Assembly (NCBI GenBank): GCA_003281415.1
Contig: QCCC01000004.1
Location: forward strand, 1 to 64,000
Source of the DNA: Prochlorococcus sp. AG-347-K15
GTDB taxonomy: Bacteria; Cyanobacteriota; Cyanobacteriia; PCC-6307; Cyanobiaceae
DNA length: 64,000 nt
Reading direction: 5' to 3'
Part shown: positions 1 to 64,000 of the stretch, one piece after another
Layout of the letters: each line of letters begins with the position of its first letter
How positions within the stretch are numbered: position 1 is the stretch's first letter
Program-made: the position numbers and the translations under genes
Notes under the pieces: model-generated
What the model was told of the DNA's origin: nothing
Database searches by the model: none
The model's input: only the letters and a program-made list of their open reading frames with translations

Positions 1-192
1 TTCACTTTCTTCTGGTTCCTGTGGTTTTACTTTTGAATTTACTGAGCTTTGATCTTCATCTTTACTTAAGAGGAACTTTAATAGTTTTTTGAATAATAAG
101 AAACCTTTTTCAATTCTTTTTGGACCTAAAATTGAAAGCAAAATTACCAATATTATGAATATTTCAGGTGAATTTAAACCTAATAGTTTCAT
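1..192 (-). CDS. TatA/Hcf106-like small membrane protein, 3' end outside window
   Basis: The frame opens at an ATG on the minus strand and runs off the left edge, giving 64 visible residues without a stop. The N-terminus has a short hydrophobic span (about residues 9-22) followed by GPKR and a basic amphipathic stretch (about 27-42). This is the layout of TatA-type twin-arginine translocase subunits (PE, hydrophobic span, FGPK, amphipathic helix). The remainder is acidic and polar. An ATG ten bases further upstream is out of frame. The call rests on pattern only, and a diverged paralogue rather than the working TatA is quite possible. Confidence 0.5.
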   Translation of the reverse strand, partial: MKLLGLNSPEIFIILVILLSILGPKRIEKGFLLFKKLLKFLLSKDEDQSSVNSKVKPQEPEESE

Positions 193-239
193 AAAATTTC
201 ATATTCTATTTATATTTTAGTACATGCTAAAAATTTAAT

Positions 240-677
240 CTAATTATTCTCAAAAGTTGGTAAATAGAGCTCCCTATTTGATGCAATTAAACCTTCTTCT
301 TTAAAAAAAATCTCTAGGTCTTTTAAATCATTTATATCTACAAATTCACCACAATTATCTAATATATTATTATGGGTGAAATTCCATAAATCAGCCAAAT
401 ATTGGTCATCATCTGGAAATGCTACAAATTTCAAATATGTATTATTCAAAGCATATTCACTAGCAAAATCAGAATCTAAACCTTCCCTCTTAGCATCACA
501 AAAAACTTTAGCAAATCTTTTGCCTACAGAAGTTTGAGCACTTGATAAATCTAAATTACCTTGCATAGCATTTACATTTATTGGTGCAATAAAAATAATT
601 ATTGGAAGAAAAACAGATACTAATATAAACAAGAAAAAATTTCCTTTTTTAAATTTCAACTCAACATAAACTAGCAA
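240..677 (-). CDS. conserved-type secreted hypothetical protein
   Basis: This 145-residue protein has a basic start and a hydrophobic segment (about 10-33) ending near VNAMQ, which fits a signal peptide or an N-terminal anchor. The mature part is acidic and has two cysteines (near 60 and 108) that could form a disulfide outside the cytoplasm. I recognise no domain. It lies between a TatA-like gene on the same strand and dusB on the opposite strand. Role unknown. Confidence 0.65.
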   Translation of the reverse strand: MLVYVELKFKKGNFFLFILVSVFLPIIIFIAPINVNAMQGNLDLSSAQTSVGKRFAKVFCDAKREGLDSDFASEYALNNTYLKFVAFPDDDQYLADLWNFTHNNILDNCGEFVDINDLKDLEIFFKEEGLIASNRELYLPTFENN

Positions 678-804
678 AAAAAGTAATCAATTAGGCCTAT
701 TTAAGAAAAAGCACTTATTATAAATTAAGAAATAAATAGAAAACATAAAATCAGCTCAATATCTGAATTTATAATAAATAAAGATTAAACAAATTTAAAA
801 TTAT

Positions 805-1794
805 ATGTCTTCAAATATAAGTTTAAAAGGAAGGGGAGTTAACAGGATAATTACGAGTAAGGTCATGCTATCGCCATTAGCAGGTGTTACAGATAACATT
901 TTTAGACGACTTGTACGTAAATGGGCCCCAAACTCTTTACTTTTTACAGAAATGATAAATGCCACAAGTCTTAAAAAAGGATATGGCACACAAAAAATCA
1001 ATCAAATAGATTTAGAAGAAGGTCCAATTGGAGTACAAATATTTGATAATAGGCCATATGCTGTTTCTGAAGCTGCCAAACAAGCTGAGGACTCTGGAGC
1101 TTTCTTAATTGATATAAATATGGGATGTCCAGTAAAAAAAATTGCAAAGAAAGGTGGAGGCAGTGCTTTAATTAAAGACCGAAAACTTGCTATAGAATTA
1201 GTCAAAAATGTTGTAAAAGCTGTTAGGGTTCCAGTAACAGTAAAAACACGACTCGGATGGGATAGTAAAGAAGAAAATATAGAGGATTTCTTATTTAAAC
1301 TTCAAGATGCGGGAGCAACAATGATCACACTTCATGGAAGAACTAGAAAACAGGGTTTTTCAGGCAAGTCAGATTGGGAAATGATCGGGAGACTTAAAAA
1401 GTTGTTGGAAATTCCAGTAATTGCTAATGGAGATATCAAAAATCCAGATGATGCTCTTAATTGTTTAAAAAAAACAAATGCTGATGGTGTAATGATTGGA
1501 CGAGGAATTTTAGGATCCCCATGGAAAATTGGAGAAATAGATTATGCTCTTAGAGAAAATAAAAATTTTAAAGAACCAAACACAGAAGAAAAACTATATT
1601 TAATTATTGAGCATCTTGATGAATTAATAAAAGAAAAAGGAGATCACGGATTGCTAATTGCAAGAAAACATATCTCATGGACATGCAAAGACTTTAAAGG
1701 AGCATCAAATTTGAGAAATAACTTGGTTAGAGCTGTTGATAAAAATGAAGTTAAAAATTTAATAATTAAAATGATTAAAACTTTGAATAATTAA
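805..1794 (+). CDS. dusB: tRNA-dihydrouridine synthase, DusB type
   Basis: This flavoenzyme reduces specific uridines in the tRNA D-loop to dihydrouridine using NADPH. The 329-residue length is normal. The FMN-binding TIM barrel is clear: SPLAGVTD (residues 23-30), DINMGCPVKK with the catalytic cysteine at 108, VKTRLGWD, ITLHGRTR, VIANGDI and GVMIGRGILGSPW. A short C-terminal helical region follows. The start at 805 precedes the barrel by about 20 residues, normal for the family. The gene is monocistronic or co-transcribed with the DUF2470 gene 36 bp downstream. Confidence 0.93.
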   Translation: MSSNISLKGRGVNRIITSKVMLSPLAGVTDNIFRRLVRKWAPNSLLFTEMINATSLKKGYGTQKINQIDLEEGPIGVQIFDNRPYAVSEAAKQAEDSGAFLIDINMGCPVKKIAKKGGGSALIKDRKLAIELVKNVVKAVRVPVTVKTRLGWDSKEENIEDFLFKLQDAGATMITLHGRTRKQGFSGKSDWEMIGRLKKLLEIPVIANGDIKNPDDALNCLKKTNADGVMIGRGILGSPWKIGEIDYALRENKNFKEPNTEEKLYLIIEHLDELIKEKGDHGLLIARKHISWTCKDFKGASNLRNNLVRAVDKNEVKNLIIKMIKTLNN

Positions 1795-1830
1795 AAAAAT
1801 AGATTAGCTTAAAAAAAAATTATTTTTTAA

Positions 1831-2088
1831 ATGAAAATTATTAGTAAAGAAACAAGTAAAAGAGTTTGTGATCACATGAACAATGATCACATAGATTCAG
1901 TGCACAAATATCTTACCCATTATGGGAAGATATCAACATTTGAGAATGCCTATATGGAAGAAATTAATAATAGTTATATAAAAATAAATTACGATGGCCA
2001 ATCAGCAATTATCAATTTTAAAAATGAAATATCTGAAGAAGAAATTCATTCAACTTTAGTATCAATGATTAAAGACATTAAAGAATAA
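1831..2088 (+). CDS. DUF2470 domain protein
   Basis: This 85-residue protein consists almost wholly of a DUF2470 domain, recognised from CDHMNNDHIDSVHKYL near the start and the following beta-rich and helical parts. The same fold forms the C-terminal part of some haem-utilisation and pyridoxamine-oxidase-like proteins, and stand-alone copies are common in cyanobacteria and plastids. It lies 36 bp after dusB on the same strand. A role in haem or tetrapyrrole handling is an inference from the family only. Confidence 0.8.
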   Translation: MKIISKETSKRVCDHMNNDHIDSVHKYLTHYGKISTFENAYMEEINNSYIKINYDGQSAIINFKNEISEEEIHSTLVSMIKDIKE

Positions 2089-2107
2089 AATAATTTATAA
2101 AAAAATC

Positions 2108-2272
2108 CTAATTTTTATTTTCATAGTAATCAGTTATCTTTTTACATTCTTCAAATGAAAGCATGCTTAATCTAGATGTTGCTTTTATTTTTAAAATTGC
2201 ACAAACAGCTAATAAATCAGCGCTATCAACAGTAAGTGCTTCAGAAAGTTCTAGGACCCTAAGACCTTTCAT
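2108..2272 (-). CDS. small IF-2 N-terminal-like protein
   Basis: This 54-codon frame starts ATG and encodes LRVLELSEALTVDSADLL followed by a basic beta segment and FEECKKITDYYE. The order (R-x-x-E-L-x-x-x-L, then S-x-x-L-L, then a conserved S/A-x-L-S-x-E-E) matches the small IF2_N helical domain found at the N-terminus of bacterial initiation factor 2. Here it stands alone. It is convergent with the DUF2470 gene, 19 bp away. Either a nucleic-acid-binding mini-protein or a protein-interaction module is possible; the function is not known. Confidence 0.62.
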   Translation of the reverse strand: MKGLRVLELSEALTVDSADLLAVCAILKIKATSRLSMLSFEECKKITDYYENKN

Positions 2273-2314
2273 TAGTATTAAAAAATCTTTTCTACATTAT
2301 CAAGAAACTTAAAA

Positions 2315-2551
2315 TCAATGGGCTGCATTTTTCCCTAAACCTGCAACGAATGGAAAAGTTTGTTCATCACCAAATATATCTTCTACCGAAGAATTAGAAA
2401 TATTAGTTTTTTTATTATCAGGCTTAATTTCTTCAATTTCATTAGAAATATTATCTTTAATGTTATTTTCAATTTCTTTTGCTAATAAATTATTCGTATT
2501 AGAAAATATTGAAAAAACTAATACACATAAAAACAAAACAATTTTTTTCAT
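2315..2551 (-). CDS. small secreted hypothetical protein
   Basis: The 78-residue product starts MKK, has a hydrophobic core (4-18) and a plausible signal-peptidase site after LLAK (about 22-25). The mature part is highly charged with many Asn, Glu and Lys, and ends in FPFVAGLGKNAAH. I know no family. It lies 42 bp downstream of the IF2_N-like gene start and is on the same strand, so the two may share a transcript. Confidence 0.55.
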   Translation of the reverse strand: MKKIVLFLCVLVFSIFSNTNNLLAKEIENNIKDNISNEIEEIKPDNKKTNISNSSVEDIFGDEQTFPFVAGLGKNAAH

Positions 2552-2652
2552 AAAAAAAATTTATCTAATACTATTTTTATATGCCAATAGTGTTATTTAG
2601 AAAAACTAGATAATTTTAAAACAAATCTATATAAATCAAAATCAAAAAATAT

Positions 2653-2889
2653 TCATCTTCCCAACTTATTTCTATTTTTAAATCTAATTAAAAAATAAAG
2701 ACCTAGTAACAAAAGAATTGCGAAGGAGTACTGATTAAGAAAAACATAGACCATATACACGAGAAAGGGGAATAAGCACGCCCTCTTGAAATTTAATTTC
2801 TGTTCCTTTGACATATTTTTCCAATTTAAATATTCTTCCCATTGAAAAATCTTCTTCATTTTTCTACTTTTATTTTTACGATTAAACAT
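2653..2889 (-). CDS. small basic membrane protein
   Basis: This 78-residue protein has a basic, aromatic N-terminal half and a hydrophobic segment (about 40-68) long enough for one or two membrane spans, ending in a basic tail (RFKNRNKLGR). No domain recognised. The first Met is used here; another Met at residue 11 would also give a sensible protein. It is divergent from the thioesterase gene. Confidence 0.5.
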   Translation of the reverse strand: MFNRKNKSRKMKKIFQWEEYLNWKNMSKEQKLNFKRACLFPFLVYMVYVFLNQYSFAILLLLGLYFLIRFKNRNKLGR

Positions 2890-2992
2890 AACTTTATAAA
2901 TATAGTTTTGATGATTCTTATGTTAATAAATAAAATTAATCTACAATATCAAAATATGTTTTTTCATTGAATTAAAATTTTCTAAATAAAAG

Positions 2993-3412
2993 ATGAACTC
3001 AAAACCAGTTTGGAAAATAGAAAAAATTGTTTTACCTCAACATGCAGATCATGCAGGGGTAATGTGGCACGGTAAATATTTTAATTGGCTTGAAGAAAGC
3101 CGAATAAATGCACTTTCAGAAGTAGGTATAAGTTATTTCGAACTAACTAAAAATGGCTTAGATTTACCTTTAATCAATACTTCCATAAAATATAGATCTC
3201 CTTTATTTCTTGGTGAAAAAATAACAATCGAGAGCGAATTCAATATTGATAAAAGTCCTAGGATTAATGTAATTTCAAAATTTAATAACAAGAAAAATGA
3301 AATCTTAACGATTGCTGAAGTCAATTTAGTCTTAATAAATAAACTGAATTTTTCTATAATAAGAAAAAGACCAGATTTCCTATCGGAAGCCTTTAGTAAA
3401 TTAAATGGTTGA
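2993..3412 (+). CDS. 4HBT-family acyl-CoA thioesterase
   Basis: This is a 139-residue single hotdog-fold thioesterase. The signature is QHADHAGVMWHGKYFNWLEE (about residues 15-34), equivalent to the D-x-x-G-V-x-x-x-x-Y/F motif of YbgC-like enzymes, in which the Asp is catalytic. The strand NTSIKYRSPLFLGEKI matches the second family block. In cyanobacteria a protein of this size hydrolyses 1,4-dihydroxy-2-naphthoyl-CoA for phylloquinone; that substrate is possible here but not shown by the sequence. The next gene overlaps its stop by 8 bp. Confidence 0.8.
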   Translation: MNSKPVWKIEKIVLPQHADHAGVMWHGKYFNWLEESRINALSEVGISYFELTKNGLDLPLINTSIKYRSPLFLGEKITIESEFNIDKSPRINVISKFNNKKNEILTIAEVNLVLINKLNFSIIRKRPDFLSEAFSKLNG

Positions 3413-3644
3413 AATTATTATCCGCCAATTTAACGATTTATTAATTATGAATATATTTCAAGTTATTGATTCTTATCAATATGAAATGGAATCAAGATAT
3501 CAAGAAAAATCAATGCTCACAAATCTTTTTACAGAGCACAAATTTATAGGATGGTTAGGGTTGTTTATAGTATTTTTCTCTATCTTTGCAATTTTTGTTT
3601 TTCAATTTCTTGAGTGGGAAAGTAATGACAATAATAAAAGTTAA
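3405..3644 (+). CDS. small single-span membrane protein
   Basis: The 79-codon frame overlaps the thioesterase stop by 8 bp. A strong hydrophobic span lies at about residues 47-69, with an acidic and polar end (EWESNDNNKS). A second ATG at 3447 would remove the overlap and give a 65-residue protein starting MNIFQVIDSY, which may be the true start. No known family. Confidence 0.5.
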   Translation: MVEIIIRQFNDLLIMNIFQVIDSYQYEMESRYQEKSMLTNLFTEHKFIGWLGLFIVFFSIFAIFVFQFLEWESNDNNKS

Positions 3645-3684
3645 GAAGATTTAATGCTTATAATTCAACTGAATGATTTAAAAA

Positions 3685-3936
3685 ATGGCTATCTACTTAA
3701 AAATAACTAACCCTACAGAGGTTGTAAAAAAAAAGACCTCAAAATGGCTTACAGATATAACACCTGAAAGAATTGATAGAAAATTGGTCGAGGATGAAGT
3801 AATAAAAGGCATTATCGAGCAATTAACATTAGAAGGCATAAAAGGAGAAATATCAGCAATTAATGGGTTTGAAGTAAATGAATCTTCAGTTATAACAAAA
3901 AATAATTTTGTTATTAGAAAAACAAAAACTTTTTAG
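3685..3936 (+). CDS. hypothetical protein
   Basis: This soluble, lysine-rich 83-residue protein lacks membrane segments. It reads as alternating charged helices and short strands (ITPERIDRKLVEDEVIKGII, then GEISAINGFEV). I recognise no domain. It sits between a small membrane protein and the Mrr-like nuclease on the same strand, 20 bp before the latter, so the two are probably co-transcribed. Confidence 0.55.
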   Translation: MAIYLKITNPTEVVKKKTSKWLTDITPERIDRKLVEDEVIKGIIEQLTLEGIKGEISAINGFEVNESSVITKNNFVIRKTKTF

Positions 3937-3956
3937 ATAGAAAATAAAAATCTTTA

Positions 3957-4826
3957 ATGAACATTTTTTTTATTTTAATTATTTTTATCATTTTTTTAAT
4001 TTTTATAATTGTAAGAGATTATCAAATTAAGAAGAAAAAGTTAAAATTAAACAATGCCTTAAATTCTAATTTCTTTATTCAAACAATAAATAAATTAATT
4101 GAAGAGAACAAATACAATTTGTTAGAGGAGAGGATCAGATTAAGGGAAATAGATGCTTACGGTAACGAGGATTATAAAAAATGGATTGGCAATCCACCTC
4201 TTGATGAAAAAGCCATTGAGAAAAATATATTTAATGGATCTAAGCGATTTAGAGAGGGTATACCATACTTCTATGAAAAAGTAATTTTAAAAGAATTTGG
4301 AAGTACGGAATTATTTTTCGAAAAGTGGAGATCCTATTGTAATGAAAATCCTACTATTGATGATGAGATAATTGGATCTATTAGAAAGCTCGAGACTGAA
4401 GATTGGTTTGTTTTCATAGCAAGTCAAATTGAGAAATCATGCTTAAACCTTATAGAAAAAAACTACTCAAGTAAAAAAAAGGGAAACTACAAAAAAGGTA
4501 TTAGATTTGAAAATCATTGTATGGAAATTCTCAAACAAAATGGCTGGGAAGTAAAAGAAACCCCAATTACAGGAGATCAAGGGGTTGACTTAATTGCGTC
4601 AATAAATGATTTAAGAATATGTATACAATGCAAAGATCATGAAAAAGCCATTGGAAATAAAGCAGTTCAGGAAATTTCAGCTGGTAAATTATTTTGGAAA
4701 GGCACACATGCAATAATAGTCTCAAAATCTGGCTTTACAAAGTCTGCTCATCAACTAGCAAAATCAAATAAAGTGGAACTAATCAATGAATATCAATTAA
4801 AAGATTTAGAAAATTTTATTGTTTAA
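3957..4826 (+). CDS. membrane-tethered Mrr-like restriction endonuclease domain protein
   Basis: Residues 2-19 form a hydrophobic anchor followed by a basic stop-transfer sequence. The C-terminal third (about 178-285) is an Mrr_cat-type PD-(D/E)XK nuclease domain: GIRFENHCMEILKQNGW, then GDQGVDLIA with Asp211, then IQCKD with Gln224 and Lys226, then KAVQEI. Those residues are the expected metal-binding and catalytic set. The middle (about 35-170) is an unassigned helical region. No methyltransferase or specificity gene is adjacent, so this is not an ordinary restriction-modification system. Related solo proteins may cut modified or foreign DNA; that role is inference. Confidence 0.75.
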   Translation: MNIFFILIIFIIFLIFIIVRDYQIKKKKLKLNNALNSNFFIQTINKLIEENKYNLLEERIRLREIDAYGNEDYKKWIGNPPLDEKAIEKNIFNGSKRFREGIPYFYEKVILKEFGSTELFFEKWRSYCNENPTIDDEIIGSIRKLETEDWFVFIASQIEKSCLNLIEKNYSSKKKGNYKKGIRFENHCMEILKQNGWEVKETPITGDQGVDLIASINDLRICIQCKDHEKAIGNKAVQEISAGKLFWKGTHAIIVSKSGFTKSAHQLAKSNKVELINEYQLKDLENFIV

Positions 4827-4831
4827 AAAGT

Positions 4832-5236
4832 TTATATCAATTGAGTTAAGCCCTCTTTGTAAAGCAAAAGTGTTGTAAAAATTCCTGAGGCCCACATTAA
4901 ACCTCTAGCTGTGGGGATATTAAATATGTATGCACCAATATATAAAAAACGAAAAATAGGATGAATCAATGCTGCAATTATTGCAATATTAGAGTCAGTT
5001 AAACTAATCAAACAAAGAAGACATGCGGGTGCATGTAGGGAAATACTTTCCCAACAATTTTGATGACACCAAACTGCTCTTTTTCCAAAAGAAGGTAATT
5101 CATCGAATAAAGCCCTTGGAGCAGACATATTTTCAACAGAATATCCCGCTTTAACTCTCCCTATAGTTAAAGGGATAATTGATAATAAAACAACACCAAC
5201 TGATAGACAAAGGCTCCAGGCAAAAGCTACTTGCAT
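4832..5236 (-). CDS. MAPEG-family membrane protein
   Basis: The 134-residue protein has four hydrophobic segments and the family core SAPRALFDELPSFGKRA followed by HQNCWESISLHAPA, which corresponds to the N-P-R and R-A-x-x-A-H-x-N-x-x-E motifs of MAPEG proteins (membrane-associated eicosanoid/glutathione metabolism). Bacterial members may be glutathione transferases or peroxidases; no substrate can be given here. It converges on the Mrr-like gene with only 5 bp between stops. Confidence 0.75.
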   Translation of the reverse strand: MQVAFAWSLCLSVGVVLLSIIPLTIGRVKAGYSVENMSAPRALFDELPSFGKRAVWCHQNCWESISLHAPACLLCLISLTDSNIAIIAALIHPIFRFLYIGAYIFNIPTARGLMWASGIFTTLLLYKEGLTQLI

Positions 5237-5353
5237 ATGATTTAAATAATATCATTAGCTTAATAATTGAAGCTCTTTATCGTGATAAGTGAAAAATCAT
5301 TACCAAAGATAAAACTTTGCAAAAAATGCTGTAATTTATAAAAAAAAGCATTT

Positions 5354-5479
5354 ATGGATATTTCAAAGATAGTTTTAATTTTTGGCATAAGTTTACTTAT
5401 ATATTCTGCTTTTCTGTTTTTAGGATTTTTTCTTAAGAATAAAAATCTAAAGGCACAGAATCTAAAAAAAGAAGAATAG
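5354..5479 (+). CDS. 41-residue single-span membrane protein
   Basis: The frame runs ATG to TAG. It has a hydrophobic span (about residues 5-27) containing FLFLGFF and a basic, lysine-rich C-terminus ending KKEE. A longer minus-strand frame covers the same DNA, but its product has scattered Phe/Lys runs with no coherent topology. This plus-strand reading gives a clean short membrane protein of the type common in this genome. Confidence 0.5.
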   Translation: MDISKIVLIFGISLLIYSAFLFLGFFLKNKNLKAQNLKKEE

Positions 5480-5610
5480 ATTATTAATGCCACGAAAATT
5501 TACTATTTTCTAAATATTTTTATATCTTTTTGAATATATTTAATGGAAATAAAATTTGATCCAAATAATAATAAGGGATATTTGAAATTAAATAAGACAG
5601 TTGCTGGTAT

Positions 5611-5904
5611 ATGAAAAAATTTTATAAATTTCTTAAAAGTTTTCTATTTATATCACTATGGCTTATTTTATCCTCATTTTTAACCCAATATTGGAATACC
5701 TTTCATTGGGAATATGTTTACTTGAACTTCAGAATTATATTTGATAAAGAATTTTGGTTTGCTGTAGAAAAAATTCTTTTAGGATTTGATATTGGTTACT
5801 GGTTAGAAGAAGCACTAAAATTTTTAAGTTATGAAATACCTAAAGAATCATTTAAATATTTACCAATTTATTTCGTATTAAAGTCTATTTGGATAAAGAA
5901 TTAA
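5611..5904 (+). CDS. aromatic-rich membrane-associated hypothetical protein
   Basis: This 97-residue protein has a basic start, a hydrophobic span (about 9-24) and a remainder very rich in Phe, Trp and Tyr with acidic residues. No domain recognised. Its ATG overlaps the TGA of a 23-codon upstream frame (5543-5614) in an ATGA arrangement. Confidence 0.55.
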   Translation: MKKFYKFLKSFLFISLWLILSSFLTQYWNTFHWEYVYLNFRIIFDKEFWFAVEKILLGFDIGYWLEEALKFLSYEIPKESFKYLPIYFVLKSIWIKN

Positions 5905-5913
5905 TTTCTATTT

Positions 5914-6456
5914 TTAATAGATTTTAATAAATTCCTTGAAATTCTTGAATAAAGTCGGTGAATTTATTTTTCTTAAAACAAATAAAGTTCCTTTATCACC
6001 TCTACAAATTCTAAGCTTATTGCTTAAATAAGTTATCTCTAACCACCCTAATTGTTCATTATTTATTTCTTTCATAGCCTTTATATTTTTTTTCCCAAAT
6101 TTAGGACCAATAACACCAGCATGTGTAAATTTGACCCCAATTTTTTTTTCATTTATGTAATTAAGTCTTATTAAAATGCCAGTACCAATAATTGATTTGA
6201 TTCCTCTAGGTTTAAGTAAATTAAGACCATTTAAATTTAACGGATCAAGAATTTGAAGGTTATCAATAAAAGGAGAATATTTTAAAAAAGGATTATTAGA
6301 ACTACTCCACCTAAGCTCCCAAACACCCTGCAAATCATTTCTATCTTTGCTAAAGGAAAAATTATGATCAATTTCAAGTTGTTCGGCAAAATTACGTATA
6401 CTCTCTGAATTTGGAGATTTAAGAAGTAAATTTAATAAATCATTTTCGGTTTCCAT
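5914..6456 (-). CDS. PAP/fibrillin family protein
   Basis: This is a 180-residue lipocalin-like protein of the plastid-lipid-associated protein (fibrillin) family. Support comes from DLQGVWELRWSSSNNPFLKY near residue 45, the central beta-rich region with an FTHAGVIGP loop, and the closing block WLEITYLSNKLRICRGDKG with FVLRK, which is the conserved end of the family. Fibrillins associate with thylakoid or plastoglobule lipids and are linked to photoprotection. There is no signal peptide. A second fibrillin lies at 8885-9655. Confidence 0.78.
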   Translation of the reverse strand: METENDLLNLLLKSPNSESIRNFAEQLEIDHNFSFSKDRNDLQGVWELRWSSSNNPFLKYSPFIDNLQILDPLNLNGLNLLKPRGIKSIIGTGILIRLNYINEKKIGVKFTHAGVIGPKFGKKNIKAMKEINNEQLGWLEITYLSNKLRICRGDKGTLFVLRKINSPTLFKNFKEFIKIY

Positions 6457-6535
6457 TTAATAAACGCTGGAGTATATAGCTAAGGATAAATACTTACCTC
6501 CATGTGCTATATTCTACCCAGAATATGTTGATTTG

Positions 6536-6820
6536 ATGACAAAGAGCTATTGGCTTAAGAAAATTTCAATTCCAAATGCTGATTTATTTCTGGAATATAT
6601 AAGGACAGTATTGCCTTGGATTAAATCTGTGGGAGGAGTAATAGTAAAAAGAGATTTAATACAAGAATCAACCTCAAATGAATGGGATGGAGGGCAGCTT
6701 GGATTAGTAATTGAATTCGAATCAAAATTTGCTGCTAAAAAAGCATTTTATTCTGAAGTATTTCAAAAATATCTGCAGTCCAGAGATTTAATGGAACTAG
6801 TTACTATAAGTACTCTTTAA
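6536..6820 (+). CDS. DUF1330 domain protein
   Basis: About 94 residues cover a single ferredoxin-like alpha/beta domain of the DUF1330 type: a first strand (YWLKKISIPN), a helix, a strand after GGVIVKRD, then LGLVIEFESKFAAKKAFYS and a C-terminal strand. The ATG at 6536 is preferred over the in-frame TTG immediately before it. The family resembles dimeric alpha-beta barrel enzymes, but no reaction is established for this member. Confidence 0.68.
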   Translation: MTKSYWLKKISIPNADLFLEYIRTVLPWIKSVGGVIVKRDLIQESTSNEWDGGQLGLVIEFESKFAAKKAFYSEVFQKYLQSRDLMELVTISTL

Positions 6821-6956
6821 AAATTCAACCAATAGCGATCTCACGCAAACAAATAATAAGTATTTATTACTATTAAATTATTTATGTAATATTTATAACT
6901 TCACTAGCAATAGCATATTTTGCAAAATTTAATTGTAAAAGTAATCCGTTAATCAA

Positions 6957-7136
6957 ATGAACTATTCAACAGAAAAGGACGATTATTTGATGACAACTCC
7001 ATATACAAAAAAAATTCAGCAAAAATTTGAAAAGGTTAAATCTTTTTTAGAGCAAAATGGATTTAATCCTTCATCAGAGAGCTTAATGCAAGATATAGTT
7101 AGCTCAGAAGAATATATTGCTAAAAATGGCTTATAA
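6957..7136 (+). CDS. 59-residue soluble hypothetical protein
   Basis: The frame runs from ATG at 6957 to TAA at 7136. The product is charged and helical with TPYTKKIQQKFEKVKSFLEQ and a second helix SESLMQDIVSSEEYI. The next gene converges on it with 4 bp between stops, leaving little room for anything else. No domain recognised. Confidence 0.55.
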   Translation: MNYSTEKDDYLMTTPYTKKIQQKFEKVKSFLEQNGFNPSSESLMQDIVSSEEYIAKNGL

Positions 7137-7140
7137 AATA

Positions 7141-7320
7141 TCAGAATATATTCAAAGTCTTCAAATAATAAAAACCGCCTATTAGAAAAGGTAATAATAT
7201 TCCAATAAATAAAAATATGGATTTCTTTGATTCGCCTTCTGATATGGGGTTAATTTCTGGTTCAATTGCAAAACCATTTTGTCTACCACCGCTTTCGGTT
7301 GTATAACCTTTTTTATTCAT
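7141..7320 (-). CDS. psb34: Psb34 / ssl1498-family light-harvesting-like protein
   Basis: The 59-residue product begins MNKKGYTTESGGRQNGFAIE. The YTTE-x-GGR-x-N-x-FA-x-EP signature is that of the ssl1498-type light-harvesting-like proteins, of which Psb34 binds the RC47 photosystem II assembly intermediate near CP47. One membrane span lies at about 34-54. In known cases this protein competes with high-light-inducible proteins during PSII assembly. The family call comes from the N-terminal motif and size. Confidence 0.72.
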   Translation of the reverse strand: MNKKGYTTESGGRQNGFAIEPEINPISEGESKKSIFLFIGILLPFLIGGFYYLKTLNIF

Positions 7321-7405
7321 AAGAAAAATAATCTAAGCAGATTATCTCATGTAAAAACTTATTTAAAAAAATATTTTACATTTAGAATTAAACTAATTTT
7401 GAAAT

Positions 7406-7540
7406 CTAATAATTAATTTCAATCTTAGATTTCAATTTGGCAGCTTTTTTTAAAAGACCTACAACTTCCTTACGACCAGTAGCAAACTCAGCCTTGTTAA
7501 GTAACTCACTATATTTTTTTGTGATTTCTCTATGGTTCAT
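7406..7540 (-). CDS. 44-residue basic hypothetical protein
   Basis: The frame runs ATG (7540) to TAG (7406). The product is soluble and basic, with HREITKKYSELLNKAEFATG followed by RKEVVGLLKKAAKLKSKIE, likely a two-helix hairpin. No known family. It follows the KKGLF-repeat gene on the same strand. Confidence 0.48.
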   Translation of the reverse strand: MNHREITKKYSELLNKAEFATGRKEVVGLLKKAAKLKSKIEINY

Positions 7541-7626
7541 TTTGAATGTTATCTTCTATAAATTATAAAGTTACTAAAAATATTTTTTGTATAAAAGATA
7601 TCAAAAAAGAGTTTAAGTACCTTTAC

Positions 7627-7929
7627 CTATTTAAACCAACCTTTTTTCTTTGGTTTAATCTCCTCTTTAATAACTTCTTTTTTTCTACCAAATAATCCCT
7701 TTTTTTGGACTGGTGAATTATCTTCAACAGGTTTAGATTTTCTGTTAAATAAGCCTTTTTTTGGTTCTTTTTTAATTGATTCTTTTGTGTCAGAAATCTT
7801 TGTTTTTTTAGGATTTAATTTTGAATTTTTGGGTTTTCTATCTGCAAATAAAGTTTGATATACAAAAAAACCAAAAACAGCAAAGAAGCCTATTGCCTGT
7901 ATTAGAGCAGTTCCAAGATTATCAAACAT
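7627..7929 (-). CDS. membrane-anchored protein with KKGLF repeats
   Basis: The 100-residue protein has an N-terminal membrane span (about 8-27) followed by a very basic, proline-containing tail. The tail has three copies of a short motif: KKGLFNRK (about 58-65), KKGLFGRK (76-83) and KKKGWFK at the C-terminus. The repeats suggest a multivalent binding surface facing the cytoplasm, perhaps for lipids, nucleic acid or a protein partner. The start is adjacent to the stop of the small secreted protein upstream, so the two genes form a tight pair. Confidence 0.6.
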   Translation of the reverse strand: MFDNLGTALIQAIGFFAVFGFFVYQTLFADRKPKNSKLNPKKTKISDTKESIKKEPKKGLFNRKSKPVEDNSPVQKKGLFGRKKEVIKEEIKPKKKGWFK

Positions 7930-8115
7930 TTAAGCCTCAACTTTGTATAGTGATTCTTTTTCTTTGGCTTCTATACATTTTTTATCATCAGACAAGCATT
8001 CAATTTCTGCCTTCTTCTCAGTATGAGAACTGCAACCACCTGCATTTGCATTAGATATTGAAAAAAAAGTTAGTGCCCCTAAAATTAAGGCGCATGAGGT
8101 GTTAATCGGTTTCAT
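7930..8115 (-). CDS. small secreted Cys-containing protein
   Basis: Using the ATG at 8115 gives 61 residues with a clean signal peptide (hydrophobic about 7-21, cleavage after SNANA) and a mature part GGCSSHTEKKAEIECLSDDK with three cysteines. A longer frame starts at 8151 but adds a non-signal-like lead. Its stop abuts the start of the KKGLF-repeat gene. It resembles the secreted protein at 21787-22008 in the GGC start of the mature chain and overall size. Confidence 0.58.
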   Translation of the reverse strand: MKPINTSCALILGALTFFSISNANAGGCSSHTEKKAEIECLSDDKKCIEAKEKESLYKVEA

Positions 8116-8198
8116 GAGTTTTATTTTTATTATGGAAAAATAATTTCGCAATTGCGAAGATAATCTTCTCTTCTGCTAAAAGTATCCCCTTTTTATAT

Positions 8199-8378
8199 TT
8201 ATTTGTAGTAATTAACTAAATCGATAATTAATATTGCCAGTAATGAAAAACCTAAAATGAAAGGTAAATAAGGATATTTATTTAAAATTTTGTTTAGTTG
8301 ATTTTTCGATGTTTGTTTTTCCTTTTTCTTTTCTCTAGGTGGTAATCCTAACTCTTCCCTTCTCTTAGCTTCTCCCAT
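8199..8378 (-). CDS. DUF2839 family small membrane protein
   Basis: The 59-residue product begins MGEAKRREELGLPPREKKK, the conserved opening of the cyanobacterial DUF2839 family, followed by one hydrophobic span (about 38-54). The family is confined to cyanobacteria and plastid relatives and has no assigned function. The length and domain layout are normal for it. Confidence 0.72.
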   Translation of the reverse strand: MGEAKRREELGLPPREKKKEKQTSKNQLNKILNKYPYLPFILGFSLLAILIIDLVNYYK

Positions 8379-8504
8379 AATTTTTTAAACTATTTAAAAC
8401 TATTTTATACACTTAGAAAAAGTAGTGTATTGTTCTTGATTTAAATTATTAACGGTTAATTTATTTTAAATTTTGGATATATTAAAAATATACAAAAAGA
8501 TTAC

Positions 8505-8612
8505 ATGATAGAAGTAGTTTGGTCAGTAAATATAATGATTGCAATTCTGATTATTGGTGTTGCCTGGGTTCTTTATTACATATTTACTTATGATCAAAAA
8601 TTTACTTCTTAG
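8505..8612 (+). CDS. 35-residue single-span membrane peptide
   Basis: The frame runs ATG to TAG and encodes an almost entirely hydrophobic peptide (about residues 4-27) with a short polar end (TYDQKFTS). Size and layout are those of small photosystem or cytochrome complex subunits, but I cannot match it to PsbM, PsbT, PetL, PetN or PsaM. It ends 4 bp before the Nif11-like gene on the same strand. Confidence 0.42.
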   Translation: MIEVVWSVNIMIAILIIGVAWVLYYIFTYDQKFTS

Positions 8613-8616
8613 ATAA

Positions 8617-8799
8617 ATGTCAGATAAAGATCTAAGTAATTTTCTAAAAAAAATAGAGCAACTTAATCAAATTGCTGAGCTAATAAAAAATAATCCTAGT
8701 AAAAAGTTATCCCTTTCAAAATGCAAGAATCATGATGAAGTAATTAGATTAACCACTGAATGGGGTTTTGATATTGGTAAAAGGTGGGGAGAATATTAA
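8617..8799 (+). CDS. Nif11-like small protein
   Basis: The 60-residue protein has the Nif11 layout: a start with SDKDLSNFLKKIEQ, a helix with LNQIAELIKNN, then a loop and a final EVIRLTTEWGFDIG block. Nif11 domains occur as leader sequences of modified peptides and as stand-alone small proteins in cyanobacteria. There is no GG cleavage motif, no Cys-rich core and no lanthionine synthetase nearby, so a peptide-natural-product leader is unlikely. It probably shares a transcript with the 35-codon membrane peptide just upstream. Confidence 0.58.
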   Translation: MSDKDLSNFLKKIEQLNQIAELIKNNPSKKLSLSKCKNHDEVIRLTTEWGFDIGKRWGEY

Positions 8800-8884
8800 T
8801 TGATTTTATTACCAGCATTATTAAAATTGCCATCAACTTCAAATTAAATTCCTAAGATTAACTAGTATTTCTTGTATTGGAGTT

Positions 8885-9655
8885 ATGAAAGAAATTGGAG
8901 AGATAAAGTCAAATATATATAAAATAGCTGCTGTTACAGATAGAGGGCAAAGATTAAATAAATTAATTTCTCCTATGTATGAGGAAAAAGCTAATGAAAT
9001 GAATGAATTGATTGATGATCTTAAAGACTTTAGTTTTGAAATATCAGAAAAATTATTGTCTGGAGAGTGGGAATTGATTTTTTCTAATGTTGAATTATTT
9101 CGAAGTTCCCCTTTCTTCCTTGCTATTGAAAAGGCATTAAATGATGAATTTAAAAGTAATCTTTTTTTTAAATTACATCAATTGCAAGTAGGATCCTTTG
9201 GCATATCAACTATTGGGAGAATTGCTCAAAAGATTGATTTTGACAAAAAAGAATTTATATCTACTTTTGACACTACAATATTTGGGCTAACAACAATTCC
9301 TATCTTAGGTTGGTTCAAACTATTGCCTACTTTTGGTGGAAGAGTAATAACTCTAGCAAGTGATTTAGTTTTAAGAAATAATTTACTTGACATGAACTTA
9401 CAAAAGACAAAAGTTTCCAAAGTTAATGGACTTAATAAGATTCCATTATTTAGTGAATTACTTATGGATAGATGGTATCCAGTTAAAGAGGTATGGAATA
9501 AGTTACCTTGGAATAAAGAATCGCCCAATTGCCAGGTTTCAATTGTATATTTAGACGATGAAATGAGAATTATGCAAGATATGTATGGGTCTATTTTTAT
9601 TTATATAAGGCCTTCAATTTCTTTGTTGAATTCAAATACAATCTTTAATGATTAA
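8885..9655 (+). CDS. PAP/fibrillin family protein
   Basis: This 256-residue fibrillin has an N-terminal helical part (about 1-55), then SGEWELIFSNVELFRSSPFF (about 60-79), a long beta-rich central region and a closing block VSIVYLDDEMRIMQDMYGSI with FIYIRP, the standard C-terminal signature. It has no signal peptide, which suggests association with the cytoplasmic face of thylakoids or with lipid globules. It is larger than the fibrillin at 5914-6456 and not a recent duplicate of it. Confidence 0.8.
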   Translation: MKEIGEIKSNIYKIAAVTDRGQRLNKLISPMYEEKANEMNELIDDLKDFSFEISEKLLSGEWELIFSNVELFRSSPFFLAIEKALNDEFKSNLFFKLHQLQVGSFGISTIGRIAQKIDFDKKEFISTFDTTIFGLTTIPILGWFKLLPTFGGRVITLASDLVLRNNLLDMNLQKTKVSKVNGLNKIPLFSELLMDRWYPVKEVWNKLPWNKESPNCQVSIVYLDDEMRIMQDMYGSIFIYIRPSISLLNSNTIFND

Positions 9656-9786
9656 TTAAAACACTGAATGATAATTTTGTAATTTATAGAAAAAAACCAT
9701 TAAAAATTTATTTTAAAGATTAATTAATAAAAACATCTCACATCTTAAATACAAATAGGTTATGTTCATAATGAACATTTTTTATT

Positions 9787-10101
9787 ATGCTTAGAAATCA
9801 AGAAAAAAATTCAGTTGTTAGAGGAATATTCCTTATAGGAGGTTGGGGCTTAGGTCTAGACAGATTCTACGAAGGAGATAAAAAAGGCGGCTTTTTATCA
9901 ATAATTGGTTGGAGTATCACATTTTTTAGCTTTATCTTTCTTAAATGTTCAGGTTATGAATATGTTGAGGGTGTGAAAAATTATTCAGATTATTCCCCTA
10001 ACCCTTTAATAGTATTACCTTTACTGGCAGGAGCATATGGTGGCTTTCTAATAATTAAGAAGGCATTTAGATTAGCAAAGCAATTTGAGAATGCTGAATA
10101 A
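9787..10101 (+). CDS. TM2-like membrane protein
   Basis: The 104-residue protein contains GGWGLGLDRFYEGDKKGGFL, matching the core of TM2-type domains (G-x-x-G-x-x-R-F-Y-x-G-x-x-x-x-G), followed by two hydrophobic segments (about 37-55 and 77-94) separated by a Tyr-rich polar loop. The longer inter-helix loop is unusual for TM2. Function unknown. Confidence 0.6.
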   Translation: MLRNQEKNSVVRGIFLIGGWGLGLDRFYEGDKKGGFLSIIGWSITFFSFIFLKCSGYEYVEGVKNYSDYSPNPLIVLPLLAGAYGGFLIIKKAFRLAKQFENAE

Positions 10102-10119
10102 TAATAACAGGAGGCAAAT

Positions 10120-10281
10120 TCAAGATAATAATCCAGATCCTTTCAAATAAAATTTAAATAAAAGAATTACTAAAAGGTTTACTATTGCTAAGGCTACTAA
10201 ACCATTTCTGTTTTTTACATCTAATTTCTTAACTAAATTAGAAAGATAAACAACTGGATTTTCTGGCTCTTTATTATCCAA
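10120..10281 (-). CDS. 53-residue single-span membrane protein, TTG start
   Basis: The frame has no in-frame ATG; TTG at 10281 gives a protein starting with DNKEPENPVVYLSNLVKKLD, then a hydrophobic span (about 28-45) and a short basic end. Coding looks real because of the sharp polar-then-hydrophobic layout and the absence of other genes in this gap. TTG starts fit other genes here. Moderate confidence only. Confidence 0.42.
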   Translation of the reverse strand: MDNKEPENPVVYLSNLVKKLDVKNRNGLVALAIVNLLVILLFKFYLKGSGLLS

Positions 10282-10377
10282 ATTTTATTTAAATATTAAT
10301 TTGACAAGAAAATATCACAGTTTCATTTGAAGAATCAAAATTGTAAAGATGATTATCCAAAAAGAAATAAATAATTT

Positions 10378-10752
10378 CTAACCCATAATTCCAGCATTTC
10401 TTAAAAACGCTTTACCCATATTGCCAATTACAAAAAATAGAGACAAATTAATTAAAAGGATTATTAATAATGCCAACATTTTATAGTTTGGATTAGTTGA
10501 AATGCCATCAAATCCATTATTAAGAAATCTTTTAAAAAGTGATTTGTCAATTTTTGGTTTTTGTTGCTCAGAATCAAGTTTTACTTCTTCTTTTAAAGAA
10601 TCTTGACTACTTGCTTTCTCTAGAAATTCTGTAAATGCTTTAACATTTTCTTCTTTTTTAATCCCCTCATTAAGATCTTTATTGTCTTCATTCAAATTGG
10701 GTGACGATTCGATTGAATTATTTTCCTCAGGATTAAGTTTTGAATCTTCCAA
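10378..10752 (-). CDS. acidic tail-anchored hypothetical protein, TTG start
   Basis: The open frame extends up to 10800, but a strong minus-strand terminator (10785-10822) overlaps that end. The gene therefore more likely starts at TTG 10752, giving 124 residues. The product is very acidic for about 85 residues, followed by a membrane span (about residues 91-110) and a short tail ending NAGIMG. A TAATATACT promoter-like element lies just upstream of the TTG. No domain recognised. Confidence 0.5.
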   Translation of the reverse strand: MEDSKLNPEENNSIESSPNLNEDNKDLNEGIKKEENVKAFTEFLEKASSQDSLKEEVKLDSEQQKPKIDKSLFKRFLNNGFDGISTNPNYKMLALLIILLINLSLFFVIGNMGKAFLRNAGIMG

Positions 10753-10784
10753 ATTAGTATTAAATGCTAGGAGTATATTACACC

Positions 10785-10822
10785 ATAAAAAAAAACCCAC
10801 TCGATCAATTGAAGAGAGGGTT
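10785..10822 (-). terminator. Rho-independent terminator, minus strand
   Basis: Read on the minus strand there is AACCC-T-CTC, an 11-base loop, GAG-T-GGGTT, then a run of ten Ts. The stem has eight pairs with one T:T mismatch. No protein gene lies upstream on that strand within about 110 bp, so it must end a short untranslated transcript or a read-through from further right. Confidence 0.7.
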
Positions 10823-10936
10823 AGCTAAGGTTAAAGTTCTTATAAATATAATAATTTATTTTAATTAAGTTTGCGTTTGTATCATAATGAAGTTTTAATT
10901 TAGATTTAATTCAAGGTAATTTTTTTTTTAGTAAAT

Positions 10937-11143
10937 ATGTTAGATGCGAATACTAAAAAAGCATGTAAAGATGATCCCTCAATAAGAGAAATTAAAATTA
11001 AAAATATAGAACATGCTATTGAACAAGCAGAATTGATGATAAAAGAATCAAAAATGAGCCAAGAAGAATTAATCTTCTTAAAAAGAAAAATATCGGACTC
11101 AAGACAGGATTTAGAAATACTTTATTTAATGAAAATTCAATGA
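10937..11143 (+). CDS. small coiled-coil hypothetical protein
   Basis: The 68-residue product is wholly soluble and charged, with heptad-like helices (IKNIEHAIEQAELMI, then QEELIFLKRKISDSRQDLEI). This fits a two-helix coiled coil. No family recognised. It starts 115 bp from the minus-strand terminator and is divergent from it. Confidence 0.55.
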   Translation: MLDANTKKACKDDPSIREIKIKNIEHAIEQAELMIKESKMSQEELIFLKRKISDSRQDLEILYLMKIQ

Positions 11144-11258
11144 ATATAAATTTTTTAATCTTTTAAAAGAATTGAATTTTTGCAAAGAAAATTAATTTGT
11201 ATATTTGAAGACTTATAAAATTTAAAGAGAATGTAAGAATTTTATAAATGTTCTAGTT

Positions 11259-11360
11259 ATGTCTAAAAATAATCTATATATACCTTTAAAGGTTGTGCCA
11301 TACATTTTCATTTCAATTACTGCTATCGCAATAACAGCAGCTACATATGTAATTACTTAG
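11259..11360 (+). CDS. 33-residue membrane peptide
   Basis: An ATG-to-TAG frame encodes a peptide with a polar start (SKNNLYIP) and a hydrophobic segment rich in Ile, Ala and Thr (about 13-32). It is one of several such micro-genes in the left part of the window. Not matched to any named photosystem subunit. Confidence 0.4.
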   Translation: MSKNNLYIPLKVVPYIFISITAIAITAATYVIT

Positions 11361-11424
11361 TTATATAAGCTATGTAAAGTTTTTAGATATTAAATAAATT
11401 AAAATATTTGTATTAACTAATCAT

Positions 11425-11667
11425 ATGAATAAAGTCAAAATAGCAATTTTTACAATATTAGTAATCATATTTTCCCTTTTTGGGATTAAAAAATTAATTT
11501 ATATAAATCAAGTTGAAGATTTAAAAAATAAAGAAGAATCATTTTTAAATGAATCTATACGTGTTTTAAATGAATGCTTCGATCTAGAAAACAAAAATAA
11601 AAGAACTCTTAATAAATCAATTGAATTAATTGAGTATTGCTTAGATGAATATGGATATAAAAACTGA
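11425..11667 (+). CDS. N-terminally anchored hypothetical protein
   Basis: The 80-residue protein has a membrane anchor or signal segment (about 5-24) and a charged helical remainder with two cysteines (ECFDLEN and EYCLDEYG) spaced about 22 residues apart. These could form a disulfide-linked helical hairpin outside the cytoplasm. No family recognised. Confidence 0.52.
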   Translation: MNKVKIAIFTILVIIFSLFGIKKLIYINQVEDLKNKEESFLNESIRVLNECFDLENKNKRTLNKSIELIEYCLDEYGYKN

Positions 11668-11794
11668 TTTCAAAACTTGAATGATGAATTTCCTTAATAC
11701 TCCACTAATATGCAAATAAAAAATTTCTAATCAATAATCTTGTTATGTTCCATAATTTTTTATTAATAATATTTTCCTAATTTAATTTTTTAAA

Positions 11795-12214
11795 ATGACT
11801 AAAATTAAATGTTCTTATTTAGGAAATTTAAATTGTGAGGCTATTCATCTACAATCTGGCAGTCTTATTAGAACTGATGCACCTTTAGATCACTGCGGTA
11901 AAGGTGAAAGTTTTTCCCCAACTGATTTATTAGCGACATCTCTAGGTACTTGCCTGCTAACCATTATGGCAATCAAAGCTAAATCGAAAGGATTTGATTT
12001 GAAAGGTATATATTTAAATATTGAAAAAGTAATGACACAAAATAGCGAGAGGAAGATAAAAGAACTAATAATAGATATTTTTATACCAGATAGCACTTCT
12101 AATGAAACTATTGATTTTTTGAAAAAAGCTTCCAAAGAATGTCCAGTTACAAGAAATTTATCTAAAGAAATAGATATTAAAATTAGTTGGCATAATGAAA
12201 AATCTCAAACATAG
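11795..12214 (+). CDS. OsmC/Ohr-family peroxiredoxin-like protein
   Basis: The 139-residue protein has the OsmC fold and both catalytic cysteines: Cys53 in SLGTCLLTIMA, at the start of the long central helix, and Cys116 in KECPVTRNL. The TDLLATSLGTC block is diagnostic. OsmC-type proteins reduce organic hydroperoxides using thiols. Length is normal. It is monocistronic or leads the small membrane-protein gene 17 bp downstream. Confidence 0.85.
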   Translation: MTKIKCSYLGNLNCEAIHLQSGSLIRTDAPLDHCGKGESFSPTDLLATSLGTCLLTIMAIKAKSKGFDLKGIYLNIEKVMTQNSERKIKELIIDIFIPDSTSNETIDFLKKASKECPVTRNLSKEIDIKISWHNEKSQT

Positions 12215-12231
12215 TAATTACATAAAAAATA

Positions 12232-12357
12232 ATGAAATACTTTATTGGAATAGTCATTCTTTTATTTGGAATATATGTAATGACAGACTTGGCATTAAAG
12301 ACTAGGTATACAAGAAAAAGACTTTCAAAAGGAAAAAATAAATCTTATAAATTTTAA
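12232..12357 (+). CDS. 41-residue basic single-span membrane protein
   Basis: The frame runs ATG to TAA. It has a hydrophobic span (about 4-21) and a very basic C-terminal tail (TRYTRKRLSKGKNKSYKF). It lies 17 bp after the OsmC gene on the same strand. No family recognised. Confidence 0.45.
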   Translation: MKYFIGIVILLFGIYVMTDLALKTRYTRKRLSKGKNKSYKF

Positions 12358-12416
12358 TATTGCAGATTAAGGAAATAGATTTATTTTTGTACCGACAATT
12401 AAAGCATATTTTAGTT

Positions 12417-12701
12417 TTATTTTTTCACTATTTTTTGGTCAATCAAGCTAATCAAAGGGATCATGAAATTTACATTTATTCCAACAGTGCACCATGCATA
12501 AATAATAAGAAAAAATATTTTTATAAATAAATTAGGGGGTAAGGTGAAAAATATTTTGAAAAACCCTCCAATGAATAATACCAATATTCCAATTTGCAAG
12601 AGACCTTTGATTATCCATTTAACTCCACTTTTTTTAATATTTATATAAAACCAGAAAAAAACAAAACTAAATAACAATAAATATATAAAATTTATGATCA
12701 T
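12417..12701 (-). CDS. hydrophobic membrane protein
   Basis: The 94-residue product has three likely membrane spans (about 2-20, 32-52 and 58-78) with short basic loops and a C-terminal basic end. No conserved motif recognised. It lies on the strand opposite the neighbouring small membrane-protein gene. Confidence 0.52.
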   Translation of the reverse strand: MIINFIYLLLFSFVFFWFYINIKKSGVKWIIKGLLQIGILVLFIGGFFKIFFTLPPNLFIKIFFLIIYAWCTVGINVNFMIPLISLIDQKIVKK

Positions 12702-12840
12702 CTGTTCAGAGAAAATCTAATAAATTTGCCATTATCAAGGCATTATGACAATTATCACTTTTTTATCTGCTAATTTTTTTTTAAAATGGAAAAGTTATAC
12801 AAAAAACAATAAAAATAAATTATTTTTTTTACTTTTTATC

Positions 12841-13224
12841 TTAAAACATTTTTGATTTTAGTAAATCAACTCTTTTTTGATTCACTCCCAAATCACTTTC
12901 TCCAACTCTTGATTCTGATCTTATTGATAAGATGTTTGATTCAGGTAGAAAGGATACTTCTAAGTCGTCTACATACTTCATCCATTTACTGGTTGCCTCA
13001 GCATGAAGATAATCGCCATCAATTTCTACAATCTCAGTTCTTGGAGTGTTTTCGATAAATGTTTTAATCTCTTTAAAAGGTTTCTCAATATTATTAACCT
13101 CCCATTCTTCTCGTACACAATGAGCAATCTCTACACAAGGTTTTAGTTCTATATGTGAGGCAAATGATGAAGAAGGGAATAAAAAGCTTGAACAAATTAA
13201 AAATGCTAAAAAAAGTATTTGCAT
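12841..13224 (-). CDS. secreted DUF1499 protein
   Basis: This 127-residue protein has a signal peptide (hydrophobic about 3-18, cleavage near SSFA). The DUF1499 domain is recognised from CVEIAHCVREEW, then DYLHAEATSKWMKYVDDLEV and finally SESRVGESDLGVNQKRVD. The two cysteines near residues 29 and 36 are likely oxidised. The family is widespread in cyanobacteria and chloroplasts, without a known function; an envelope or lumen location is predicted. Confidence 0.8.
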   Translation of the reverse strand: MQILFLAFLICSSFLFPSSSFASHIELKPCVEIAHCVREEWEVNNIEKPFKEIKTFIENTPRTEIVEIDGDYLHAEATSKWMKYVDDLEVSFLPESNILSIRSESRVGESDLGVNQKRVDLLKSKMF

Positions 13225-13354
13225 TAACAGAAGAATTTAACGACATATAATCTAACGAATTAAATTACTAATTTGTAATGAGGAACTAATTATTTTGGAA
13301 GAAAGCATATATGTTTTTATATTCAGGATTTAATATGTATTTCTAATAATCCCC

Positions 13355-13450
13355 AAAAAAAAAGATCCCTCAGAGAGAGATCTTTTTAAAATTGATTTAA
13401 ATCAAGTGTTTCCTTGTTTCCACTGAAATAAATCAATTCCTCCTACACAC
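13355..13450 (-). ncRNA. Yfr2-family small RNA
   Basis: On the minus strand a 10-bp stem (AATTGATTTA with its complement, 13429-13438 and 13390-13399) encloses an AGTG/CACT inner stem and the loop GAAACAAGGAAA, the repeated GGAAACA element typical of cyanobacterial Yfr2-type RNAs. A terminator follows (AAAGATC ... GATCTTT, 13361-13385) with a run of Ts. The 5' end is uncertain; a TATTAA element suggests transcription starts near 13445-13450. Yfr2-type RNAs are abundant regulators in Prochlorococcus. Recognition is by motif and structure only. Confidence 0.72.
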
Positions 13451-13521
13451 ATACTTAATATCACACCTAAATTCAAAATATGTAATGCTTAATAGACCTC
13501 TATCTTAACTGTCACATCATA

Positions 13522-13632
13522 AAAAATACAAAAAGTACTCAAACATCGAGGTCGAGTACTTTTAAAGTTATCAGAAAAAAGTGTGTGAGGAGTTTCTGAT
13601 GTTTTTAATCTACTCCGTAGGTAATTTAAAAG
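13522..13632 (-). ncRNA. small RNA with Yfr1-type core in a hairpin loop
   Basis: On the minus strand a TATACT element (13638-13643) would start a transcript near 13630. It contains an 8-bp hairpin (13593-13600 with 13570-13577) whose loop displays ACTCCTCACACAC, the invariant core of Yfr1. It ends in a perfect 10-bp terminator stem (AAAAGTACTC / GAGTACTTTT, 13531-13540 with 13554-13563) followed by a T-rich tail. The true Yfr1 gene lies at 41472-41528, so this is a second molecule with the same core. It is unrelated in its flanking sequence. Confidence 0.6.
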
Positions 13633-13684
13633 GCTACAGTATAAATTACTAAATATTTAAATCTTTCAGAAAAATTGGTCGTTG

Positions 13685-13852
13685 ATGAAAAAAAATAATC
13701 AAAAACATAAAAAATTCATGAAAAGCATTTACAAAAAAATCATTTTTATTATTTCGGCAATTGCTCTTTTTTCAGTGATAGTGAGTGTTGTCAAATATTC
13801 GCTTACTTATATTGAAAATAATCCCGAAAAATACTTACCTACACAAAAGTAA
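13685..13852 (+). CDS. 55-residue single-span membrane protein
   Basis: The frame runs ATG to TAA. The N-terminus is very basic and Asn-rich (KKNNQKHKKFMKSIYKK), followed by a hydrophobic span (about 19-38) and a polar end (YIENNPEKYLPTQK). This layout fits a membrane protein with its N-terminus inside. No family recognised. Confidence 0.45.
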   Translation: MKKNNQKHKKFMKSIYKKIIFIISAIALFSVIVSVVKYSLTYIENNPEKYLPTQK

Positions 13853-13929
13853 GAGAAAAATTAAGTATAAATTCACTTCAAAAAATCTATAAAGTGTCTT
13901 AAATATGTTCTACATAGAAAGCTTAAGTC

Positions 13930-14073
13930 ATGAAAATCAAAAATAATTCAGTTCTTAATCAGAATAATATTCATTTAAGTCAATTTAAAAATAAGCATAA
14001 ATATCAAATACTTGAGAATTACTGGAAGAAAAGGAAGAAAGAATGTGAAAAGAATCTTTCAAAATTTTGCTAA
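13930..14073 (+). CDS. 47-residue basic hypothetical protein
   Basis: An ATG-to-TAA frame encodes a basic, soluble product (HKYQILENYWKKRKKECEKN) ending SKFC, with two cysteines. It ends 9 bp before the next gene on the same strand. Coding is plausible but not strongly supported. Confidence 0.35.
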   Translation: MKIKNNSVLNQNNIHLSQFKNKHKYQILENYWKKRKKECEKNLSKFC

Positions 14074-14082
14074 CCGATAATT

Positions 14083-14331
14083 ATGAATTTTATTTTTTCT
14101 TTTTTATTAGCATCTGTAATGTGGGTACAAGTTCCACAATGGGAAGCTGACTGGTCAAAATGTGCTGTAGATGTTCCCGACTCATCATGTCACTGGTACG
14201 TAGCTGCTCCCGATAATACTTTTGGGGAAGGATTTAATTGGGAAAACGCTCCTTGGTTTGATGCTAATGGATTACAGGATGTAGCTAAGATTGAGAAAGA
14301 ATCTGTAGTAGAAAAACTTCAAAATAACTAA
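14083..14331 (+). CDS. small secreted Trp-rich hypothetical protein
   Basis: The 82-residue product has a hydrophobic start (about 2-12) that may be a short signal peptide. The following part is rich in Trp and acidic residues (WVQVPQWEADWSKCAVDV), and two cysteines nine residues apart could form a disulfide. No family recognised, though the composition and ordered motifs make it a convincing gene. Confidence 0.6.
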   Translation: MNFIFSFLLASVMWVQVPQWEADWSKCAVDVPDSSCHWYVAAPDNTFGEGFNWENAPWFDANGLQDVAKIEKESVVEKLQNN

Positions 14332-14413
14332 AGTTTCTATTTCATCAATTAACTTTTAAAAGTATTTAAATTTAGTTGCTTATTCGTTAACTTTTGATTA
14401 ATTAAAAAATTTT

Positions 14414-14560
14414 ATGCGTTTCAAAGTAAGTCTCAAAAAAAATGGAAAGGAATTTGATGAAGTTGTTATAGCTAATAATAAAAAAGAGGCTATGGAAGTA
14501 GCTTTAAAAAACAATCCAGAAGCTCAAGGATTAAACTCTGATTGGACATTTAAGATTTAA
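14414..14560 (+). CDS. 48-residue hypothetical protein
   Basis: The frame runs ATG to TAA. The product reads as strand-helix-strand: MRFKVSLKKNGKEFDEVVIA, then NNKKEAMEVALKNNPEA, then DWTFKI. This resembles small cyanobacterial proteins with a repeated beta-alpha-beta pattern. Its stop directly abuts the znuB stop on the other strand with no intergenic base. Confidence 0.55.
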   Translation: MRFKVSLKKNGKEFDEVVIANNKKEAMEVALKNNPEAQGLNSDWTFKI

Positions 14561-15346
14561 TTATTTGCGAAGCTTAGGAATCAAAAGAGATGCAACACAA
14601 ATAACACTAATTGCAGGCCCAGGCGAAAGATTAAAGACTATAGAGAGAATAAATCCCAGAAGTGAGATGCATAATCCAAAAAATGAAGACCTCATCATTG
14701 CAATTCTTAAACTATGAGCCTTATTTAGCCCTAACAAAGTTGGAGTAGAAAGAAGAGCAATTACAAGAATTACTCCCACTGCTGACATTGAACTAACAAT
14801 TACTAATGCCGTTGTAAAACTCAAAGCAAGATTTAATAAAGAAACGTTTATACCACTTGCGGATGCACCTTCTGGATCTAATCCAACATAAACAACCTTT
14901 TCATATCCAAAAGTCATTAAAATTATAAATACTAAAAATGCAATTATTGTTCTAAGTAAATCTCCAAAATTTGCTGTCAACAAATCTCCAAATAATACTG
15001 CCTCCAAATCAATCCTTATTCCGAGGAGAGGAATAATAAGGACTCCAAACCCAAGCATTCCAGCGAGAATAGTATTCATAACTGCTTCATAATTTTCACT
15101 TTTTCTATTAGTTAAACTTTCCGCAATTACTGAGCCCAGAAGACCACTTATAACGCCACCAATTGAGGGATGAATTCCAAGCGCTAATGCGAGAGCAAGT
15201 CCAGGCAAAACACAATGAGAGATTAAATTAACTTGTAATAATCTCTTATGGGTGATTAATACAGTTCCCATAGCTGGGCATAAGATCCCGGAAAATATAG
15301 TTATTATTAATGGAACCAACCACCAGTTGTTATTAATAAAAGACAT
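14561..15346 (-). CDS. znuB: zinc ABC transporter permease ZnuB
   Basis: This 261-residue inner-membrane permease of the ABC-3 family has about seven to eight hydrophobic spans and the characteristic HCVLPGLALALALG and GVISGLLGSVIAE segments, plus the coupling region near GLDPEGASASGIN. With ZnuC and ZnuA it would import Zn2+ (the family also moves Mn2+). The zinc assignment rests on the adjacent Zur-type regulator, the His-rich ZnuA and the CobW gene. It is separated from znuC by the divergently transcribed regulator, an unusual split of the transporter operon. Confidence 0.88.
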   Translation of the reverse strand: MSFINNNWWLVPLIITIFSGILCPAMGTVLITHKRLLQVNLISHCVLPGLALALALGIHPSIGGVISGLLGSVIAESLTNRKSENYEAVMNTILAGMLGFGVLIIPLLGIRIDLEAVLFGDLLTANFGDLLRTIIAFLVFIILMTFGYEKVVYVGLDPEGASASGINVSLLNLALSFTTALVIVSSMSAVGVILVIALLSTPTLLGLNKAHSLRIAMMRSSFFGLCISLLGFILSIVFNLSPGPAISVICVASLLIPKLRK

Positions 15347-15402
15347 TATTCGAAAGATTCGGTATGATCAAAAATACGAGACAAAAAAAGATTTTGGAAA
15401 CA

Positions 15403-15798
15403 ATGGTGACTAAGTCTGACATTACCAAAAGACAAGAACAACTTCTTGAAGAACTTAATAAATGCGAGGATGAATTGAGCGGTCAAGAATTGCATAGGCA
15501 GTTGATCACAAAAGGCAAATCCATGGGGTTGACCACTGTTTATAGAAATCTGCAAATCTTGATAAAGCATGGATTAATTCGTTCCAGACATCTCCCAACA
15601 GGAGAGGTTCTTTACACTCCCGTAGACAGAGATATTCATCATTTGACCTGCGTTCAATGCGGAGAGACGTCGAAAATGGAAGGTTGTCCTGTTAAAAATA
15701 TTCATGCCCCTAAAAAAAATCCAAGAAAGTTTCAACTTTTGTTTCATACACTCGAATATTTCGGCCTTTGCCAAAACTGTTATCAAGCTCAAAATTAA
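15403..15798 (+). CDS. zur: Fur-family regulator, probably Zur
   Basis: The winged-helix domain includes LTTVYRNLQILIKHGLIR. The C-terminal metal site has CVQCGE and CQNC, the structural zinc ligands of Fur/Zur proteins, with DRDIHHLTC between. Zur represses zinc-uptake genes when zinc is bound; its position between znuB and znuC makes zinc the likely signal. The frame extends to an ATG at 15364, but that leaves only 17 bp to the divergent znuB start; the ATG at 15403 (131 residues) fits better. It is convergent with znuC, 13 bp apart. Confidence 0.85.
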   Translation: MVTKSDITKRQEQLLEELNKCEDELSGQELHRQLITKGKSMGLTTVYRNLQILIKHGLIRSRHLPTGEVLYTPVDRDIHHLTCVQCGETSKMEGCPVKNIHAPKKNPRKFQLLFHTLEYFGLCQNCYQAQN

Positions 15799-15811
15799 TA
15801 AGGAACATTTT

Positions 15812-16582
15812 CTAATCACAGAAATTATTTTCCTTTATAGAGCTTATGTTTATCGCATCTAATTTATCTTTTATTTGATCAGGACTACCAACTGCTAAAA
15901 CACTTTTATCAAGAACGATTACTTGATCGTAGTTATTTAGAGACTCGCCCCAATCATGGCTACTTACTAGCAAAGAAAGTCCCGCATCTGCGAGTTGACG
16001 AACAATTTTCAGGAAGTCCTCTTTTGCGGGGGGATCCAATGCCGCACAAGGTTCATCCAGAAGAAATATTTTTGCAGGGGACATAAGAGTTTTTGCTAAT
16101 AGAGCTCTTTGTTGCTGTCCTCCTGAAAGAGAATCGAGTCTTCTATTAGCTAAATTAGCAATTCCTACTCTTTGCATTGTCGCTTCTAATTCACAACATT
16201 TATTAATCCAAGAATTAGGATATTCTAAAAGAGCCTTGATTTGAAAGGGGTTATTACTTCTTGATTTTGAATACTTTATTTGACCAAGAGATACCAATTT
16301 TTCAACTGTAATGGGAAACTTCCAATTCATAGAACTTCTTTGAGGCATAAGTGCCACTAGAGCTCTAGATCTATATAAATTTTCACCGTCTATTTTTATT
16401 TCGCCTTTATCTGGAGTATTTTGTCCTTGCAATATCCTCAAAAGAGTGGATTTACCGGCACCATTTGGACCTACTAGCGCTGTTAGAGTTCCAGGTTTAA
16501 TCTCAACAGATACCTTATTTAAAGCTGGCTTACTTTTTTCTGTGTATGCAAATGTTAAATTTTCAGCGACTAAAGTAGCCAT
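15812..16582 (-). CDS. znuC: zinc ABC transporter ATPase ZnuC
   Basis: The 256-residue ATP-binding subunit has Walker A GPNGAGKST (38-46), a Q-loop at MPQRSS, the signature LSGGQQQR, Walker B IFLLDEPCAALD and the H-loop SHDWGE. This is the normal complement for an importer ATPase of the metal family. It is divergent from znuA with 137 bp between the starts, where a palindromic operator lies, so both genes could be controlled together. Confidence 0.9.
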   Translation of the reverse strand: MATLVAENLTFAYTEKSKPALNKVSVEIKPGTLTALVGPNGAGKSTLLRILQGQNTPDKGEIKIDGENLYRSRALVALMPQRSSMNWKFPITVEKLVSLGQIKYSKSRSNNPFQIKALLEYPNSWINKCCELEATMQRVGIANLANRRLDSLSGGQQQRALLAKTLMSPAKIFLLDEPCAALDPPAKEDFLKIVRQLADAGLSLLVSSHDWGESLNNYDQVIVLDKSVLAVGSPDQIKDKLDAINISSIKENNFCD

Positions 16583-16682
16583 TAATTAATCTTCATGAAA
16601 AAGTCACTTTACAAGCTTACCAATAATGCAAGCTGCGTATTATTTTCATAACATTTGATACCTTTTCTTGTCAGCTGTAATG

Positions 16683-16699
16683 AAAATGATTATCATTTT
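16683..16699 (+). promoter_or_regulatory. candidate Zur operator
   Basis: A perfect 17-bp palindrome, AAAATGAT-T-ATCATTTT, lies 20 bp before the znuA start. It matches the AT-rich TGATnATCA core of Zur boxes in cyanobacteria. Placement in the znuC-znuA divergent region is right for repression of znuA, and possibly of znuC. I see no comparable palindrome before znuB or the cobW-like gene. Confidence 0.75.
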
Positions 16700-16719
16700 T
16701 AAGTATTTAATAATTTTTT

Positions 16720-18261
16720 ATGTCAATTTTTAAAAGACTTTTATCAAATAAAAAAGTTTCAAGTAAGTCAATTATTAAAAATTCCGTAATCGCTGGAACG
16801 ATTATATTTTCTGGTTTTGGGCAGGATGTAATGGCTAAAGGAAAGTCATACGTAGCAGTAGAACCACTAGTTTGTGATTTAGTTAAATCAATTGCGTTAC
16901 CATCTGACGAAGTTACATGCTTAGTAGATAGAAAACAGGATGTTCATGACTTAAAGATCAATCCAAGACAAGCTCAATTACTAAATAGCGCAGACAAAGT
17001 ATTCACTCTTGGCAAAGAAATGACTCCAAGTATGAGAAATTGGGAAAGTAAAAAGAATACTGTTGTTGTAGGTGTTAGTGCAATAGACGTAGATGATCAT
17101 TCTGATCATGAAGGTCACGATGACCACTCAGACCATGGCGGACATGACGATCATGCTGAACATTCAGCTAAGGTAGATGATCATTCTGATCATGGAGGTC
17201 ATGATGATCATTCAGACCATGGTGGACATGATGATCATGCTGAGGGTGCTTTCGAATGGGCAGGTAAATTCCAGCTATCTAAGGGTTCATACAAATGGTC
17301 ATTTGAAAAAGTCGATGGCGAATATGCAGATCCTGCAATGAAGATGGTGATTCTCAAATCTAATGACATAGAAGGGTCTGAAGATTTAGCCAAAGAATTA
17401 TTAGGATCTAAAGACTCAATAAGCAGAAAAAATGATGGAACTTTGATAGCAAGTAATAAAGCTTTTGTTCTTAACTTTGATCAAAGAAAAGAAAGTACTG
17501 TTTTTAACGTGGATATCAAAGAAGATGGTCAATATATATTTTTTACTGAACACATGCCTTTTGAGTTTGAAGCAACTCAACACTTTTTTAAAGACGTTTC
17601 AAATAGTGATGTAGAACCAATAGCACAAGTTCCAGACGAAGGAGAGGGGCATCATCATCATGACCATGGAGGTCTAGATCCACATGTATGGCATGATCCA
17701 CATAACATCATAAAAATGGGAGATCTTATAAGCAAAAGTTTAAAGAAAGATATTTCAGTTTTTAATAGAGGTGACAGAAAACTAATTAATGAAAGATTCG
17801 AAAAAGCTGATTCTCTCTTAGAAGGCTTAGATAGTTGGATCGTCGAACAAGTAAGCTCTATTCCTGAGGAAAACAGAGTAATTGTCTCTAAACACAAAGC
17901 AATGGAATACTACGGGGATGCATTTGGTTTTGAAACCATTAGTTTACTTGACTTTCTTGGAGACTCCTCAAGCTTAAGGCCAGACAACATAAGTTCTACT
18001 TTAAAAATGTTAGATGAAGAGAAAGTTCAGGCAATATTTCCTGAACAAATTCCAGCATCTAAGTTATTAAGGAACTTAAGTAGACAAAGTTCAGTTCCTT
18101 TAGCTTCTAATCAAATATTCGTTGATGGATTGATGATGGATGGTAATACGGTTTCAGTAGCCGTACACAACACTTGTACAATTGTTGATTCATTAGGTGG
18201 AAGCTGTGATAAAGAATCTGGCTCCAATCTTGAGTCTGAATGGTACAAACTTTCAGATTAA
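16720..18261 (+). CDS. znuA: zinc-binding protein ZnuA with His-rich loop and inserted domain
   Basis: This periplasmic metal-binding lipoprotein-like or soluble receptor (513 residues) delivers Zn2+ to ZnuBC. It has a hydrophobic signal region (about 19-39), the cluster A-I N-lobe (43-120), a very His/Asp-rich acidic stretch (124-175), an extra domain (about 178-300), a second His cluster (311-318), then DPHVWHDPHN, which carries a metal-binding His, and the C-lobe. Usual family members are near 300 residues; the excess is the His-rich part plus the extra domain. That extra domain begins FEWAGKFQLSKGSYKW and ends FFTEHMPFEFE, and it resembles an insertion in the neighbouring CobW protein. 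Confidence 0.9.
   Translation: MSIFKRLLSNKKVSSKSIIKNSVIAGTIIFSGFGQDVMAKGKSYVAVEPLVCDLVKSIALPSDEVTCLVDRKQDVHDLKINPRQAQLLNSADKVFTLGKEMTPSMRNWESKKNTVVVGVSAIDVDDHSDHEGHDDHSDHGGHDDHAEHSAKVDDHSDHGGHDDHSDHGGHDDHAEGAFEWAGKFQLSKGSYKWSFEKVDGEYADPAMKMVILKSNDIEGSEDLAKELLGSKDSISRKNDGTLIASNKAFVLNFDQRKESTVFNVDIKEDGQYIFFTEHMPFEFEATQHFFKDVSNSDVEPIAQVPDEGEGHHHHDHGGLDPHVWHDPHNIIKMGDLISKSLKKDISVFNRGDRKLINERFEKADSLLEGLDSWIVEQVSSIPEENRVIVSKHKAMEYYGDAFGFETISLLDFLGDSSSLRPDNISSTLKMLDEEKVQAIFPEQIPASKLLRNLSRQSSVPLASNQIFVDGLMMDGNTVSVAVHNTCTIVDSLGGSCDKESGSNLESEWYKLSD
17092..17244 (+). repeat. tandem repeat encoding the His-rich loop of ZnuA
   Basis: Two copies of about 69 bp (17092-17160 and 17176-17244) with an 84-bp period encode DDHSDH-type peptides. 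They differ at a few third positions only, apart from one Gly/Glu change. Within each copy the HSDH-x-GHDDH unit is itself repeated. Such repeats could change in number by slippage and so alter the zinc-binding capacity. Confidence 0.85.
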
Positions 18262-18338
18262 ATTTTTCTAATAAAAACGGTTTTCATTTCTTATGGTTAC
18301 TATTATTAAACTATTGTTTATTTGGTAAAAATCATTAA

Positions 18339-19694
18339 ATGAGCATCAAAGATAAAGTTCCAGTTACTATTCTCACTGGATTTCTAGGTTCAGGGAAAAC
18401 TACTTTACTTAATAGAATACTAAGTGAAGAGCACGGGAAAAGAATAGCCGTAATTGAGAATGAATACGGTGAAGTAGGGATAGATCAAGGGCTCGTAATT
18501 AATGCCGATGAAGAAGTGTTTGAGATGTCAAACGGGTGCATTTGTTGTACTGTTCGCGGTGATTTAATAAGAGTCCTTGGCAACCTTATGAAAAGAAGAG
18601 ATAAGTTTGACTATGTTTTAGTAGAAACGACCGGATTAGCAGATCCTGGGCCAGTCGCGCAGACATTTTTCATGGATGAAGAAATTAGTTCTGAATTTAC
18701 TCTTGATGGAATTGTAACTTTAGTTGATGCTGCTCATATTGATCAGCAGCTAGGAAGAAGTGATGAAAGTTCAGAACAAGTTGCGTTTGCAGATGTTCTT
18801 GTCCTTAATAAAACTGATTTAGTCTCTGATGATGCACTAGATACTCTTGAATCGAGATTGAGAGATATGAACCGAATGACTCGAATCATTAGAGCCGAGA
18901 ATGCCCAAGTACCAATCGAAACAGTCCTAAATCTAAGTGCATTTGATCTCGATCAAATCCTTAAACGCAGACCAACATTTCTTGAACCAGAATATCCTTT
19001 TGAATGGACAGGTGTTTACGACCTTGCTGCAGGTAAATATGAATTAATGCTAGAAGAAGGTCCCGATCCAGAAATGTCATTAGTAGCTTTCGCTAATCAA
19101 GGTGAGAGTGAAGAAGAACTTAAAGATGGTGCTGAATCCTGCGTAAGACTTTATGCAGAAAAAGCTAAAAGCATAGAACCTGGGAATATCATTCCATTTG
19201 GAGAACATATAAACCTTAAATTGGAGGATAAAGGAAATAAATCATTCATATTAATTATCGAAAAGGGATCAAAGATAGGTTTATATACACAGCACACTGC
19301 TGAAGAATTCAATATGAAAATCATTAAAAGTGAAGACAATAATTCAAAAGAGATCCCATTTAATATTGAAAGATTCTGGCAAGCCGAGCACGAGCACGAT
19401 GATGAAGTAACGTCCATTGCAATTGAACGATTTGGAGATGTTGATCCAGAAAAACTTAATACTTGGTTGGGCAGACTTCTTTCTGAAAAAGGAGTGGATA
19501 TATTTAGAACTAAAGGTTTCATTAGCTACTCAGGCAACCCACAGAGAATAGTTTTCCAAGGGGTACATATGTTATTTACAGCGCAACCTGATAAGGAATG
19601 GGGTAACGAACCTCGTAGAAACCAACTTGTTTTTATAGGTAGAAATTTGGACGAGAAAGAGATGAAAGAAGGTTTTGAAAAATGCCTGATATAG
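18339..19694 (+). CDS. CobW/COG0523 GTPase with inserted domain
   Basis: This P-loop GTPase of the metal-chaperone group has Walker A GFLGSGKT (14-21), the metal-binding CICC (67-70), ETTGLADP (96-103) and NKTD (157-160). The CobW C-terminal domain lies at about 357-450, preceded by the short His-rich AEHEHDDE. Between the G domain and CobW_C is an extra region (about 221-340) starting FEWTGVYDLAAGKYELMLEE and including YTQHTAEEFN. The family inserts metals into client proteins. Its place after znuA suggests zinc allocation under shortage. It lacks an obvious operator of its own and may be read from the znuA promoter. Confidence 0.88.
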   Translation: MSIKDKVPVTILTGFLGSGKTTLLNRILSEEHGKRIAVIENEYGEVGIDQGLVINADEEVFEMSNGCICCTVRGDLIRVLGNLMKRRDKFDYVLVETTGLADPGPVAQTFFMDEEISSEFTLDGIVTLVDAAHIDQQLGRSDESSEQVAFADVLVLNKTDLVSDDALDTLESRLRDMNRMTRIIRAENAQVPIETVLNLSAFDLDQILKRRPTFLEPEYPFEWTGVYDLAAGKYELMLEEGPDPEMSLVAFANQGESEEELKDGAESCVRLYAEKAKSIEPGNIIPFGEHINLKLEDKGNKSFILIIEKGSKIGLYTQHTAEEFNMKIIKSEDNNSKEIPFNIERFWQAEHEHDDEVTSIAIERFGDVDPEKLNTWLGRLLSEKGVDIFRTKGFISYSGNPQRIVFQGVHMLFTAQPDKEWGNEPRRNQLVFIGRNLDEKEMKEGFEKCLI

Positions 19695-20740
19695 AATCAT
19701 TTAGCCCAAGAGGCATGTTCCACGAGGGATGGACAGCTGAAGTTAATGATTATGCCATAGTTTGTGGTTGGGCTACTAAAGGAAAGTTATTCATTGTTGG
19801 GGATGTAGCAGGAGGTATTTTTGCCTTTGAAGGAGATACTGGGAAAATTATTTGGAAAAAAGAAAATACACACTCTGCTGGTCTATTAGCAATGTCCATT
19901 CATCCAGAAGGAGAGATTTTTGCAACTTCCGGTCAAGATGGAAATATTCAAATATATAATTGTCACGAAGGTAAAGTAATTAAAACACTTAATCTTGGTA
20001 AGGCTTGGATAGAGCATCTTAAGTGGTCAAATGATGGCTTATTTCTTGCAGCAGCTTCTTCAAAAAAAGTATATGTTTTTAATGAAATTGGTGAAGAAAA
20101 ATGGGTATCAGATGATCATCCAAGCACAGTGAGTGCAATAAAATGGTCAAATAATAATGAGCTAGCTACAGCCTGCTACGGGAGAGTAACATTCTTTGAC
20201 ATAGTAAATAATAAAACGAATCAAAAGCTCGAGTGGCAAGGATCATTAGTCTCAATGGAATTAAGTCCTGATGGTGATATAGTCGCTTGCGGGAGTCAAG
20301 ACAATTCAGTTCATTTTTGGAGAAGATCAACCGGAATGGATGCTGAAATGACAGGATACCCAGGAAAACCTAGTCACCTTTCTTTTGACGATAGTGGAAA
20401 ATTACTGGCAACTAGTGGCAGTGAAAGAATTACAGTGTGGAGCTTTATAGGTGACGGTCCCGAGGGGACTATGCCGGGAGAACTATGGCACCATACCGAA
20501 CCTATTTCTAGCCTAGCCTTTTCAAATAAAGGCATGCTTGTAGCTTCCGGATCTAGAGATGGTTCTGTTGTCGCAAGTTTTCTAAAAAAAGACGGTAATG
20601 GTGACCCAGTTGGGGCTGCATTCGCAGGCGATTTAGTGGGTGCACTTTCGTGGAGACCTGATGATTGTGCACTAGCTGCAGTTAACGCAAAAGGTGTAGT
20701 AAATGTTTGGAAATTTAAAGTTCGTACTAATTCTTTTTGA
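19682..20740 (+). CDS. WD40-repeat protein of the zinc cluster
   Basis: The 352-residue protein consists of seven or so WD40-like blades, seen as repeated S-x-D/H-G-x-x-A-x-x-S-x-D motifs (for example ATSGQDGNIQIYN, ACGSQDNSVHFWR, ASGSRDGSVVAS). It has no signal peptide, so it is cytoplasmic, probably a scaffold. Its start lies 13 bp inside the end of the cobW-like gene, implying translational coupling and a joint function with that GTPase. No catalytic domain is attached. Confidence 0.82.
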   Translation: MPDIESFSPRGMFHEGWTAEVNDYAIVCGWATKGKLFIVGDVAGGIFAFEGDTGKIIWKKENTHSAGLLAMSIHPEGEIFATSGQDGNIQIYNCHEGKVIKTLNLGKAWIEHLKWSNDGLFLAAASSKKVYVFNEIGEEKWVSDDHPSTVSAIKWSNNNELATACYGRVTFFDIVNNKTNQKLEWQGSLVSMELSPDGDIVACGSQDNSVHFWRRSTGMDAEMTGYPGKPSHLSFDDSGKLLATSGSERITVWSFIGDGPEGTMPGELWHHTEPISSLAFSNKGMLVASGSRDGSVVASFLKKDGNGDPVGAAFAGDLVGALSWRPDDCALAAVNAKGVVNVWKFKVRTNSF

Positions 20741-20773
20741 AGGAATTTAAGCAGGAAAATAAAATAATTCAAA

Positions 20774-20929
20774 CTACCAATAGTTAGCTTTTAAATGTCT
20801 TTCCATACAGATGACTTCACAGTCATTATCTATACCTTTTGGGTGAATATCGCAATATGAGAGACATTGAAAATATTCGTCTATAGGATTAGATTGATCA
20901 GCTTTACTAACTTCTTTCGAATGATTCAT
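20774..20929 (-). CDS. 51-residue twin CX3C protein
   Basis: The frame runs ATG to TAG. The product has two CX3C motifs, CLSYC (22-26) and CEVIC (37-41), in two predicted helices, ending MERHLKANYW. A pair of CX3C motifs can form a disulfide-held helical hairpin or a four-Cys metal site. It converges on the WD40 gene at the end of the zinc cluster, so a metal-related role is possible but unproved. Confidence 0.6.
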   Translation of the reverse strand: MNHSKEVSKADQSNPIDEYFQCLSYCDIHPKGIDNDCEVICMERHLKANYW

Positions 20930-21141
20930 AAAAGAATTCCTCAATTATTTAAAATCAAGATAGTCGAATTAAATATCAAAAGAAATAAGCAAAACTTACT
21001 AAAAATATCTCAAAAAAATTAACGCGATTGATTACCACTTTCGGACATTTTTAATAAAAAAGCAATGCGTATAAAAACGGATTGTCTTTAGAGAAATATT
21101 CCCCTAATTTTATATTGTTGAGTTCTAGGAGGTCTTTCAAA

Positions 21142-21174
21142 ATGATCGATAGCCTGCCTGAAATTTCGGAATAA
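21142..21174 (+). CDS. possible 10-residue peptide with strong RBS
   Basis: ATG follows AGGAGG with 9 bp spacing and encodes MIDSLPEISE before TAA. A perfect Shine-Dalgarno site is uncommon among the genes of this window, which makes translation plausible despite the length. Confidence 0.3.
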   Translation: MIDSLPEISE

Positions 21175-21215
21175 AACGAACTAATTTAATTAACTGCTCC
21201 AATTATTTTTTATTA

Positions 21216-21305
21216 ATGTCTAAGCTTCCTTCTTCTGCATCGTTTAGGTGCCCTTTAAGAAACAAGCTTAATTCTAGAGTTTTTGCCCCAGTTAAAGACA
21301 ATTAG
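21216..21305 (+). CDS. possible 29-residue basic peptide
   Basis: An ATG-to-TAG frame encodes a basic Ser/Arg/Leu-containing peptide (SKLPSSASFRCPLRNKLNSR). There is no good ribosome-binding site. It is listed because it lies in the candidate transcript described at 21123-21432. Confidence 0.22.
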   Translation: MSKLPSSASFRCPLRNKLNSRVFAPVKDN

Positions 21306-21401
21306 TTAATTTTGGTGATCATTAGCTTAAAAGAAGTTAGCAACAAGGATCGATGATTTAGGTACGTTATTAACTTCAGTAAAAAATATAAGTAAGAGAT
21401 A

Positions 21402-21432
21402 AAAGAGGGCTTAAATTAGCCCTCTTTTTTTT
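21402..21432 (+). terminator. Rho-independent terminator
   Basis: AAAGAGGGC, an 8-base loop, then GCCCTCTTT followed directly by a T-run. This perfect 9-bp stem is the strongest plus-strand terminator in the left half of the window. Confidence 0.85.
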
Positions 21433-21486
21433 AATAAGATGACTTTCTTCTAGTTTTATAGATAATGATTAAAAGAATAAAATAAA

Positions 21487-21762
21487 ATGGTTAAATATTA
21501 TTGCCCATATTGCAATCCTAAATATCAATTTCAAAAACAATCCTCAAAAGGTAATTTGATTTGTGGCTTATGTGGAGAGGATCTTGTAAAAAAACCATTT
21601 ATTAGGTTGAACCAGATAATCGCTTTAGTTGCTGCTTCATCATTACTTTTACCGTTGATATATACTTTTATTTTTTTAATTAAAAATCAATTAAATCCTC
21701 CTAATAAAAATTATCAAGCAAATGGTACTTTAATGATCATTATCAAAGAAACAATTTCATAA
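21487..21762 (+). CDS. zinc-ribbon membrane protein
   Basis: The 91-residue protein begins with two CXXC knuckles, CPYC (6-9) and CGLCGE (26-31), spaced as in a small zinc ribbon. A membrane span follows (about 44-66), then a polar tail. Zinc-ribbon plus one span is a common layout of unknown role in cyanobacteria. It is not in the znu operon, but lies about 0.75 kb from its end. Confidence 0.62.
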   Translation: MVKYYCPYCNPKYQFQKQSSKGNLICGLCGEDLVKKPFIRLNQIIALVAASSLLLPLIYTFIFLIKNQLNPPNKNYQANGTLMIIIKETIS

Positions 21763-21786
21763 AACAATTTTAAAAATCTCGAGTGG

Positions 21787-22008
21787 TCAACCTCTACATA
21801 GTGATTTATTTAAACAAGAATTTTTACTCTCAATATTTATTTGATCATCAATATTTTTTAATTTGTTTTTATTACTTATTACTTTAACTTTTTGCCCACA
21901 ATGTTCTTTACAACCCCCATTAAATAAATTATGTGCATATAAATTGGAACTATTCGTAATTAATAAAAGAAAAATTATTTTATAAATTTGCATAAAATAA
22001 GACTTCAT
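21787..22008 (-). CDS. small secreted Cys-containing protein
   Basis: The 73-residue product has a signal peptide (about 8-24, cleavage near YAH) and a mature part with FNGGCKEHCGQKVKV and later two more cysteines (KNSCLNKSLCRG). Four cysteines in about 45 residues suggest disulfides or metal binding. A second in-frame ATG (residue 6) would give a tighter signal peptide. It resembles the protein at 7930-8115. Confidence 0.55.
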   Translation of the reverse strand: MKSYFMQIYKIIFLLLITNSSNLYAHNLFNGGCKEHCGQKVKVISNKNKLKNIDDQINIESKNSCLNKSLCRG

Positions 22009-22051
22009 TTTTATTATGATTTTATCGGAATTAGTAAATAAATAATATCAG

Positions 22052-22288
22052 TTAATTCCAAGGAGTGTTTATAAGTCCCCAGATATCAAAGAAGAAAAAT
22101 AAAACTGCAATAACAACAAGATCCCATGCTCTTTCCCTAAAAGCCCAAGGAGCAATAAAAACTTCCCCAAGTCCATGGAGTGCCGCCCCAATAGGTAAAT
22201 GATCAAGAACAAGCAAACTGTGAGAGAGAATAAAAAGAAAGCTTGCGAAATATCTAAAAAAAACAAATTGCCAATTACTAGAATTCAT
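22052..22288 (-). CDS. small membrane protein
   Basis: The 78-residue product has two hydrophobic segments (about 7-28 and 56-73) flanking a loop with DHLPIGAALHGLGEVF and WAFRERAWD. The ordered Gly/Trp/Arg pattern in the loop makes a conserved function likely, but no family is recognised. An overlapping frame on the same strand (22069-22266) lacks that pattern and is discarded. Confidence 0.55.
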   Translation of the reverse strand: MNSSNWQFVFFRYFASFLFILSHSLLVLDHLPIGAALHGLGEVFIAPWAFRERAWDLVVIAVLFFFFDIWGLINTPWN

Positions 22289-22417
22289 ACTTTTTTAGAT
22301 TTTTAAAAAATATACTTCAATGATCAAAATAAAGAAATAGATCGAGTTAGGAGATGTTTTTTTTTGTAGCCATAAATACGAATAAAGATTTGAAGCTAAA
22401 GTAAAAGTTATTAAACC

Positions 22418-23860
22418 ATGAAATATATGTTTTCAAGCTATCGTCCAAAAAATAGTTTTGATGAATACTTTAAAGATAACGTCAACTCTGCCAGAGAAAT
22501 ATTAATTCCACTTCTATCCTCTTTAGATAATATGGGTCTTGAAGAGTTAAACAGGAATCATTCTGCAGCAAAAAAATTATTATTAAGACATGGTGCCACT
22601 TTCAGATTAAACGATACTGGTTTAAAAGGTACTGAGAGAATATTACCTTTTGATCCACTGCCAAGAATAATAAGTAAAGATGATTGGGTAACATTAGAAA
22701 AAGGCCTAAAACAAAGGCTTGAGGCAATTGATTTATTCCTAGACGATATTTATAATTCTCAAAATATAATTAATGATGGAATAATTCCAAGAGAGTTAAT
22801 CGAGAGTTCAGAAGGTTGGAGACCTCAAATGATAGGTTTCAAACCTCCATTAAATAAATGGTGTCAAATTTCGGGACTTGATTTAATAAGGGACAGAAAA
22901 GGAGATTGGCATGTTTTAGAAGATAATTTAAGGTGTCCTTCTGGGGTTGCTTATTTTTTAGAAAATAGATTAGTTATGAAAAATATTTTCCCTAATCTTT
23001 TTTCTGGAAGAATAGTAAAACCAATTGATGAATATCCATCATATCTTTTAAAAACTCTTCAAGAACTTGCTGTTTGGACAGACACTCCCAAAATAGTTCT
23101 ACTAACTCCTGGAATTTTTAATAGTGCATATTTTGAACATAGTTATTTAGCGCAAGAAATGGGCATCCAATTAGTACAGGGTCATGACTTAATTTGTAAT
23201 GATAATTATGTATATTTAAAAACTACCTCCGGTTTAAAGAGGGTAGATGTCATTTACAGACGAATTGATGATGATTTTTTAGATCCTCTTAATTTTAGAA
23301 AAGATTCCTGCCTTGGTGTTAGAGGATTACTTGATGTTTTCAAAGCAGGTCATGTTGCTTTAGCAAATGCACCTGGGACTGGAATAGCAGATGACAAAAT
23401 GATTTATTCTTTTGTTCCAAAAATGATTAAATATTATCTTGATGAAGAAATTATTATTAAAAATGTAGAAACATATATTTGTCATTACGAAAAGGATCGG
23501 GAATACGTTCTAGAAAATTTACCAAAACTTGTTGTTAAGTCTGTCGCTGAAGCTGGTGGATATGGAATGTTAATTGGGCCTCACTCAACAAGCAGTGAAA
23601 TAGAGGAATTTGCTAATAAAATTAGAAAAAATCCTAGAAATTTCGTAGCACAACCAACATTAGAATTATCTACTGTACCATCGTTATGTGATGGAGAACT
23701 ATATCCATGCCATGTTGATTTAAGACCATATATCTTGAGAGGAAAAGATTCATGGGTTAGTCCAGGTGGGCTTACGAGGGTAGCATTAAAAAAAGGATCA
23801 TTAGTTGTAAACTCTTCTCAAGGTGGAGGATGCAAAGATACATGGGTTGTAGGTAAATAA
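22418..23860 (+). CDS. circularly permuted ATP-grasp protein
   Basis: This 480-residue protein belongs to the COG2308 (DUF404/407) circularly permuted ATP-grasp group. Support: GWRPQMIGFKPP, SGLDLIRDRKGDWHVLEDNL, the LVVKSVAEAGGYGML nucleotide-binding loop and RPYILRGKDSWVSPGGLTRV near the C-terminus. ATP-grasp enzymes activate carboxylates and ligate amines. With the alpha-E and transglutaminase-like genes that follow it makes the widely conserved three-gene set proposed to form and cleave peptide-like bonds. No substrate is known. Confidence 0.85.
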   Translation: MKYMFSSYRPKNSFDEYFKDNVNSAREILIPLLSSLDNMGLEELNRNHSAAKKLLLRHGATFRLNDTGLKGTERILPFDPLPRIISKDDWVTLEKGLKQRLEAIDLFLDDIYNSQNIINDGIIPRELIESSEGWRPQMIGFKPPLNKWCQISGLDLIRDRKGDWHVLEDNLRCPSGVAYFLENRLVMKNIFPNLFSGRIVKPIDEYPSYLLKTLQELAVWTDTPKIVLLTPGIFNSAYFEHSYLAQEMGIQLVQGHDLICNDNYVYLKTTSGLKRVDVIYRRIDDDFLDPLNFRKDSCLGVRGLLDVFKAGHVALANAPGTGIADDKMIYSFVPKMIKYYLDEEIIIKNVETYICHYEKDREYVLENLPKLVVKSVAEAGGYGMLIGPHSTSSEIEEFANKIRKNPRNFVAQPTLELSTVPSLCDGELYPCHVDLRPYILRGKDSWVSPGGLTRVALKKGSLVVNSSQGGGCKDTWVVGK

Positions 23861-23861
23861 T

Positions 23862-24803
23862 ATGCTTTTAAGTCGTGTAGCAGAATCTCTTTATTGGATC
23901 AATCGTTATTTAGAACGAGCAGAAAATATATCTCGTTTTGTGGAAGTAAGTGAAGCAATGTCATTAGATTGTCCACCAGGAAGTGCAGAACCTTGGCTCC
24001 CGTTAATTGATGCTTCAAGCGACAGAGAATCTTTTGATAAAAGATTCCCAGAAAAAAAGCCTGATGACGTTATAAATTTTTTAATAAGAGATCGTTTAAA
24101 TCCAAACAGCATAATTTCTTGTATTCAATTAGCTAGAGAAAACGCACGACAAATAAGAGACGTGTTGACAACAGAAATGTGGGAGCAAATTAATATTTTA
24201 TATTGGAATATGCAAGAAGGAGAAGCAATATGGAATAAGCCAAGACAAGAACAATTAAGTGAAATAAGGAGAGCATGTCAGCTTTTTTATGGAATTACAG
24301 ATGCGACTTTAAGCAAAGACCTTGCTTGGAGATTTAGCATTCTTGGAAGATTAGTTGAGAGAGCTGATAAAACATCGAGAATTTTAGATGTTAAATATTA
24401 TTTACTTCTCCCCAGCCTAGATGAACTTGGAGGTGTTCTTGATGAGTTGCAATGGATCGCTCTTTTACGTTCCGCTGGAGCTTATCAAATGTTTAGGAAA
24501 GCAGAGCAAAATTCTATTAAGCCTGAATCAGTTGCAAGATTCCTTTTATTGGATCCAATTTTCCCGAGATCAATAAGATACTGTCTTGATGGGATAAGCA
24601 ATACTCTTAAGATGATAGATACCTCTCCTCCTCCTGAAAATCCTTCCGAATTAGAATGCATGAGAGGCTTGCTCAAAGCAAAGTGGAGTTATATCAGAAT
24701 TGAAGATATAATTAATGATGGTTTACATGAGGCAATCGATTCATTGCAAATTGATTTGAATAAATTAAATGATCTCATTCAAGAAAAATACTTTATCAAT
24801 TAA
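23862..24803 (+). CDS. alpha-E domain protein
   Basis: The 313-residue protein is an all-helical alpha-E (COG2307, DUF403) domain: SRVAESLYWINRYLERAENI at the very start is the family signature, followed by ARENARQIRDVLTTEMWEQI and LAWRFSILGRLVERADKTSR. The Glu/Arg residues in these helices form the proposed active or binding cleft. It starts one base after the ATP-grasp stop, so the two are surely co-transcribed. Confidence 0.87.
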   Translation: MLLSRVAESLYWINRYLERAENISRFVEVSEAMSLDCPPGSAEPWLPLIDASSDRESFDKRFPEKKPDDVINFLIRDRLNPNSIISCIQLARENARQIRDVLTTEMWEQINILYWNMQEGEAIWNKPRQEQLSEIRRACQLFYGITDATLSKDLAWRFSILGRLVERADKTSRILDVKYYLLLPSLDELGGVLDELQWIALLRSAGAYQMFRKAEQNSIKPESVARFLLLDPIFPRSIRYCLDGISNTLKMIDTSPPPENPSELECMRGLLKAKWSYIRIEDIINDGLHEAIDSLQIDLNKLNDLIQEKYFIN

Positions 24804-24814
24804 TAAGTTTTTTA

Positions 24815-25672
24815 ATGAGAATTACATACCTTCACAAACTTGAATATAAATATGAAGAACCTGTTCAATTAGGCGAGCATAGATTGTGTATAAAGCCAAG
24901 GTCAAATGGATTCCAAAAGCTGAAGAATTTTGAATTAAAAATAACCCCAGAACCAGAAATTATTTATCCATTACTTGCTGCAAGTGGCGAAGAGATTAAT
25001 CGAATTAGATTCAATGGAGCAACAGATAATTTAATTATTGAATCAATAAGCGAAGTTGAGACCATTAAACATCCAAATATTATTGATGGGGTAAAAAATA
25101 GAGATCTAACATTACCTTTTTGCAAAAGTATCATAAACAGAGATTTACAAGGGGCATTAGAGGGATGGATGCCAAATGGACAGCACGATCCCTCTGCAGT
25201 TGAACTTGCCCAAGAAGCATTAGCAGGAAGTTTTAATAACGCATTATCATTTACTTACCAACTTATAGAGATTATTCAAGATCGGGTTAAATATACAAAA
25301 AGACATACAGGTCCTGCATGGCCAGCGAGCAGAACACTTAAAGAACGTATAGGTTCATGCAGAGATTTAGCAATGCTCATGGTTGAAGCTTGTAGGTCTA
25401 TTGGTATCCCAAGTAGATTTGTAAGTGGTTATCATTTTGAAGATCCATTGCCCTCTGAGTTAGATTTACATGCTTGGGCTGAGTTATACATTCCAGGTGC
25501 TGGTTGGAGAGGTTTTGATCCAAGCGGAAAAGGATTAATAGACGAAAGATATTTAACATTAGTATCTTCTTCTAAATCTAATTTAACCTCTATAATTACA
25601 GGAAACTTCATAGGAAAAAATAATCTAGAAAATACTTTATCCTGGGAAATCAAACCTCTTGAAATTAAATAA
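24815..25672 (+). CDS. transglutaminase-like cysteine peptidase
   Basis: The 285-residue protein has the bacterial transglutaminase N-terminal domain (about 1-85) and a papain-like transglutaminase core with Cys182 in GSCRDLAMLMVEACR, His219 in DLHAWAE and Asp235 in FDPS, a complete triad. There is no signal peptide, so it acts in the cytoplasm like its two upstream partners. Such proteins more often cut than make amide bonds. It is the third gene of the cluster. Confidence 0.87.
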   Translation: MRITYLHKLEYKYEEPVQLGEHRLCIKPRSNGFQKLKNFELKITPEPEIIYPLLAASGEEINRIRFNGATDNLIIESISEVETIKHPNIIDGVKNRDLTLPFCKSIINRDLQGALEGWMPNGQHDPSAVELAQEALAGSFNNALSFTYQLIEIIQDRVKYTKRHTGPAWPASRTLKERIGSCRDLAMLMVEACRSIGIPSRFVSGYHFEDPLPSELDLHAWAELYIPGAGWRGFDPSGKGLIDERYLTLVSSSKSNLTSIITGNFIGKNNLENTLSWEIKPLEIK

Positions 25673-25797
25673 ACACTAAATTTTTATCTTTTAAAATAAC
25701 AAATCAATTTAAATAATAATATGTTTGTTTTTTAGTGTTAATTGATACGTTCTTAGATATATATATCTGTTTTCATTTGTTTAATCTTTAAAGAAAA

Positions 25798-26319
25798 TTG
25801 AACTCAAGTTTAGAAATTCCAGTTATCAAATCAAATAAATCAAAAATGTTTGAATTGATAAGTTATGAAAAATTTCGCGATACAAAAGATGTCAGATTTT
25901 TTGATATTAGTGTTAATGAATCAAATTATAGAGATCTAGTAATTCACAGTGGTCCTGCGGTTAGTCCTCCAAATGATGAAGATTTAAACAATTGGCAATT
26001 TTACATACATCACAATCAAGAAGATAATCTATTAGCTATCTCTGGGGGTAGAACATTTTTTCTTGTCAATTTTGGTTGGGATTACCCTTTTTATAAAGTT
26101 AGATTAGAATCTTGCGGATATATTTTAAGGATACCTAGAGGAACTTTTCATAGATCGGTATCTGACGAAAATGGTTCCATAGTTTTAAATCAAGCCATTA
26201 GAGATGAAGGCGGTACAGTTGAATCTGAATTCAAGGTTACGAATAGCAAAGATAACAAAAAGCTTCTAGATTGTATAACCAATCTAGAACCTAGATTTAA
26301 AATTTATAGTGTTAAATAA
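25798..26319 (+). CDS. hypothetical protein, cupin-like
   Basis: The frame opens at a TTG and gives 173 residues; an ATG at 25846 would give 157. The sequence is beta-rich, with LLAISGGRTFFLVNFGW and GYILRIPRGTFHRSVSDENG, which reads like the two halves of a cupin barrel (G-x-P-x-G-x-x-H in the second). The metal-binding His is present, but the first motif lacks His residues, so catalysis is uncertain. Role unknown. Confidence 0.6.
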   Translation: MNSSLEIPVIKSNKSKMFELISYEKFRDTKDVRFFDISVNESNYRDLVIHSGPAVSPPNDEDLNNWQFYIHHNQEDNLLAISGGRTFFLVNFGWDYPFYKVRLESCGYILRIPRGTFHRSVSDENGSIVLNQAIRDEGGTVESEFKVTNSKDNKKLLDCITNLEPRFKIYSVK

Positions 26320-26402
26320 TCTTAAAAAGGAGTTCCAAATTTATATATCAATTTTAAAAATTATCTAATTGTTATAAAATAAAATTACTCAAATTTTTTT
26401 AT

Positions 26403-26921
26403 ATGAAATTTTTTAGGTTTTTAAGATATTTTTTATGCATAACATTTTCTTTCTTGGTTTTATCCTCTCCAGTTTTTGCTGGGGCGAATGTTGCTGTTAA
26501 GGGCGAAGGAGATGAAGTCCCAAGTTATGTAAGATCTAATATTACAGGATTTGATTTCCATGGAGAGGATCTTCATTTGTCTTCTATAGCTGGAGCAGTT
26601 GCTAGAGACGCAGATTTTAGTGATGTTGATTTACATGGGACAACCTTAACCCTATCTGATTTAAAAGGTTCTAATCTAAATGGAATCGACCTAACCGATA
26701 CTCTTTCTGATCGAGTTAATTTCCAAAAAACAGATCTTAGAAATGCTGTTTTAATTAATATGATCGCATCAGGCAGCAGTTTTGCAGGAGCTCAAATAGA
26801 AGGAGCAGATTTTTCTTATGCTATTCTTGACAGCGAAGACCAAAGAAACCTTTGTGAAATTGCTGATGGGATCAATCCAACAACAGGCGTTTCAACTAGA
26901 GAAAGTCTTGAGTGTAGTTAG
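26403..26921 (+). CDS. exported pentapeptide-repeat protein
   Basis: This 172-residue protein has a signal peptide (about 8-25, cleavage after VFA). From about residue 45 to 145 it carries A/S-x-L/F-x-x pentapeptides (for example [38 protein letters not shown]), which fold into a right-handed quadrilateral beta-helix. Two cysteines near the C-terminus may form a disulfide. A thylakoid lumen location is typical of cyanobacterial members of this type. Function unknown. Confidence 0.8.
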
Positions 26922-26929
26922 CATTAAAA

Positions 26930-27283
26930 TTATAAGTAAACTTTCTTACCATTATTAAATTTATAAATCCTTTGTTCTTCGTCTTTAAATATCATCTCAC
27001 CATTTAATTTGGATTTCTTAAATTTTGAAAGTCTTGCTCTGTGTATATTGGATTTTCTATTTATATTTTCTTCGTTATCATAAATTCCAATATAAATATT
27101 TATATTAGGATTTGAAAAGGTTTTTTCTTCCTCTCTTAAAAAAATTCTTTCAATATTTGTTTGTGTGCTCTGTAGTTTATTTTTAAATTTATCTAATTTT
27201 AGATTCTTTGGTTTTTTAAAGCTAATTTTTTTATAGCCCAAAAAAATAACTCCTAAAATTAGAAAGACTAAAAATATATTCAT
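26930..27283 (-). CDS. N-terminally anchored basic hypothetical protein
   Basis: The 117-residue protein has a hydrophobic start (about 2-16) and a basic linker rich in Lys and Phe. It ends in a possible small beta domain (GEMIFKDEEQRIYKFNNGKKVYL). Its ATG shares the A of the upstream gene stop (TAATG), so translation is coupled. No family recognised. Confidence 0.5.
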   Translation of the reverse strand: MNIFLVFLILGVIFLGYKKISFKKPKNLKLDKFKNKLQSTQTNIERIFLREEEKTFSNPNINIYIGIYDNEENINRKSNIHRARLSKFKKSKLNGEMIFKDEEQRIYKFNNGKKVYL

Positions 27284-27474
27284 TACTTAATTTTTATTTT
27301 TATATCTACGCCTAAGTTACTTTTAGTAGTTAATATTTCTTTTTTTATGATTCCATAGGTAAAAATTTTAGATAAAGTTTTTAAAGATTTAAAAACTAAA
27401 AAAACAGTAAATAAAAAGAAAACAATAATGTTTTCTACAAGTAGATTTTTATTTTTATTATCTAAATTTCTCAT
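27283..27474 (-). CDS. 63-residue single-span membrane protein
   Basis: The product has one hydrophobic segment (about 12-29) followed by a basic C-terminal half (KKEILTTKSNLGVDIKIKIK). The stop overlaps the start of the next gene by one base. It lies 16 bp downstream of the PfkB kinase stop and could be read from the kinase promoter. Confidence 0.45.
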   Translation of the reverse strand: MRNLDNKNKNLLVENIIVFFLFTVFLVFKSLKTLSKIFTYGIIKKEILTTKSNLGVDIKIKIK

Positions 27475-27490
27475 ATAATTCTTAAATTAA

Positions 27491-28360
27491 TTATTTTTCA
27501 TCAATATATGCATATGGGCCAAAAAATTGACTGGCGTCTCTCCCCAATACTTTAGCAAGATTTAAACTTTTATCTATATCCCATTTAGATGCCATTCCAT
27601 AAAGAATACCAGCAGCAAAAGAATCACCACATCCATAAGAATCAACTTTTAGTTTTTTGTTTTTAAGAGCCTTATATCTTCCTCCTGGGAATATAATGCC
27701 TCCCTTCTCTCCCTCGGTTTTAATAGTATATTTGGGTTTTAATGATAATTCAGAAAAAGAAAAAACTTCTCCGGGATCAAGATTACTGCCTATTAATCCA
27801 TCTAAAAGAACATTTGAATTATTAATTGTATTTAATCCTACCCTTGGTGTTGTACACAGTATTGAAGCCGATCTAGCCATTTTAAAAATCTCTGAATCAG
27901 ATGCAGTAATAAAAATTCCGTCCATTTTTTTTAAAATGTTCCATTCTAAATTGTCTTTATGAGTTGGAGCTAACCTTTCTCCAATAACTGTTATTGCTCT
28001 TTCACCTTGAGAGTCAATTAAACTAAATCCTCTTCTAGTTGGTTTATCACGCCAAGCTACATGTAACTTAATTCCCATATTTGACAGAATCTTGAAACAC
28101 TTATCTCCATAATCATCATTACCTAATGACGTAAAAAAATGAATTTGGTTTGAAGTTAAATCAGAAAGTATTTTCGCGATAATAGATCCACCACCAGCTG
28201 GATAATCAAGGGACTTTTCAGAATGAGAAATGACTCCGGGTTTTGGTAATTGATCAACCTTTAAAAAATTTATCCACTCAACATGACCAACAACGGCAAA
28301 ATTTAAATTGCCTTTATTAAATTTATAGTCTTCAACTTTATTATTCTTTTCAACAACCAT
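27491..28360 (-). CDS. PfkB-family carbohydrate kinase
   Basis: The 289-residue protein is a ribokinase-fold sugar or nucleoside kinase. Support: the N-terminal YPAGGGSIIAKILSDL (GG-x-x-x-N-type motif, here diverged), TSLGNDDYGDKC and the C-terminal VDSYGCGDSFAAGILYG with catalytic Asp246 in the anion hole. The substrate cannot be read from the sequence; ribokinase, fructokinase and adenosine kinase all share this pattern. Confidence 0.82.
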   Translation of the reverse strand: MVVEKNNKVEDYKFNKGNLNFAVVGHVEWINFLKVDQLPKPGVISHSEKSLDYPAGGGSIIAKILSDLTSNQIHFFTSLGNDDYGDKCFKILSNMGIKLHVAWRDKPTRRGFSLIDSQGERAITVIGERLAPTHKDNLEWNILKKMDGIFITASDSEIFKMARSASILCTTPRVGLNTINNSNVLLDGLIGSNLDPGEVFSFSELSLKPKYTIKTEGEKGGIIFPGGRYKALKNKKLKVDSYGCGDSFAAGILYGMASKWDIDKSLNLAKVLGRDASQFFGPYAYIDEK

Positions 28361-28401
28361 AAGCTTTTAAATACTATTATTAAAAGAAATATTTTTGACA
28401 A

Positions 28402-28773
28402 GTGAATTCATTTAACATTTTAAAAGATAATAAACAGATACTATCTTTTCTTTACCTTTTTCTATCAATTTTGGGGGCTGTTCTGCCAATGTTGGCAAAT
28501 TTCGAATTTGCTAGGGAATATGGAAACAGCTTTGATATAAATAACTTCATTTCTTTAGCGAATGCAAACCCTGCAGCTCAGTCAATTTCTAGAGACTTAT
28601 TAGTAGGTGCAAGCGCTATTTTTATATGGATAGTAAATGAATCAAAAAAACTAAACATGAAGAATATGTGGGTTGTATACATTGGAACTTTTCTTATAGC
28701 CTTCGCATTCTCTGCACCTTTTTTCTTATTTCTAAGAGAGAGAAGAATTATTGAATTAGAAAAGATTAATTAA
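28402..28773 (+). CDS. DUF2834 membrane protein
   Basis: This 123-residue protein starts at GTG and has three membrane spans. The DUF2834 pattern is visible: YLFLSILGAVLPML, then ANPAAQSISRDLLVGASAIF and FLFLRERR at the end. The family is common in cyanobacteria and has no known function. Its stop overlaps that of the convergent MFS gene by 4 bp. Confidence 0.7.
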   Translation: MNSFNILKDNKQILSFLYLFLSILGAVLPMLANFEFAREYGNSFDINNFISLANANPAAQSISRDLLVGASAIFIWIVNESKKLNMKNMWVVYIGTFLIAFAFSAPFFLFLRERRIIELEKIN

Positions 28774-29999
28774 AATAATCTCTTATATAGAATTGCAAAT
28801 GCAATAAAGCAACAACAAGAAATTGAAAGCCAGATTATTGAAGCATAACCAAATAGATCTAATATGCGTCCTGAAATAAATGGTCCAAAAAAATAACCCA
28901 TAGCGAAACATTGTGATAGTAGAGCAAGTGCAAAACCTTTTTTATTTGAAGGAGCTATTCTGAAAACGACATCTGTTGATGTTGGGAGAAATGAAGCAGT
29001 CCCTAAACTTACTAAAATCAATGCAAAAGAAATTAAATAAAAAGCTGGGATATTCAAATAACTTGAAATAAATAATAAAAATGAAGCTAAAGAGAAATTT
29101 ACTAAACTAAATTTCAAGCCAAATAATCTTTCTTTCTTAGAGATCCAAGAACCGACAGGCCATTGTAAAAACAACAATAAAATTAACTGAATAGAAATTA
29201 TAAGACTAATAATTTCTTTGCTTAATGCATTACGATTTACACCACCTTTAACAAGATCCAGAGGCAAAGTTACTTGAATCAAAGCTAAAGATGTAGTTAT
29301 CAATAAAATAGATAAAATTATTATTGTTGAATTCTTATTCCATTTCAATTGTTTCTGATTAGTTGGATTTACTAATTTTTTTTGGAAATTTTCTAAGTTT
29401 TTTTTAATAGAAGAACTATTTCTAGATATTAAATAAGTGATAACTAACATGCAAAATATATCATTAATAAAAATTGATTTGGAATACAAAAAATTGGTCA
29501 TATAACCCCCTAAGAATACCCCTAGAAATATTCCTAAAGCCTCCGAACTTCTTACAAGAGCATAAGCTTTGCGTGTTTCGATAGGATAACAAAAATAAGG
29601 CACCCCAAACTCGGCAGCAGGCCAATATATTCCTGCAGCAGCCCCAACAAGTGATTGTCCAATTATGTACAAAAAAGTATCTCTTGAAAAAATGAAGCAT
29701 AAGCTAGCGGCAATACTTAATATTGAAGAAGTAATTATCGGAAATTGTATTTTTCCCGTTTTATTAAGATAATTACCCGTAAAGAGTCTTGTTATAGTTC
29801 CAATTATTGCTGAAATGGTAAATCCTAGGCCAATATCTGTCGCCGATAATCCTAGGTTATTAAAAATAAGTGATGTTAAATAAATAACACCTCCTGCTCC
29901 AAATGCAGCGAAAAATCTTATCTTGGTTATTAACCTCAAATGATATGGAAATTGAATCCACCAATTTTTGCTAATTTGTAAACTATTTGGACTAATCAC
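28770..29999 (-). CDS. MFS transporter
   Basis: The 409-residue protein has about twelve membrane spans in two halves. The loop between spans 2 and 3 holds GNYLNKTGKIQF, in the place of the major-facilitator G-x-x-x-D-R-x-G-R-R motif, though diverged. IYWPAAEFGVPYF marks span 5. The start is a GTG two bases from the divergent GTG of the hydrolase gene. The substrate is unknown; drug or metabolite efflux is most common for this group. Confidence 0.8.
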   Translation of the reverse strand: MISPNSLQISKNWWIQFPYHLRLITKIRFFAAFGAGGVIYLTSLIFNNLGLSATDIGLGFTISAIIGTITRLFTGNYLNKTGKIQFPIITSSILSIAASLCFIFSRDTFLYIIGQSLVGAAAGIYWPAAEFGVPYFCYPIETRKAYALVRSSEALGIFLGVFLGGYMTNFLYSKSIFINDIFCMLVITYLISRNSSSIKKNLENFQKKLVNPTNQKQLKWNKNSTIIILSILLITTSLALIQVTLPLDLVKGGVNRNALSKEIISLIISIQLILLLFLQWPVGSWISKKERLFGLKFSLVNFSLASFLLFISSYLNIPAFYLISFALILVSLGTASFLPTSTDVVFRIAPSNKKGFALALLSQCFAMGYFFGPFISGRILDLFGYASIIWLSISCCCFIAFAILYKRLF

Positions 30000-30001
30000 T
30001 A

Positions 30002-31552
30002 GTGAAATACATTTTTATAATTTTTTTTAGTTTTTATGGTTTATTTTTTAATAATGGTTTAAAGGCCGCTGAAAAGATAAATATTAAGTTTGAAGAGATG
30101 GAAATCCCTCTTACTATAGAACAATTATCAAAATTAGAAAAATACAAAGATGATTCAACAGAATTAATAGATTGGTTAAACAACAATAGATTTATGAGAT
30201 TTTTAGAATTATCAAAATTTATAGAATTTCCAGTTTTTAAAGAAGAGGGATTAAATAGAGAAATATTAAGAAGTTGGATAGGGCGTAAAATTCTTACGGA
30301 ATTAAGCAACAGCATTAAAGTTCCAAATGACAATAATGGAACAGAAATATATAACACTATAGAAAATTTATTAGATCAAAAAAAAGAAGTTTCAACATTA
30401 GACATCATAAAGGCATTACCATCAGAAGAAATTTCACTAGATATTGATAACCTAATTTTAATAATTTCATCTTGGAAAAATGAATTATCTATGCAACAAG
30501 AACTGTTATCCAAATTAAATAAACTTGAAAGAACTAAACAAAATGCCTTTAAAAATACTGAAAAAAAATCAACTAAAGATCTTATAAAAATTGATAAAAA
30601 AATTTATGCTCCTCACCGAGTGAAACCTTTTGAAATTGAAATATGGAAAAGCAATAAAACAAATGTTGATAAAGAATTGATAATATTTATGCCAGGACTT
30701 GGTGGCGAAATTAATAATTTCAAATGGATAGGTAACGAATTGGCTAGAAGAGGCTGGCCAATATTATTCATAGATCATAGAGGGAGTAATTTAGAGTCAT
30801 TAATAGAAGTGCTCGATGGTAAGGAAACAATACCAGGAAGTGCAGACTTTTTCTTATATAGAATTAAAGATTTAGATGCTGTATTAAAAGCTCATGAAAA
30901 TGGAGAATTTGGTTTACCTAATAATTCTTATATTTTAATGGGGCATTCACTTGGTGCTTTAATAGCACTTTTATATGAAGGCAAGAAACCTACTGATCAA
31001 CTAGAGGAAAAATGTGATTCGGCATTAAAAGACTTTGCGGTAACAAATTTATCAAAATTACTTCAATGTCAGTTGAGCGAAATACCATTCCCTAAGAAAA
31101 ATAACACTAATAAGGCCAATGCCATAGTAGGTTTTAATTCATTTGGAAGTTTATTATGGCCAAAAGAAAATAGTACAGGCATTAAAGCACCAACTCTTCT
31201 AATAGGCGGTACTTATGACCTTATTACACCGTTAATCAATGAACAATTTAGAGTTTTTTATGCTTTAGATAATCCATCAAATAGATTTCTAATTATTGAA
31301 GGAGCAAGTCATTTCTCTCCAATAAGAATTAATAAAAGGTATGAAGAAAATAATGACCTCTTCAAAATAAGTGAATCTTTTATTGGTTCAGAGCCAATAT
31401 TAGTACAAGATTTATCCACTAAATTTATAGTTGAATTTTTAAAAAATATTCAAGACCAAAAGATCCCTAATGTAGTTAAAAACCAAAGAGATTTGGGACT
31501 TGATTTTCATCTTTTAGATCTTGAAACGATAAAAGAAATTTCCGAGAATTAG
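30002..31552 (+). CDS. exported alpha/beta hydrolase, N-terminal helical (DUF1400-like) region
   Basis: The 516-residue protein begins at GTG with a signal peptide (about 3-22). Residues 25-165 resemble the DUF1400-type helical region that precedes hydrolase domains in cyanobacteria. The alpha/beta hydrolase domain follows: IIFMPGLGGEINNF (oxyanion loop), LFIDHRGSN, and nucleophile elbow GHSLG with Ser316, plus a C-terminal GASHFSP His. A lipase or esterase acting outside the cytoplasm is inferred. It is convergent with the ABC permease; the stops overlap by 4 bp. Confidence 0.78.
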   Translation: MKYIFIIFFSFYGLFFNNGLKAAEKINIKFEEMEIPLTIEQLSKLEKYKDDSTELIDWLNNNRFMRFLELSKFIEFPVFKEEGLNREILRSWIGRKILTELSNSIKVPNDNNGTEIYNTIENLLDQKKEVSTLDIIKALPSEEISLDIDNLILIISSWKNELSMQQELLSKLNKLERTKQNAFKNTEKKSTKDLIKIDKKIYAPHRVKPFEIEIWKSNKTNVDKELIIFMPGLGGEINNFKWIGNELARRGWPILFIDHRGSNLESLIEVLDGKETIPGSADFFLYRIKDLDAVLKAHENGEFGLPNNSYILMGHSLGALIALLYEGKKPTDQLEEKCDSALKDFAVTNLSKLLQCQLSEIPFPKKNNTNKANAIVGFNSFGSLLWPKENSTGIKAPTLLIGGTYDLITPLINEQFRVFYALDNPSNRFLIIEGASHFSPIRINKRYEENNDLFKISESFIGSEPILVQDLSTKFIVEFLKNIQDQKIPNVVKNQRDLGLDFHLLDLETIKEISEN

Positions 31553-32571
31553 TACTCTATTCGTGGATCTAAATATGCGATTAAAATATCCACCAAGAGA
31601 TTAAGAGAGACTATAAGCATAGAGGTAAAAATTACAATTCCTTGAACCAAGGTATAGTCTCTTTGAGAAATAGCTTCATGTAATCTTAAAGCTATACCAG
31701 GCCATGAAAAAGTCACCTCGAACAACAGAGCACCTCCTGCTAAAGAGGCCATAGTCAAGCCAGAAATAGTGACAATTGGCAATAGAGCATTAGGCAATGC
31801 ATGGTTTAAAAATATTTTTTTCCTCGATATTCCTCTACATATAGCAGCATTTACATAATCACTTTTTAATGTCTTATCCAAATTTACTCTTAATGATCGG
31901 CTGAATATACCACTTAATAAAAAGCCAAGTGTAATCGAAGGAAGTGCGAGATGATAAAGACTATCTTTCAAAGCAATAATATTATTTGAAAGAATACTAT
32001 CTAAAACTAGAAAACCTGTAATTTGGGGTTGTTGCTGAAATATTGGAAATCTCCCCCCAATTGGGGAAATACTAAAAAATACAGAAAATAATAATTGCGC
32101 TAACATTGCACCCCAAAAAGGAGGGATCGCATATGTAGCAATTCCTAATATTCTCGCAATATAATCAGTCTTTTTCCCTCTATTTCTTAAGCCAATTAAT
32201 CCCAATGGGAAACCTATAAGTATGGCACTTAATATTGAAAAGAATCCAAGCTCAAGACTTGCAGGCAATGACTTGATAATAATATTAAGGACTGGCTCTT
32301 GGGTACTAAGCGATTGGCCAAAATCTAAGTGCAATATATTTTTAATATATGAAAAATATTGATTTATTAAAGTTTCATTTAGCCCCAATTTATTTCTTAG
32401 AAGCTCTCTAGAAACCTCGTCTGCACCAGATCCAAGTATGGCATCGACAGGATCGCCGGGAGCAACTCTTAATAAAATAAAAACTAATGAAGAAATTATC
32501 CACAACATTATCGGTATTAATGAAATTTTTAATAAGGAATAATTTAGTAGTTTATTTAAATTTCTACTCAT
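31549..32571 (-). CDS. oligopeptide/dipeptide-type ABC permease (OppB/DppB)
   Basis: The 340-residue permease has six spans and the BPD_transp_1 domain: RVAPGDPVDAILG near the start is the OppB signature, and GFLLSGIFSRSLRVNLDKTL plus DYVNAAICRGISRKKIF form the EAA loop that docks the ATPase. It overlaps the binding-protein gene by 8 bp. The partner permease (OppC) and the two ATPases are not in this window, so the transporter must be completed by genes elsewhere. Confidence 0.85.
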   Translation of the reverse strand: MSRNLNKLLNYSLLKISLIPIMLWIISSLVFILLRVAPGDPVDAILGSGADEVSRELLRNKLGLNETLINQYFSYIKNILHLDFGQSLSTQEPVLNIIIKSLPASLELGFFSILSAILIGFPLGLIGLRNRGKKTDYIARILGIATYAIPPFWGAMLAQLLFSVFFSISPIGGRFPIFQQQPQITGFLVLDSILSNNIIALKDSLYHLALPSITLGFLLSGIFSRSLRVNLDKTLKSDYVNAAICRGISRKKIFLNHALPNALLPIVTISGLTMASLAGGALLFEVTFSWPGIALRLHEAISQRDYTLVQGIVIFTSMLIVSLNLLVDILIAYLDPRIEY

Positions 32572-34135
32572 TAATTAACTCAAGATCACTCAATGAAATT
32601 ATTCCTGCGCCATTAAAAATAGGTTTTGATATTTTATTTTGTGACCATGCCTTTTGAGAGGAGATCCAAATAGGAATATAAGGTATTGAACTTGCTGCTA
32701 TTTTTTCAATTTCAACAAGTTTTTCTAATCTTTTAATTCCACTTTTTTTTTCACTCTCAAGAAATAAACTTTCCACTTTATTAGATCCCCAAAAACTACC
32801 GCTGTAAACTGATTCTCCTTTTTTACATATGCCATCAACTATTTCATTACAACTTAAAAGAGGGGTAAGATAAGCCTCTGGATCTGAATAAGCCCCAGTC
32901 CAATCGAGAATAACTGCCGTATAAATTCCTAAACTTAGATTCTTATAAACTGTTGTAGATTCAACCCCATTGAGTTCAATATTAATACAATCTTTCAAAG
33001 AATTTTTAATTTCTTCTTGCCATGTCAGAGCAATAAGCTTGTCAGCTGGTACATTCGATCTATAAGTAAGGGGTATTTTTAGAATATTTCCATTGCAATA
33101 ATTTTCTTTTTCTAATAACCTTCTCGCTTCTAAATAATCATATTTAGGCCACAGTTCTTGATTATCTTTTTTTAATATCGGAGGAATAATTGATCTAGAT
33201 GGCTTCCTTAATCCATAACTTACTTTCTCACTAATCAATTTTCTATTAAGACTTTTTGCCAAAGCCAGTCTTAAATTAAGATTACTTAAGGGATAAGAAC
33301 TAGTTTTGAGGCTTATAAAACTTAATTCAGTGAAAGGGCTATTGCCCTCATTAAACTGTTTATTTTTGCTTAAATCATTTAAACTTTTTCTCTGACTATC
33401 ATCAATTGAATTTGATAAAAGAACGTCAATCTGTTTACTTTTTAAAGCCCCAAAAAGAGAGGATGAATTTGAATATCCCACAAAATTAACCCCCTTATTT
33501 AAGGGCTTTTTACCCCAATAATTCAAATATGGATCAATTGATTGAACTTCATTAGAAAAACTGGTCAGCACATAATTGCCAGTTCCTACGAATTTTTCAT
33601 TTAGAAACCTATCAGAATATTGTTTGTAAAATGTAGGAGATATTGGAGTTAAATTTACTGATGTGAGTAAACCATTTAAAGAACTTGATGGTTTATTCAA
33701 ATTTATTATGACCGAATGTTCACTTGGCGTTTCTATTGATTTAATCTTATTTCCTAAAATATAATTCATCGTTCCAATTCTTTTGAATCTATCGAAGGTA
33801 AACTTCATAGCATTTGAGTTAAATGCAGTTCCATCATGAAAAAAAACATTCTTTCTTAAATTGATAGTTATTTGAAGTCTATCCTTCGAAATAATTGGCA
33901 TCCCAGATGCGAGTTCAGGTATTAATTCACCGTTAGAATTTAATTCATATAAAGTGTCCCCCAGAGAACTAATTAATTGAATTGCTTTAAGCGTACTTGC
34001 TCTAGCGGGATCTAAAGATTCAATTTTTCCAGAACTGGCTACTATGATTTTTTTAGATATTCTTTTTGAGCCGCAAGAATTCTGTAAAAAAGAAATTAAG
34101 ATAAGAAATATTGATAAAACAACTTTTTTTTTCAT
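32564..34135 (-). CDS. ABC transporter substrate-binding lipoprotein, SBP_bac_5 family
   Basis: This 523-residue family-5 solute-binding protein has a lipoprotein signal ending LQNSC (Cys21 would be acylated). It has the expected SLDPARASTLKAIQLISSLG start, a FHDGTAFNSNAMKFTFDR motif and a long C-terminal lobe. Substrates in the family include oligopeptides, dipeptides, nickel chelates and glutathione; none can be chosen here. It overlaps the permease by 8 bp and the upstream small gene by 4 bp (ATGA), so the three form one operon. Confidence 0.85.
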   Translation of the reverse strand: MKKKVVLSIFLILISFLQNSCGSKRISKKIIVASSGKIESLDPARASTLKAIQLISSLGDTLYELNSNGELIPELASGMPIISKDRLQITINLRKNVFFHDGTAFNSNAMKFTFDRFKRIGTMNYILGNKIKSIETPSEHSVIINLNKPSSSLNGLLTSVNLTPISPTFYKQYSDRFLNEKFVGTGNYVLTSFSNEVQSIDPYLNYWGKKPLNKGVNFVGYSNSSSLFGALKSKQIDVLLSNSIDDSQRKSLNDLSKNKQFNEGNSPFTELSFISLKTSSYPLSNLNLRLALAKSLNRKLISEKVSYGLRKPSRSIIPPILKKDNQELWPKYDYLEARRLLEKENYCNGNILKIPLTYRSNVPADKLIALTWQEEIKNSLKDCINIELNGVESTTVYKNLSLGIYTAVILDWTGAYSDPEAYLTPLLSCNEIVDGICKKGESVYSGSFWGSNKVESLFLESEKKSGIKRLEKLVEIEKIAASSIPYIPIWISSQKAWSQNKISKPIFNGAGIISLSDLELINE

Positions 34136-34419
34136 ATTCCATAATTACTTAATTTTTCTGAAGAATTATTTGAGCAAAAAATTTGTAAGGTTATTTGACT
34201 TATTTCTAAAGCAAATGTTTTTTTAGAATTCCCGGAAAAAGGCCACTCTCTAACCCAACAAATTTTTTTTCCTTTATTTAAACCAATTACTTGAAAAGTT
34301 TTACTGCTATTTTTAATTTTTACACAAGCACCTTTATAAAGGTTTTCAGAAAAAATTAAATTATTATTTTCATTGTCTAATAGTTTTGAATGAATCATTA
34401 AGAAGCTAAAGTCAAACAC
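34132..34419 (-). CDS. small SH3-like hypothetical protein
   Basis: The 95-residue product contains YKGACVKIKNSSKTFQVIGL, then KKICWVREWPFSGNSKKTFA and LEISQIT, which reads as a small five-stranded SH3-like barrel. Proteins of this pattern are scattered through marine cyanobacteria. A second Met (residue 8) may be the true start. NdhS was considered because it too is SH3-like, but the diagnostic NdhS core is not seen. It is the first gene of the ABC operon. Confidence 0.5.
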   Translation of the reverse strand: MFDFSFLMIHSKLLDNENNNLIFSENLYKGACVKIKNSSKTFQVIGLNKGKKICWVREWPFSGNSKKTFALEISQITLQIFCSNNSSEKLSNYGI

Positions 34420-34468
34420 TTACTTTCTTCGGTTTACCAAGCTATAAAGAAATTTGCAAACTATTTTT

Positions 34469-35770
34469 TTAAATACAACTTAATTGACTTGCGATAATTT
34501 TGACTTCATTAAGCGAATTTATTTCATCTTTCGATCTCTCAAAATCTCCATTATTCACCTCATGAGTAATAACGACAATTTCAGCTTTATCTTCACTTGC
34601 ATCAAGTTGAACGATTGATTCAATTGATACATTATTCTTTCCAAAAATATCTCCAATCTTTCCTATTACACCTGGGCTATCAAGACAAATAATTCTCAGG
34701 TAATTTTTTTTAGTTATTTGTGAAGATTCAATGATATGACAATTTCTCCAGAAATAAAAAGATAATAATGGATCAATTAAATTTTTATTTTTTACTGAGG
34801 CGGCATGCAGATTTAATATATCTGATACTACTGATGCAGCAGTTGGGCCACTCCCTGCACCTGGACCATATAACATTATCTCTCCAAGAGGATCAGCCTC
34901 TATCAATAAGGCATTATTAACACCCTTAACTGTTGCCAATGGATGGGATTTTGGAATTAAAGAAGGTCCTACCCAAATATTCAAAGCAAGTGAATCATTA
35001 CTATTAATTTGTCCCCTTTCGGAAAGCGCTAAAAGTTTTATTTCAAATCCTAATTTATTGGCATATTCGATATCCTTGAGGTTAATTTTACTAATACCCT
35101 CAGAATGTATCTGCTCTCTTTTGATTTTGCCTCCAAATGCAAGTTCACTAAGAATTGAAATCTTATCAGCAGCATCATGACCCTCAACATCTGCAGTTGG
35201 ATCAAATTCTGCATATCCAAGACTTTGGGCCAACTTTAAGGTCTCATTATAATCAGCTTTTTCATTAGTCATCTTTGAAAGAATAAAATTTGTTGTGCCA
35301 TTTATTATCCCAACCATTTTTTTTATACTGTTACTTTTTAATGATCTTTTTAAGGGTTCAATTATAGGAATCCCTCCGCAAACTGCCGCCTCTGACAATA
35401 TATAAACTCCCTCTTTAGAGGCAGTTTTATATATTTCTTCTCCATATCTTGCAATGACTGCTTTGTTTGCTGTAACAACAGATTTACCTAATTTTAATGA
35501 TTGCAGAATAATATCTTTCGCTAACTCAACCCCACCCATTACTTCAACAATTACATCTATAGAGGGGTCATTAATTAATTTAAATGGATCATCAGTTAAT
35601 AAATTATTATCTAGCTCAATTTCCCTTTTTTTATTAAGATCTTTAACTGCTATTCTTGCAATTTCTATTTCTTTGAGAATTGGATGTGAATCAACTTCAG
35701 AACTTAATATTTTATAAATCCCTGAACCTACAGTTCCAAAACCTACAATCCCAATTTTGCATTTTCTCAT
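34469..35770 (-). CDS. hom: homoserine dehydrogenase
   Basis: This enzyme reduces aspartate semialdehyde to homoserine in the Thr/Met pathway. The 433-residue protein has the NAD(P)-binding GFGTVGSGI (10-18), VVTANKAVIA, the catalytic GIINGTTNFILS and AQSLGYAEFDPTADVEGHDA signatures. A C-terminal ACT domain (about 355-430, with DSPGVIGKIGDIF) would give feedback control, probably by threonine. Length and domain order are typical of the monofunctional form; the aspartokinase is separate. Confidence 0.93.
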   Translation of the reverse strand: MRKCKIGIVGFGTVGSGIYKILSSEVDSHPILKEIEIARIAVKDLNKKREIELDNNLLTDDPFKLINDPSIDVIVEVMGGVELAKDIILQSLKLGKSVVTANKAVIARYGEEIYKTASKEGVYILSEAAVCGGIPIIEPLKRSLKSNSIKKMVGIINGTTNFILSKMTNEKADYNETLKLAQSLGYAEFDPTADVEGHDAADKISILSELAFGGKIKREQIHSEGISKINLKDIEYANKLGFEIKLLALSERGQINSNDSLALNIWVGPSLIPKSHPLATVKGVNNALLIEADPLGEIMLYGPGAGSGPTAASVVSDILNLHAASVKNKNLIDPLLSFYFWRNCHIIESSQITKKNYLRIICLDSPGVIGKIGDIFGKNNVSIESIVQLDASEDKAEIVVITHEVNNGDFERSKDEINSLNEVKIIASQLSCI

Positions 35771-35814
35771 TTTTTATTTCTTTTGACTTTGAATTTAATT
35801 TTATATTATTAGGC

Positions 35815-36234
35815 CTACAAAAATTTACTTGCTTGAGACTGCATTTTCAATAAAATATTTAAAAACCCATTTGATCTTGAAGGGGTTAGGCTTGCTTTCA
35901 AACCAGTATCTTCTATAAATTTCTTATCTATTTCAACAACTTCATTTGGTGTTAACTCATTTAATCCACTTATTAGAAAGGCCAACAAACCCTTTGTTAT
36001 GAGAGCATCAGAATATCCTTCCCAAAATAATTTATCAGCTTTAATAGTTGCCTTTACAAAAACTTCTGAAACGCATCCCTTAACTTTATTTTCTTCAACA
36101 AGGATTTCACTATCTGGTTCTTTCAATTTTTTGCCTAACCACAATATGTATTCATATTTCCTTTTTGGATCTTCTGATTTCTTCAACTTTTCTACTAACT
36201 TTGATAAATTATTGTATTTTTCCTGATTTTCCAT
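35815..36234 (-). CDS. sufE: SufE-like sulfur acceptor
   Basis: SufE takes the persulfide sulfur from SufS and passes it to the SufBCD scaffold for Fe-S assembly. The 139-residue protein has the family start (YEYILWLGKKL), the sulfur-accepting cysteine in NKVKGCVSEVFV and FWEGYSDALITKGLLAFLIS. Length is normal. The suf operon itself is not in the window. Confidence 0.88.
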   Translation of the reverse strand: MENQEKYNNLSKLVEKLKKSEDPKRKYEYILWLGKKLKEPDSEILVEENKVKGCVSEVFVKATIKADKLFWEGYSDALITKGLLAFLISGLNELTPNEVVEIDKKFIEDTGLKASLTPSRSNGFLNILLKMQSQASKFL

Positions 36235-36273
36235 TTTTTAAAACTATAAATTAACCACTTTATGAATCTTCTA

Positions 36274-36831
36274 TTATACAAATATTTCTTTTTCTGTGAT
36301 AAAGCCCGATAAAGGAATATCCCACTCAGCTCTGGTTAATGGAATCGTACTTACACAATTAGAAGTTAATACTCCAATGCATGGAACATTTCTCCAATCA
36401 TTATCTTTCCTTAATTTATCAAAATAACCGCCTCCATAACCTAATCTTGTTAAATTTTTATCAATGGAAAGACATGGTACAAATATCACGCTTATCTGTA
36501 AATAACTTAATGGGGAAGTGTTATTTGGACTTAGTATCCCCTCAGAATCTTTGGTAAGAGGTTTTTCGTCCCATGGATAAAATAACAACTCTTTTTTATC
36601 TTTACAGCTAGGCAAAGCTAAACTAAATTTTTTTTTAAGACTTCTTATATCAACTTCATTTTTTAGAGGCCAATATATACCTATGTAACCAATATTTTTA
36701 TATCCCTTAACAAATGAATCAATATATAATCTTACATTCTTTTCAACATTTTCTCTTTGATAAAGAGAAATCCCATCTCTTAGTTTTCTAAACTTATCCC
36801 TCTCCAATTTCTTATTTTCAAAGATCGTCAT
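36274..36831 (-). CDS. 5-formyltetrahydrofolate cyclo-ligase
   Basis: This enzyme converts 5-formyl-THF into 5,10-methenyl-THF with ATP. The 185-residue protein has the expected opening (KLERDKFRKLRDGIS), IGIYWPLKNEVDIR and the ATP/Mg site RLGYGGGYFDKL followed by a C-terminal W-D-x-P block (EWDIPLSGFIT). It starts 9 bp after the ruvC stop, suggesting co-transcription. Confidence 0.88.
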   Translation of the reverse strand: MTIFENKKLERDKFRKLRDGISLYQRENVEKNVRLYIDSFVKGYKNIGYIGIYWPLKNEVDIRSLKKKFSLALPSCKDKKELLFYPWDEKPLTKDSEGILSPNNTSPLSYLQISVIFVPCLSIDKNLTRLGYGGGYFDKLRKDNDWRNVPCIGVLTSNCVSTIPLTRAEWDIPLSGFITEKEIFV

Positions 36832-36840
36832 ATTAAATTT

Positions 36841-37314
36841 TCAGTTAAAGCCATCCACATTTAGTTTTGTGAGTGCTATAGCCAATGCATCTGCTGAATC
36901 ATCAGGTTTTGGAGGTTTATTAAGATCTAAGTTATACATAACAGCATCAAGAATATCTTTCTTAGATGCCTTTCCAGATCCAGCAATTGTTAATTTTATC
37001 TGAGCAGGTGAATACTCGCTAACATGAATTTTTTTAGAGGCTAATACCATCATAATAACCCCTCTGGCCTGCACCACACTAATGGTAGTGCTTGACCTGT
37101 AAAAGAAAAATTTTTCTACTGCAGCTGCAGTTGGGTTCCAATGATTTATTAGTTCATTAAGATCTTGGAATATCTCATAAAGTCTATCTTCTTCTTTTTT
37201 ATCTTTACCTGTCTCTATAACGCCGCAATCTAATAATACCTTTCTTTCATCTTCTATCTCAATTATTCCATAACCAACTCTAGCTAATCCAGGGTCAATC
37301 CCAATTATTCTCAC
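36841..37314 (-). CDS. ruvC: Holliday junction resolvase RuvC
   Basis: This endonuclease cuts four-way junctions with RuvAB. The 157-residue protein begins with [15 protein letters not shown], containing the first catalytic Asp (residue 6), then [13 protein letters not shown] with the conserved Glu/Phe, and ends with the [14 protein letters not shown] acidic pair. All four acidic residues appear to be present. It lies 5 bp after chlI on the same strand. Confidence 0.92.
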
Positions 37315-37319
37315 TGTTA

Positions 37320-38408
37320 TTAAGCTTCAGCAGACAATTGAAATTTTGAAAGATTTTCTTTTTCATCTAAATCAAATACTTTACAAAAAGCTTGAATAAC
37401 TCTTTCACCTGAATCAACTTGTTCTAAAGGATCTTTTCTAAGTCTATGTCTTAAAGAACAAGAAATAACCCTTGCTATGTCATCTTCTTGCACTTCAGTT
37501 CTGCCCTCAAATGCTGCAATTGCCCTTGCTGATCGATTTGTAACAATATCTCCACGTAAACCATCTACATCTAGTTCTCCGCAAATTGCAGAAATATTCA
37601 ATCTTAAGTCATCGTCCATTTGAACAGAATTTAATATTTCTTGTGCCTTAATAACTTTTTGTTGAAGTTCATCCTGTTGTTTCTCAACACTCAACGAAAA
37701 CTCATCAGGATTATCATCAAAAGAAGTTCTTTGATCAACCACTTGAACTCTTAATTCAGCATCTCTAACTGTCTTAACTTCAACACTCATTCCGAACCGA
37801 TCCAATAGTTGAGGCCTTAATTCACCTTCTTCTGGATTTCCTGAACCAATAAGAACAAACCTCGCAGGATGTCGAACTGAGACTCCCTCCCTTTCAACTG
37901 TATTCCATCCGGAAGCCGCTGAATCTAAAAGTACATCAACTAAATGATCATCAAGTAAATTCACTTCATCAACGTATAGTAAACCCCTATTAGCTTTTGC
38001 TAATAGACCTGGTTCGAATGCCTTAACACCTTCGCTCAAAGCCTTCTCTATATCAATGGTTCCACAAAGCCTGTCTTCAGTAGCCCCTAAAGGCAAATCA
38101 ACCATAGGTACTTGTTTTTGAATACCTTCTAGATTTTCTCCTTGAGTAATTTTTTCCAACACTTCTTTACTTTGTAAATCAGGATCGACTAGTGAACTAT
38201 TATATGGATCGTCTTTAACAACATCGATTGCAGGCAACAAATCAGCTAAGGCTCTTATTGTAGTAGACTTTCCAGTCCCTCTATCACCCATTATCATCAC
38301 GCCTCCAATTCTTGGATCAATAACATTTAACAAGAGAGCTAATTTCATTTCTTCTTGACCAATTACTGCTGTAAAAGGAAAAACTCTTCTTTTCTTTGTT
38401 GTAGGCAC
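37320..38408 (-). CDS. chlI: magnesium chelatase subunit ChlI
   Basis: This AAA+ subunit powers Mg insertion into protoporphyrin IX, the first committed step of chlorophyll synthesis. The 362-residue protein has Walker [10 protein letters not shown] (41-49), Walker [15 protein letters not shown], a sensor at [20 protein letters not shown] and the C-terminal helical lid with [12 protein letters not shown]. Length matches cyanobacterial ChlI. It heads the chlI-ruvC-formyl-THF ligase run. Confidence 0.95.
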
Positions 38409-38525
38409 AGTTTTAGTTTTCTTAAATATTCAAATAATCAATAGATGTTACTTCAGAAAATGTTTTTAGTAAATATCCCCATCAAATTAAAACAAGAAGT
38501 GAATAATAACTAATCAAATTTATTC

Positions 38526-39281
38526 TTACTTATTTTTTTTTGAATTGTTCAAAAACCAGTTAATTTGATGGACAATTCCTCTTAAAACATTTATTTCGTG
38601 CATGGATGTATTTGCCCTCAAAATAAAATTCTTAAATTTACTGATTTTTGCCTTGGAGGTATGTTTTAAGAGATATCCAACTCGCAAAAGCATTTCCTCT
38701 ATCTCCACATATGTATCATGTACTTCTTTCGTTGATGCTAAGTTAAAAACTTTTAATTCATTATTTAAATTCTTTTTAGAAGATTTATTTAATTCATATA
38801 AAACTATTGAAACAGCGTGAGAAAGATTTAATGAAGGATTATTCTGAGAAGTTGGGATATTAAAAGTTTTATTAGCCAGAAGCAATTCATCGTTAGTTAA
38901 CCCCCTATCTTCTCGTCCAAATATAATTGCTAAATTATTTATCTTCTTAAAAGATAAAGTCCAATCAAATATATCTTCAGAAGATCCAAAAAATGAATCT
39001 TTCTTTACATTAATCCTCCCACAAGATGCTAGAACTAAATCACAATCAAAAAGTGCGTTTTGAAGATCATCAAAAATCTTACAATTTTCGAGAAATTTTT
39101 GCCCTTTAAGTGCCATTTTTCTTGCTTCTAAAGAGAAGATATCGCATTTTGGAGAAACAATTCTTAATTCATCAACCTCAAAGTTGGAGCATAATCTTGC
39201 AACGCTCCCAACGTTTAAAGGCCCATTTGGTTCAACTAATATTACCTTTAAATTAGAAAAATTTTTTTTCTCCAAAATCAT
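38526..39281 (-). CDS. SPOUT-class RNA methyltransferase (TrmH/TrmJ-like)
   Basis: The 251-residue protein shows the SpoU trefoil-knot motifs: VEPNGPLNVGSVARLCSNF near the start, LAIIFGREDRGLTNDELLL and ILLxLSHAVSIVLYEL-type (here LNLSHAVSIVLYEL). The layout matches the group 1 TrmH/TrmJ enzymes that 2'-O-methylate tRNA position 32 or related sites. It overlaps the cytM stop by 4 bp. The exact target is unknown. Confidence 0.82.
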   Translation of the reverse strand: MILEKKNFSNLKVILVEPNGPLNVGSVARLCSNFEVDELRIVSPKCDIFSLEARKMALKGQKFLENCKIFDDLQNALFDCDLVLASCGRINVKKDSFFGSSEDIFDWTLSFKKINNLAIIFGREDRGLTNDELLLANKTFNIPTSQNNPSLNLSHAVSIVLYELNKSSKKNLNNELKVFNLASTKEVHDTYVEIEEMLLRVGYLLKHTSKAKISKFKNFILRANTSMHEINVLRGIVHQINWFLNNSKKNK

Positions 39282-39664
39282 TCAAGGCTATGAAGATACT
39301 TTAATAAATTAGACATATTTGCAGGATCAATTTCAAAACTAGGCATCGGAGGAGTAAGTCCACCAGTAACTTGTTTAATTATCTCTTTATCATTCAAACG
39401 TGTAGTTATTGAGTGTAAGTCTGGGCCAACTAATCCTCTTGCTGTAATTCCATGACACCCAACACAATTTATTTTAAAAAGAGCATCTCCTTCCTCTACA
39501 GAGCCATTAAGCTCAAGAGTTTCAATAATATATTTGTTATTTTCATGATGATTCACAAAAAATATTGAAAAACATATCAGTAATACAAAAAAAATAATAA
39601 AAAAAATTCTCAAGAATTCTCTTTTAAAGTCTATTTCTGCTGCAGATGATGAAGATGTTGACAC
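39278..39664 (-). CDS. cytM: cytochrome cM
   Basis: This small membrane-anchored c-type cytochrome has 128 residues: a hydrophobic anchor (about 17-39) and one haem site CVGCH, with a distal Met near PPMPSF. In cyanobacteria CytM is expressed under cold or high light and influences respiration and photosynthesis. It is divergent from petG (56 bp between the starts), which fits a thylakoid electron-transfer context. Confidence 0.85.
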
Positions 39665-39719
39665 AAAAAATAATCTCTATGTAACAATTGTGAATAAGAA
39701 ATTCAAAAAAGGCAAAAAA

Positions 39720-39839
39720 ATGATCGAGCCTCTTCTATGTGGAATTGTTTTAGGGTTAGTTCCAATAACTCTTCTTGGATTATTCGTGAGTGCATGGAAT
39801 CAATATAGAAGAGGTTCAGGGATGTTGGACATTGATTAA
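39720..39839 (+). CDS. petG: cytochrome b6f subunit PetG
   Basis: The 39-residue single-span peptide starts [20 protein letters not shown] and ends [11 protein letters not shown], the conserved PetG sequence. PetG stabilises the cytochrome b6f complex in thylakoids. It is below the size usually called by ORF finders. Its last 24 bp overlap the end of rsmD on the opposite strand, an antisense overlap of stop regions. Confidence 0.93.
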
Positions 39840-40415
39840 GAATGTTAATCGTGATTGTCCATAGTCTCTTACATCTATAGTTTCCCATAAAGTACTTTTT
39901 TTAATAATTAGCTTTGGAGAATGTTCACAAATAACTATTGAATCTTTTTTTAAGAAATTACAATTAAATATTTGATTTAAAACTAATTCATGAAAATTAG
40001 CATCATAAGGAGGGTCTAGATAAACAAAATCAAATTTAAATTTGTCTAAATCCAAAATTTTAGAAGAAAAGTTTCTCTCGTAATTTGGTTTTGTCCAGTT
40101 CAAAACGTCTTTACAAATAACTTCAATATCATTTCTCCTATTGTCTATATCTTGTAACGAGAATAAATTTTTTAAGCAAATTTTTGAGTTGTTTTTGTTT
40201 TTTTCAATTGCAATTATTTTTCTTGCCCCATGATTATATGCTTCACAAGATATCGCTCCTGTTCCACTAAATAAATCTAACCAGTTACTATTTACAACTC
40301 TGTTGTTTAGTATATTAAATAAAGCTTCTCTAACTCTCAAAGTTGTAGGTCTCGTACAAATATTATTTGGACTTTGGAGTCTTTTACCACCTATTAATCT
40401 TAAGTTAGTCTTCAT
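39816..40415 (-). CDS. rsmD: 16S rRNA (guanine966-N2)-methyltransferase RsmD
   Basis: The 199-residue enzyme has the RsmD opening ([20 protein letters not shown] with [12 protein letters not shown]), the SAM-binding [18 protein letters not shown] and the catalytic motif [11 protein letters not shown]. It modifies G966 of 16S rRNA. Length is normal. It sits 12 bp after hisH on the same strand. Confidence 0.88.
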
Positions 40416-40427
40416 CCCTAATCATAT

Positions 40428-41045
40428 TTATTGAATATTACTAAGCCATCTTCTCAAAAGTTTTTCTCCAGTTTTACCAGATTTTTCTGGATGAAATTGA
40501 CAGGCCAATAAATTATCATTCTCAATCATTGCAGTTAATTTTTCGGAACCATAATCAACCTGAGCTGCGATAAGCCTTGAATCATCCGGGATTGCATGAT
40601 AGGAATGTACAAAATAGACCCAATTGTTTAATTCTTCAAGCCCTAATAAAGTATTTGGTTTTGTTGGCAAAAGTTGGCACCAACCCATGTGAGGGATTCT
40701 TTGGTTAACAATATTAGGTATTTTTTGTATTTTTCCTTTTAAAATTCCCAGTCCTTGAACTTCTCCTTCATCACTAGATTCAAAAAGGATTTGGAGACCT
40801 AAACATATTCCCAAAAAAGACTTCCCACTTTTAATCCAATTTTTCAAATCAGTTATCAAATCAGTATTTATAAGATTATTCATAGCTGGATCAAATGCTC
40901 CAACTCCAGGAAGTATTATTGCTTTACAAAGCTTAGACTCATTAAAGTTTTTAATTAATATTATTTCTTCTCCAAGACTTTCTAGAGATTTTGTTACAGA
41001 ATGAATGTTACCCATTCCATAATCAATAAGTCCAATTTTATGCAA
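40428..41045 (-). CDS. hisH: imidazole glycerol phosphate synthase glutaminase subunit HisH
   Basis: HisH supplies ammonia from glutamine to HisF in histidine synthesis. The 205-residue class I amidotransferase has the nucleophile Cys in FLGICLGLQILF, His and Glu in QFHPEKSG, and the PGVGAFDPAM segment. The start matches the IGLIDYGMGN family opening. It is 11 bp after trxA on the same strand. Confidence 0.92.
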   Translation of the reverse strand: MHKIGLIDYGMGNIHSVTKSLESLGEEIILIKNFNESKLCKAIILPGVGAFDPAMNNLINTDLITDLKNWIKSGKSFLGICLGLQILFESSDEGEVQGLGILKGKIQKIPNIVNQRIPHMGWCQLLPTKPNTLLGLEELNNWVYFVHSYHAIPDDSRLIAAQVDYGSEKLTAMIENDNLLACQFHPEKSGKTGEKLLRRWLSNIQ

Positions 41046-41056
41046 AGATTTTAAAT

Positions 41057-41380
41057 TTATAAATGCTTAGTTAAAGTACTCGAAAGAGTTGCTTTTGGTA
41101 CAGCCCCAACAACAGTATCAACCTTTTGACCTCCTTTGAAAATCATTAGAGTAGGAATACTTCTGATTCCGTATTGACTGGCAACATTTGGATTCTCATC
41201 TGTGTTTAATTTAAAGACTTTAATTTTCCCTTCAAAGTCTTTTGAGATTTCTTCTACAACTGGTGCAACCATCCTACATGGACCACACCATGGTGCCCAA
41301 AAATCAACCAATACTGGTAGATCACTTTGAAGTACATCTTTGTCAAATGAAGAATCAGTTACGGCTGGAGCTGATGACAT
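41057..41380 (-). CDS. trxA: thioredoxin
   Basis: The 107-residue m-type thioredoxin has [17 protein letters not shown] with the redox CGPC, a cis-proline in [13 protein letters not shown] and normal length. It is a general disulfide reductase. It lies downstream of guaB and the Yfr1 gene, the conserved arrangement in cyanobacteria. Confidence 0.95.
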
Positions 41381-41471
41381 AATTTAAGTATTCCTTTTTG
41401 AAAATTTAGCAGGCAATTCTTTTAAGTGATGATTTCATTACAGATAAAATAATATAAGTAACAAAATATCT

Positions 41472-41528
41472 AAAAAAAGCCCGATTAATCGGGCGATTTA
41501 GTGTGTGAGGAGTATGGGGTTTCCCCCA
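41472..41528 (-). ncRNA. yfr1: Yfr1 small RNA
   Basis: Read on the minus strand: hairpin GGGGGAAACCCC, then single-stranded ATACTCCTCACACACTAAAT, then terminator CGCCCGATTAATCGGGC and a T-run. This is the Yfr1 structure, with the ACTCCTCACAC core that is invariant among cyanobacteria, and the guaB-trxA position is its known site. Yfr1 pairs with target mRNAs, including outer-membrane protein mRNAs. Confidence 0.93.
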
Positions 41529-41615
41529 TCATTTAATAATAACTCCTAATTAGATAATTGTTCAATTTAATGCTTAATTCTCTAAGGTTTTTAATTTCGC
41601 TCTTAATGAACTGAA

Positions 41616-42791
41616 CTACTTACCCATCCCAAGCTGCTGAGCTTTTTGATAAACCTTACCTTCTGTAAGAAGCGATGGCGCGATAACTATTTCAACTTCC
41701 TGCATTTCTTTAATGTTTTTAGCCCCAAGAGTACTCATTGATGTTCTTATGGCTCCTAATAAATTATGTGTCCCATCGTCAAGAAGAGCTGGGCCTTTAA
41801 TTATCCTTTCTAAGGATCCTGTAGAACCAACTTCAATTCTTGTACCTCTTGGTAATAGAGGACTTGGAGTCGCCATCCCCCAGTGAAATCCTTTACCTGG
41901 AGCATTTGAGGATTTAGCTATTGGTGATCCAATCATTACAGCATCTGCACCGCATGCCAAACATTTACAAATATCTCCGCCGGTTACAATTCCTCCATCA
42001 CCAATAATAGGAATATAACGACCACTTTCTTGAAAGTAATCATTCCTTGCAGTACTACAATCAGCGATTGCAGTTGCTTGAGGGATTCCAATTCCTAATA
42101 CACCTCTTGAAGTACATGCCGCTCCAGGTCCTATACCAACCATTAAACCTGCAACTCCAGCTTCCATTAGAAGTTTGGCAACTTCATAAGTGACACAATT
42201 ACCCGCTACGACTGGGACATTCATATCTTGGCAGAGATCTTTAATATTTAAGGTTTCCTTATCTTCCATACCAATATGTTCAGTTGAAACAACTGTTCCT
42301 TGAAGGAAAAATATATCTATTTTGGAATTATTAAGTGTTTCTTTAAACTTAATAGCAGCTTGAGGCGTTCCACTAAAAGCTGCGATGCCTCCTCTTTCTT
42401 TGACCTCATTTATTCTTTGTAAAATCAATTTCTCCTTGACCGGTTCACTGTATATCTTCTGCATTAATGGAACAAAATCATTCTTCCCAACTGATGCTAT
42501 TTGATTCAATATTTCATCAGGTTTTTCATATCGTGTTTGTATACCCTCCATATTAATAACCCCTAGAGATCCTAATTTTGTGAGTTCTACAGCTGTATTT
42601 ACATCAACAACGCTGTCCATAGCACTAGCTACAATCGGAACTTCTCTTTTGAAATCACCTATTGACCAAGAAGTATCAGTCAAATCGTAATCAAGTGTCC
42701 TTTTACCAGGGACTAAAGCTATTTCATCAATACCATAAGCCCTTCTTACTTTTTTATTTAAGCCAAGTTCAATATTCACGGAATTTTTCAT
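41616..42791 (-). CDS. IMP dehydrogenase-family protein, GuaB3 type
   Basis: The start is taken at the ATG at 42791 because the preceding 19 codons are atypical; the product then begins KNSVNIELGLNKKVRRAYGI and has 391 residues. The catalytic cysteine loop is VGIGPGAACTSRGVLGIGI. The CBS pair of normal GuaB is absent, as in the cyanobacterial GuaB3 group of about 390 residues, for which IMP dehydrogenase activity has been reported. It makes XMP for GMP synthesis. The gene is divergent from gyrA. Confidence 0.85.
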   Translation of the reverse strand: MKNSVNIELGLNKKVRRAYGIDEIALVPGKRTLDYDLTDTSWSIGDFKREVPIVASAMDSVVDVNTAVELTKLGSLGVINMEGIQTRYEKPDEILNQIASVGKNDFVPLMQKIYSEPVKEKLILQRINEVKERGGIAAFSGTPQAAIKFKETLNNSKIDIFFLQGTVVSTEHIGMEDKETLNIKDLCQDMNVPVVAGNCVTYEVAKLLMEAGVAGLMVGIGPGAACTSRGVLGIGIPQATAIADCSTARNDYFQESGRYIPIIGDGGIVTGGDICKCLACGADAVMIGSPIAKSSNAPGKGFHWGMATPSPLLPRGTRIEVGSTGSLERIIKGPALLDDGTHNLLGAIRTSMSTLGAKNIKEMQEVEIVIAPSLLTEGKVYQKAQQLGMGK

Positions 42792-42957
42792 TATTCTGAT
42801 TAAATTAACAACTAAAGGGGTAATAAGCCAAGGTTTATTTAAAAACAACAGGTTTTATTTTGATTTGTGTGTAAATGTGAGTATTTGAGAATTAAATAAA
42901 TCTTTTTTTTTATTCATTATGACAATCAGCGATTATTATTAAATAAAGGATTTTTGT

Positions 42958-45555
42958 ATGTCTGATATTTTAGATTCCGATAACTCAGGATTAAGCGAAG
43001 ATAACGACCGAATTATTCAGACTGACTTAAGAAATGAGATGTCGCGCTCTTATATAGAATATGCAATGAGCGTTATTGTTGGTCGTGCTCTTCCAGATGC
43101 AAGGGATGGATTAAAACCTGTTCATAGAAGAATTCTTTATGCAATGTATGAACTTGGTTTGACTAGCGGTAGACCATATAGAAAATGTGCAAGAGTTGTT
43201 GGAGAAGTACTTGGTAAATACCACCCACATGGTGATACAGCTGTTTATGATGCTTTGGTTAGGATGGCTCAGGATTTCTCTATGAGAATGCCACTCATAG
43301 ATGGCCATGGAAACTTTGGTTCTGTAGATAACGACCCTCCAGCAGCAATGAGATATACAGAATCTCGTTTACAGTCTCTTACAGATGAAAGTTTACTAGA
43401 GGATATTGAATCTGAAACTGTAGATTTTGCCGATAATTTTGACGGTTCTCAACAAGAGCCAACAGTTTTACCGGCCAGAATTCCTCAACTACTTCTAAAT
43501 GGATCATCTGGAATAGCAGTAGGAATGGCAACTAATATTCCACCTCATAACTTAGGGGAATTAATTAATGGTCTTAAATCAATAATTAAAAATCCCTCAA
43601 TTGAAGATAGAGAACTTTTTGAAATAATTAAGGGTCCTGATTTCCCCACAGGTGGTCAAATTTTAAGCAGAGATGGTATTAGAGAAACTTTCAAGACCGG
43701 AAGGGGTTCAATAACCATGAGAGGTGTAGCAAATATTGAGCAAATTAAAGCCCCTGGTAGGGTAGAAAAGGATGCAGTAATAATTACAGAGCTTCCATTT
43801 CAAACTAATAAAGCGGCATTGATAGAAAGAATTGCAGACTTAGTTAATGATAAAAAATTAGAAGGTATTTCTGATATTAGAGATGAAAGTGATCGAGATG
43901 GAATGAGAATTGTTATTGAACTAAAAAGGGATGCCTACCCACAAGTAGTTTTAAATAATTTATTTAAGTTAACACCTCTACAAAATAACTTTAGTGCGAA
44001 TATCCTAGCTTTAGTAAAAGGAGAGCCCACAACACTTTCGCTAAGGAAAATGTTAGACGTTTTTCTAGATTTTAGGGTTGAGACAATAAGGCGAAGAACA
44101 GCATTTTTATTAAAAAAGGCAGAAGAAAGAGATCACATTGTAAAGGGTCTTTTATTGGCCTTAGATGCTATGGATGAAATTATAAATCTAATAAGATCAG
44201 CAAAAGATACAGTTTCAGCTCGAGAAAAATTACAAAACGACCATAAATTATCTTCCATACAGGCAGATGCAATTCTACAAATGCAGTTAAGAAGATTAAC
44301 AGCACTTGAAGCAGATAAAATCAAAGGTGAACATGATGAGTTAACCCAAAAAATCAACCTTTATCAGCAAATATTAAATAGTAAAGAAAGAATTTTTGAA
44401 ATTATTCTTGAAGAACTTAATAAAATCGATGAAAGATTCTCTTCTCCCAGGAAAACAGAAATACTAGATTTAGGCGGCGGATTAGATGATATTGATCTCA
44501 TAGCTAATGACAGATCCGTAGTTCTCTTAACTGAAGCAGGTTACTTAAAAAGAATGCCTGTTAATGATTTTGAATCCACCAGTCGTGGTTCAAGGGGTAA
44601 AGCTGGCACAAAAACCAAAGAAGATGATGACGTGAAATTATTTATAAGCTGTAACGATCATGATACACTTTTGCTTTTCAGTGATAGAGGAGTAGCTTAT
44701 GCTCTCCCAGCATATAGGGTTCCTATGAGTAGCAGAACAGCAAAAGGGACTCCATCAGTTCAACTACTCCCAATTCCAAGAGAAGAAAAAATAACTTCAC
44801 TAGTTGCTGTGGATTCTTTTGTTGACGATCGTTATTTATTAATGCTAACCAAATCTGGCTTTATAAAAAGAACTGCACTTTCTGCTTTCTCAAAAATTCG
44901 CTCAAATGGGCTAATAGCAATTAATCTTGAGGATGGAGATGCTCTAACCTGGGTCAGACTATCAAAAGAAGGTGATAGTGTTTTAATTGGATCTAGAACA
45001 GGAATAGCGATTCATTTCAGACTAGATATCAATGAATTAAGACCACTTGGCAGAACAGCTAGAGGGGTTAAATCAATGAACTTGAGAGATGGAGACAATC
45101 TAGTTTCTATGGATGTTTTAACATCTAATTTGGTTGATCAATTGGCTAAAATTGAAGAACTCACAGAAGATCTTGATGATAATTTTGAGGAAAACTCTTC
45201 AGATGGTCCATGGGTATTAATAGCCAGTGCATTTGGACTAGGAAAGAGAGTACCTGTAGCTCAGTTTAGATTACAAAAAAGAGCAGGCATGGGTTTGAGA
45301 GCAATAAAATTTAGAATTAAAGATGATCAGCTAGTTTGTTTGAAGGTCCTTGGCGAGGGAGAAGAATTACTGCTTGTGACAGAAAAAGGCGTAATAGTAA
45401 GAACAAACGCAGATAAAATCTCTCAGCAATCCAGGGCGGCTACAGGAGTAAAATTACAAAGATTAGATGACGGTGATCATTTATCTGAAGTGGTATTGGT
45501 ACCTCGTGAACAAATAGAGGAAAAAGACCAAACTAGCTCAGTCGAACAAAACTAA
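42958..45555 (+). CDS. gyrA: DNA gyrase subunit A
   Basis: GyrA is the DNA-breakage subunit. The 865-residue protein has [20 protein letters not shown], catalytic Tyr133 in AAMRYTE, a coiled-coil arm and tower (about 340-500) and a C-terminal pinwheel of about six blades from about 510. The first blade carries SRGSRGKAG in place of the canonical Q-R-R-G-G-K-G GyrA box, a change usual among cyanobacterial GyrA. The Asp-rich tail is normal. No intein or insertion. Confidence 0.93.
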
Positions 45556-45579
45556 AAGCCTTATGGTTAGCTAAATAAT

Positions 45580-46791
45580 ATGGAAATACTTGATATTTTA
45601 ATTTTAGGTTCAGGTCCTGCAGCATTATGTTTAGCTTCAGAATTAGCCAAGCAGGATCTAAATATTAAGGGAATATCAACAAAATCTCCAAATGAAAAAT
45701 GGGAGAATACATATGGTATTTGGGCATCTGAATTAGAAGAATTAGGATTAGAGTCCTTGTTATCTCACCGATGGCGTAAAACAGTTAGTTTTTTTGGAAA
45801 TGGGGAAAATAAAAAAGGGGATACTCCGACAAAACACAACTACGATTATGGTTTAATAAATCAAGAAGCCTTTCAAAATGAGCTTTTAAAAAAATGTAAG
45901 GGGATTGAATGGTTGAATGAAACAGCAAAAGACATTAAAGAAAAGAATAAACTATCTGAGGTAATTTGTTTTTCAGGTCTCAAAATAAAGGCGAGATTAG
46001 TTATTGATGCAAGTGGTCATAAAAGTAATTTTGTAAAAAGACCAGTTCAAAATGAAATCGCTCAACAAGCTGCTTACGGAATTGTAGGTAAATTTTCATC
46101 ACCACCTGTTAATAAAGAACAATTTGTTCTAATGGATTTTCGTCCAAATCATTTAAACAATGAAGAAAAGTTATCATCTCCTTCCTTTCTTTATGCAATG
46201 GATCTTGGCAACGAGACTTTTTTTGTTGAAGAAACTTCATTAGCTAGTTATCCTGCATTATCCCAAGAAAATCTAAAAAAAAGACTTTATAAAAGACTTA
46301 ATAGTAAAGGTATTGAGGTAAGTGAAATTTTTCATGAAGAGAATTGCCTTTTCCCTATGAATTTACCCCTCCCATTTAAAAAACAATTTGTACTTGGTTT
46401 CGGAGGGGCTGCAAGTATGGTTCATCCTGCATCAGGATACATGGTTGGATCTTTATTAAGAAGGGCTCCACTCCTTGCACAAAAATTAGCAATCTTTTTA
46501 AAAGAACCTCATCTAAGTTCACTAGAGTTAGCTTCAAAAGGTTGGGAAATTCTATGGCCTTTCGAGTTAACACAAAGGCATAAACTTTACCAATACGGGC
46601 TAAGAAGGTTGATGAGTTTTGACGAAAGTAGATTAAGAAGCTTTTTCTCAAATTTCTTTAGATTATCAACCAATGAATGGGTAGGTTTTCTTACTAATAC
46701 ACTTCCACTTCCAAAACTAATTTACGTGATGAGTAAGATGTTTATAAATTCGCCTCTAAAAGTAAAACTAGGAATGCTCAAGTTAAATTAG
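45580..46791 (+). CDS. lycopene cyclase
   Basis: This FAD-dependent cyclase has 403 residues. It opens LDILILGSGPAALCLASELA (dinucleotide-binding fold), and has YGLINQEAFQNELL, RLVIDASGH, FLYAMDLGNETFFVEETSLA (F-x-E-E-T cyclase motif) and GFGGAASMVHPASGYMVG. Prochlorococcus has separate beta and epsilon cyclases; the copy next to gyrA is, as I recall, the beta type (crtL-b), but residues that fix the ring type were not checked. It follows gyrA by 24 bp. Confidence 0.85.
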   Translation: MEILDILILGSGPAALCLASELAKQDLNIKGISTKSPNEKWENTYGIWASELEELGLESLLSHRWRKTVSFFGNGENKKGDTPTKHNYDYGLINQEAFQNELLKKCKGIEWLNETAKDIKEKNKLSEVICFSGLKIKARLVIDASGHKSNFVKRPVQNEIAQQAAYGIVGKFSSPPVNKEQFVLMDFRPNHLNNEEKLSSPSFLYAMDLGNETFFVEETSLASYPALSQENLKKRLYKRLNSKGIEVSEIFHEENCLFPMNLPLPFKKQFVLGFGGAASMVHPASGYMVGSLLRRAPLLAQKLAIFLKEPHLSSLELASKGWEILWPFELTQRHKLYQYGLRRLMSFDESRLRSFFSNFFRLSTNEWVGFLTNTLPLPKLIYVMSKMFINSPLKVKLGMLKLN

Positions 46792-46796
46792 TATTT

Positions 46797-48380
46797 TTAT
46801 TTTCGCCAATCATCAATATTAATATTGGGGAAGACCTTATCCTCTTCCTCAATATCTTCAAGAAATTTTAAATTAATATTAGAATGATTTTTAATCATTT
46901 TAACCAATTTCCAGAACCTGAATAAGTGTCTTTCTATTCTCTCTTTTGCAAGCTCAGTTGTAGTTCCAGCTCTTAGAATAAAACTCCAATCAGAAGACTC
47001 AGAAAGAAGTAGTTCTCTTGCAGCTTGCTTGAAGAGTCTTAGAGATAAATCATTATTAAAATTTTCCAAGCACAAATCTACGAATGTTGAGCCTGCCTTA
47101 GTGATTTCTGGGACGATCCATGCATTTGCATCATTAATCCAGTAATCATGGTAACCACCTTGCCCCCAGCTTGATGGCGATGGATCACAAATCTGAAGAT
47201 TTGGTTTTTGCATTAAGAATTCTTTTAAATTTGTAAGCTTTATTGAATATTTACGAGAGTTCTTTAGTAAATTTTCAATAAAAAAAGGTCCCTCATACCA
47301 CCAATGACCAAATAACTCTGCATCAAATGGAGCTACCAATAAAGGCTTAAAAGATGAGGATACATTCAATTTTTCTAGTTGTTTGGATCTCGCTAGAAGA
47401 TAGGCATCAGCATGATCTGCCACCTTATTTTTGGCTTCATTTTCAAGGTAAAACTCTTTTTTTCCTAAAGAAGTGTTTTCATCTGTAATCTTATGAAACT
47501 TTAAACCCAAAGGTCTTTTTGTTGAAATACCCTTGTTTTGGAGCTTTGAGAGAGGTAATTCCCAACCCAAATCTTTATGAAATTCCCTATAAACTTTGTC
47601 ACCTGGGAATCCATCCTTAGCAGACCAAACTGGCAAGGTTGACTCACTATCTCTCCCGAAAAACGCCACTCCTTTTTTCGAGCATATTGGAGCATACACA
47701 CCATATCTAGGCCTTGGCGTGGAGTTTAGGATCCCGTGTCCGTCTAAGATTGTATATCTGATTCCAGAATTAAATAGTATTTCATCTAAACCCTCATAAT
47801 ATGCGCATTCAGGCAACCAAATACCTAAAGGCTTTGTTTCAAAAATATCTTCATGGTTCCTAATGGCTGTATTAATTTGTCCTTTAATAGTTTCAGGATT
47901 CTCCCTTAGAATTGGCAAATATCCGTGAGTAGCAGCACAAGTAAGAATATCTAAATTTCCAGAGTTATTTAAAACCCTAAACTTCTCAATTAAATTTCCA
48001 GAACAATTTTGCCAATATAAGTATTTTTCATTAAGATTTTTCATTAAAAATGCAGATGCATTTTTTTCTTCTAATGACAGTTCATTTAATAAATCTTTCC
48101 TTGTTTTAAGCCAGCTAGGGAAAGTTTTTTTAATTTGTTCATTATTTAGAAGAGATAATAAAGTTGGAGACAAACTAATGGTAAGTTTTGTATTTTCAGG
48201 ATTTTCATTTTTGGAAGATTCTATTGATTGAAGAAGTGGTATATAACATTCTAAGATTGCCTGAAATAACCAATCTTCTTCTAAGGAGTTTTTTTCATTT
48301 TTTCTAACATAAGGTAGATGAGCATGTAAAACTATTGCTAACTGACCTAAAACATTTTTTTGGGGGTATTGCCCATTCAT
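46797..48380 (-). CDS. glycoside hydrolase family 57, 1,4-alpha-glucan branching type
   Basis: The 527-residue enzyme opens LGQLAIVLHAHLPYVR, typical of GH57. The catalytic nucleophile lies in GIWLPECAYYEG (Glu191) and the acid/base in APFDAELFGHWWYEGP (Asp353). The C-terminal domain ends with a helical region. Members of this size and motif set are glycogen branching enzymes, and a role in glycogen synthesis is inferred. It is convergent with crtL; 5 bp separate the stops. Confidence 0.85.
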   Translation of the reverse strand: MNGQYPQKNVLGQLAIVLHAHLPYVRKNEKNSLEEDWLFQAILECYIPLLQSIESSKNENPENTKLTISLSPTLLSLLNNEQIKKTFPSWLKTRKDLLNELSLEEKNASAFLMKNLNEKYLYWQNCSGNLIEKFRVLNNSGNLDILTCAATHGYLPILRENPETIKGQINTAIRNHEDIFETKPLGIWLPECAYYEGLDEILFNSGIRYTILDGHGILNSTPRPRYGVYAPICSKKGVAFFGRDSESTLPVWSAKDGFPGDKVYREFHKDLGWELPLSKLQNKGISTKRPLGLKFHKITDENTSLGKKEFYLENEAKNKVADHADAYLLARSKQLEKLNVSSSFKPLLVAPFDAELFGHWWYEGPFFIENLLKNSRKYSIKLTNLKEFLMQKPNLQICDPSPSSWGQGGYHDYWINDANAWIVPEITKAGSTFVDLCLENFNNDLSLRLFKQAARELLLSESSDWSFILRAGTTTELAKERIERHLFRFWKLVKMIKNHSNINLKFLEDIEEEDKVFPNINIDDWRK

Positions 48381-48604
48381 ACTTTTTACAATTTATGCCT
48401 GTAATTCTATAAAAAATCAAAATTAACCTTTTATAAAAGGAAGCTTTAATCCTAAAAGAATACTTTAATAATTTAAGTATTTCTTTTTTTTTTCATAATT
48501 TTAACCAATATTGTTAAGTTATAAACTTGAAGCAAATTTTTATTGAACAAAATCTAGTCAAATTTTTTTAATTAGCTTAATATAAGTTTAAGTTATTCCT
48601 TCTA

Positions 48605-50245
48605 ATGTCAAAAGATCCTGGAAGAATTTTGATCTTTGATACAACTCTTCGAGATGGAGAGCAATCTCCAGGTGCCAGTTTAAATCTTGAAGAAAAGCTT
48701 GCTATTGCACATCAACTAGCAAGATTAGGGGTGGATGTTATAGAGGCTGGATTCCCTTTCGCAAGTCCCGGAGATTTTAAAGCTGTTAACAAAATTGCAA
48801 ATGCTGTAGGGAAAGAAAATGGTCCTATAATATGTGGTTTAGCTAGAGCCTCCAAAGGTGATATAAAAGCATGTTATGAAGCTGTAAGTCCAGCCCCCAA
48901 GAAAAGAATACATACTTTTATTGCGACGAGTGATATTCATCTAAAACATAAACTTAAAAAATCTAGAAAAGACGTGCTTCAAATAGTGCCAGAAATGGTT
49001 AATTATGCAAAATCATTCGTAGATGATATTGAGTTTTCATGTGAAGATGCCTCCAGGAGTGATCCTGATTTTTTATACGAAGTTATTCAATTAGCAATTT
49101 CTGCAGGAGCGACAACAATAAATATCCCTGATACTGTTGGATTTACAACTCCTAGTGAATTTGGCAAATTAATTGCCGATATAAATAAAAATGTTCCAAA
49201 TATTGAAGACGCAGTAATATCGGTTCATGGTCATAATGATTTAGGTTTAGCAGTAGCAAATTTTCTAGAGGCAGTAAAAAATGGAGCAAGACAACTAGAA
49301 TGTACTATTAATGGAATTGGTGAAAGAGCCGGGAATGCCTCTCTAGAAGAATTAGTAATGGCACTACATGTAAGGAAAAGTTTTTTCAATAGTTTTTTCA
49401 AAAGAAATCCAGATTCACCAACTCCTCTTACGGCTATAAGAACAGAAGAGATAACAAAAACCTCTAGACTTGTTTCAAACCTAACTGGAATGACTGTGCA
49501 ACCTAATAAAGCAATTGTCGGAGCTAACGCTTTTGCACATGAGTCAGGAATTCATCAGGATGGAGTCTTAAAAAATAGACTTACTTACGAAATTATCGAC
49601 GCAAAAACTGTTGGTTTGAGTGACAACAAAATATCTTTGGGAAAACTTAGTGGAAGAAGTGCCGTAAGAGCAAGATTGGAGGAGATGGGATATGACTTGA
49701 GCCGAGAAGATTTAAATGATGCTTTTGCTCGTTTTAAGGATTTAGCAGACAGGAAAAGAGAAATTACCGATAGAGACTTAGAAGCAATTGTTAGTGAACA
49801 AGTACAGCTCCCAGAAGCTAAATTTCAATTAAGTCTTGTACAGGTAAGTTGCGGCAACGCATCTAAACCTACTGCCACCATTTCGCTTCTAAACACGGAC
49901 GATAATACGGAGGATACTGCTGTATCAATAGGGACCGGGCCCGTAGATGCTGTATGCGAGGCCTTAAATAAATTAGCTAAAGTGCCTAATGAATTAATTG
50001 AATTTTCCGTTAAGTCGGTAACAGAAGGAATTGATGCTTTGGGCGAAGTAACAATAAGAATAAGAAGAGATAATAAAATATATTCTGGTCATTCTGCCGA
50101 TACAGATGTTGTAGTTGCTGCAGCGAATGCTTACGTTAATGCCTTAAATAGGCTTGTCTTTTCTGAGAAAAAAAATTCAATTCACCCACAATTTGATAAT
50201 TTAGATAATCCTAATAAAACATTTCTATCTAATCACGCAAATTAA
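48605..50245 (+). CDS. leuA: 2-isopropylmalate synthase
   Basis: The enzyme makes the first committed step of leucine synthesis. It has 546 residues: the catalytic TIM barrel with [36 protein letters not shown] (metal-binding HxH) and [13 protein letters not shown]; then a linker and the regulatory domain (about 400-520) with [15 protein letters not shown] and [12 protein letters not shown]. The length fits the normal long form with leucine feedback. The 224-bp upstream gap shows no clear attenuator. Confidence 0.95.
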
Positions 50246-50327
50246 ATTATTTCTCAGGAATATTAAGTACTATAAAAAATTAGTCTCTTAATATTGTAGA
50301 TTAATCAAATAGTTAAAGCAGTAAATA

Positions 50328-50720
50328 ATGAGAGAAAGGATACTGGGATATTGGGCACTATCATGGGTTGGTTTAATCAGCAATATAATTGCACTGCCAA
50401 TAATCGCATTAATAATAAGTTATGGGCCTCCACTAAAAGTTGCAAATATAACTCTTGCCATAAGTCTTGGTTGGCCTGCTGCGATCGTTGGAATTGTTTC
50501 TTCAGCAGCTCTTTTAGCAGAGAGAAAATGGGGCGTAACTTTAACTTTAGTATCTCTATCAATGGTAATTTCTGGGACGGGTCCTTATTCTGTGGTAAGA
50601 CTCATAACTCTTAAAGACATTTTTGGGATTGGCGGGTTTACTCTTTTAACAACATTATTAAGTACGTTAGCTCTTCTATATTGGTGCAATCCAAAGCATC
50701 GAAGAAGTATTAGGTTATAA
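50328..50720 (+). CDS. four-span membrane protein
   Basis: The 130-residue protein has four hydrophobic segments (about 8-30, 43-65, 72-86, 100-117) and the loop YGPPLKVANITLA. It ends in CNPKHRRSIRL. No known domain, though the ordered conserved-looking Gly/Pro suggest a real family among picocyanobacteria. It is convergent with the HD phosphodiesterase gene. Confidence 0.6.
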   Translation: MRERILGYWALSWVGLISNIIALPIIALIISYGPPLKVANITLAISLGWPAAIVGIVSSAALLAERKWGVTLTLVSLSMVISGTGPYSVVRLITLKDIFGIGGFTLLTTLLSTLALLYWCNPKHRRSIRL

Positions 50721-50729
50721 AATTGAAAA

Positions 50730-52202
50730 TTAAGAAAAAGTATTATTCTTGCTAGTTGGGTACTGAATTCTTCTATGTCTAATTCTTTTCCACACATTCA
50801 AGAATGCCCTTTTTATTAGAAAAATTTCTCCTCTCGATAAATTACTATCATCTAATTGACCATCGTTTTGACGAGAAAAGATAATATTAGATATTGTTTT
50901 CAAAGCTTCTTTATCAGATGCATTAATATTCATAGCTCTTAGTGCTGCTTCACATCCATCCGCAAGCATTAAAATAGCTGTCTCTTTTGACTGAGGAATA
51001 GGGCCCTTATATCTAAAATAATTTTCATTAATGTCAAGATTTTTTTCTTTAGCTTTTTGAAAAAAATATCCCATTCTTAGGGTGCCTTGATGTTCTGGGA
51101 TGAAATTGGCTATTAATTTAGGTAATCTATTTTTTCTTGCAAATTTCAATCCTTCATCAACATGTGCCTGTAATACTTCTGCACTTTTAATCGGATCATC
51201 TAATTCGTCATGAGGATTTTTTGAACCATCCTGATTTTCGATAAACCAATTAGGTGCATGTAATTTACCAACATCATGATATAAACCTCCAGTTTTAATT
51301 AGATCAATATCACCACCAATCATTCTTGTTGCTTCCTCTGCCAAACCACATATAAGTAAGGTATGTTCAAAAGTCCCAGGAGCTTCAAGAGACAATCTTC
51401 TAATTAGAGGTTTCTCCTTATCGGCCAATTCCAGTAATCTTGCTTTAGTTAATAATCCAAATATCGATTCAAAAATAGGAATAAATAAAATAGTAAAAAG
51501 CATTACTATTGCTAATAAAAAGGAATCAGAGAATATATTGCCGCCAGCTAAAACGAATTCTTGCTTATCAATAAGAGATATTTTATCTTTACCTATTAAT
51601 ATCCATTGACTTAAGAACGCTCCAATGGGAACAAAAATTGATAGTTGGAGTAATTGAGCTCTATTTCTTATTCTTCCTCCAAGTAGAGATACTACTGAAG
51701 CGCAAACCAATAAAATAAAAAATAAATTGTTATCGACAATAATTTCTGGGTCAGGCCAACTAAAGCTCGCTATTGATACCCAAGCTAAAGCAGTAATGCT
51801 TCCCATTCCTTGAGATATTATTAATGCTGGTGGGATAATAATTGATAACGGACTTATTGTTGAAGCTAAGGCTAATTTCGCAGCTTGTACTGCTAAAAGA
51901 AGAGTAATGATCAAAAAGATTTGTCTTGAAGAAATTGTGGGATTCTCTTTTTTTGAAACTAATATCAAAATTCCCGAACCAATAAGTATTTCAGTAAAGG
52001 TCAAAAGCCATGAAAAAATATCTGCGACATTTAAAGGCGAAATAAGAAGTAGTTTAAAAGAAGAAATTATTGAAATTAAGATACATACTAAAAAAATTAT
52101 GAGATTATCTATCCTTGAAAACTTAATTGATTGTTTTAGTGGAACTTGACTTCGCCTCCACAGATAAAACAATTTCTTTAAGGTAGTTGTGATGTTTTGC
52201 AC
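50730..52202 (-). CDS. membrane-bound HD-domain phosphodiesterase (7TM-HD type)
   Basis: The 490-residue protein has about seven membrane spans (between residues 31 and 250) and a C-terminal HD hydrolase domain. The metal-binding residues are His280 (FEHTLLICGLAEEA), His309-Asp310 (GLYHDVGK), His347 (LQAHVDEG) and His371 (PEHQG). This is the layout of PgpH/7TM-HD proteins that degrade c-di-AMP; the usual extracellular 7TMR-HDED sensor is missing, so it is a shortened form. Substrate c-di-AMP is inferred from the family. Confidence 0.83.
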   Translation of the reverse strand: MQNITTTLKKLFYLWRRSQVPLKQSIKFSRIDNLIIFLVCILISIISSFKLLLISPLNVADIFSWLLTFTEILIGSGILILVSKKENPTISSRQIFLIITLLLAVQAAKLALASTISPLSIIIPPALIISQGMGSITALAWVSIASFSWPDPEIIVDNNLFFILLVCASVVSLLGGRIRNRAQLLQLSIFVPIGAFLSQWILIGKDKISLIDKQEFVLAGGNIFSDSFLLAIVMLFTILFIPIFESIFGLLTKARLLELADKEKPLIRRLSLEAPGTFEHTLLICGLAEEATRMIGGDIDLIKTGGLYHDVGKLHAPNWFIENQDGSKNPHDELDDPIKSAEVLQAHVDEGLKFARKNRLPKLIANFIPEHQGTLRMGYFFQKAKEKNLDINENYFRYKGPIPQSKETAILMLADGCEAALRAMNINASDKEALKTISNIIFSRQNDGQLDDSNLSRGEIFLIKRAFLNVWKRIRHRRIQYPTSKNNTFS

Positions 52203-52276
52203 AGAATATAAATAAATCTATTTGAATAATTTAAAATTATAGGCATGCTAGGTGTAAAAAGGAGATGTTTTTCTAA

Positions 52277-53173
52277 ATGTCATTAAAATTAGACGGTAAA
52301 AAATTGTCTCTTGAAATTGAAGAAAGATTAAATGACTATATCTCTAGTAATAAAAAATTTGCAAAAAGAGCTCCCGGTTTAGCTGTAATAAGAATAGGTG
52401 ATGATCCTGCAAGTGAGGTTTACGTTAATAACAAGGAAAAAGCATGTTCAAGGATTGGAATAAAGAGCTTTATCTTTCATCTAAGAGATAGTGTAGAGCA
52501 AAAAGAAGTTGAACAATTAATAATCAAACTTAATTCTGATAATGATATTGATGGCATGTTGCTACAACTTCCCATCCCAAAAAAGTTTGATGAGCAGAAA
52601 CTTATCAGCCATATTAATCCGATCAAAGATGTAGATGGATTAAATGAGATAAACATCGGCAAACTAGTGAAAAATGAGCCTGCGATGAGATCATGTACAC
52701 CTGCAGGAATTATTAATTTATTAAGATCCCAAAATATTACAATTGAAGGTAAGAAAATTGTTGTTATTGGAAGAAGTTTGCTTGTTGGGAAACCCCTATC
52801 ACTTATGTTGTTGAATTTAAATGGCACTGTAACTATGACTCATTCAAAAACGTTGAATTTGAATAAAGTCTGCAGAGAAGCCGATATCCTAATTGCGGCC
52901 GCAGGAAAACCCAACCTTGTAGATTCGAGTTTTGTGAAAGAAGGAGCAGTAATTATTGATGTTGGAATACATAGATTAAAAAGTTCCGATAAAAATCAAA
53001 CCAGATTATGTGGCGATGTATTATTAGAAGATGTCATTTCTAAAGTATTTGCTTACACACCTGTACCAGGAGGTGTTGGACCAATGACAGTAACAATGTT
53101 ACTTGTAAATACTATTTTTAGCTGGCAAAAACAATTTGGTTTATCATCAACTCTTAATGACCTTTTGCCATAA
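52277..53173 (+). CDS. folD: bifunctional methylene-THF dehydrogenase/cyclohydrolase FolD
   Basis: The enzyme interconverts 5,10-methylene-THF and 10-formyl-THF. The 298-residue protein has [17 protein letters not shown] (catalytic Lys), [29 protein letters not shown] (NADP-binding) and the final [15 protein letters not shown]. All family blocks are present and length is normal. It starts a plus-strand run with crtE and the PAP2-like gene. Confidence 0.94.
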
Positions 53174-53210
53174 AATCTAAGATGAAAAAAATTTTTACTA
53201 AAGATATAAA

Positions 53211-54113
53211 ATGACTGAAGTTATAAATAATATTTCTGATTTTGAAAAGTATCTTAAAAACACAAAAAAAGTTGTAGAAGAGGCACTTGATTTTTCATTG
53301 GGTCCTGAGAATCCAGAAATATTAAGAGAATCAATGAGATATTCCCTTTTAGCTGGAGGGAAAAGAATACGTCCAATTTTATGTTTAGCATCTTGCTCAC
53401 TGGCTGGAGGAGATCCCATTCTTGCTGTTCCTACTGCAGTAGCGATAGAAATGATCCATACAATGTCCTTGATTCATGATGATCTGCCCGCTATGGATAA
53501 TGATGACTTGAGGAGAGGTAGGCCAACAAACCATAAAGTATATGGAGATGCAATAGCTATTCTTGCAGGTGATGCTTTATTAACAAGGGCCTTTGAAATG
53601 GTCTCTTTAAGAAGCCCTGGAGTTGATCCAAATAGATTATTAAATGTAGTTGGCGAATTATCCCTAGTTGCTGGTGCACCAGGCTTGGTCGGGGGACAAG
53701 TTGTTGATTTGGAATGCGAAGGTAAAGAAGTCGACCTTAAAACTCTCGAATATATTCATCTTCATAAGACTGGGGCTTTATTAAAGGCTTGCGTAAGAAC
53801 AGGCGCGATGATCGCAGGCGCTAACGAAAAACTATTAAAAGCTCTTACAACATATGCAGAGGGAATTGGTTTAGCATTCCAAATAATAGATGATATTCTT
53901 GACTTAACTTCCAGCAGTGAACAGCTTGGTAAAACTGCCGGCAAAGATCTTTTAGCTGACAAAACTACTTACCCTAAATTACTTGGGATGGAGGAGTCAA
54001 AGAAAAGAGCATTTGATTTGGTTGAAAAAGCAAAAAAAGCAATTGAACCTTGGGGTCCAGATGCAAAATATCTGTTATCTCTAGCCGACTTTATTACAAA
54101 TAGAGACAGATAA
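53211..54113 (+). CDS. crtE: geranylgeranyl diphosphate synthase
   Basis: This polyprenyl synthase makes GGPP for carotenoids, chlorophyll phytol and plastoquinone. The 300-residue protein has [12 protein letters not shown], the first aspartate-rich motif [14 protein letters not shown] and the second DDILDL. The bulky residues before the first motif decide chain length, but I did not model them; C20 is inferred from the host. It lies 37 bp after folD. Confidence 0.9.
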
Positions 54114-54125
54114 ATAGTTTAATTT

Positions 54126-54605
54126 ATGTCTGAGTTTTTTCCCTTTTTTAACAATTCAGTTCTTTTCTGGAGTTTATTATCCTGTTTACTTGCTCAATTT
54201 TTTAAAATCATATTCAATTTTTTATCAAATGGAGAGATAAGATTTGGGATTATGTTTGAGACTGGTGGTATGCCTTCAAGTCATTCCGCATTAATAACTG
54301 GTGCTGCATCTGGTATAGGTTATGAATTAGGATTTGATAGCTCAATATTCGCATTATCAGTTGCTGTAGCATTAATAGTTATGTATGACGCTAGTGGTGT
54401 TCGAAAATCAGCTGGGATTCAAGCTGCAGAAATCAATAAAATATCAAAAAAACTAGACCCTAAATCTGAATTACTTTTAAAAGAAACCTTGGGCCATACA
54501 AAAATTGAAGTCATAGTGGGAAGTTTTTTAGGACCATTAATTACTTTGCCTGGCATGTTTTTTTTAGGTTCACCCCTTAAAATATTTGATTTGATAATAA
54601 ATTAA
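54126..54605 (+). CDS. divergent PAP2-family (DUF212) membrane protein
   Basis: The 159-residue protein has the DUF212 blocks: GGMPSSHSALITGAASGIGY and VALIVMYDASGVRKSAGIQA, with three or four spans. These are equivalent to parts of the acid phosphatase/vanadium-haloperoxidase active site, so a lipid-phosphate or prenyl-phosphate phosphatase role is suggested. The position 12 bp after crtE fits removal or recycling of prenyl diphosphates, which is inference. Confidence 0.82.
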   Translation: MSEFFPFFNNSVLFWSLLSCLLAQFFKIIFNFLSNGEIRFGIMFETGGMPSSHSALITGAASGIGYELGFDSSIFALSVAVALIVMYDASGVRKSAGIQAAEINKISKKLDPKSELLLKETLGHTKIEVIVGSFLGPLITLPGMFFLGSPLKIFDLIIN

Positions 54606-54613
54606 GTGCCCTC

Positions 54614-55993
54614 TTAAAAACTAAGTTGGGTTGCATCTATAAAGTTTTTTGCAACTTTTGGAGAACTTGGCAAATGTAAGTGAATCCAACTTGCATGCAA
54701 TTTTTGATCAAAAAAACCTTCATTTTTATATTCAGTTTCCCAAGATTTAATTTTCCATGGGGAAGGAAGTTTCTTCTGATGCTCAGCTTTTCTTAAATCA
54801 AGTTCAGATAAATTATTTTCAATTTCCCAATAATGAAATTCATGTCCTCTAATTAATTGATTTTGTCTAATGATCGGAGTGTCATTTAGACCTTCAATGT
54901 ATCTATAACCTACTGTAAGCTTACTTTTTTTTGATCTAAAAGGAAGGATACCACTCATTTTATGATTATTACCACTTTCATCTTTTATAAAGTCTCCTAA
55001 AATCATCATCCCTCCGCACTCAGCATATATAAATCCATTTTCGCGGAATTTCTTTAACGAATTTAAGCTTTTTTTAGAGTTACTTATATGCTCAGCATAT
55101 TTTTCAGGGAACCCCCCAGGAATAATTAAAGAAGAAGCCTCGTTAGGTATTTCTTCATCATCATAAATACTCCATGAAATCAATGGGATACCTACGTCAC
55201 TCAAAAACTCCTTAGTTTCAGGGTATTGAAAATGAAAGATTTTATCTTCTGCAATTGCAATAGGTTTACTTTTTTCAATTTTAAAATCTTCAAAACTGGC
55301 AGAATTAAAATTTTTCTTTTGAGGAGATTTCAGAAATTTAATAAGAGAAAATAAATCAAGATTTCTTTCGGCGTAATTTGCAAAATATTCAACATCAATT
55401 TGTTTCTCATTATCCAATGGAGAAATCAAACCTAAATTAGATTTGTTTAAAGTTATTTTTGAATCAGACGGTAAAAAACCAAGAATTTCGATATCTTCAT
55501 TTTTAAAAACTTCTTCAATTAATTTTTTATGTCTATCTGAATTAACGTTATTAAATATAATCCCTGCTATTGACAATTCACTATCAAAATCTTTAAAACC
55601 TCTAACAGTCGCTAAAAGAGAAGCTACTTGACCTCTAGCATTAACAATAAAAATTACTGGAGCATTGAGAAGTTTAGATATATTTGCTGTGCTTGAATAG
55701 GTTGTTGCTCCTAACCCATCAAATAGACCCATTGCTCCTTCAATTAATGAGAATTCATATTTCAAAGAATGTCTAAAAAAACTTTCTTGAACCCATTCCT
55801 CACCACTTAAAAAAATATCTAGATTCCTACATATAGGTTGGCCAATGGAGCTAAGTTGTTGTTGATCAAGATAATCTGGGCCAACCTTGAAAGTTTGTAT
55901 CTTTATACCTTTTGAGAACGCCCAACAAGATATCAAAAGGGATAATGTAGTTTTCCCACTATCAGTTGAAGGAGAAGATATTACACAAGGCAT
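54614..55993 (-). CDS. cbiA: cobyrinate a,c-diamide synthase
   Basis: This ATP-dependent amidotransferase acts in cobalamin synthesis. The 459-residue protein has the P-loop-like SPSTDSGKTTLSLL, the LIEGAMGLFDGLGATTYSST block and a C-terminal glutaminase domain with Cys in FIYAECGGMMILG and His near SWIHLHLPS. This is the CobB/CbiA group. It overlaps opcA by 13 bp, an unusual partnership for a cobalamin gene. Confidence 0.9.
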   Translation of the reverse strand: MPCVISSPSTDSGKTTLSLLISCWAFSKGIKIQTFKVGPDYLDQQQLSSIGQPICRNLDIFLSGEEWVQESFFRHSLKYEFSLIEGAMGLFDGLGATTYSSTANISKLLNAPVIFIVNARGQVASLLATVRGFKDFDSELSIAGIIFNNVNSDRHKKLIEEVFKNEDIEILGFLPSDSKITLNKSNLGLISPLDNEKQIDVEYFANYAERNLDLFSLIKFLKSPQKKNFNSASFEDFKIEKSKPIAIAEDKIFHFQYPETKEFLSDVGIPLISWSIYDDEEIPNEASSLIIPGGFPEKYAEHISNSKKSLNSLKKFRENGFIYAECGGMMILGDFIKDESGNNHKMSGILPFRSKKSKLTVGYRYIEGLNDTPIIRQNQLIRGHEFHYWEIENNLSELDLRKAEHQKKLPSPWKIKSWETEYKNEGFFDQKLHASWIHLHLPSSPKVAKNFIDATQLSF

Positions 55994-57297
55994 TTATTAG
56001 TTTTAAAACCATTAAATATTTGAAGTGCTATTTTAATAGAATTTTCAAAAAGAGGGCTTGTATTACCTCTACTACTACCTAATAATTTACTAACGTCATA
56101 CTCTGACGAAGAAAAAGAATTTGGAACAACTTGCTCTATTAATTCCATATTAGCCATTCCCCCTGCTTCAAGTCTCATACATTCCACTGATTCACAGCCA
56201 AGTATTACACAAGTGTTATTTTTTTGAACCTCACTAATTCTTGAAATCAACCTCAATCCAATAACTTGTCCTGAATGAATACTTGGATTCCCCAAAGATA
56301 AGGGATTAATTGACGCAGAAATAATTTCGCCATTAATTCTTTCAAACTCTATTTTTGTTGATTCTGTATCCCTTTCAACTCTTAGAAAAGACCAACCAAG
56401 TTTATCGCTAATCCATGAGATCAAAAACAAAGCTTGAATTATATGATCCCCTGCGATATCAATATCAACATCAGTAATATGATCTAAGATTGGTCTCCTC
56501 GAAGGAGGATCAAAAATCATTGCCAATGATTCCCTCCAATTTTTCAACCTAACCCAATTCAAATCATTAATAGCTTTGTCTGAATTATTTAATTGATCTA
56601 AAACTTTTAAACATCTGTATGGCGATCCAAGAGCAGTATCAATTATTAACCTTAGACCATAATTAGTAAAATATTCGAAGATTTCAGGTGATTCATCCAA
56701 GCTTCCATTCCACCACAACCATGAAGGTAATTCATCAATAGATAATTCATCAATTATTTTTAATCCTTTATTTGATATTGAGGCTGAGTCTCCCCTAATA
56801 ACGACTAAATCCCCACAGATAGGTTGCACAGCTGGAGTATCACTTAATGGACAGTAAGCGGATACAAAAGTTTTGATATCTGAATTTTTATTTAACGTTG
56901 GCGCTAGAGTTATTAATCTTCTTGGATTCAATGTACTTATTGATGATTCAAAAAATTGTCCTCTAAAGTCTTCAAATTCTTTATTAGATAAATTTTCCTT
57001 CAATAAATTCAATAATTCTTCACTATTAAGGGATGTAGTGATTGGGAGTCCCTGATCTAATATGAACTTTTTAGCAACTTCAATTATCTCAGGACTTAAA
57101 TTACCAGTAATTGGTCCATTTACTAATCCTTTTTGAACCAAACATTGTTCTAGCCAAGCAGGCTGCCAGACCATTAGTGTAAAAGTATTAGCTCCAGTAT
57201 TATCTTTATCTTCTGAAACCCATAATTTACTAAGGTAATTAGAAATCTCCTGATAAGGCAGCTCTAACGGGGTTTGGAGTGTAAGTTGAGGTTTCAT
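55981..57297 (-). CDS. opcA: glucose-6-phosphate dehydrogenase assembly protein OpcA
   Basis: OpcA activates glucose-6-phosphate dehydrogenase and makes it redox-responsive in cyanobacteria. The 438-residue protein opens with the conserved LQTPLELPYQEISNYLSKLW and shows PAWLEQCLVQKGLVNGPITG, then GDLVVIRGDSAS and DPPSRRPILDHITDVDID. It lies 2 bp after the zwf stop and is clearly co-transcribed. Together they feed the oxidative pentose phosphate path, important at night. Confidence 0.92.
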   Translation of the reverse strand: MKPQLTLQTPLELPYQEISNYLSKLWVSEDKDNTGANTFTLMVWQPAWLEQCLVQKGLVNGPITGNLSPEIIEVAKKFILDQGLPITTSLNSEELLNLLKENLSNKEFEDFRGQFFESSISTLNPRRLITLAPTLNKNSDIKTFVSAYCPLSDTPAVQPICGDLVVIRGDSASISNKGLKIIDELSIDELPSWLWWNGSLDESPEIFEYFTNYGLRLIIDTALGSPYRCLKVLDQLNNSDKAINDLNWVRLKNWRESLAMIFDPPSRRPILDHITDVDIDIAGDHIIQALFLISWISDKLGWSFLRVERDTESTKIEFERINGEIISASINPLSLGNPSIHSGQVIGLRLISRISEVQKNNTCVILGCESVECMRLEAGGMANMELIEQVVPNSFSSSEYDVSKLLGSSRGNTSPLFENSIKIALQIFNGFKTNKCLV

Positions 57298-57299
57298 TT

Positions 57300-58823
57300 T
57301 TAAGGTCTACGCCAGAAAATATTATCTTTTGAGAGTAATTGATCAGATTCGGGAGGTCCCCACGTCATAGATTCATAATTATAAATAGGCAACTTCCAAG
57401 GAGAATTATCCATCAATTCTATTAATGGCGTATAAAGTTTCCAGGCTGCCTCTACTTCATCGCTTCGAGTAAATAAGGTTGGGTCAGAAAGCATTGCATC
57501 CGCTAATAATCTTACATAGCCTTCATCTGATGGTTCTCCAAATGATTCATCATAAGAAAATTCCATTTCAACAGGTCTTGATTTCATTCCAGACCCAGGA
57601 GATTTTACCTCAAACTTGAAAGTTGCCCCTTCATTTGGCTGAATTCTAAGGATAAGTTGATTTGGGGTAGGATTTATTATTGTTGATTCAAATAAATGAA
57701 CAGGCACGTCTTTAAAAGTCAAGACTATTTCTCCAAGTCTTTTAGGTAGTCTTTTCCCTGTTCTCAAATAAAATGGAACACCTTGCCAACGCCAGTTATC
57801 AACGAAAACTTTTGTCGCGATATAAGTTTCTGTTGTGCTATTGGAATTAACACCATCTTCCTGCCTATATCCTTTGAGTCGATTTGAAATATTCCCTCCC
57901 TCTCCATATTGACCTCTTATGCAACAATTCCAGGGTTTATTTTCGTCAGCAAGTTTTGAAGCTTGAAGGACTTTAGCTTTTTCATTTCTTATTGCTTCTG
58001 GCTCAAACTTCCCAGGAGGTTCCATAGCAGTAACAGCAAGCATTTGGGTCATATGGTTTTGAAGCATATCTCTTAAAGCACCTGAGCTTTCGTAATAACC
58101 TGCTCTATCTTCAACACCCACTGTTTCAGATGAAGTAATTTGAACACTTGATATATAATTTCTGTTCCAGATTGGTTCAAAAATAGTGTTAGCAAACCTC
58201 AAAACAAGAATATTTTGAACTGTCTCTTTACCTAAATAATGATCAATCCTATAAATCTGACTTTCTTCAGCACAACTTTGAACGATCTTATTCAATTTTT
58301 TTGCACTTGAATAATCTCTTCCAAAAGGTTTTTCAATCACTAAACGACTTTTCTTAGGATCATCTAAAAGGCCAGCTTCTTTAAGAGCTTTACATCCACT
58401 TGCATAGAAATTCGGAGATACTGACAAATAAAATGTTCTATTACTATGAGTAGCTTGTTTTTTATCAATTTCAATTAATCTTTTAGAAAGCCCTACGACA
58501 TGATCACTTTGTTGTAAGTCAACAGGTTCGTAGAAAAGATAATTAGAAAATTTTTCCCACTCCCTTTCTTTACCAGATATTTGATTGGATAGCTTTACTT
58601 TCATCTTTTCCCTAAACTCATAATCAGTCCACGGTCTTCTCGCACAACCAACTATTGCAAATTCACTAGGAATTCTTCTTTGCAAATAGAGTTCAAATAA
58701 GGCTGGTATTAATTTTCTATGAGTAAGATCTCCACTAGCACCAAATATTACTAAGCACTGTGGAGATATGACTCTTTCCTGCCGTAAACCTAATCTTAGA
58801 GGATTACTTAAAGTTGAAGGCAT
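57300..58823 (-). CDS. zwf: glucose-6-phosphate 1-dehydrogenase
   Basis: This enzyme oxidises glucose-6-phosphate with NADP. The 507-residue protein has the NADP fold VIFGASGDLTHRKLIPAL (26-43) and the active-site signature RIDHYLGKETVQN with its Asp-His pair. The remainder, including the WRWQGVPFYLRTGKRLPKR block, is complete. It heads the zwf-opcA-cbiA run. Confidence 0.95.
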   Translation of the reverse strand: MPSTLSNPLRLGLRQERVISPQCLVIFGASGDLTHRKLIPALFELYLQRRIPSEFAIVGCARRPWTDYEFREKMKVKLSNQISGKEREWEKFSNYLFYEPVDLQQSDHVVGLSKRLIEIDKKQATHSNRTFYLSVSPNFYASGCKALKEAGLLDDPKKSRLVIEKPFGRDYSSAKKLNKIVQSCAEESQIYRIDHYLGKETVQNILVLRFANTIFEPIWNRNYISSVQITSSETVGVEDRAGYYESSGALRDMLQNHMTQMLAVTAMEPPGKFEPEAIRNEKAKVLQASKLADENKPWNCCIRGQYGEGGNISNRLKGYRQEDGVNSNSTTETYIATKVFVDNWRWQGVPFYLRTGKRLPKRLGEIVLTFKDVPVHLFESTIINPTPNQLILRIQPNEGATFKFEVKSPGSGMKSRPVEMEFSYDESFGEPSDEGYVRLLADAMLSDPTLFTRSDEVEAAWKLYTPLIELMDNSPWKLPIYNYESMTWGPPESDQLLSKDNIFWRRP

Positions 58824-58933
58824 ATTTTTCGTATTCTTTTTTTAAAATCCTCTTTTTTTCTAATATTAGCTACATATTGTGTCTAAACCAAAAAGTAATT
58901 AATACATGCAACTTAAATCTAAATATTAAAGAT

Positions 58934-60070
<1,137 letters not shown>

Positions 60071-60228
60071 TTATCAATTTGTAGTTTAATTTGTAGTGAT
60101 TTCACAAAAATGGTTACGTTTTGAGATCGGAATAATTTAATGAAATTATTTTTATTTTTCAGTATTTATTGTTTTTATCGGTATAGTTACACAGAAATAA
60201 TTTTTTTATCTTATTAAAAAATTCATTT

Positions 60229-60762
60229 ATGAATAATCCTCAAGAATCAGTAGATCATTCTAAAAGTAATGACTACAAGACAATTGAGCAAACAATGGAA
60301 AAGCTTTCTGGCGGAACAAGAAGACTTGCAGCTCAACTTACAACTTCTGCAAGCTTTGATTCTTTATGGAATGTTTTAACAGATTATGATCAACTGAATC
60401 TTTACATACCAAATTTACTTTCAAGCAAAAAAATATATCAAAAGGACAATAATGTTCACCTTAAGCAAGTTGGGGCCCAGGATTTTCTTGGTATGAAATT
60501 TTCAGCTGAGGTAACTATAGACTTAACTGAAGATAAGGAGCTTGGCCTTTTAAAATTCAATTTGATTAAAGGAGATTTCAGAAAATTTGAAGGTAGTTGG
60601 AAAATTCAAAATATTAAAAATACATCCAAAAATTCATTAATTTACGATCTCACTGTTCAAGGATGTCAGTGGATGCCTATAGGGATGATAGAGAAAAGAC
60701 TAAAAAAAGATCTTTCTGAAAATTTGATAGCTGTCGATAGACAAGCAAAATCAATAAATTAG
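60229..60762 (+). CDS. SRPBCC (START/COQ10-like) domain protein
   Basis: The 177-residue protein has one helix-grip fold domain, with TTSASFDSLWNVLTDYDQLN as the family opening and YIPNLLSSKKIY next, then a long amphipathic C-terminal helix (PIGMIEKRLKKDLSENLIAV). SRPBCC proteins bind lipids or other hydrophobic ligands; cyclase/dehydrase-type members in cyanobacteria may bind quinones or chlorophyll precursors. Ligand unknown. Confidence 0.8.
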   Translation: MNNPQESVDHSKSNDYKTIEQTMEKLSGGTRRLAAQLTTSASFDSLWNVLTDYDQLNLYIPNLLSSKKIYQKDNNVHLKQVGAQDFLGMKFSAEVTIDLTEDKELGLLKFNLIKGDFRKFEGSWKIQNIKNTSKNSLIYDLTVQGCQWMPIGMIEKRLKKDLSENLIAVDRQAKSIN

Positions 60763-60779
60763 TTTTAAATTTTAGAGAA

Positions 60780-60852
60780 TAGCCCCAAGGGGATTCGAAC
60801 CCCTGTCGCCTCCGTGAAAGGGAGGTGTCCTAGGCCTCTAGACGATGGGGCC
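60780..60852 (-). tRNA. tRNA-Glu(UUC)
   Basis: The minus-strand 73-nt sequence folds as GGCCCCA / TGGGGCT acceptor, GTCTAGAGGCCTAGGAC D-arm, CCTCC CTTTCAC GGAGG anticodon arm with anticodon TTC, and GGGG TTCGAAT CCCC T-arm, then discriminator A. CCA is not encoded. In cyanobacteria this tRNA also supplies glutamate for tetrapyrrole synthesis. Confidence 0.96.
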
Positions 60853-60894
60853 AGGAAATTAGCATAACAGCTTTATTAAAAATTAGGAGTAAGG

Positions 60895-62013
60895 CTAGCC
60901 TTTCGTCAAGTATTGTTGCTCTTTGTTTTGTCCTTGCCACACAGGAACCGTAAAATGGAAGCATGAACCGACACCAACTTCAGATACGACCCATATTCTT
61001 CCTCCATGGACTTCTACTATTCTCCTACAGACAGATAGCCCAATGCCAAATCCTGAAGTTCCTTCAGAAGTCTGTGGGAGTCGAACTCTATCCAAAAAAA
61101 TTCTTTTTTGTTCACTCAAAGGAATGCCGGCACCTTTGTCACAAATCGTTATTTCTAACCATTGATTTGTTTTATGGATCATTGTAATTTTTATAGATCC
61201 AGAGTCTTTAGAAAATTTAATAGCATTTTCAAGTAAATTTAATAACACTTGCCTCATTCTTCTTTGATCTGCGAACACATTTGGCAAATCAGATGGAATA
61301 TCAGTATCGATTTCAATATCCCTTAATCTCCATAATTTTTCTAATTCAAGTATTACTTCAGCACTAATATTACCTAATTCAATTTTCTGGGGATTAAATA
61401 ATGCTTCCCATTTTGTTGTTCCAACCTCTAAAAGATCTTGAGATAAGAGTTCAATCTCTTCTAGACGTCTTTTAATTACCTCTTGTAATTTTGTAATATC
61501 TATTTGTCCAAGTTTTTGACTTTGTACAGCCAAATTTGCTGCAGTTAAGGGGGTTCGTAATTCATGTGCCACCATTCTTAATAATCTTTCCTGAGATTCT
61601 ATTCTTTTAGTTAATGTCTCATTTTCTTGTCTTAAAACAAGAAGTTCGTCTTCCAGAAGAAATTCTTTTTGAGTTCTTATGGAATCAATTTTAGATGGTT
61701 GCAGATTAATCCCAAGATTTTTTGTTAATCCTTCCTGTGTCCACCTTGGCAACCATTTCTGCAACTGAGAGAAAATATTACTTCCTGCAAATATTTGTTT
61801 TGGTGATGGAGAAATCTTAATTAGAGCAGGAATGGCTACTAATCGATGTAATTCAAGCAATTCCGGCTGTTCTGTAGGCTCAGATATTTGAAGAGAAATC
61901 TCAAATTCACAATCATCTGATTCTAAATAAGCTATAAGAGACTTAATATCATTACTAGAAAGTTGATTTCTAGCTGCTACAAGTATTAATTTTAGCTCTT
62001 TTTTATCATTCAA
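60895..62013 (-). CDS. sasA: circadian sensor histidine kinase SasA
   Basis: SasA reads the KaiC phosphorylation rhythm and passes phosphate to RpaA. The 372-residue protein has an N-terminal KaiB-like thioredoxin fold (about 5-95) including [20 protein letters not shown], a linker coiled coil (about 120-145), the phospho-acceptor His150 in [12 protein letters not shown], and the catalytic ATPase domain with [17 protein letters not shown] and [18 protein letters not shown]. All domains are intact. kai genes are not in this window. Confidence 0.93.
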
Positions 62014-62119
62014 ATGATTTGCCCTGAAGTGTTGAAAAGCTTTTAATCCTTACGAATACATTAAGATATTTATTTTTATTTTACAGATAAGCTATGTAAT
62101 AAATATGACTTATTTATAA

Positions 62120-62662
62120 ATGGTTGTTATTAATCAAAAGAAAAATCTAAATTTTGGCGAGAATAATCCTCCAGAAATTAGTTTAAATAGTAATTTAAAA
62201 AGATGGTTTTCAAGAAATATTGGATTATGGAAATCTAATAGAACATATTTTCTAGATGAAGCAAAAAAAACTTATAACCTAAGCATGTTTATAAAGATAC
62301 AAGCTCTTGATAATAAATCTAAATGGGAGTCGCACTATAAGTTCTCTTGGTACCCTGAAAAAAAATATAATTTCTTCGAGGAAAATCCACAATATAAAGA
62401 AAAAGGAGAAATGCATGCTTTTTTAAAAGGACATCAACTTATGAGGGAAAATTTTTATTTAAGTGATAATGAAGGGATTTCAAATATTAAACAAGTTGAT
62501 GAACACGAAATGATTTTTGAATCTTCTTATAAAGACTGGTATATCCTTGAGCATACAAGACTAGTAGATTCGGATAACTTAAGATATAGAGTTATATATT
62601 CATGGAATAAAGATAAGTTAAAAATAGTAGAGAATCATCACGAAATAAAAATTATTAAGTAA
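62120..62662 (+). CDS. lipocalin-like hypothetical protein, possibly CpeS/CpcS-related
   Basis: The 180-residue protein is beta-rich and starts its core with LKRWFSRNIGLWKSNRTYFL, which recalls the F-x-x-S-x-G-x-W-x-S-x-R-T opening of CpeS/CpcS-type lyases and related calycins. The rest includes WESHYKFSWYPEKKYNFFEE and HEMIFESSYKDWYILEHTRL. Prochlorococcus of this type keeps only remnants of phycoerythrin, so a lyase role is uncertain. I rate the calycin fold as likely and the function as open. Confidence 0.55.
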   Translation: MVVINQKKNLNFGENNPPEISLNSNLKRWFSRNIGLWKSNRTYFLDEAKKTYNLSMFIKIQALDNKSKWESHYKFSWYPEKKYNFFEENPQYKEKGEMHAFLKGHQLMRENFYLSDNEGISNIKQVDEHEMIFESSYKDWYILEHTRLVDSDNLRYRVIYSWNKDKLKIVENHHEIKIIK

Positions 62663-62723
62663 GTCTTTTTGAAAGATTAATTATAAAAATAAAATGTTAT
62701 CTTGTATTAAATATTATTAGTTA

Positions 62724-63167
62724 ATGAGTATTAATTTTTATTCAAAAAGATTTCATAAGTTAGTAAGTTTTATCATTTTTATACCCTTAATAACAATTTT
62801 TGAGATTAGTACAATTAATAAACAAGTTAAAGCCGAAAAAAATTTAATTGCTGCCTCTGAAAAAGATCTATTCCTATATAGACAAATGGGGGCATCTTAT
62901 CTTTGTATAGCTTCCAAAGCTGAAATAGATTTTGAAAAAGGTCTTGGCATTGCCAGTGCTACTTTTGCAAATGTAATAATTGGCAAGCATGGTGGGGCTA
63001 TTAAGGAATTAGGGAATGAAAAACTTGATCAAAAAAAATTATATAACGCAGGAACATTTCAAATTGTTGGAAGTGCACTTAACATTTGTCCCGAAAGTAT
63101 TCCAAAAAAAATTAAAAATGATTATGAAAAAAGGTTTAAGCAACTTGTAAAGGAAAGCAAAAAATAA
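62724..63167 (+). CDS. exported hypothetical protein
   Basis: The 147-residue product has a hydrophobic N-terminal segment (about 12-32) that may be a signal peptide or anchor, then FLYRQMGASYLCIASKAEID, GLGIASATFANVIIGKHGG and a Lys-rich end. Two cysteines are about 62 residues apart. The well-ordered central block suggests a conserved cyanobacterial family, but I cannot assign a role. Confidence 0.6.
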   Translation: MSINFYSKRFHKLVSFIIFIPLITIFEISTINKQVKAEKNLIAASEKDLFLYRQMGASYLCIASKAEIDFEKGLGIASATFANVIIGKHGGAIKELGNEKLDQKKLYNAGTFQIVGSALNICPESIPKKIKNDYEKRFKQLVKESKK

Positions 63168-63176
63168 TTTAATTGA

Positions 63177-64000
63177 TTATCTGAACATTGAACTAACAGA
63201 ACTTTCTTCGTGGATTCTCCAAATAGCTTCCCCTAACATATTTGCGACAGAAAGGATTTTTAATTGTGGAAAATTATCTTTTAAAAGAACTGGTATGCTA
63301 TTAGTTACAATAACTTGTTCGAATAAATCTTCAGTACTTAATCTTTCATAAGAGGGAGGAGAGAATACAGCATGTGAGGCACATGCAAATATTCTCTTAG
63401 CTCCTTCTTTTTTTAATAAATTAGCTCCCGAACATATTGTACCGCCCGTATCTATCATGTCGTCAATAAGAATAGCGGTTTTACCTTTTACATCACCAAT
63501 TACTGTTAAGCTTTCAGCGATATTATGAGCTGATCTCCTTTTATCAATGATGGCCAATGGAGCATCCTTCATCAATTTTGCAAATGCTCTTGCTCGTGCT
63601 ACCCCTCCTACATCAGGCGAGACGACGACGACTTCCTCTAAATTTAAAGTTTCTAAGTAATCAATCAATACAGGTGAACCGTAAATATGATCACATGGAA
63701 TATCAAAATAACCTTGAATTTGAGCCGAATGTAAATCCATAGCAAGGACTCTATCAACTCCTGATTTCTCTAGTAAGTTAGCAGTAAGTTTTGCTGTTAT
63801 GGATTCTCTTCCTGAAGTCTTTCTGTCTGCCCTTGCATATCCAAAATAAGGTATTACGGCAGTTATTTGCCTGGCAGATGCCCTCTTGCAAGCATCAACC
63901 ATAATCATTAGTTCCATTAAACTATCGTTTACAGGAGCACATGTAGGTTGTATTAAAAATACATCACAACCTCTAATAGATTGCTGAATCTGAACATAAA
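63177..64000 (-). CDS. prs: ribose-phosphate pyrophosphokinase, 5' end outside window
   Basis: PRPP synthase makes phosphoribosyl pyrophosphate for nucleotides, His and Trp. The frame runs to the right edge; the visible part includes VFLIQPTCAPVNDSLMELMI, YARADRKTSGRESI, AMDLHSAQIQGYFDIPCDHI and the PRPP-binding AILIDDMIDTGGT. The full protein should be about 320-330 residues, so some 50 N-terminal residues are beyond the window. An internal Met at 63917 is not the start because the frame and family sequence continue upstream. Confidence 0.95.
   Translation of the reverse strand, partial: YVQIQQSIRGCDVFLIQPTCAPVNDSLMELMIMVDACKRASARQITAVIPYFGYARADRKTSGRESITAKLTANLLEKSGVDRVLAMDLHSAQIQGYFDIPCDHIYGSPVLIDYLETLNLEEVVVVSPDVGGVARARAFAKLMKDAPLAIIDKRRSAHNIAESLTVIGDVKGKTAILIDDMIDTGGTICSGANLLKKEGAKRIFACASHAVFSPPSYERLSTEDLFEQVIVTNSIPVLLKDNFPQLKILSVANMLGEAIWRIHEESSVSSMFR

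Follow-up and report, generated by a model that had tools for sequence, protein, structure and literature searches.

Two predicted small RNAs lie in tandem on the minus strand of Prochlorococcus sp. AG-347-K15, in the 64,000-nt stretch of contig QCCC01000004.1 analysed here (the window). Upstream and divergent from them is the gene for an 82-aa protein (14083-14331, plus strand), and a DUF1499 gene (13224-12841, minus strand) follows downstream of both. A metal ABC transporter gene also lies on the upstream side, as in strain MED4. The first of the two RNAs, an orthologue of MED4 Yfr18 by the comparisons below and a member of the Yfr10 family, is likely about 100 nt at full length; its predicted ends (13525..13631, minus strand) are inferred from the positions of a probable -10 promoter element, TATACT (13638..13643), and an intrinsic terminator (13530..13563). 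Between these, an 8-bp hairpin (13570..13600) forms from eight perfect pairs between ATCAGAAA (13600-13593) and TTTCTGAT (13577-13570) and displays a Yfr1-type core, ACTCCTCACACAC (13581..13593), which by analogy would be the motif that binds targets and Yfr2. In the predicted fold, 12 of the 13 core bases lie in the loop with an unpaired probability of at least 0.98 each, while the first A closes the stem (unpaired probability 0.25). The terminator stem, AAAAGTACTC/GAGTACTTTT, is perfect over 10 bp and runs into a T-rich tail. All of these parts had been proposed in a first-pass annotation made from the letters alone, and each is confirmed in the sequence. The promoter and terminator of this RNA both went unlisted in a simple scan for such elements, an outcome attributed to the rules of the scan.

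Directly downstream, and overlooked in the first-pass annotation, is a Yfr2-family RNA (Cyano-1, RF01701; 13385..13452, minus strand; 80.4 bits), the MED4 Yfr5 orthologue and the sole RF01701 match in this 75%-complete genome. Its loop carries GGAAACAAGGAAACA, and a terminator (GATCTCTCTCTGAGGGATCTTTTTTTTT, 13343..13383, minus strand), recognised from sequence and fold, is conserved. At its 5' end stands a near-complement of the core, the anti-core GTGTGTAGGAG, identical in all 38 loci with the same neighbours. The core/anti-core duplex is worth -16.9 kcal/mol for the Yfr18 orthologue and equally for Yfr1, a value that 40 of 2000 shuffled cores reach. Cofolding with the Yfr2-family RNA gains -11.8 kcal/mol for the Yfr18 orthologue, -16.0 for Yfr1 and -4.5 for a core mutant. 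When the Yfr2-family RNA is folded by itself, terminator included, the anti-core is predicted to be mostly paired, which cautions against a picture of two open stretches simply pairing.

Between the two RNAs, a conserved TGTGACA-TTAA segment (about 13516-13500, minus strand) occurs at equivalent spots in related loci and recurs between other Yfr10/Yfr2 pairs. It may serve the Yfr2-family RNA as a promoter or as a site for a regulator. For some yfr2 copies, a GntR regulator that binds a CGRE1 motif has been published (PMC6778093).

The Rfam Yfr10 model, RF02362, matches positions 13600-13519 (minus strand) over its full length (1-78) with 61.1 bits (E 6e-7), above its gathering score of 43, and the element has the family layout: a 5' hairpin with a Yfr1 core in its loop, then a terminator hairpin. 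Assignment to the Yfr1 family was rejected: RF01116 has no match at this locus, and the core sits in a hairpin loop. A Yfr1-type location, between guaB and trxA, was likewise set aside, as the flanks here are the 82-aa protein and DUF1499 genes. Yfr1 itself, which shares the core and had been placed at 41472-41528 in the earlier annotation, is recovered by RF01116 at 41529-41476 (minus strand), directly upstream of a gene whose translation is a thioredoxin.

Position and neighbours link the element to MED4. One sampled genome (G015) has RF02362 matches at 346661-346738, 383217-383296 and 972321-972241 and three exact motif copies, as reported for MED4; the published positions are 346661..346738 for Yfr10, 383230..383312 for Yfr12 and complement(972284..972388) for Yfr18 (PMC2518516). 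On these grounds G015 was taken as MED4 or a near-identical assembly. Its core at 972314-972304 falls within the published yfr18 interval, and the window locus aligns with this 972-kb locus. Both share the order OsmC-like, DUF1499, Yfr2-family RNA, Yfr10-family RNA, 82-aa protein, ABC-3 permease and Fur, and the two 82-aa proteins are 90% identical. The Yfr10-family RNA thus keeps its place, with yfr5 on one side and the divergent upstream gene on the other. Since position and neighbours match, the minus-strand element is, on this comparison of sequences, the orthologue of MED4 yfr18, with the yfr5 orthologue downstream.

Yfr18 of MED4 is documented by Northern and 5'RACE evidence, with species of 29 and 76 nt, and its signal fell under the microarray threshold (PMC2518516). 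By analogy, expression of the orthologue may therefore be low or processed. In MED4, the conserved -10-like box (about 972364-972359) is located downstream of the published 5' coordinate, 972388, which leaves the transcript ends uncertain. A literature search on Yfr18 by name found nothing beyond Steglich et al. 2008 (PMC2518516).

Of 200 genomes sampled from the genus, 167 have an RF02362 match; among the 66 with a completeness of 90% or more, the figure is 64. Thirty-eight loci with the same neighbours, the window included, were compared; since an RF02362 match was the basis for picking them, they give no measure of the frequency with which the RNA has disappeared. The same 13-nt core occurs in 37 of them, and the remaining one has T as its last base. 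The hairpin stem is essentially invariant, the -10 element is (nearly) so, and the terminator stem is preserved, in contrast to a variable terminator loop and variable spacers. The terminator stem, with 92.5% of cells paired, has four pairs changed on both sides when the Yfr10/Yfr12 paralogues are included, and the consensus structure, again with Yfr10- and Yfr12-type paralogues, scores above every slid version. The display hairpin is paired in 100% of cells across 29 distinct sequences and offers no informative changes; because it hardly varies, covariation neither supports nor contradicts it. Ten genomes that lack an RF02362 match and three with weaker matches were searched for loss at the syntenic site. 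With one exception, any 82-aa protein found in these 13 genomes was a more distant homologue (68-73%) that had no adjoining RNA of this kind; the exception, G004, has a 96% copy of the protein and keeps the core, the hairpin and the Yfr2 neighbour at the site.

Taken together, sequence, structure, synteny, conservation and complementarity make it almost certain that the element is a functional Yfr10-family sRNA, the MED4 Yfr18 orthologue, whose core would bind mRNAs and the adjoining Yfr2-family RNA. The MED4 literature shows that Yfr10 and Yfr18 are expressed, that Yfr10 binds Yfr2-family RNAs and which targets Yfr10 has; the same behaviour in AG-347-K15 is inferred by analogy. The RNA would be driven by its own promoter and ended by its own terminator, and the 8-bp hairpin would display the core CUCCUCACACAC single-stranded for pairing with mRNAs that in many cases are targeted by Yfr1 as well. 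The adjoining Yfr5 orthologue would bind the core through its near-complement GUGUGUAGGAG, and the two neighbours would titrate each other. Complementary sites with at most two mismatches were not commoner across the genome than for a reversed control, so no targets are proposed.

The RNA might instead serve mainly as a sponge or stabiliser of the neighbouring Yfr2-family RNA, the pair perhaps being cut from one precursor, rather than as a regulator of mRNAs. The tandem arrangement in every examined Yfr10-family locus with a recognisable core, except one (L029), fits this idea, as do the 270-nt precursor common to MED4 Yfr10 and Yfr2 (PMC2518516) and the shielding of Yfr2 from RNase E by bound Yfr10 (PMC6778093). 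It is nonetheless unlikely: 253 mRNAs are enriched in a Yfr10 pull-down, footprinting reveals that Yfr10 binds ppa in a core-dependent manner (PMC6778093), and the Yfr18 and Yfr5 orthologues each have a separate terminator here.

That the element is a relic, a non-functional RNA whose core is retained through descent alone, is very unlikely. Decayed copies do exist elsewhere in the genus: at five loci outside the yfr18 site (L041, L070, L076, L079, L084), the Yfr10-like core or hairpin is damaged and the downstream Yfr2-family RNA intact, and two further loci outside it (L071, L081) have at least two core changes. At the yfr18 site, 38 genomes preserve the core, the hairpin, the terminator and the -10 element amid variable spacer bases, a conservation pattern that largely refutes this reading. 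It is about an even call whether yfr18-yfr5 is the one vertically inherited, selected copy of the Yfr10/Yfr2 module in high-light Prochlorococcus, a module whose halves are under unequal selection; copies located elsewhere would then have lost the Yfr10-like half with the Yfr2-like half intact. The available parts of Steglich et al. 2008 and Lambrecht et al. 2019 contain no statement on decay of Yfr10-like copies. Decayed cores in some copies elsewhere, with the yfr18 locus intact, are a small addition to the known picture.

A motif arising by chance in an AT-rich spacer that resembles a hairpin would sit well with a fold energy just modestly below shuffles (z -1.9), yet the probability of this is negligible: the Rfam match and conservation across 38 loci rule it out, with the 11-mer ACTCCTCACAC present twice in the window (in the Yfr18 orthologue and in Yfr1, 41503-41513) against 0.00 copies expected in shuffles, and twice in the 1.17-Mb genome assembly against none for the reversed control. 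The case rests on conservation and the family match, fold energy alone being unremarkable.

The element belongs to an already described family (RF02362), and the earlier proposal is essentially the published view. Yfr10, Yfr12 and Yfr18 share the Yfr1 motif, each adjoins a Yfr2-family RNA (Yfr2, Yfr4 and Yfr5), and pairing between motif RNAs and these neighbours was considered probable (Steglich et al. 2008, PMC2518516); the picture drawn in the first-pass annotation, another RNA that displays the Yfr1 core in a hairpin loop amid flanks foreign to Yfr1, agrees with this family, which shares the motif with Yfr1 but differs in structure and locus. MED4 Yfr10 has targets that overlap with, yet are distinct from, those of Yfr1, increases in darkness, binds Yfr2 and is titrated by it (Lambrecht et al. 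2019, PMC6778093). The idea of a paralogue that shares targets or acts under other conditions accordingly agrees with the published targets and response to darkness; as to kinship with Yfr1, just the 13-nt motif is common to both RNAs. The locus adds one more sequence to the known Yfr1/Yfr10/Yfr2 circuit through which an abundant phototroph adjusts its carbon and nitrogen metabolism, and the main use of the locus is annotation of the Yfr18 and Yfr5 orthologues in the AG-347-K15 genome.

Among known systems, MED4 Yfr18 is alike in neighbourhood, core, hairpin, terminator stem (AAGTACTCGA.../...TTTGAGTACTT) and the adjoining Yfr2-family RNA, Yfr5. It differs in the terminator loop, some spacer bases, a TAATAC in place of TATACT, and a greater distance from Yfr5 to the DUF1499 gene. 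Yfr10 (RF02362; MED4 346661..346738) shares the ATCAGAAA hairpin, the core and the tandem order with a Yfr2-family RNA, but lies at another locus (genomic island 1 in MED4) and has the terminator stem CACCCT/AGGGTG (PMC6778093). MED4 Yfr12 has the same hairpin and adjoins Yfr4, but its core is altered to ACTCCTCATATAC. Yfr1 (RF01116) has the same 13-nt core and is otherwise dissimilar: its core stands between two stem-loops, whereas here it is held in a hairpin loop, and its locus adjoins trxA.
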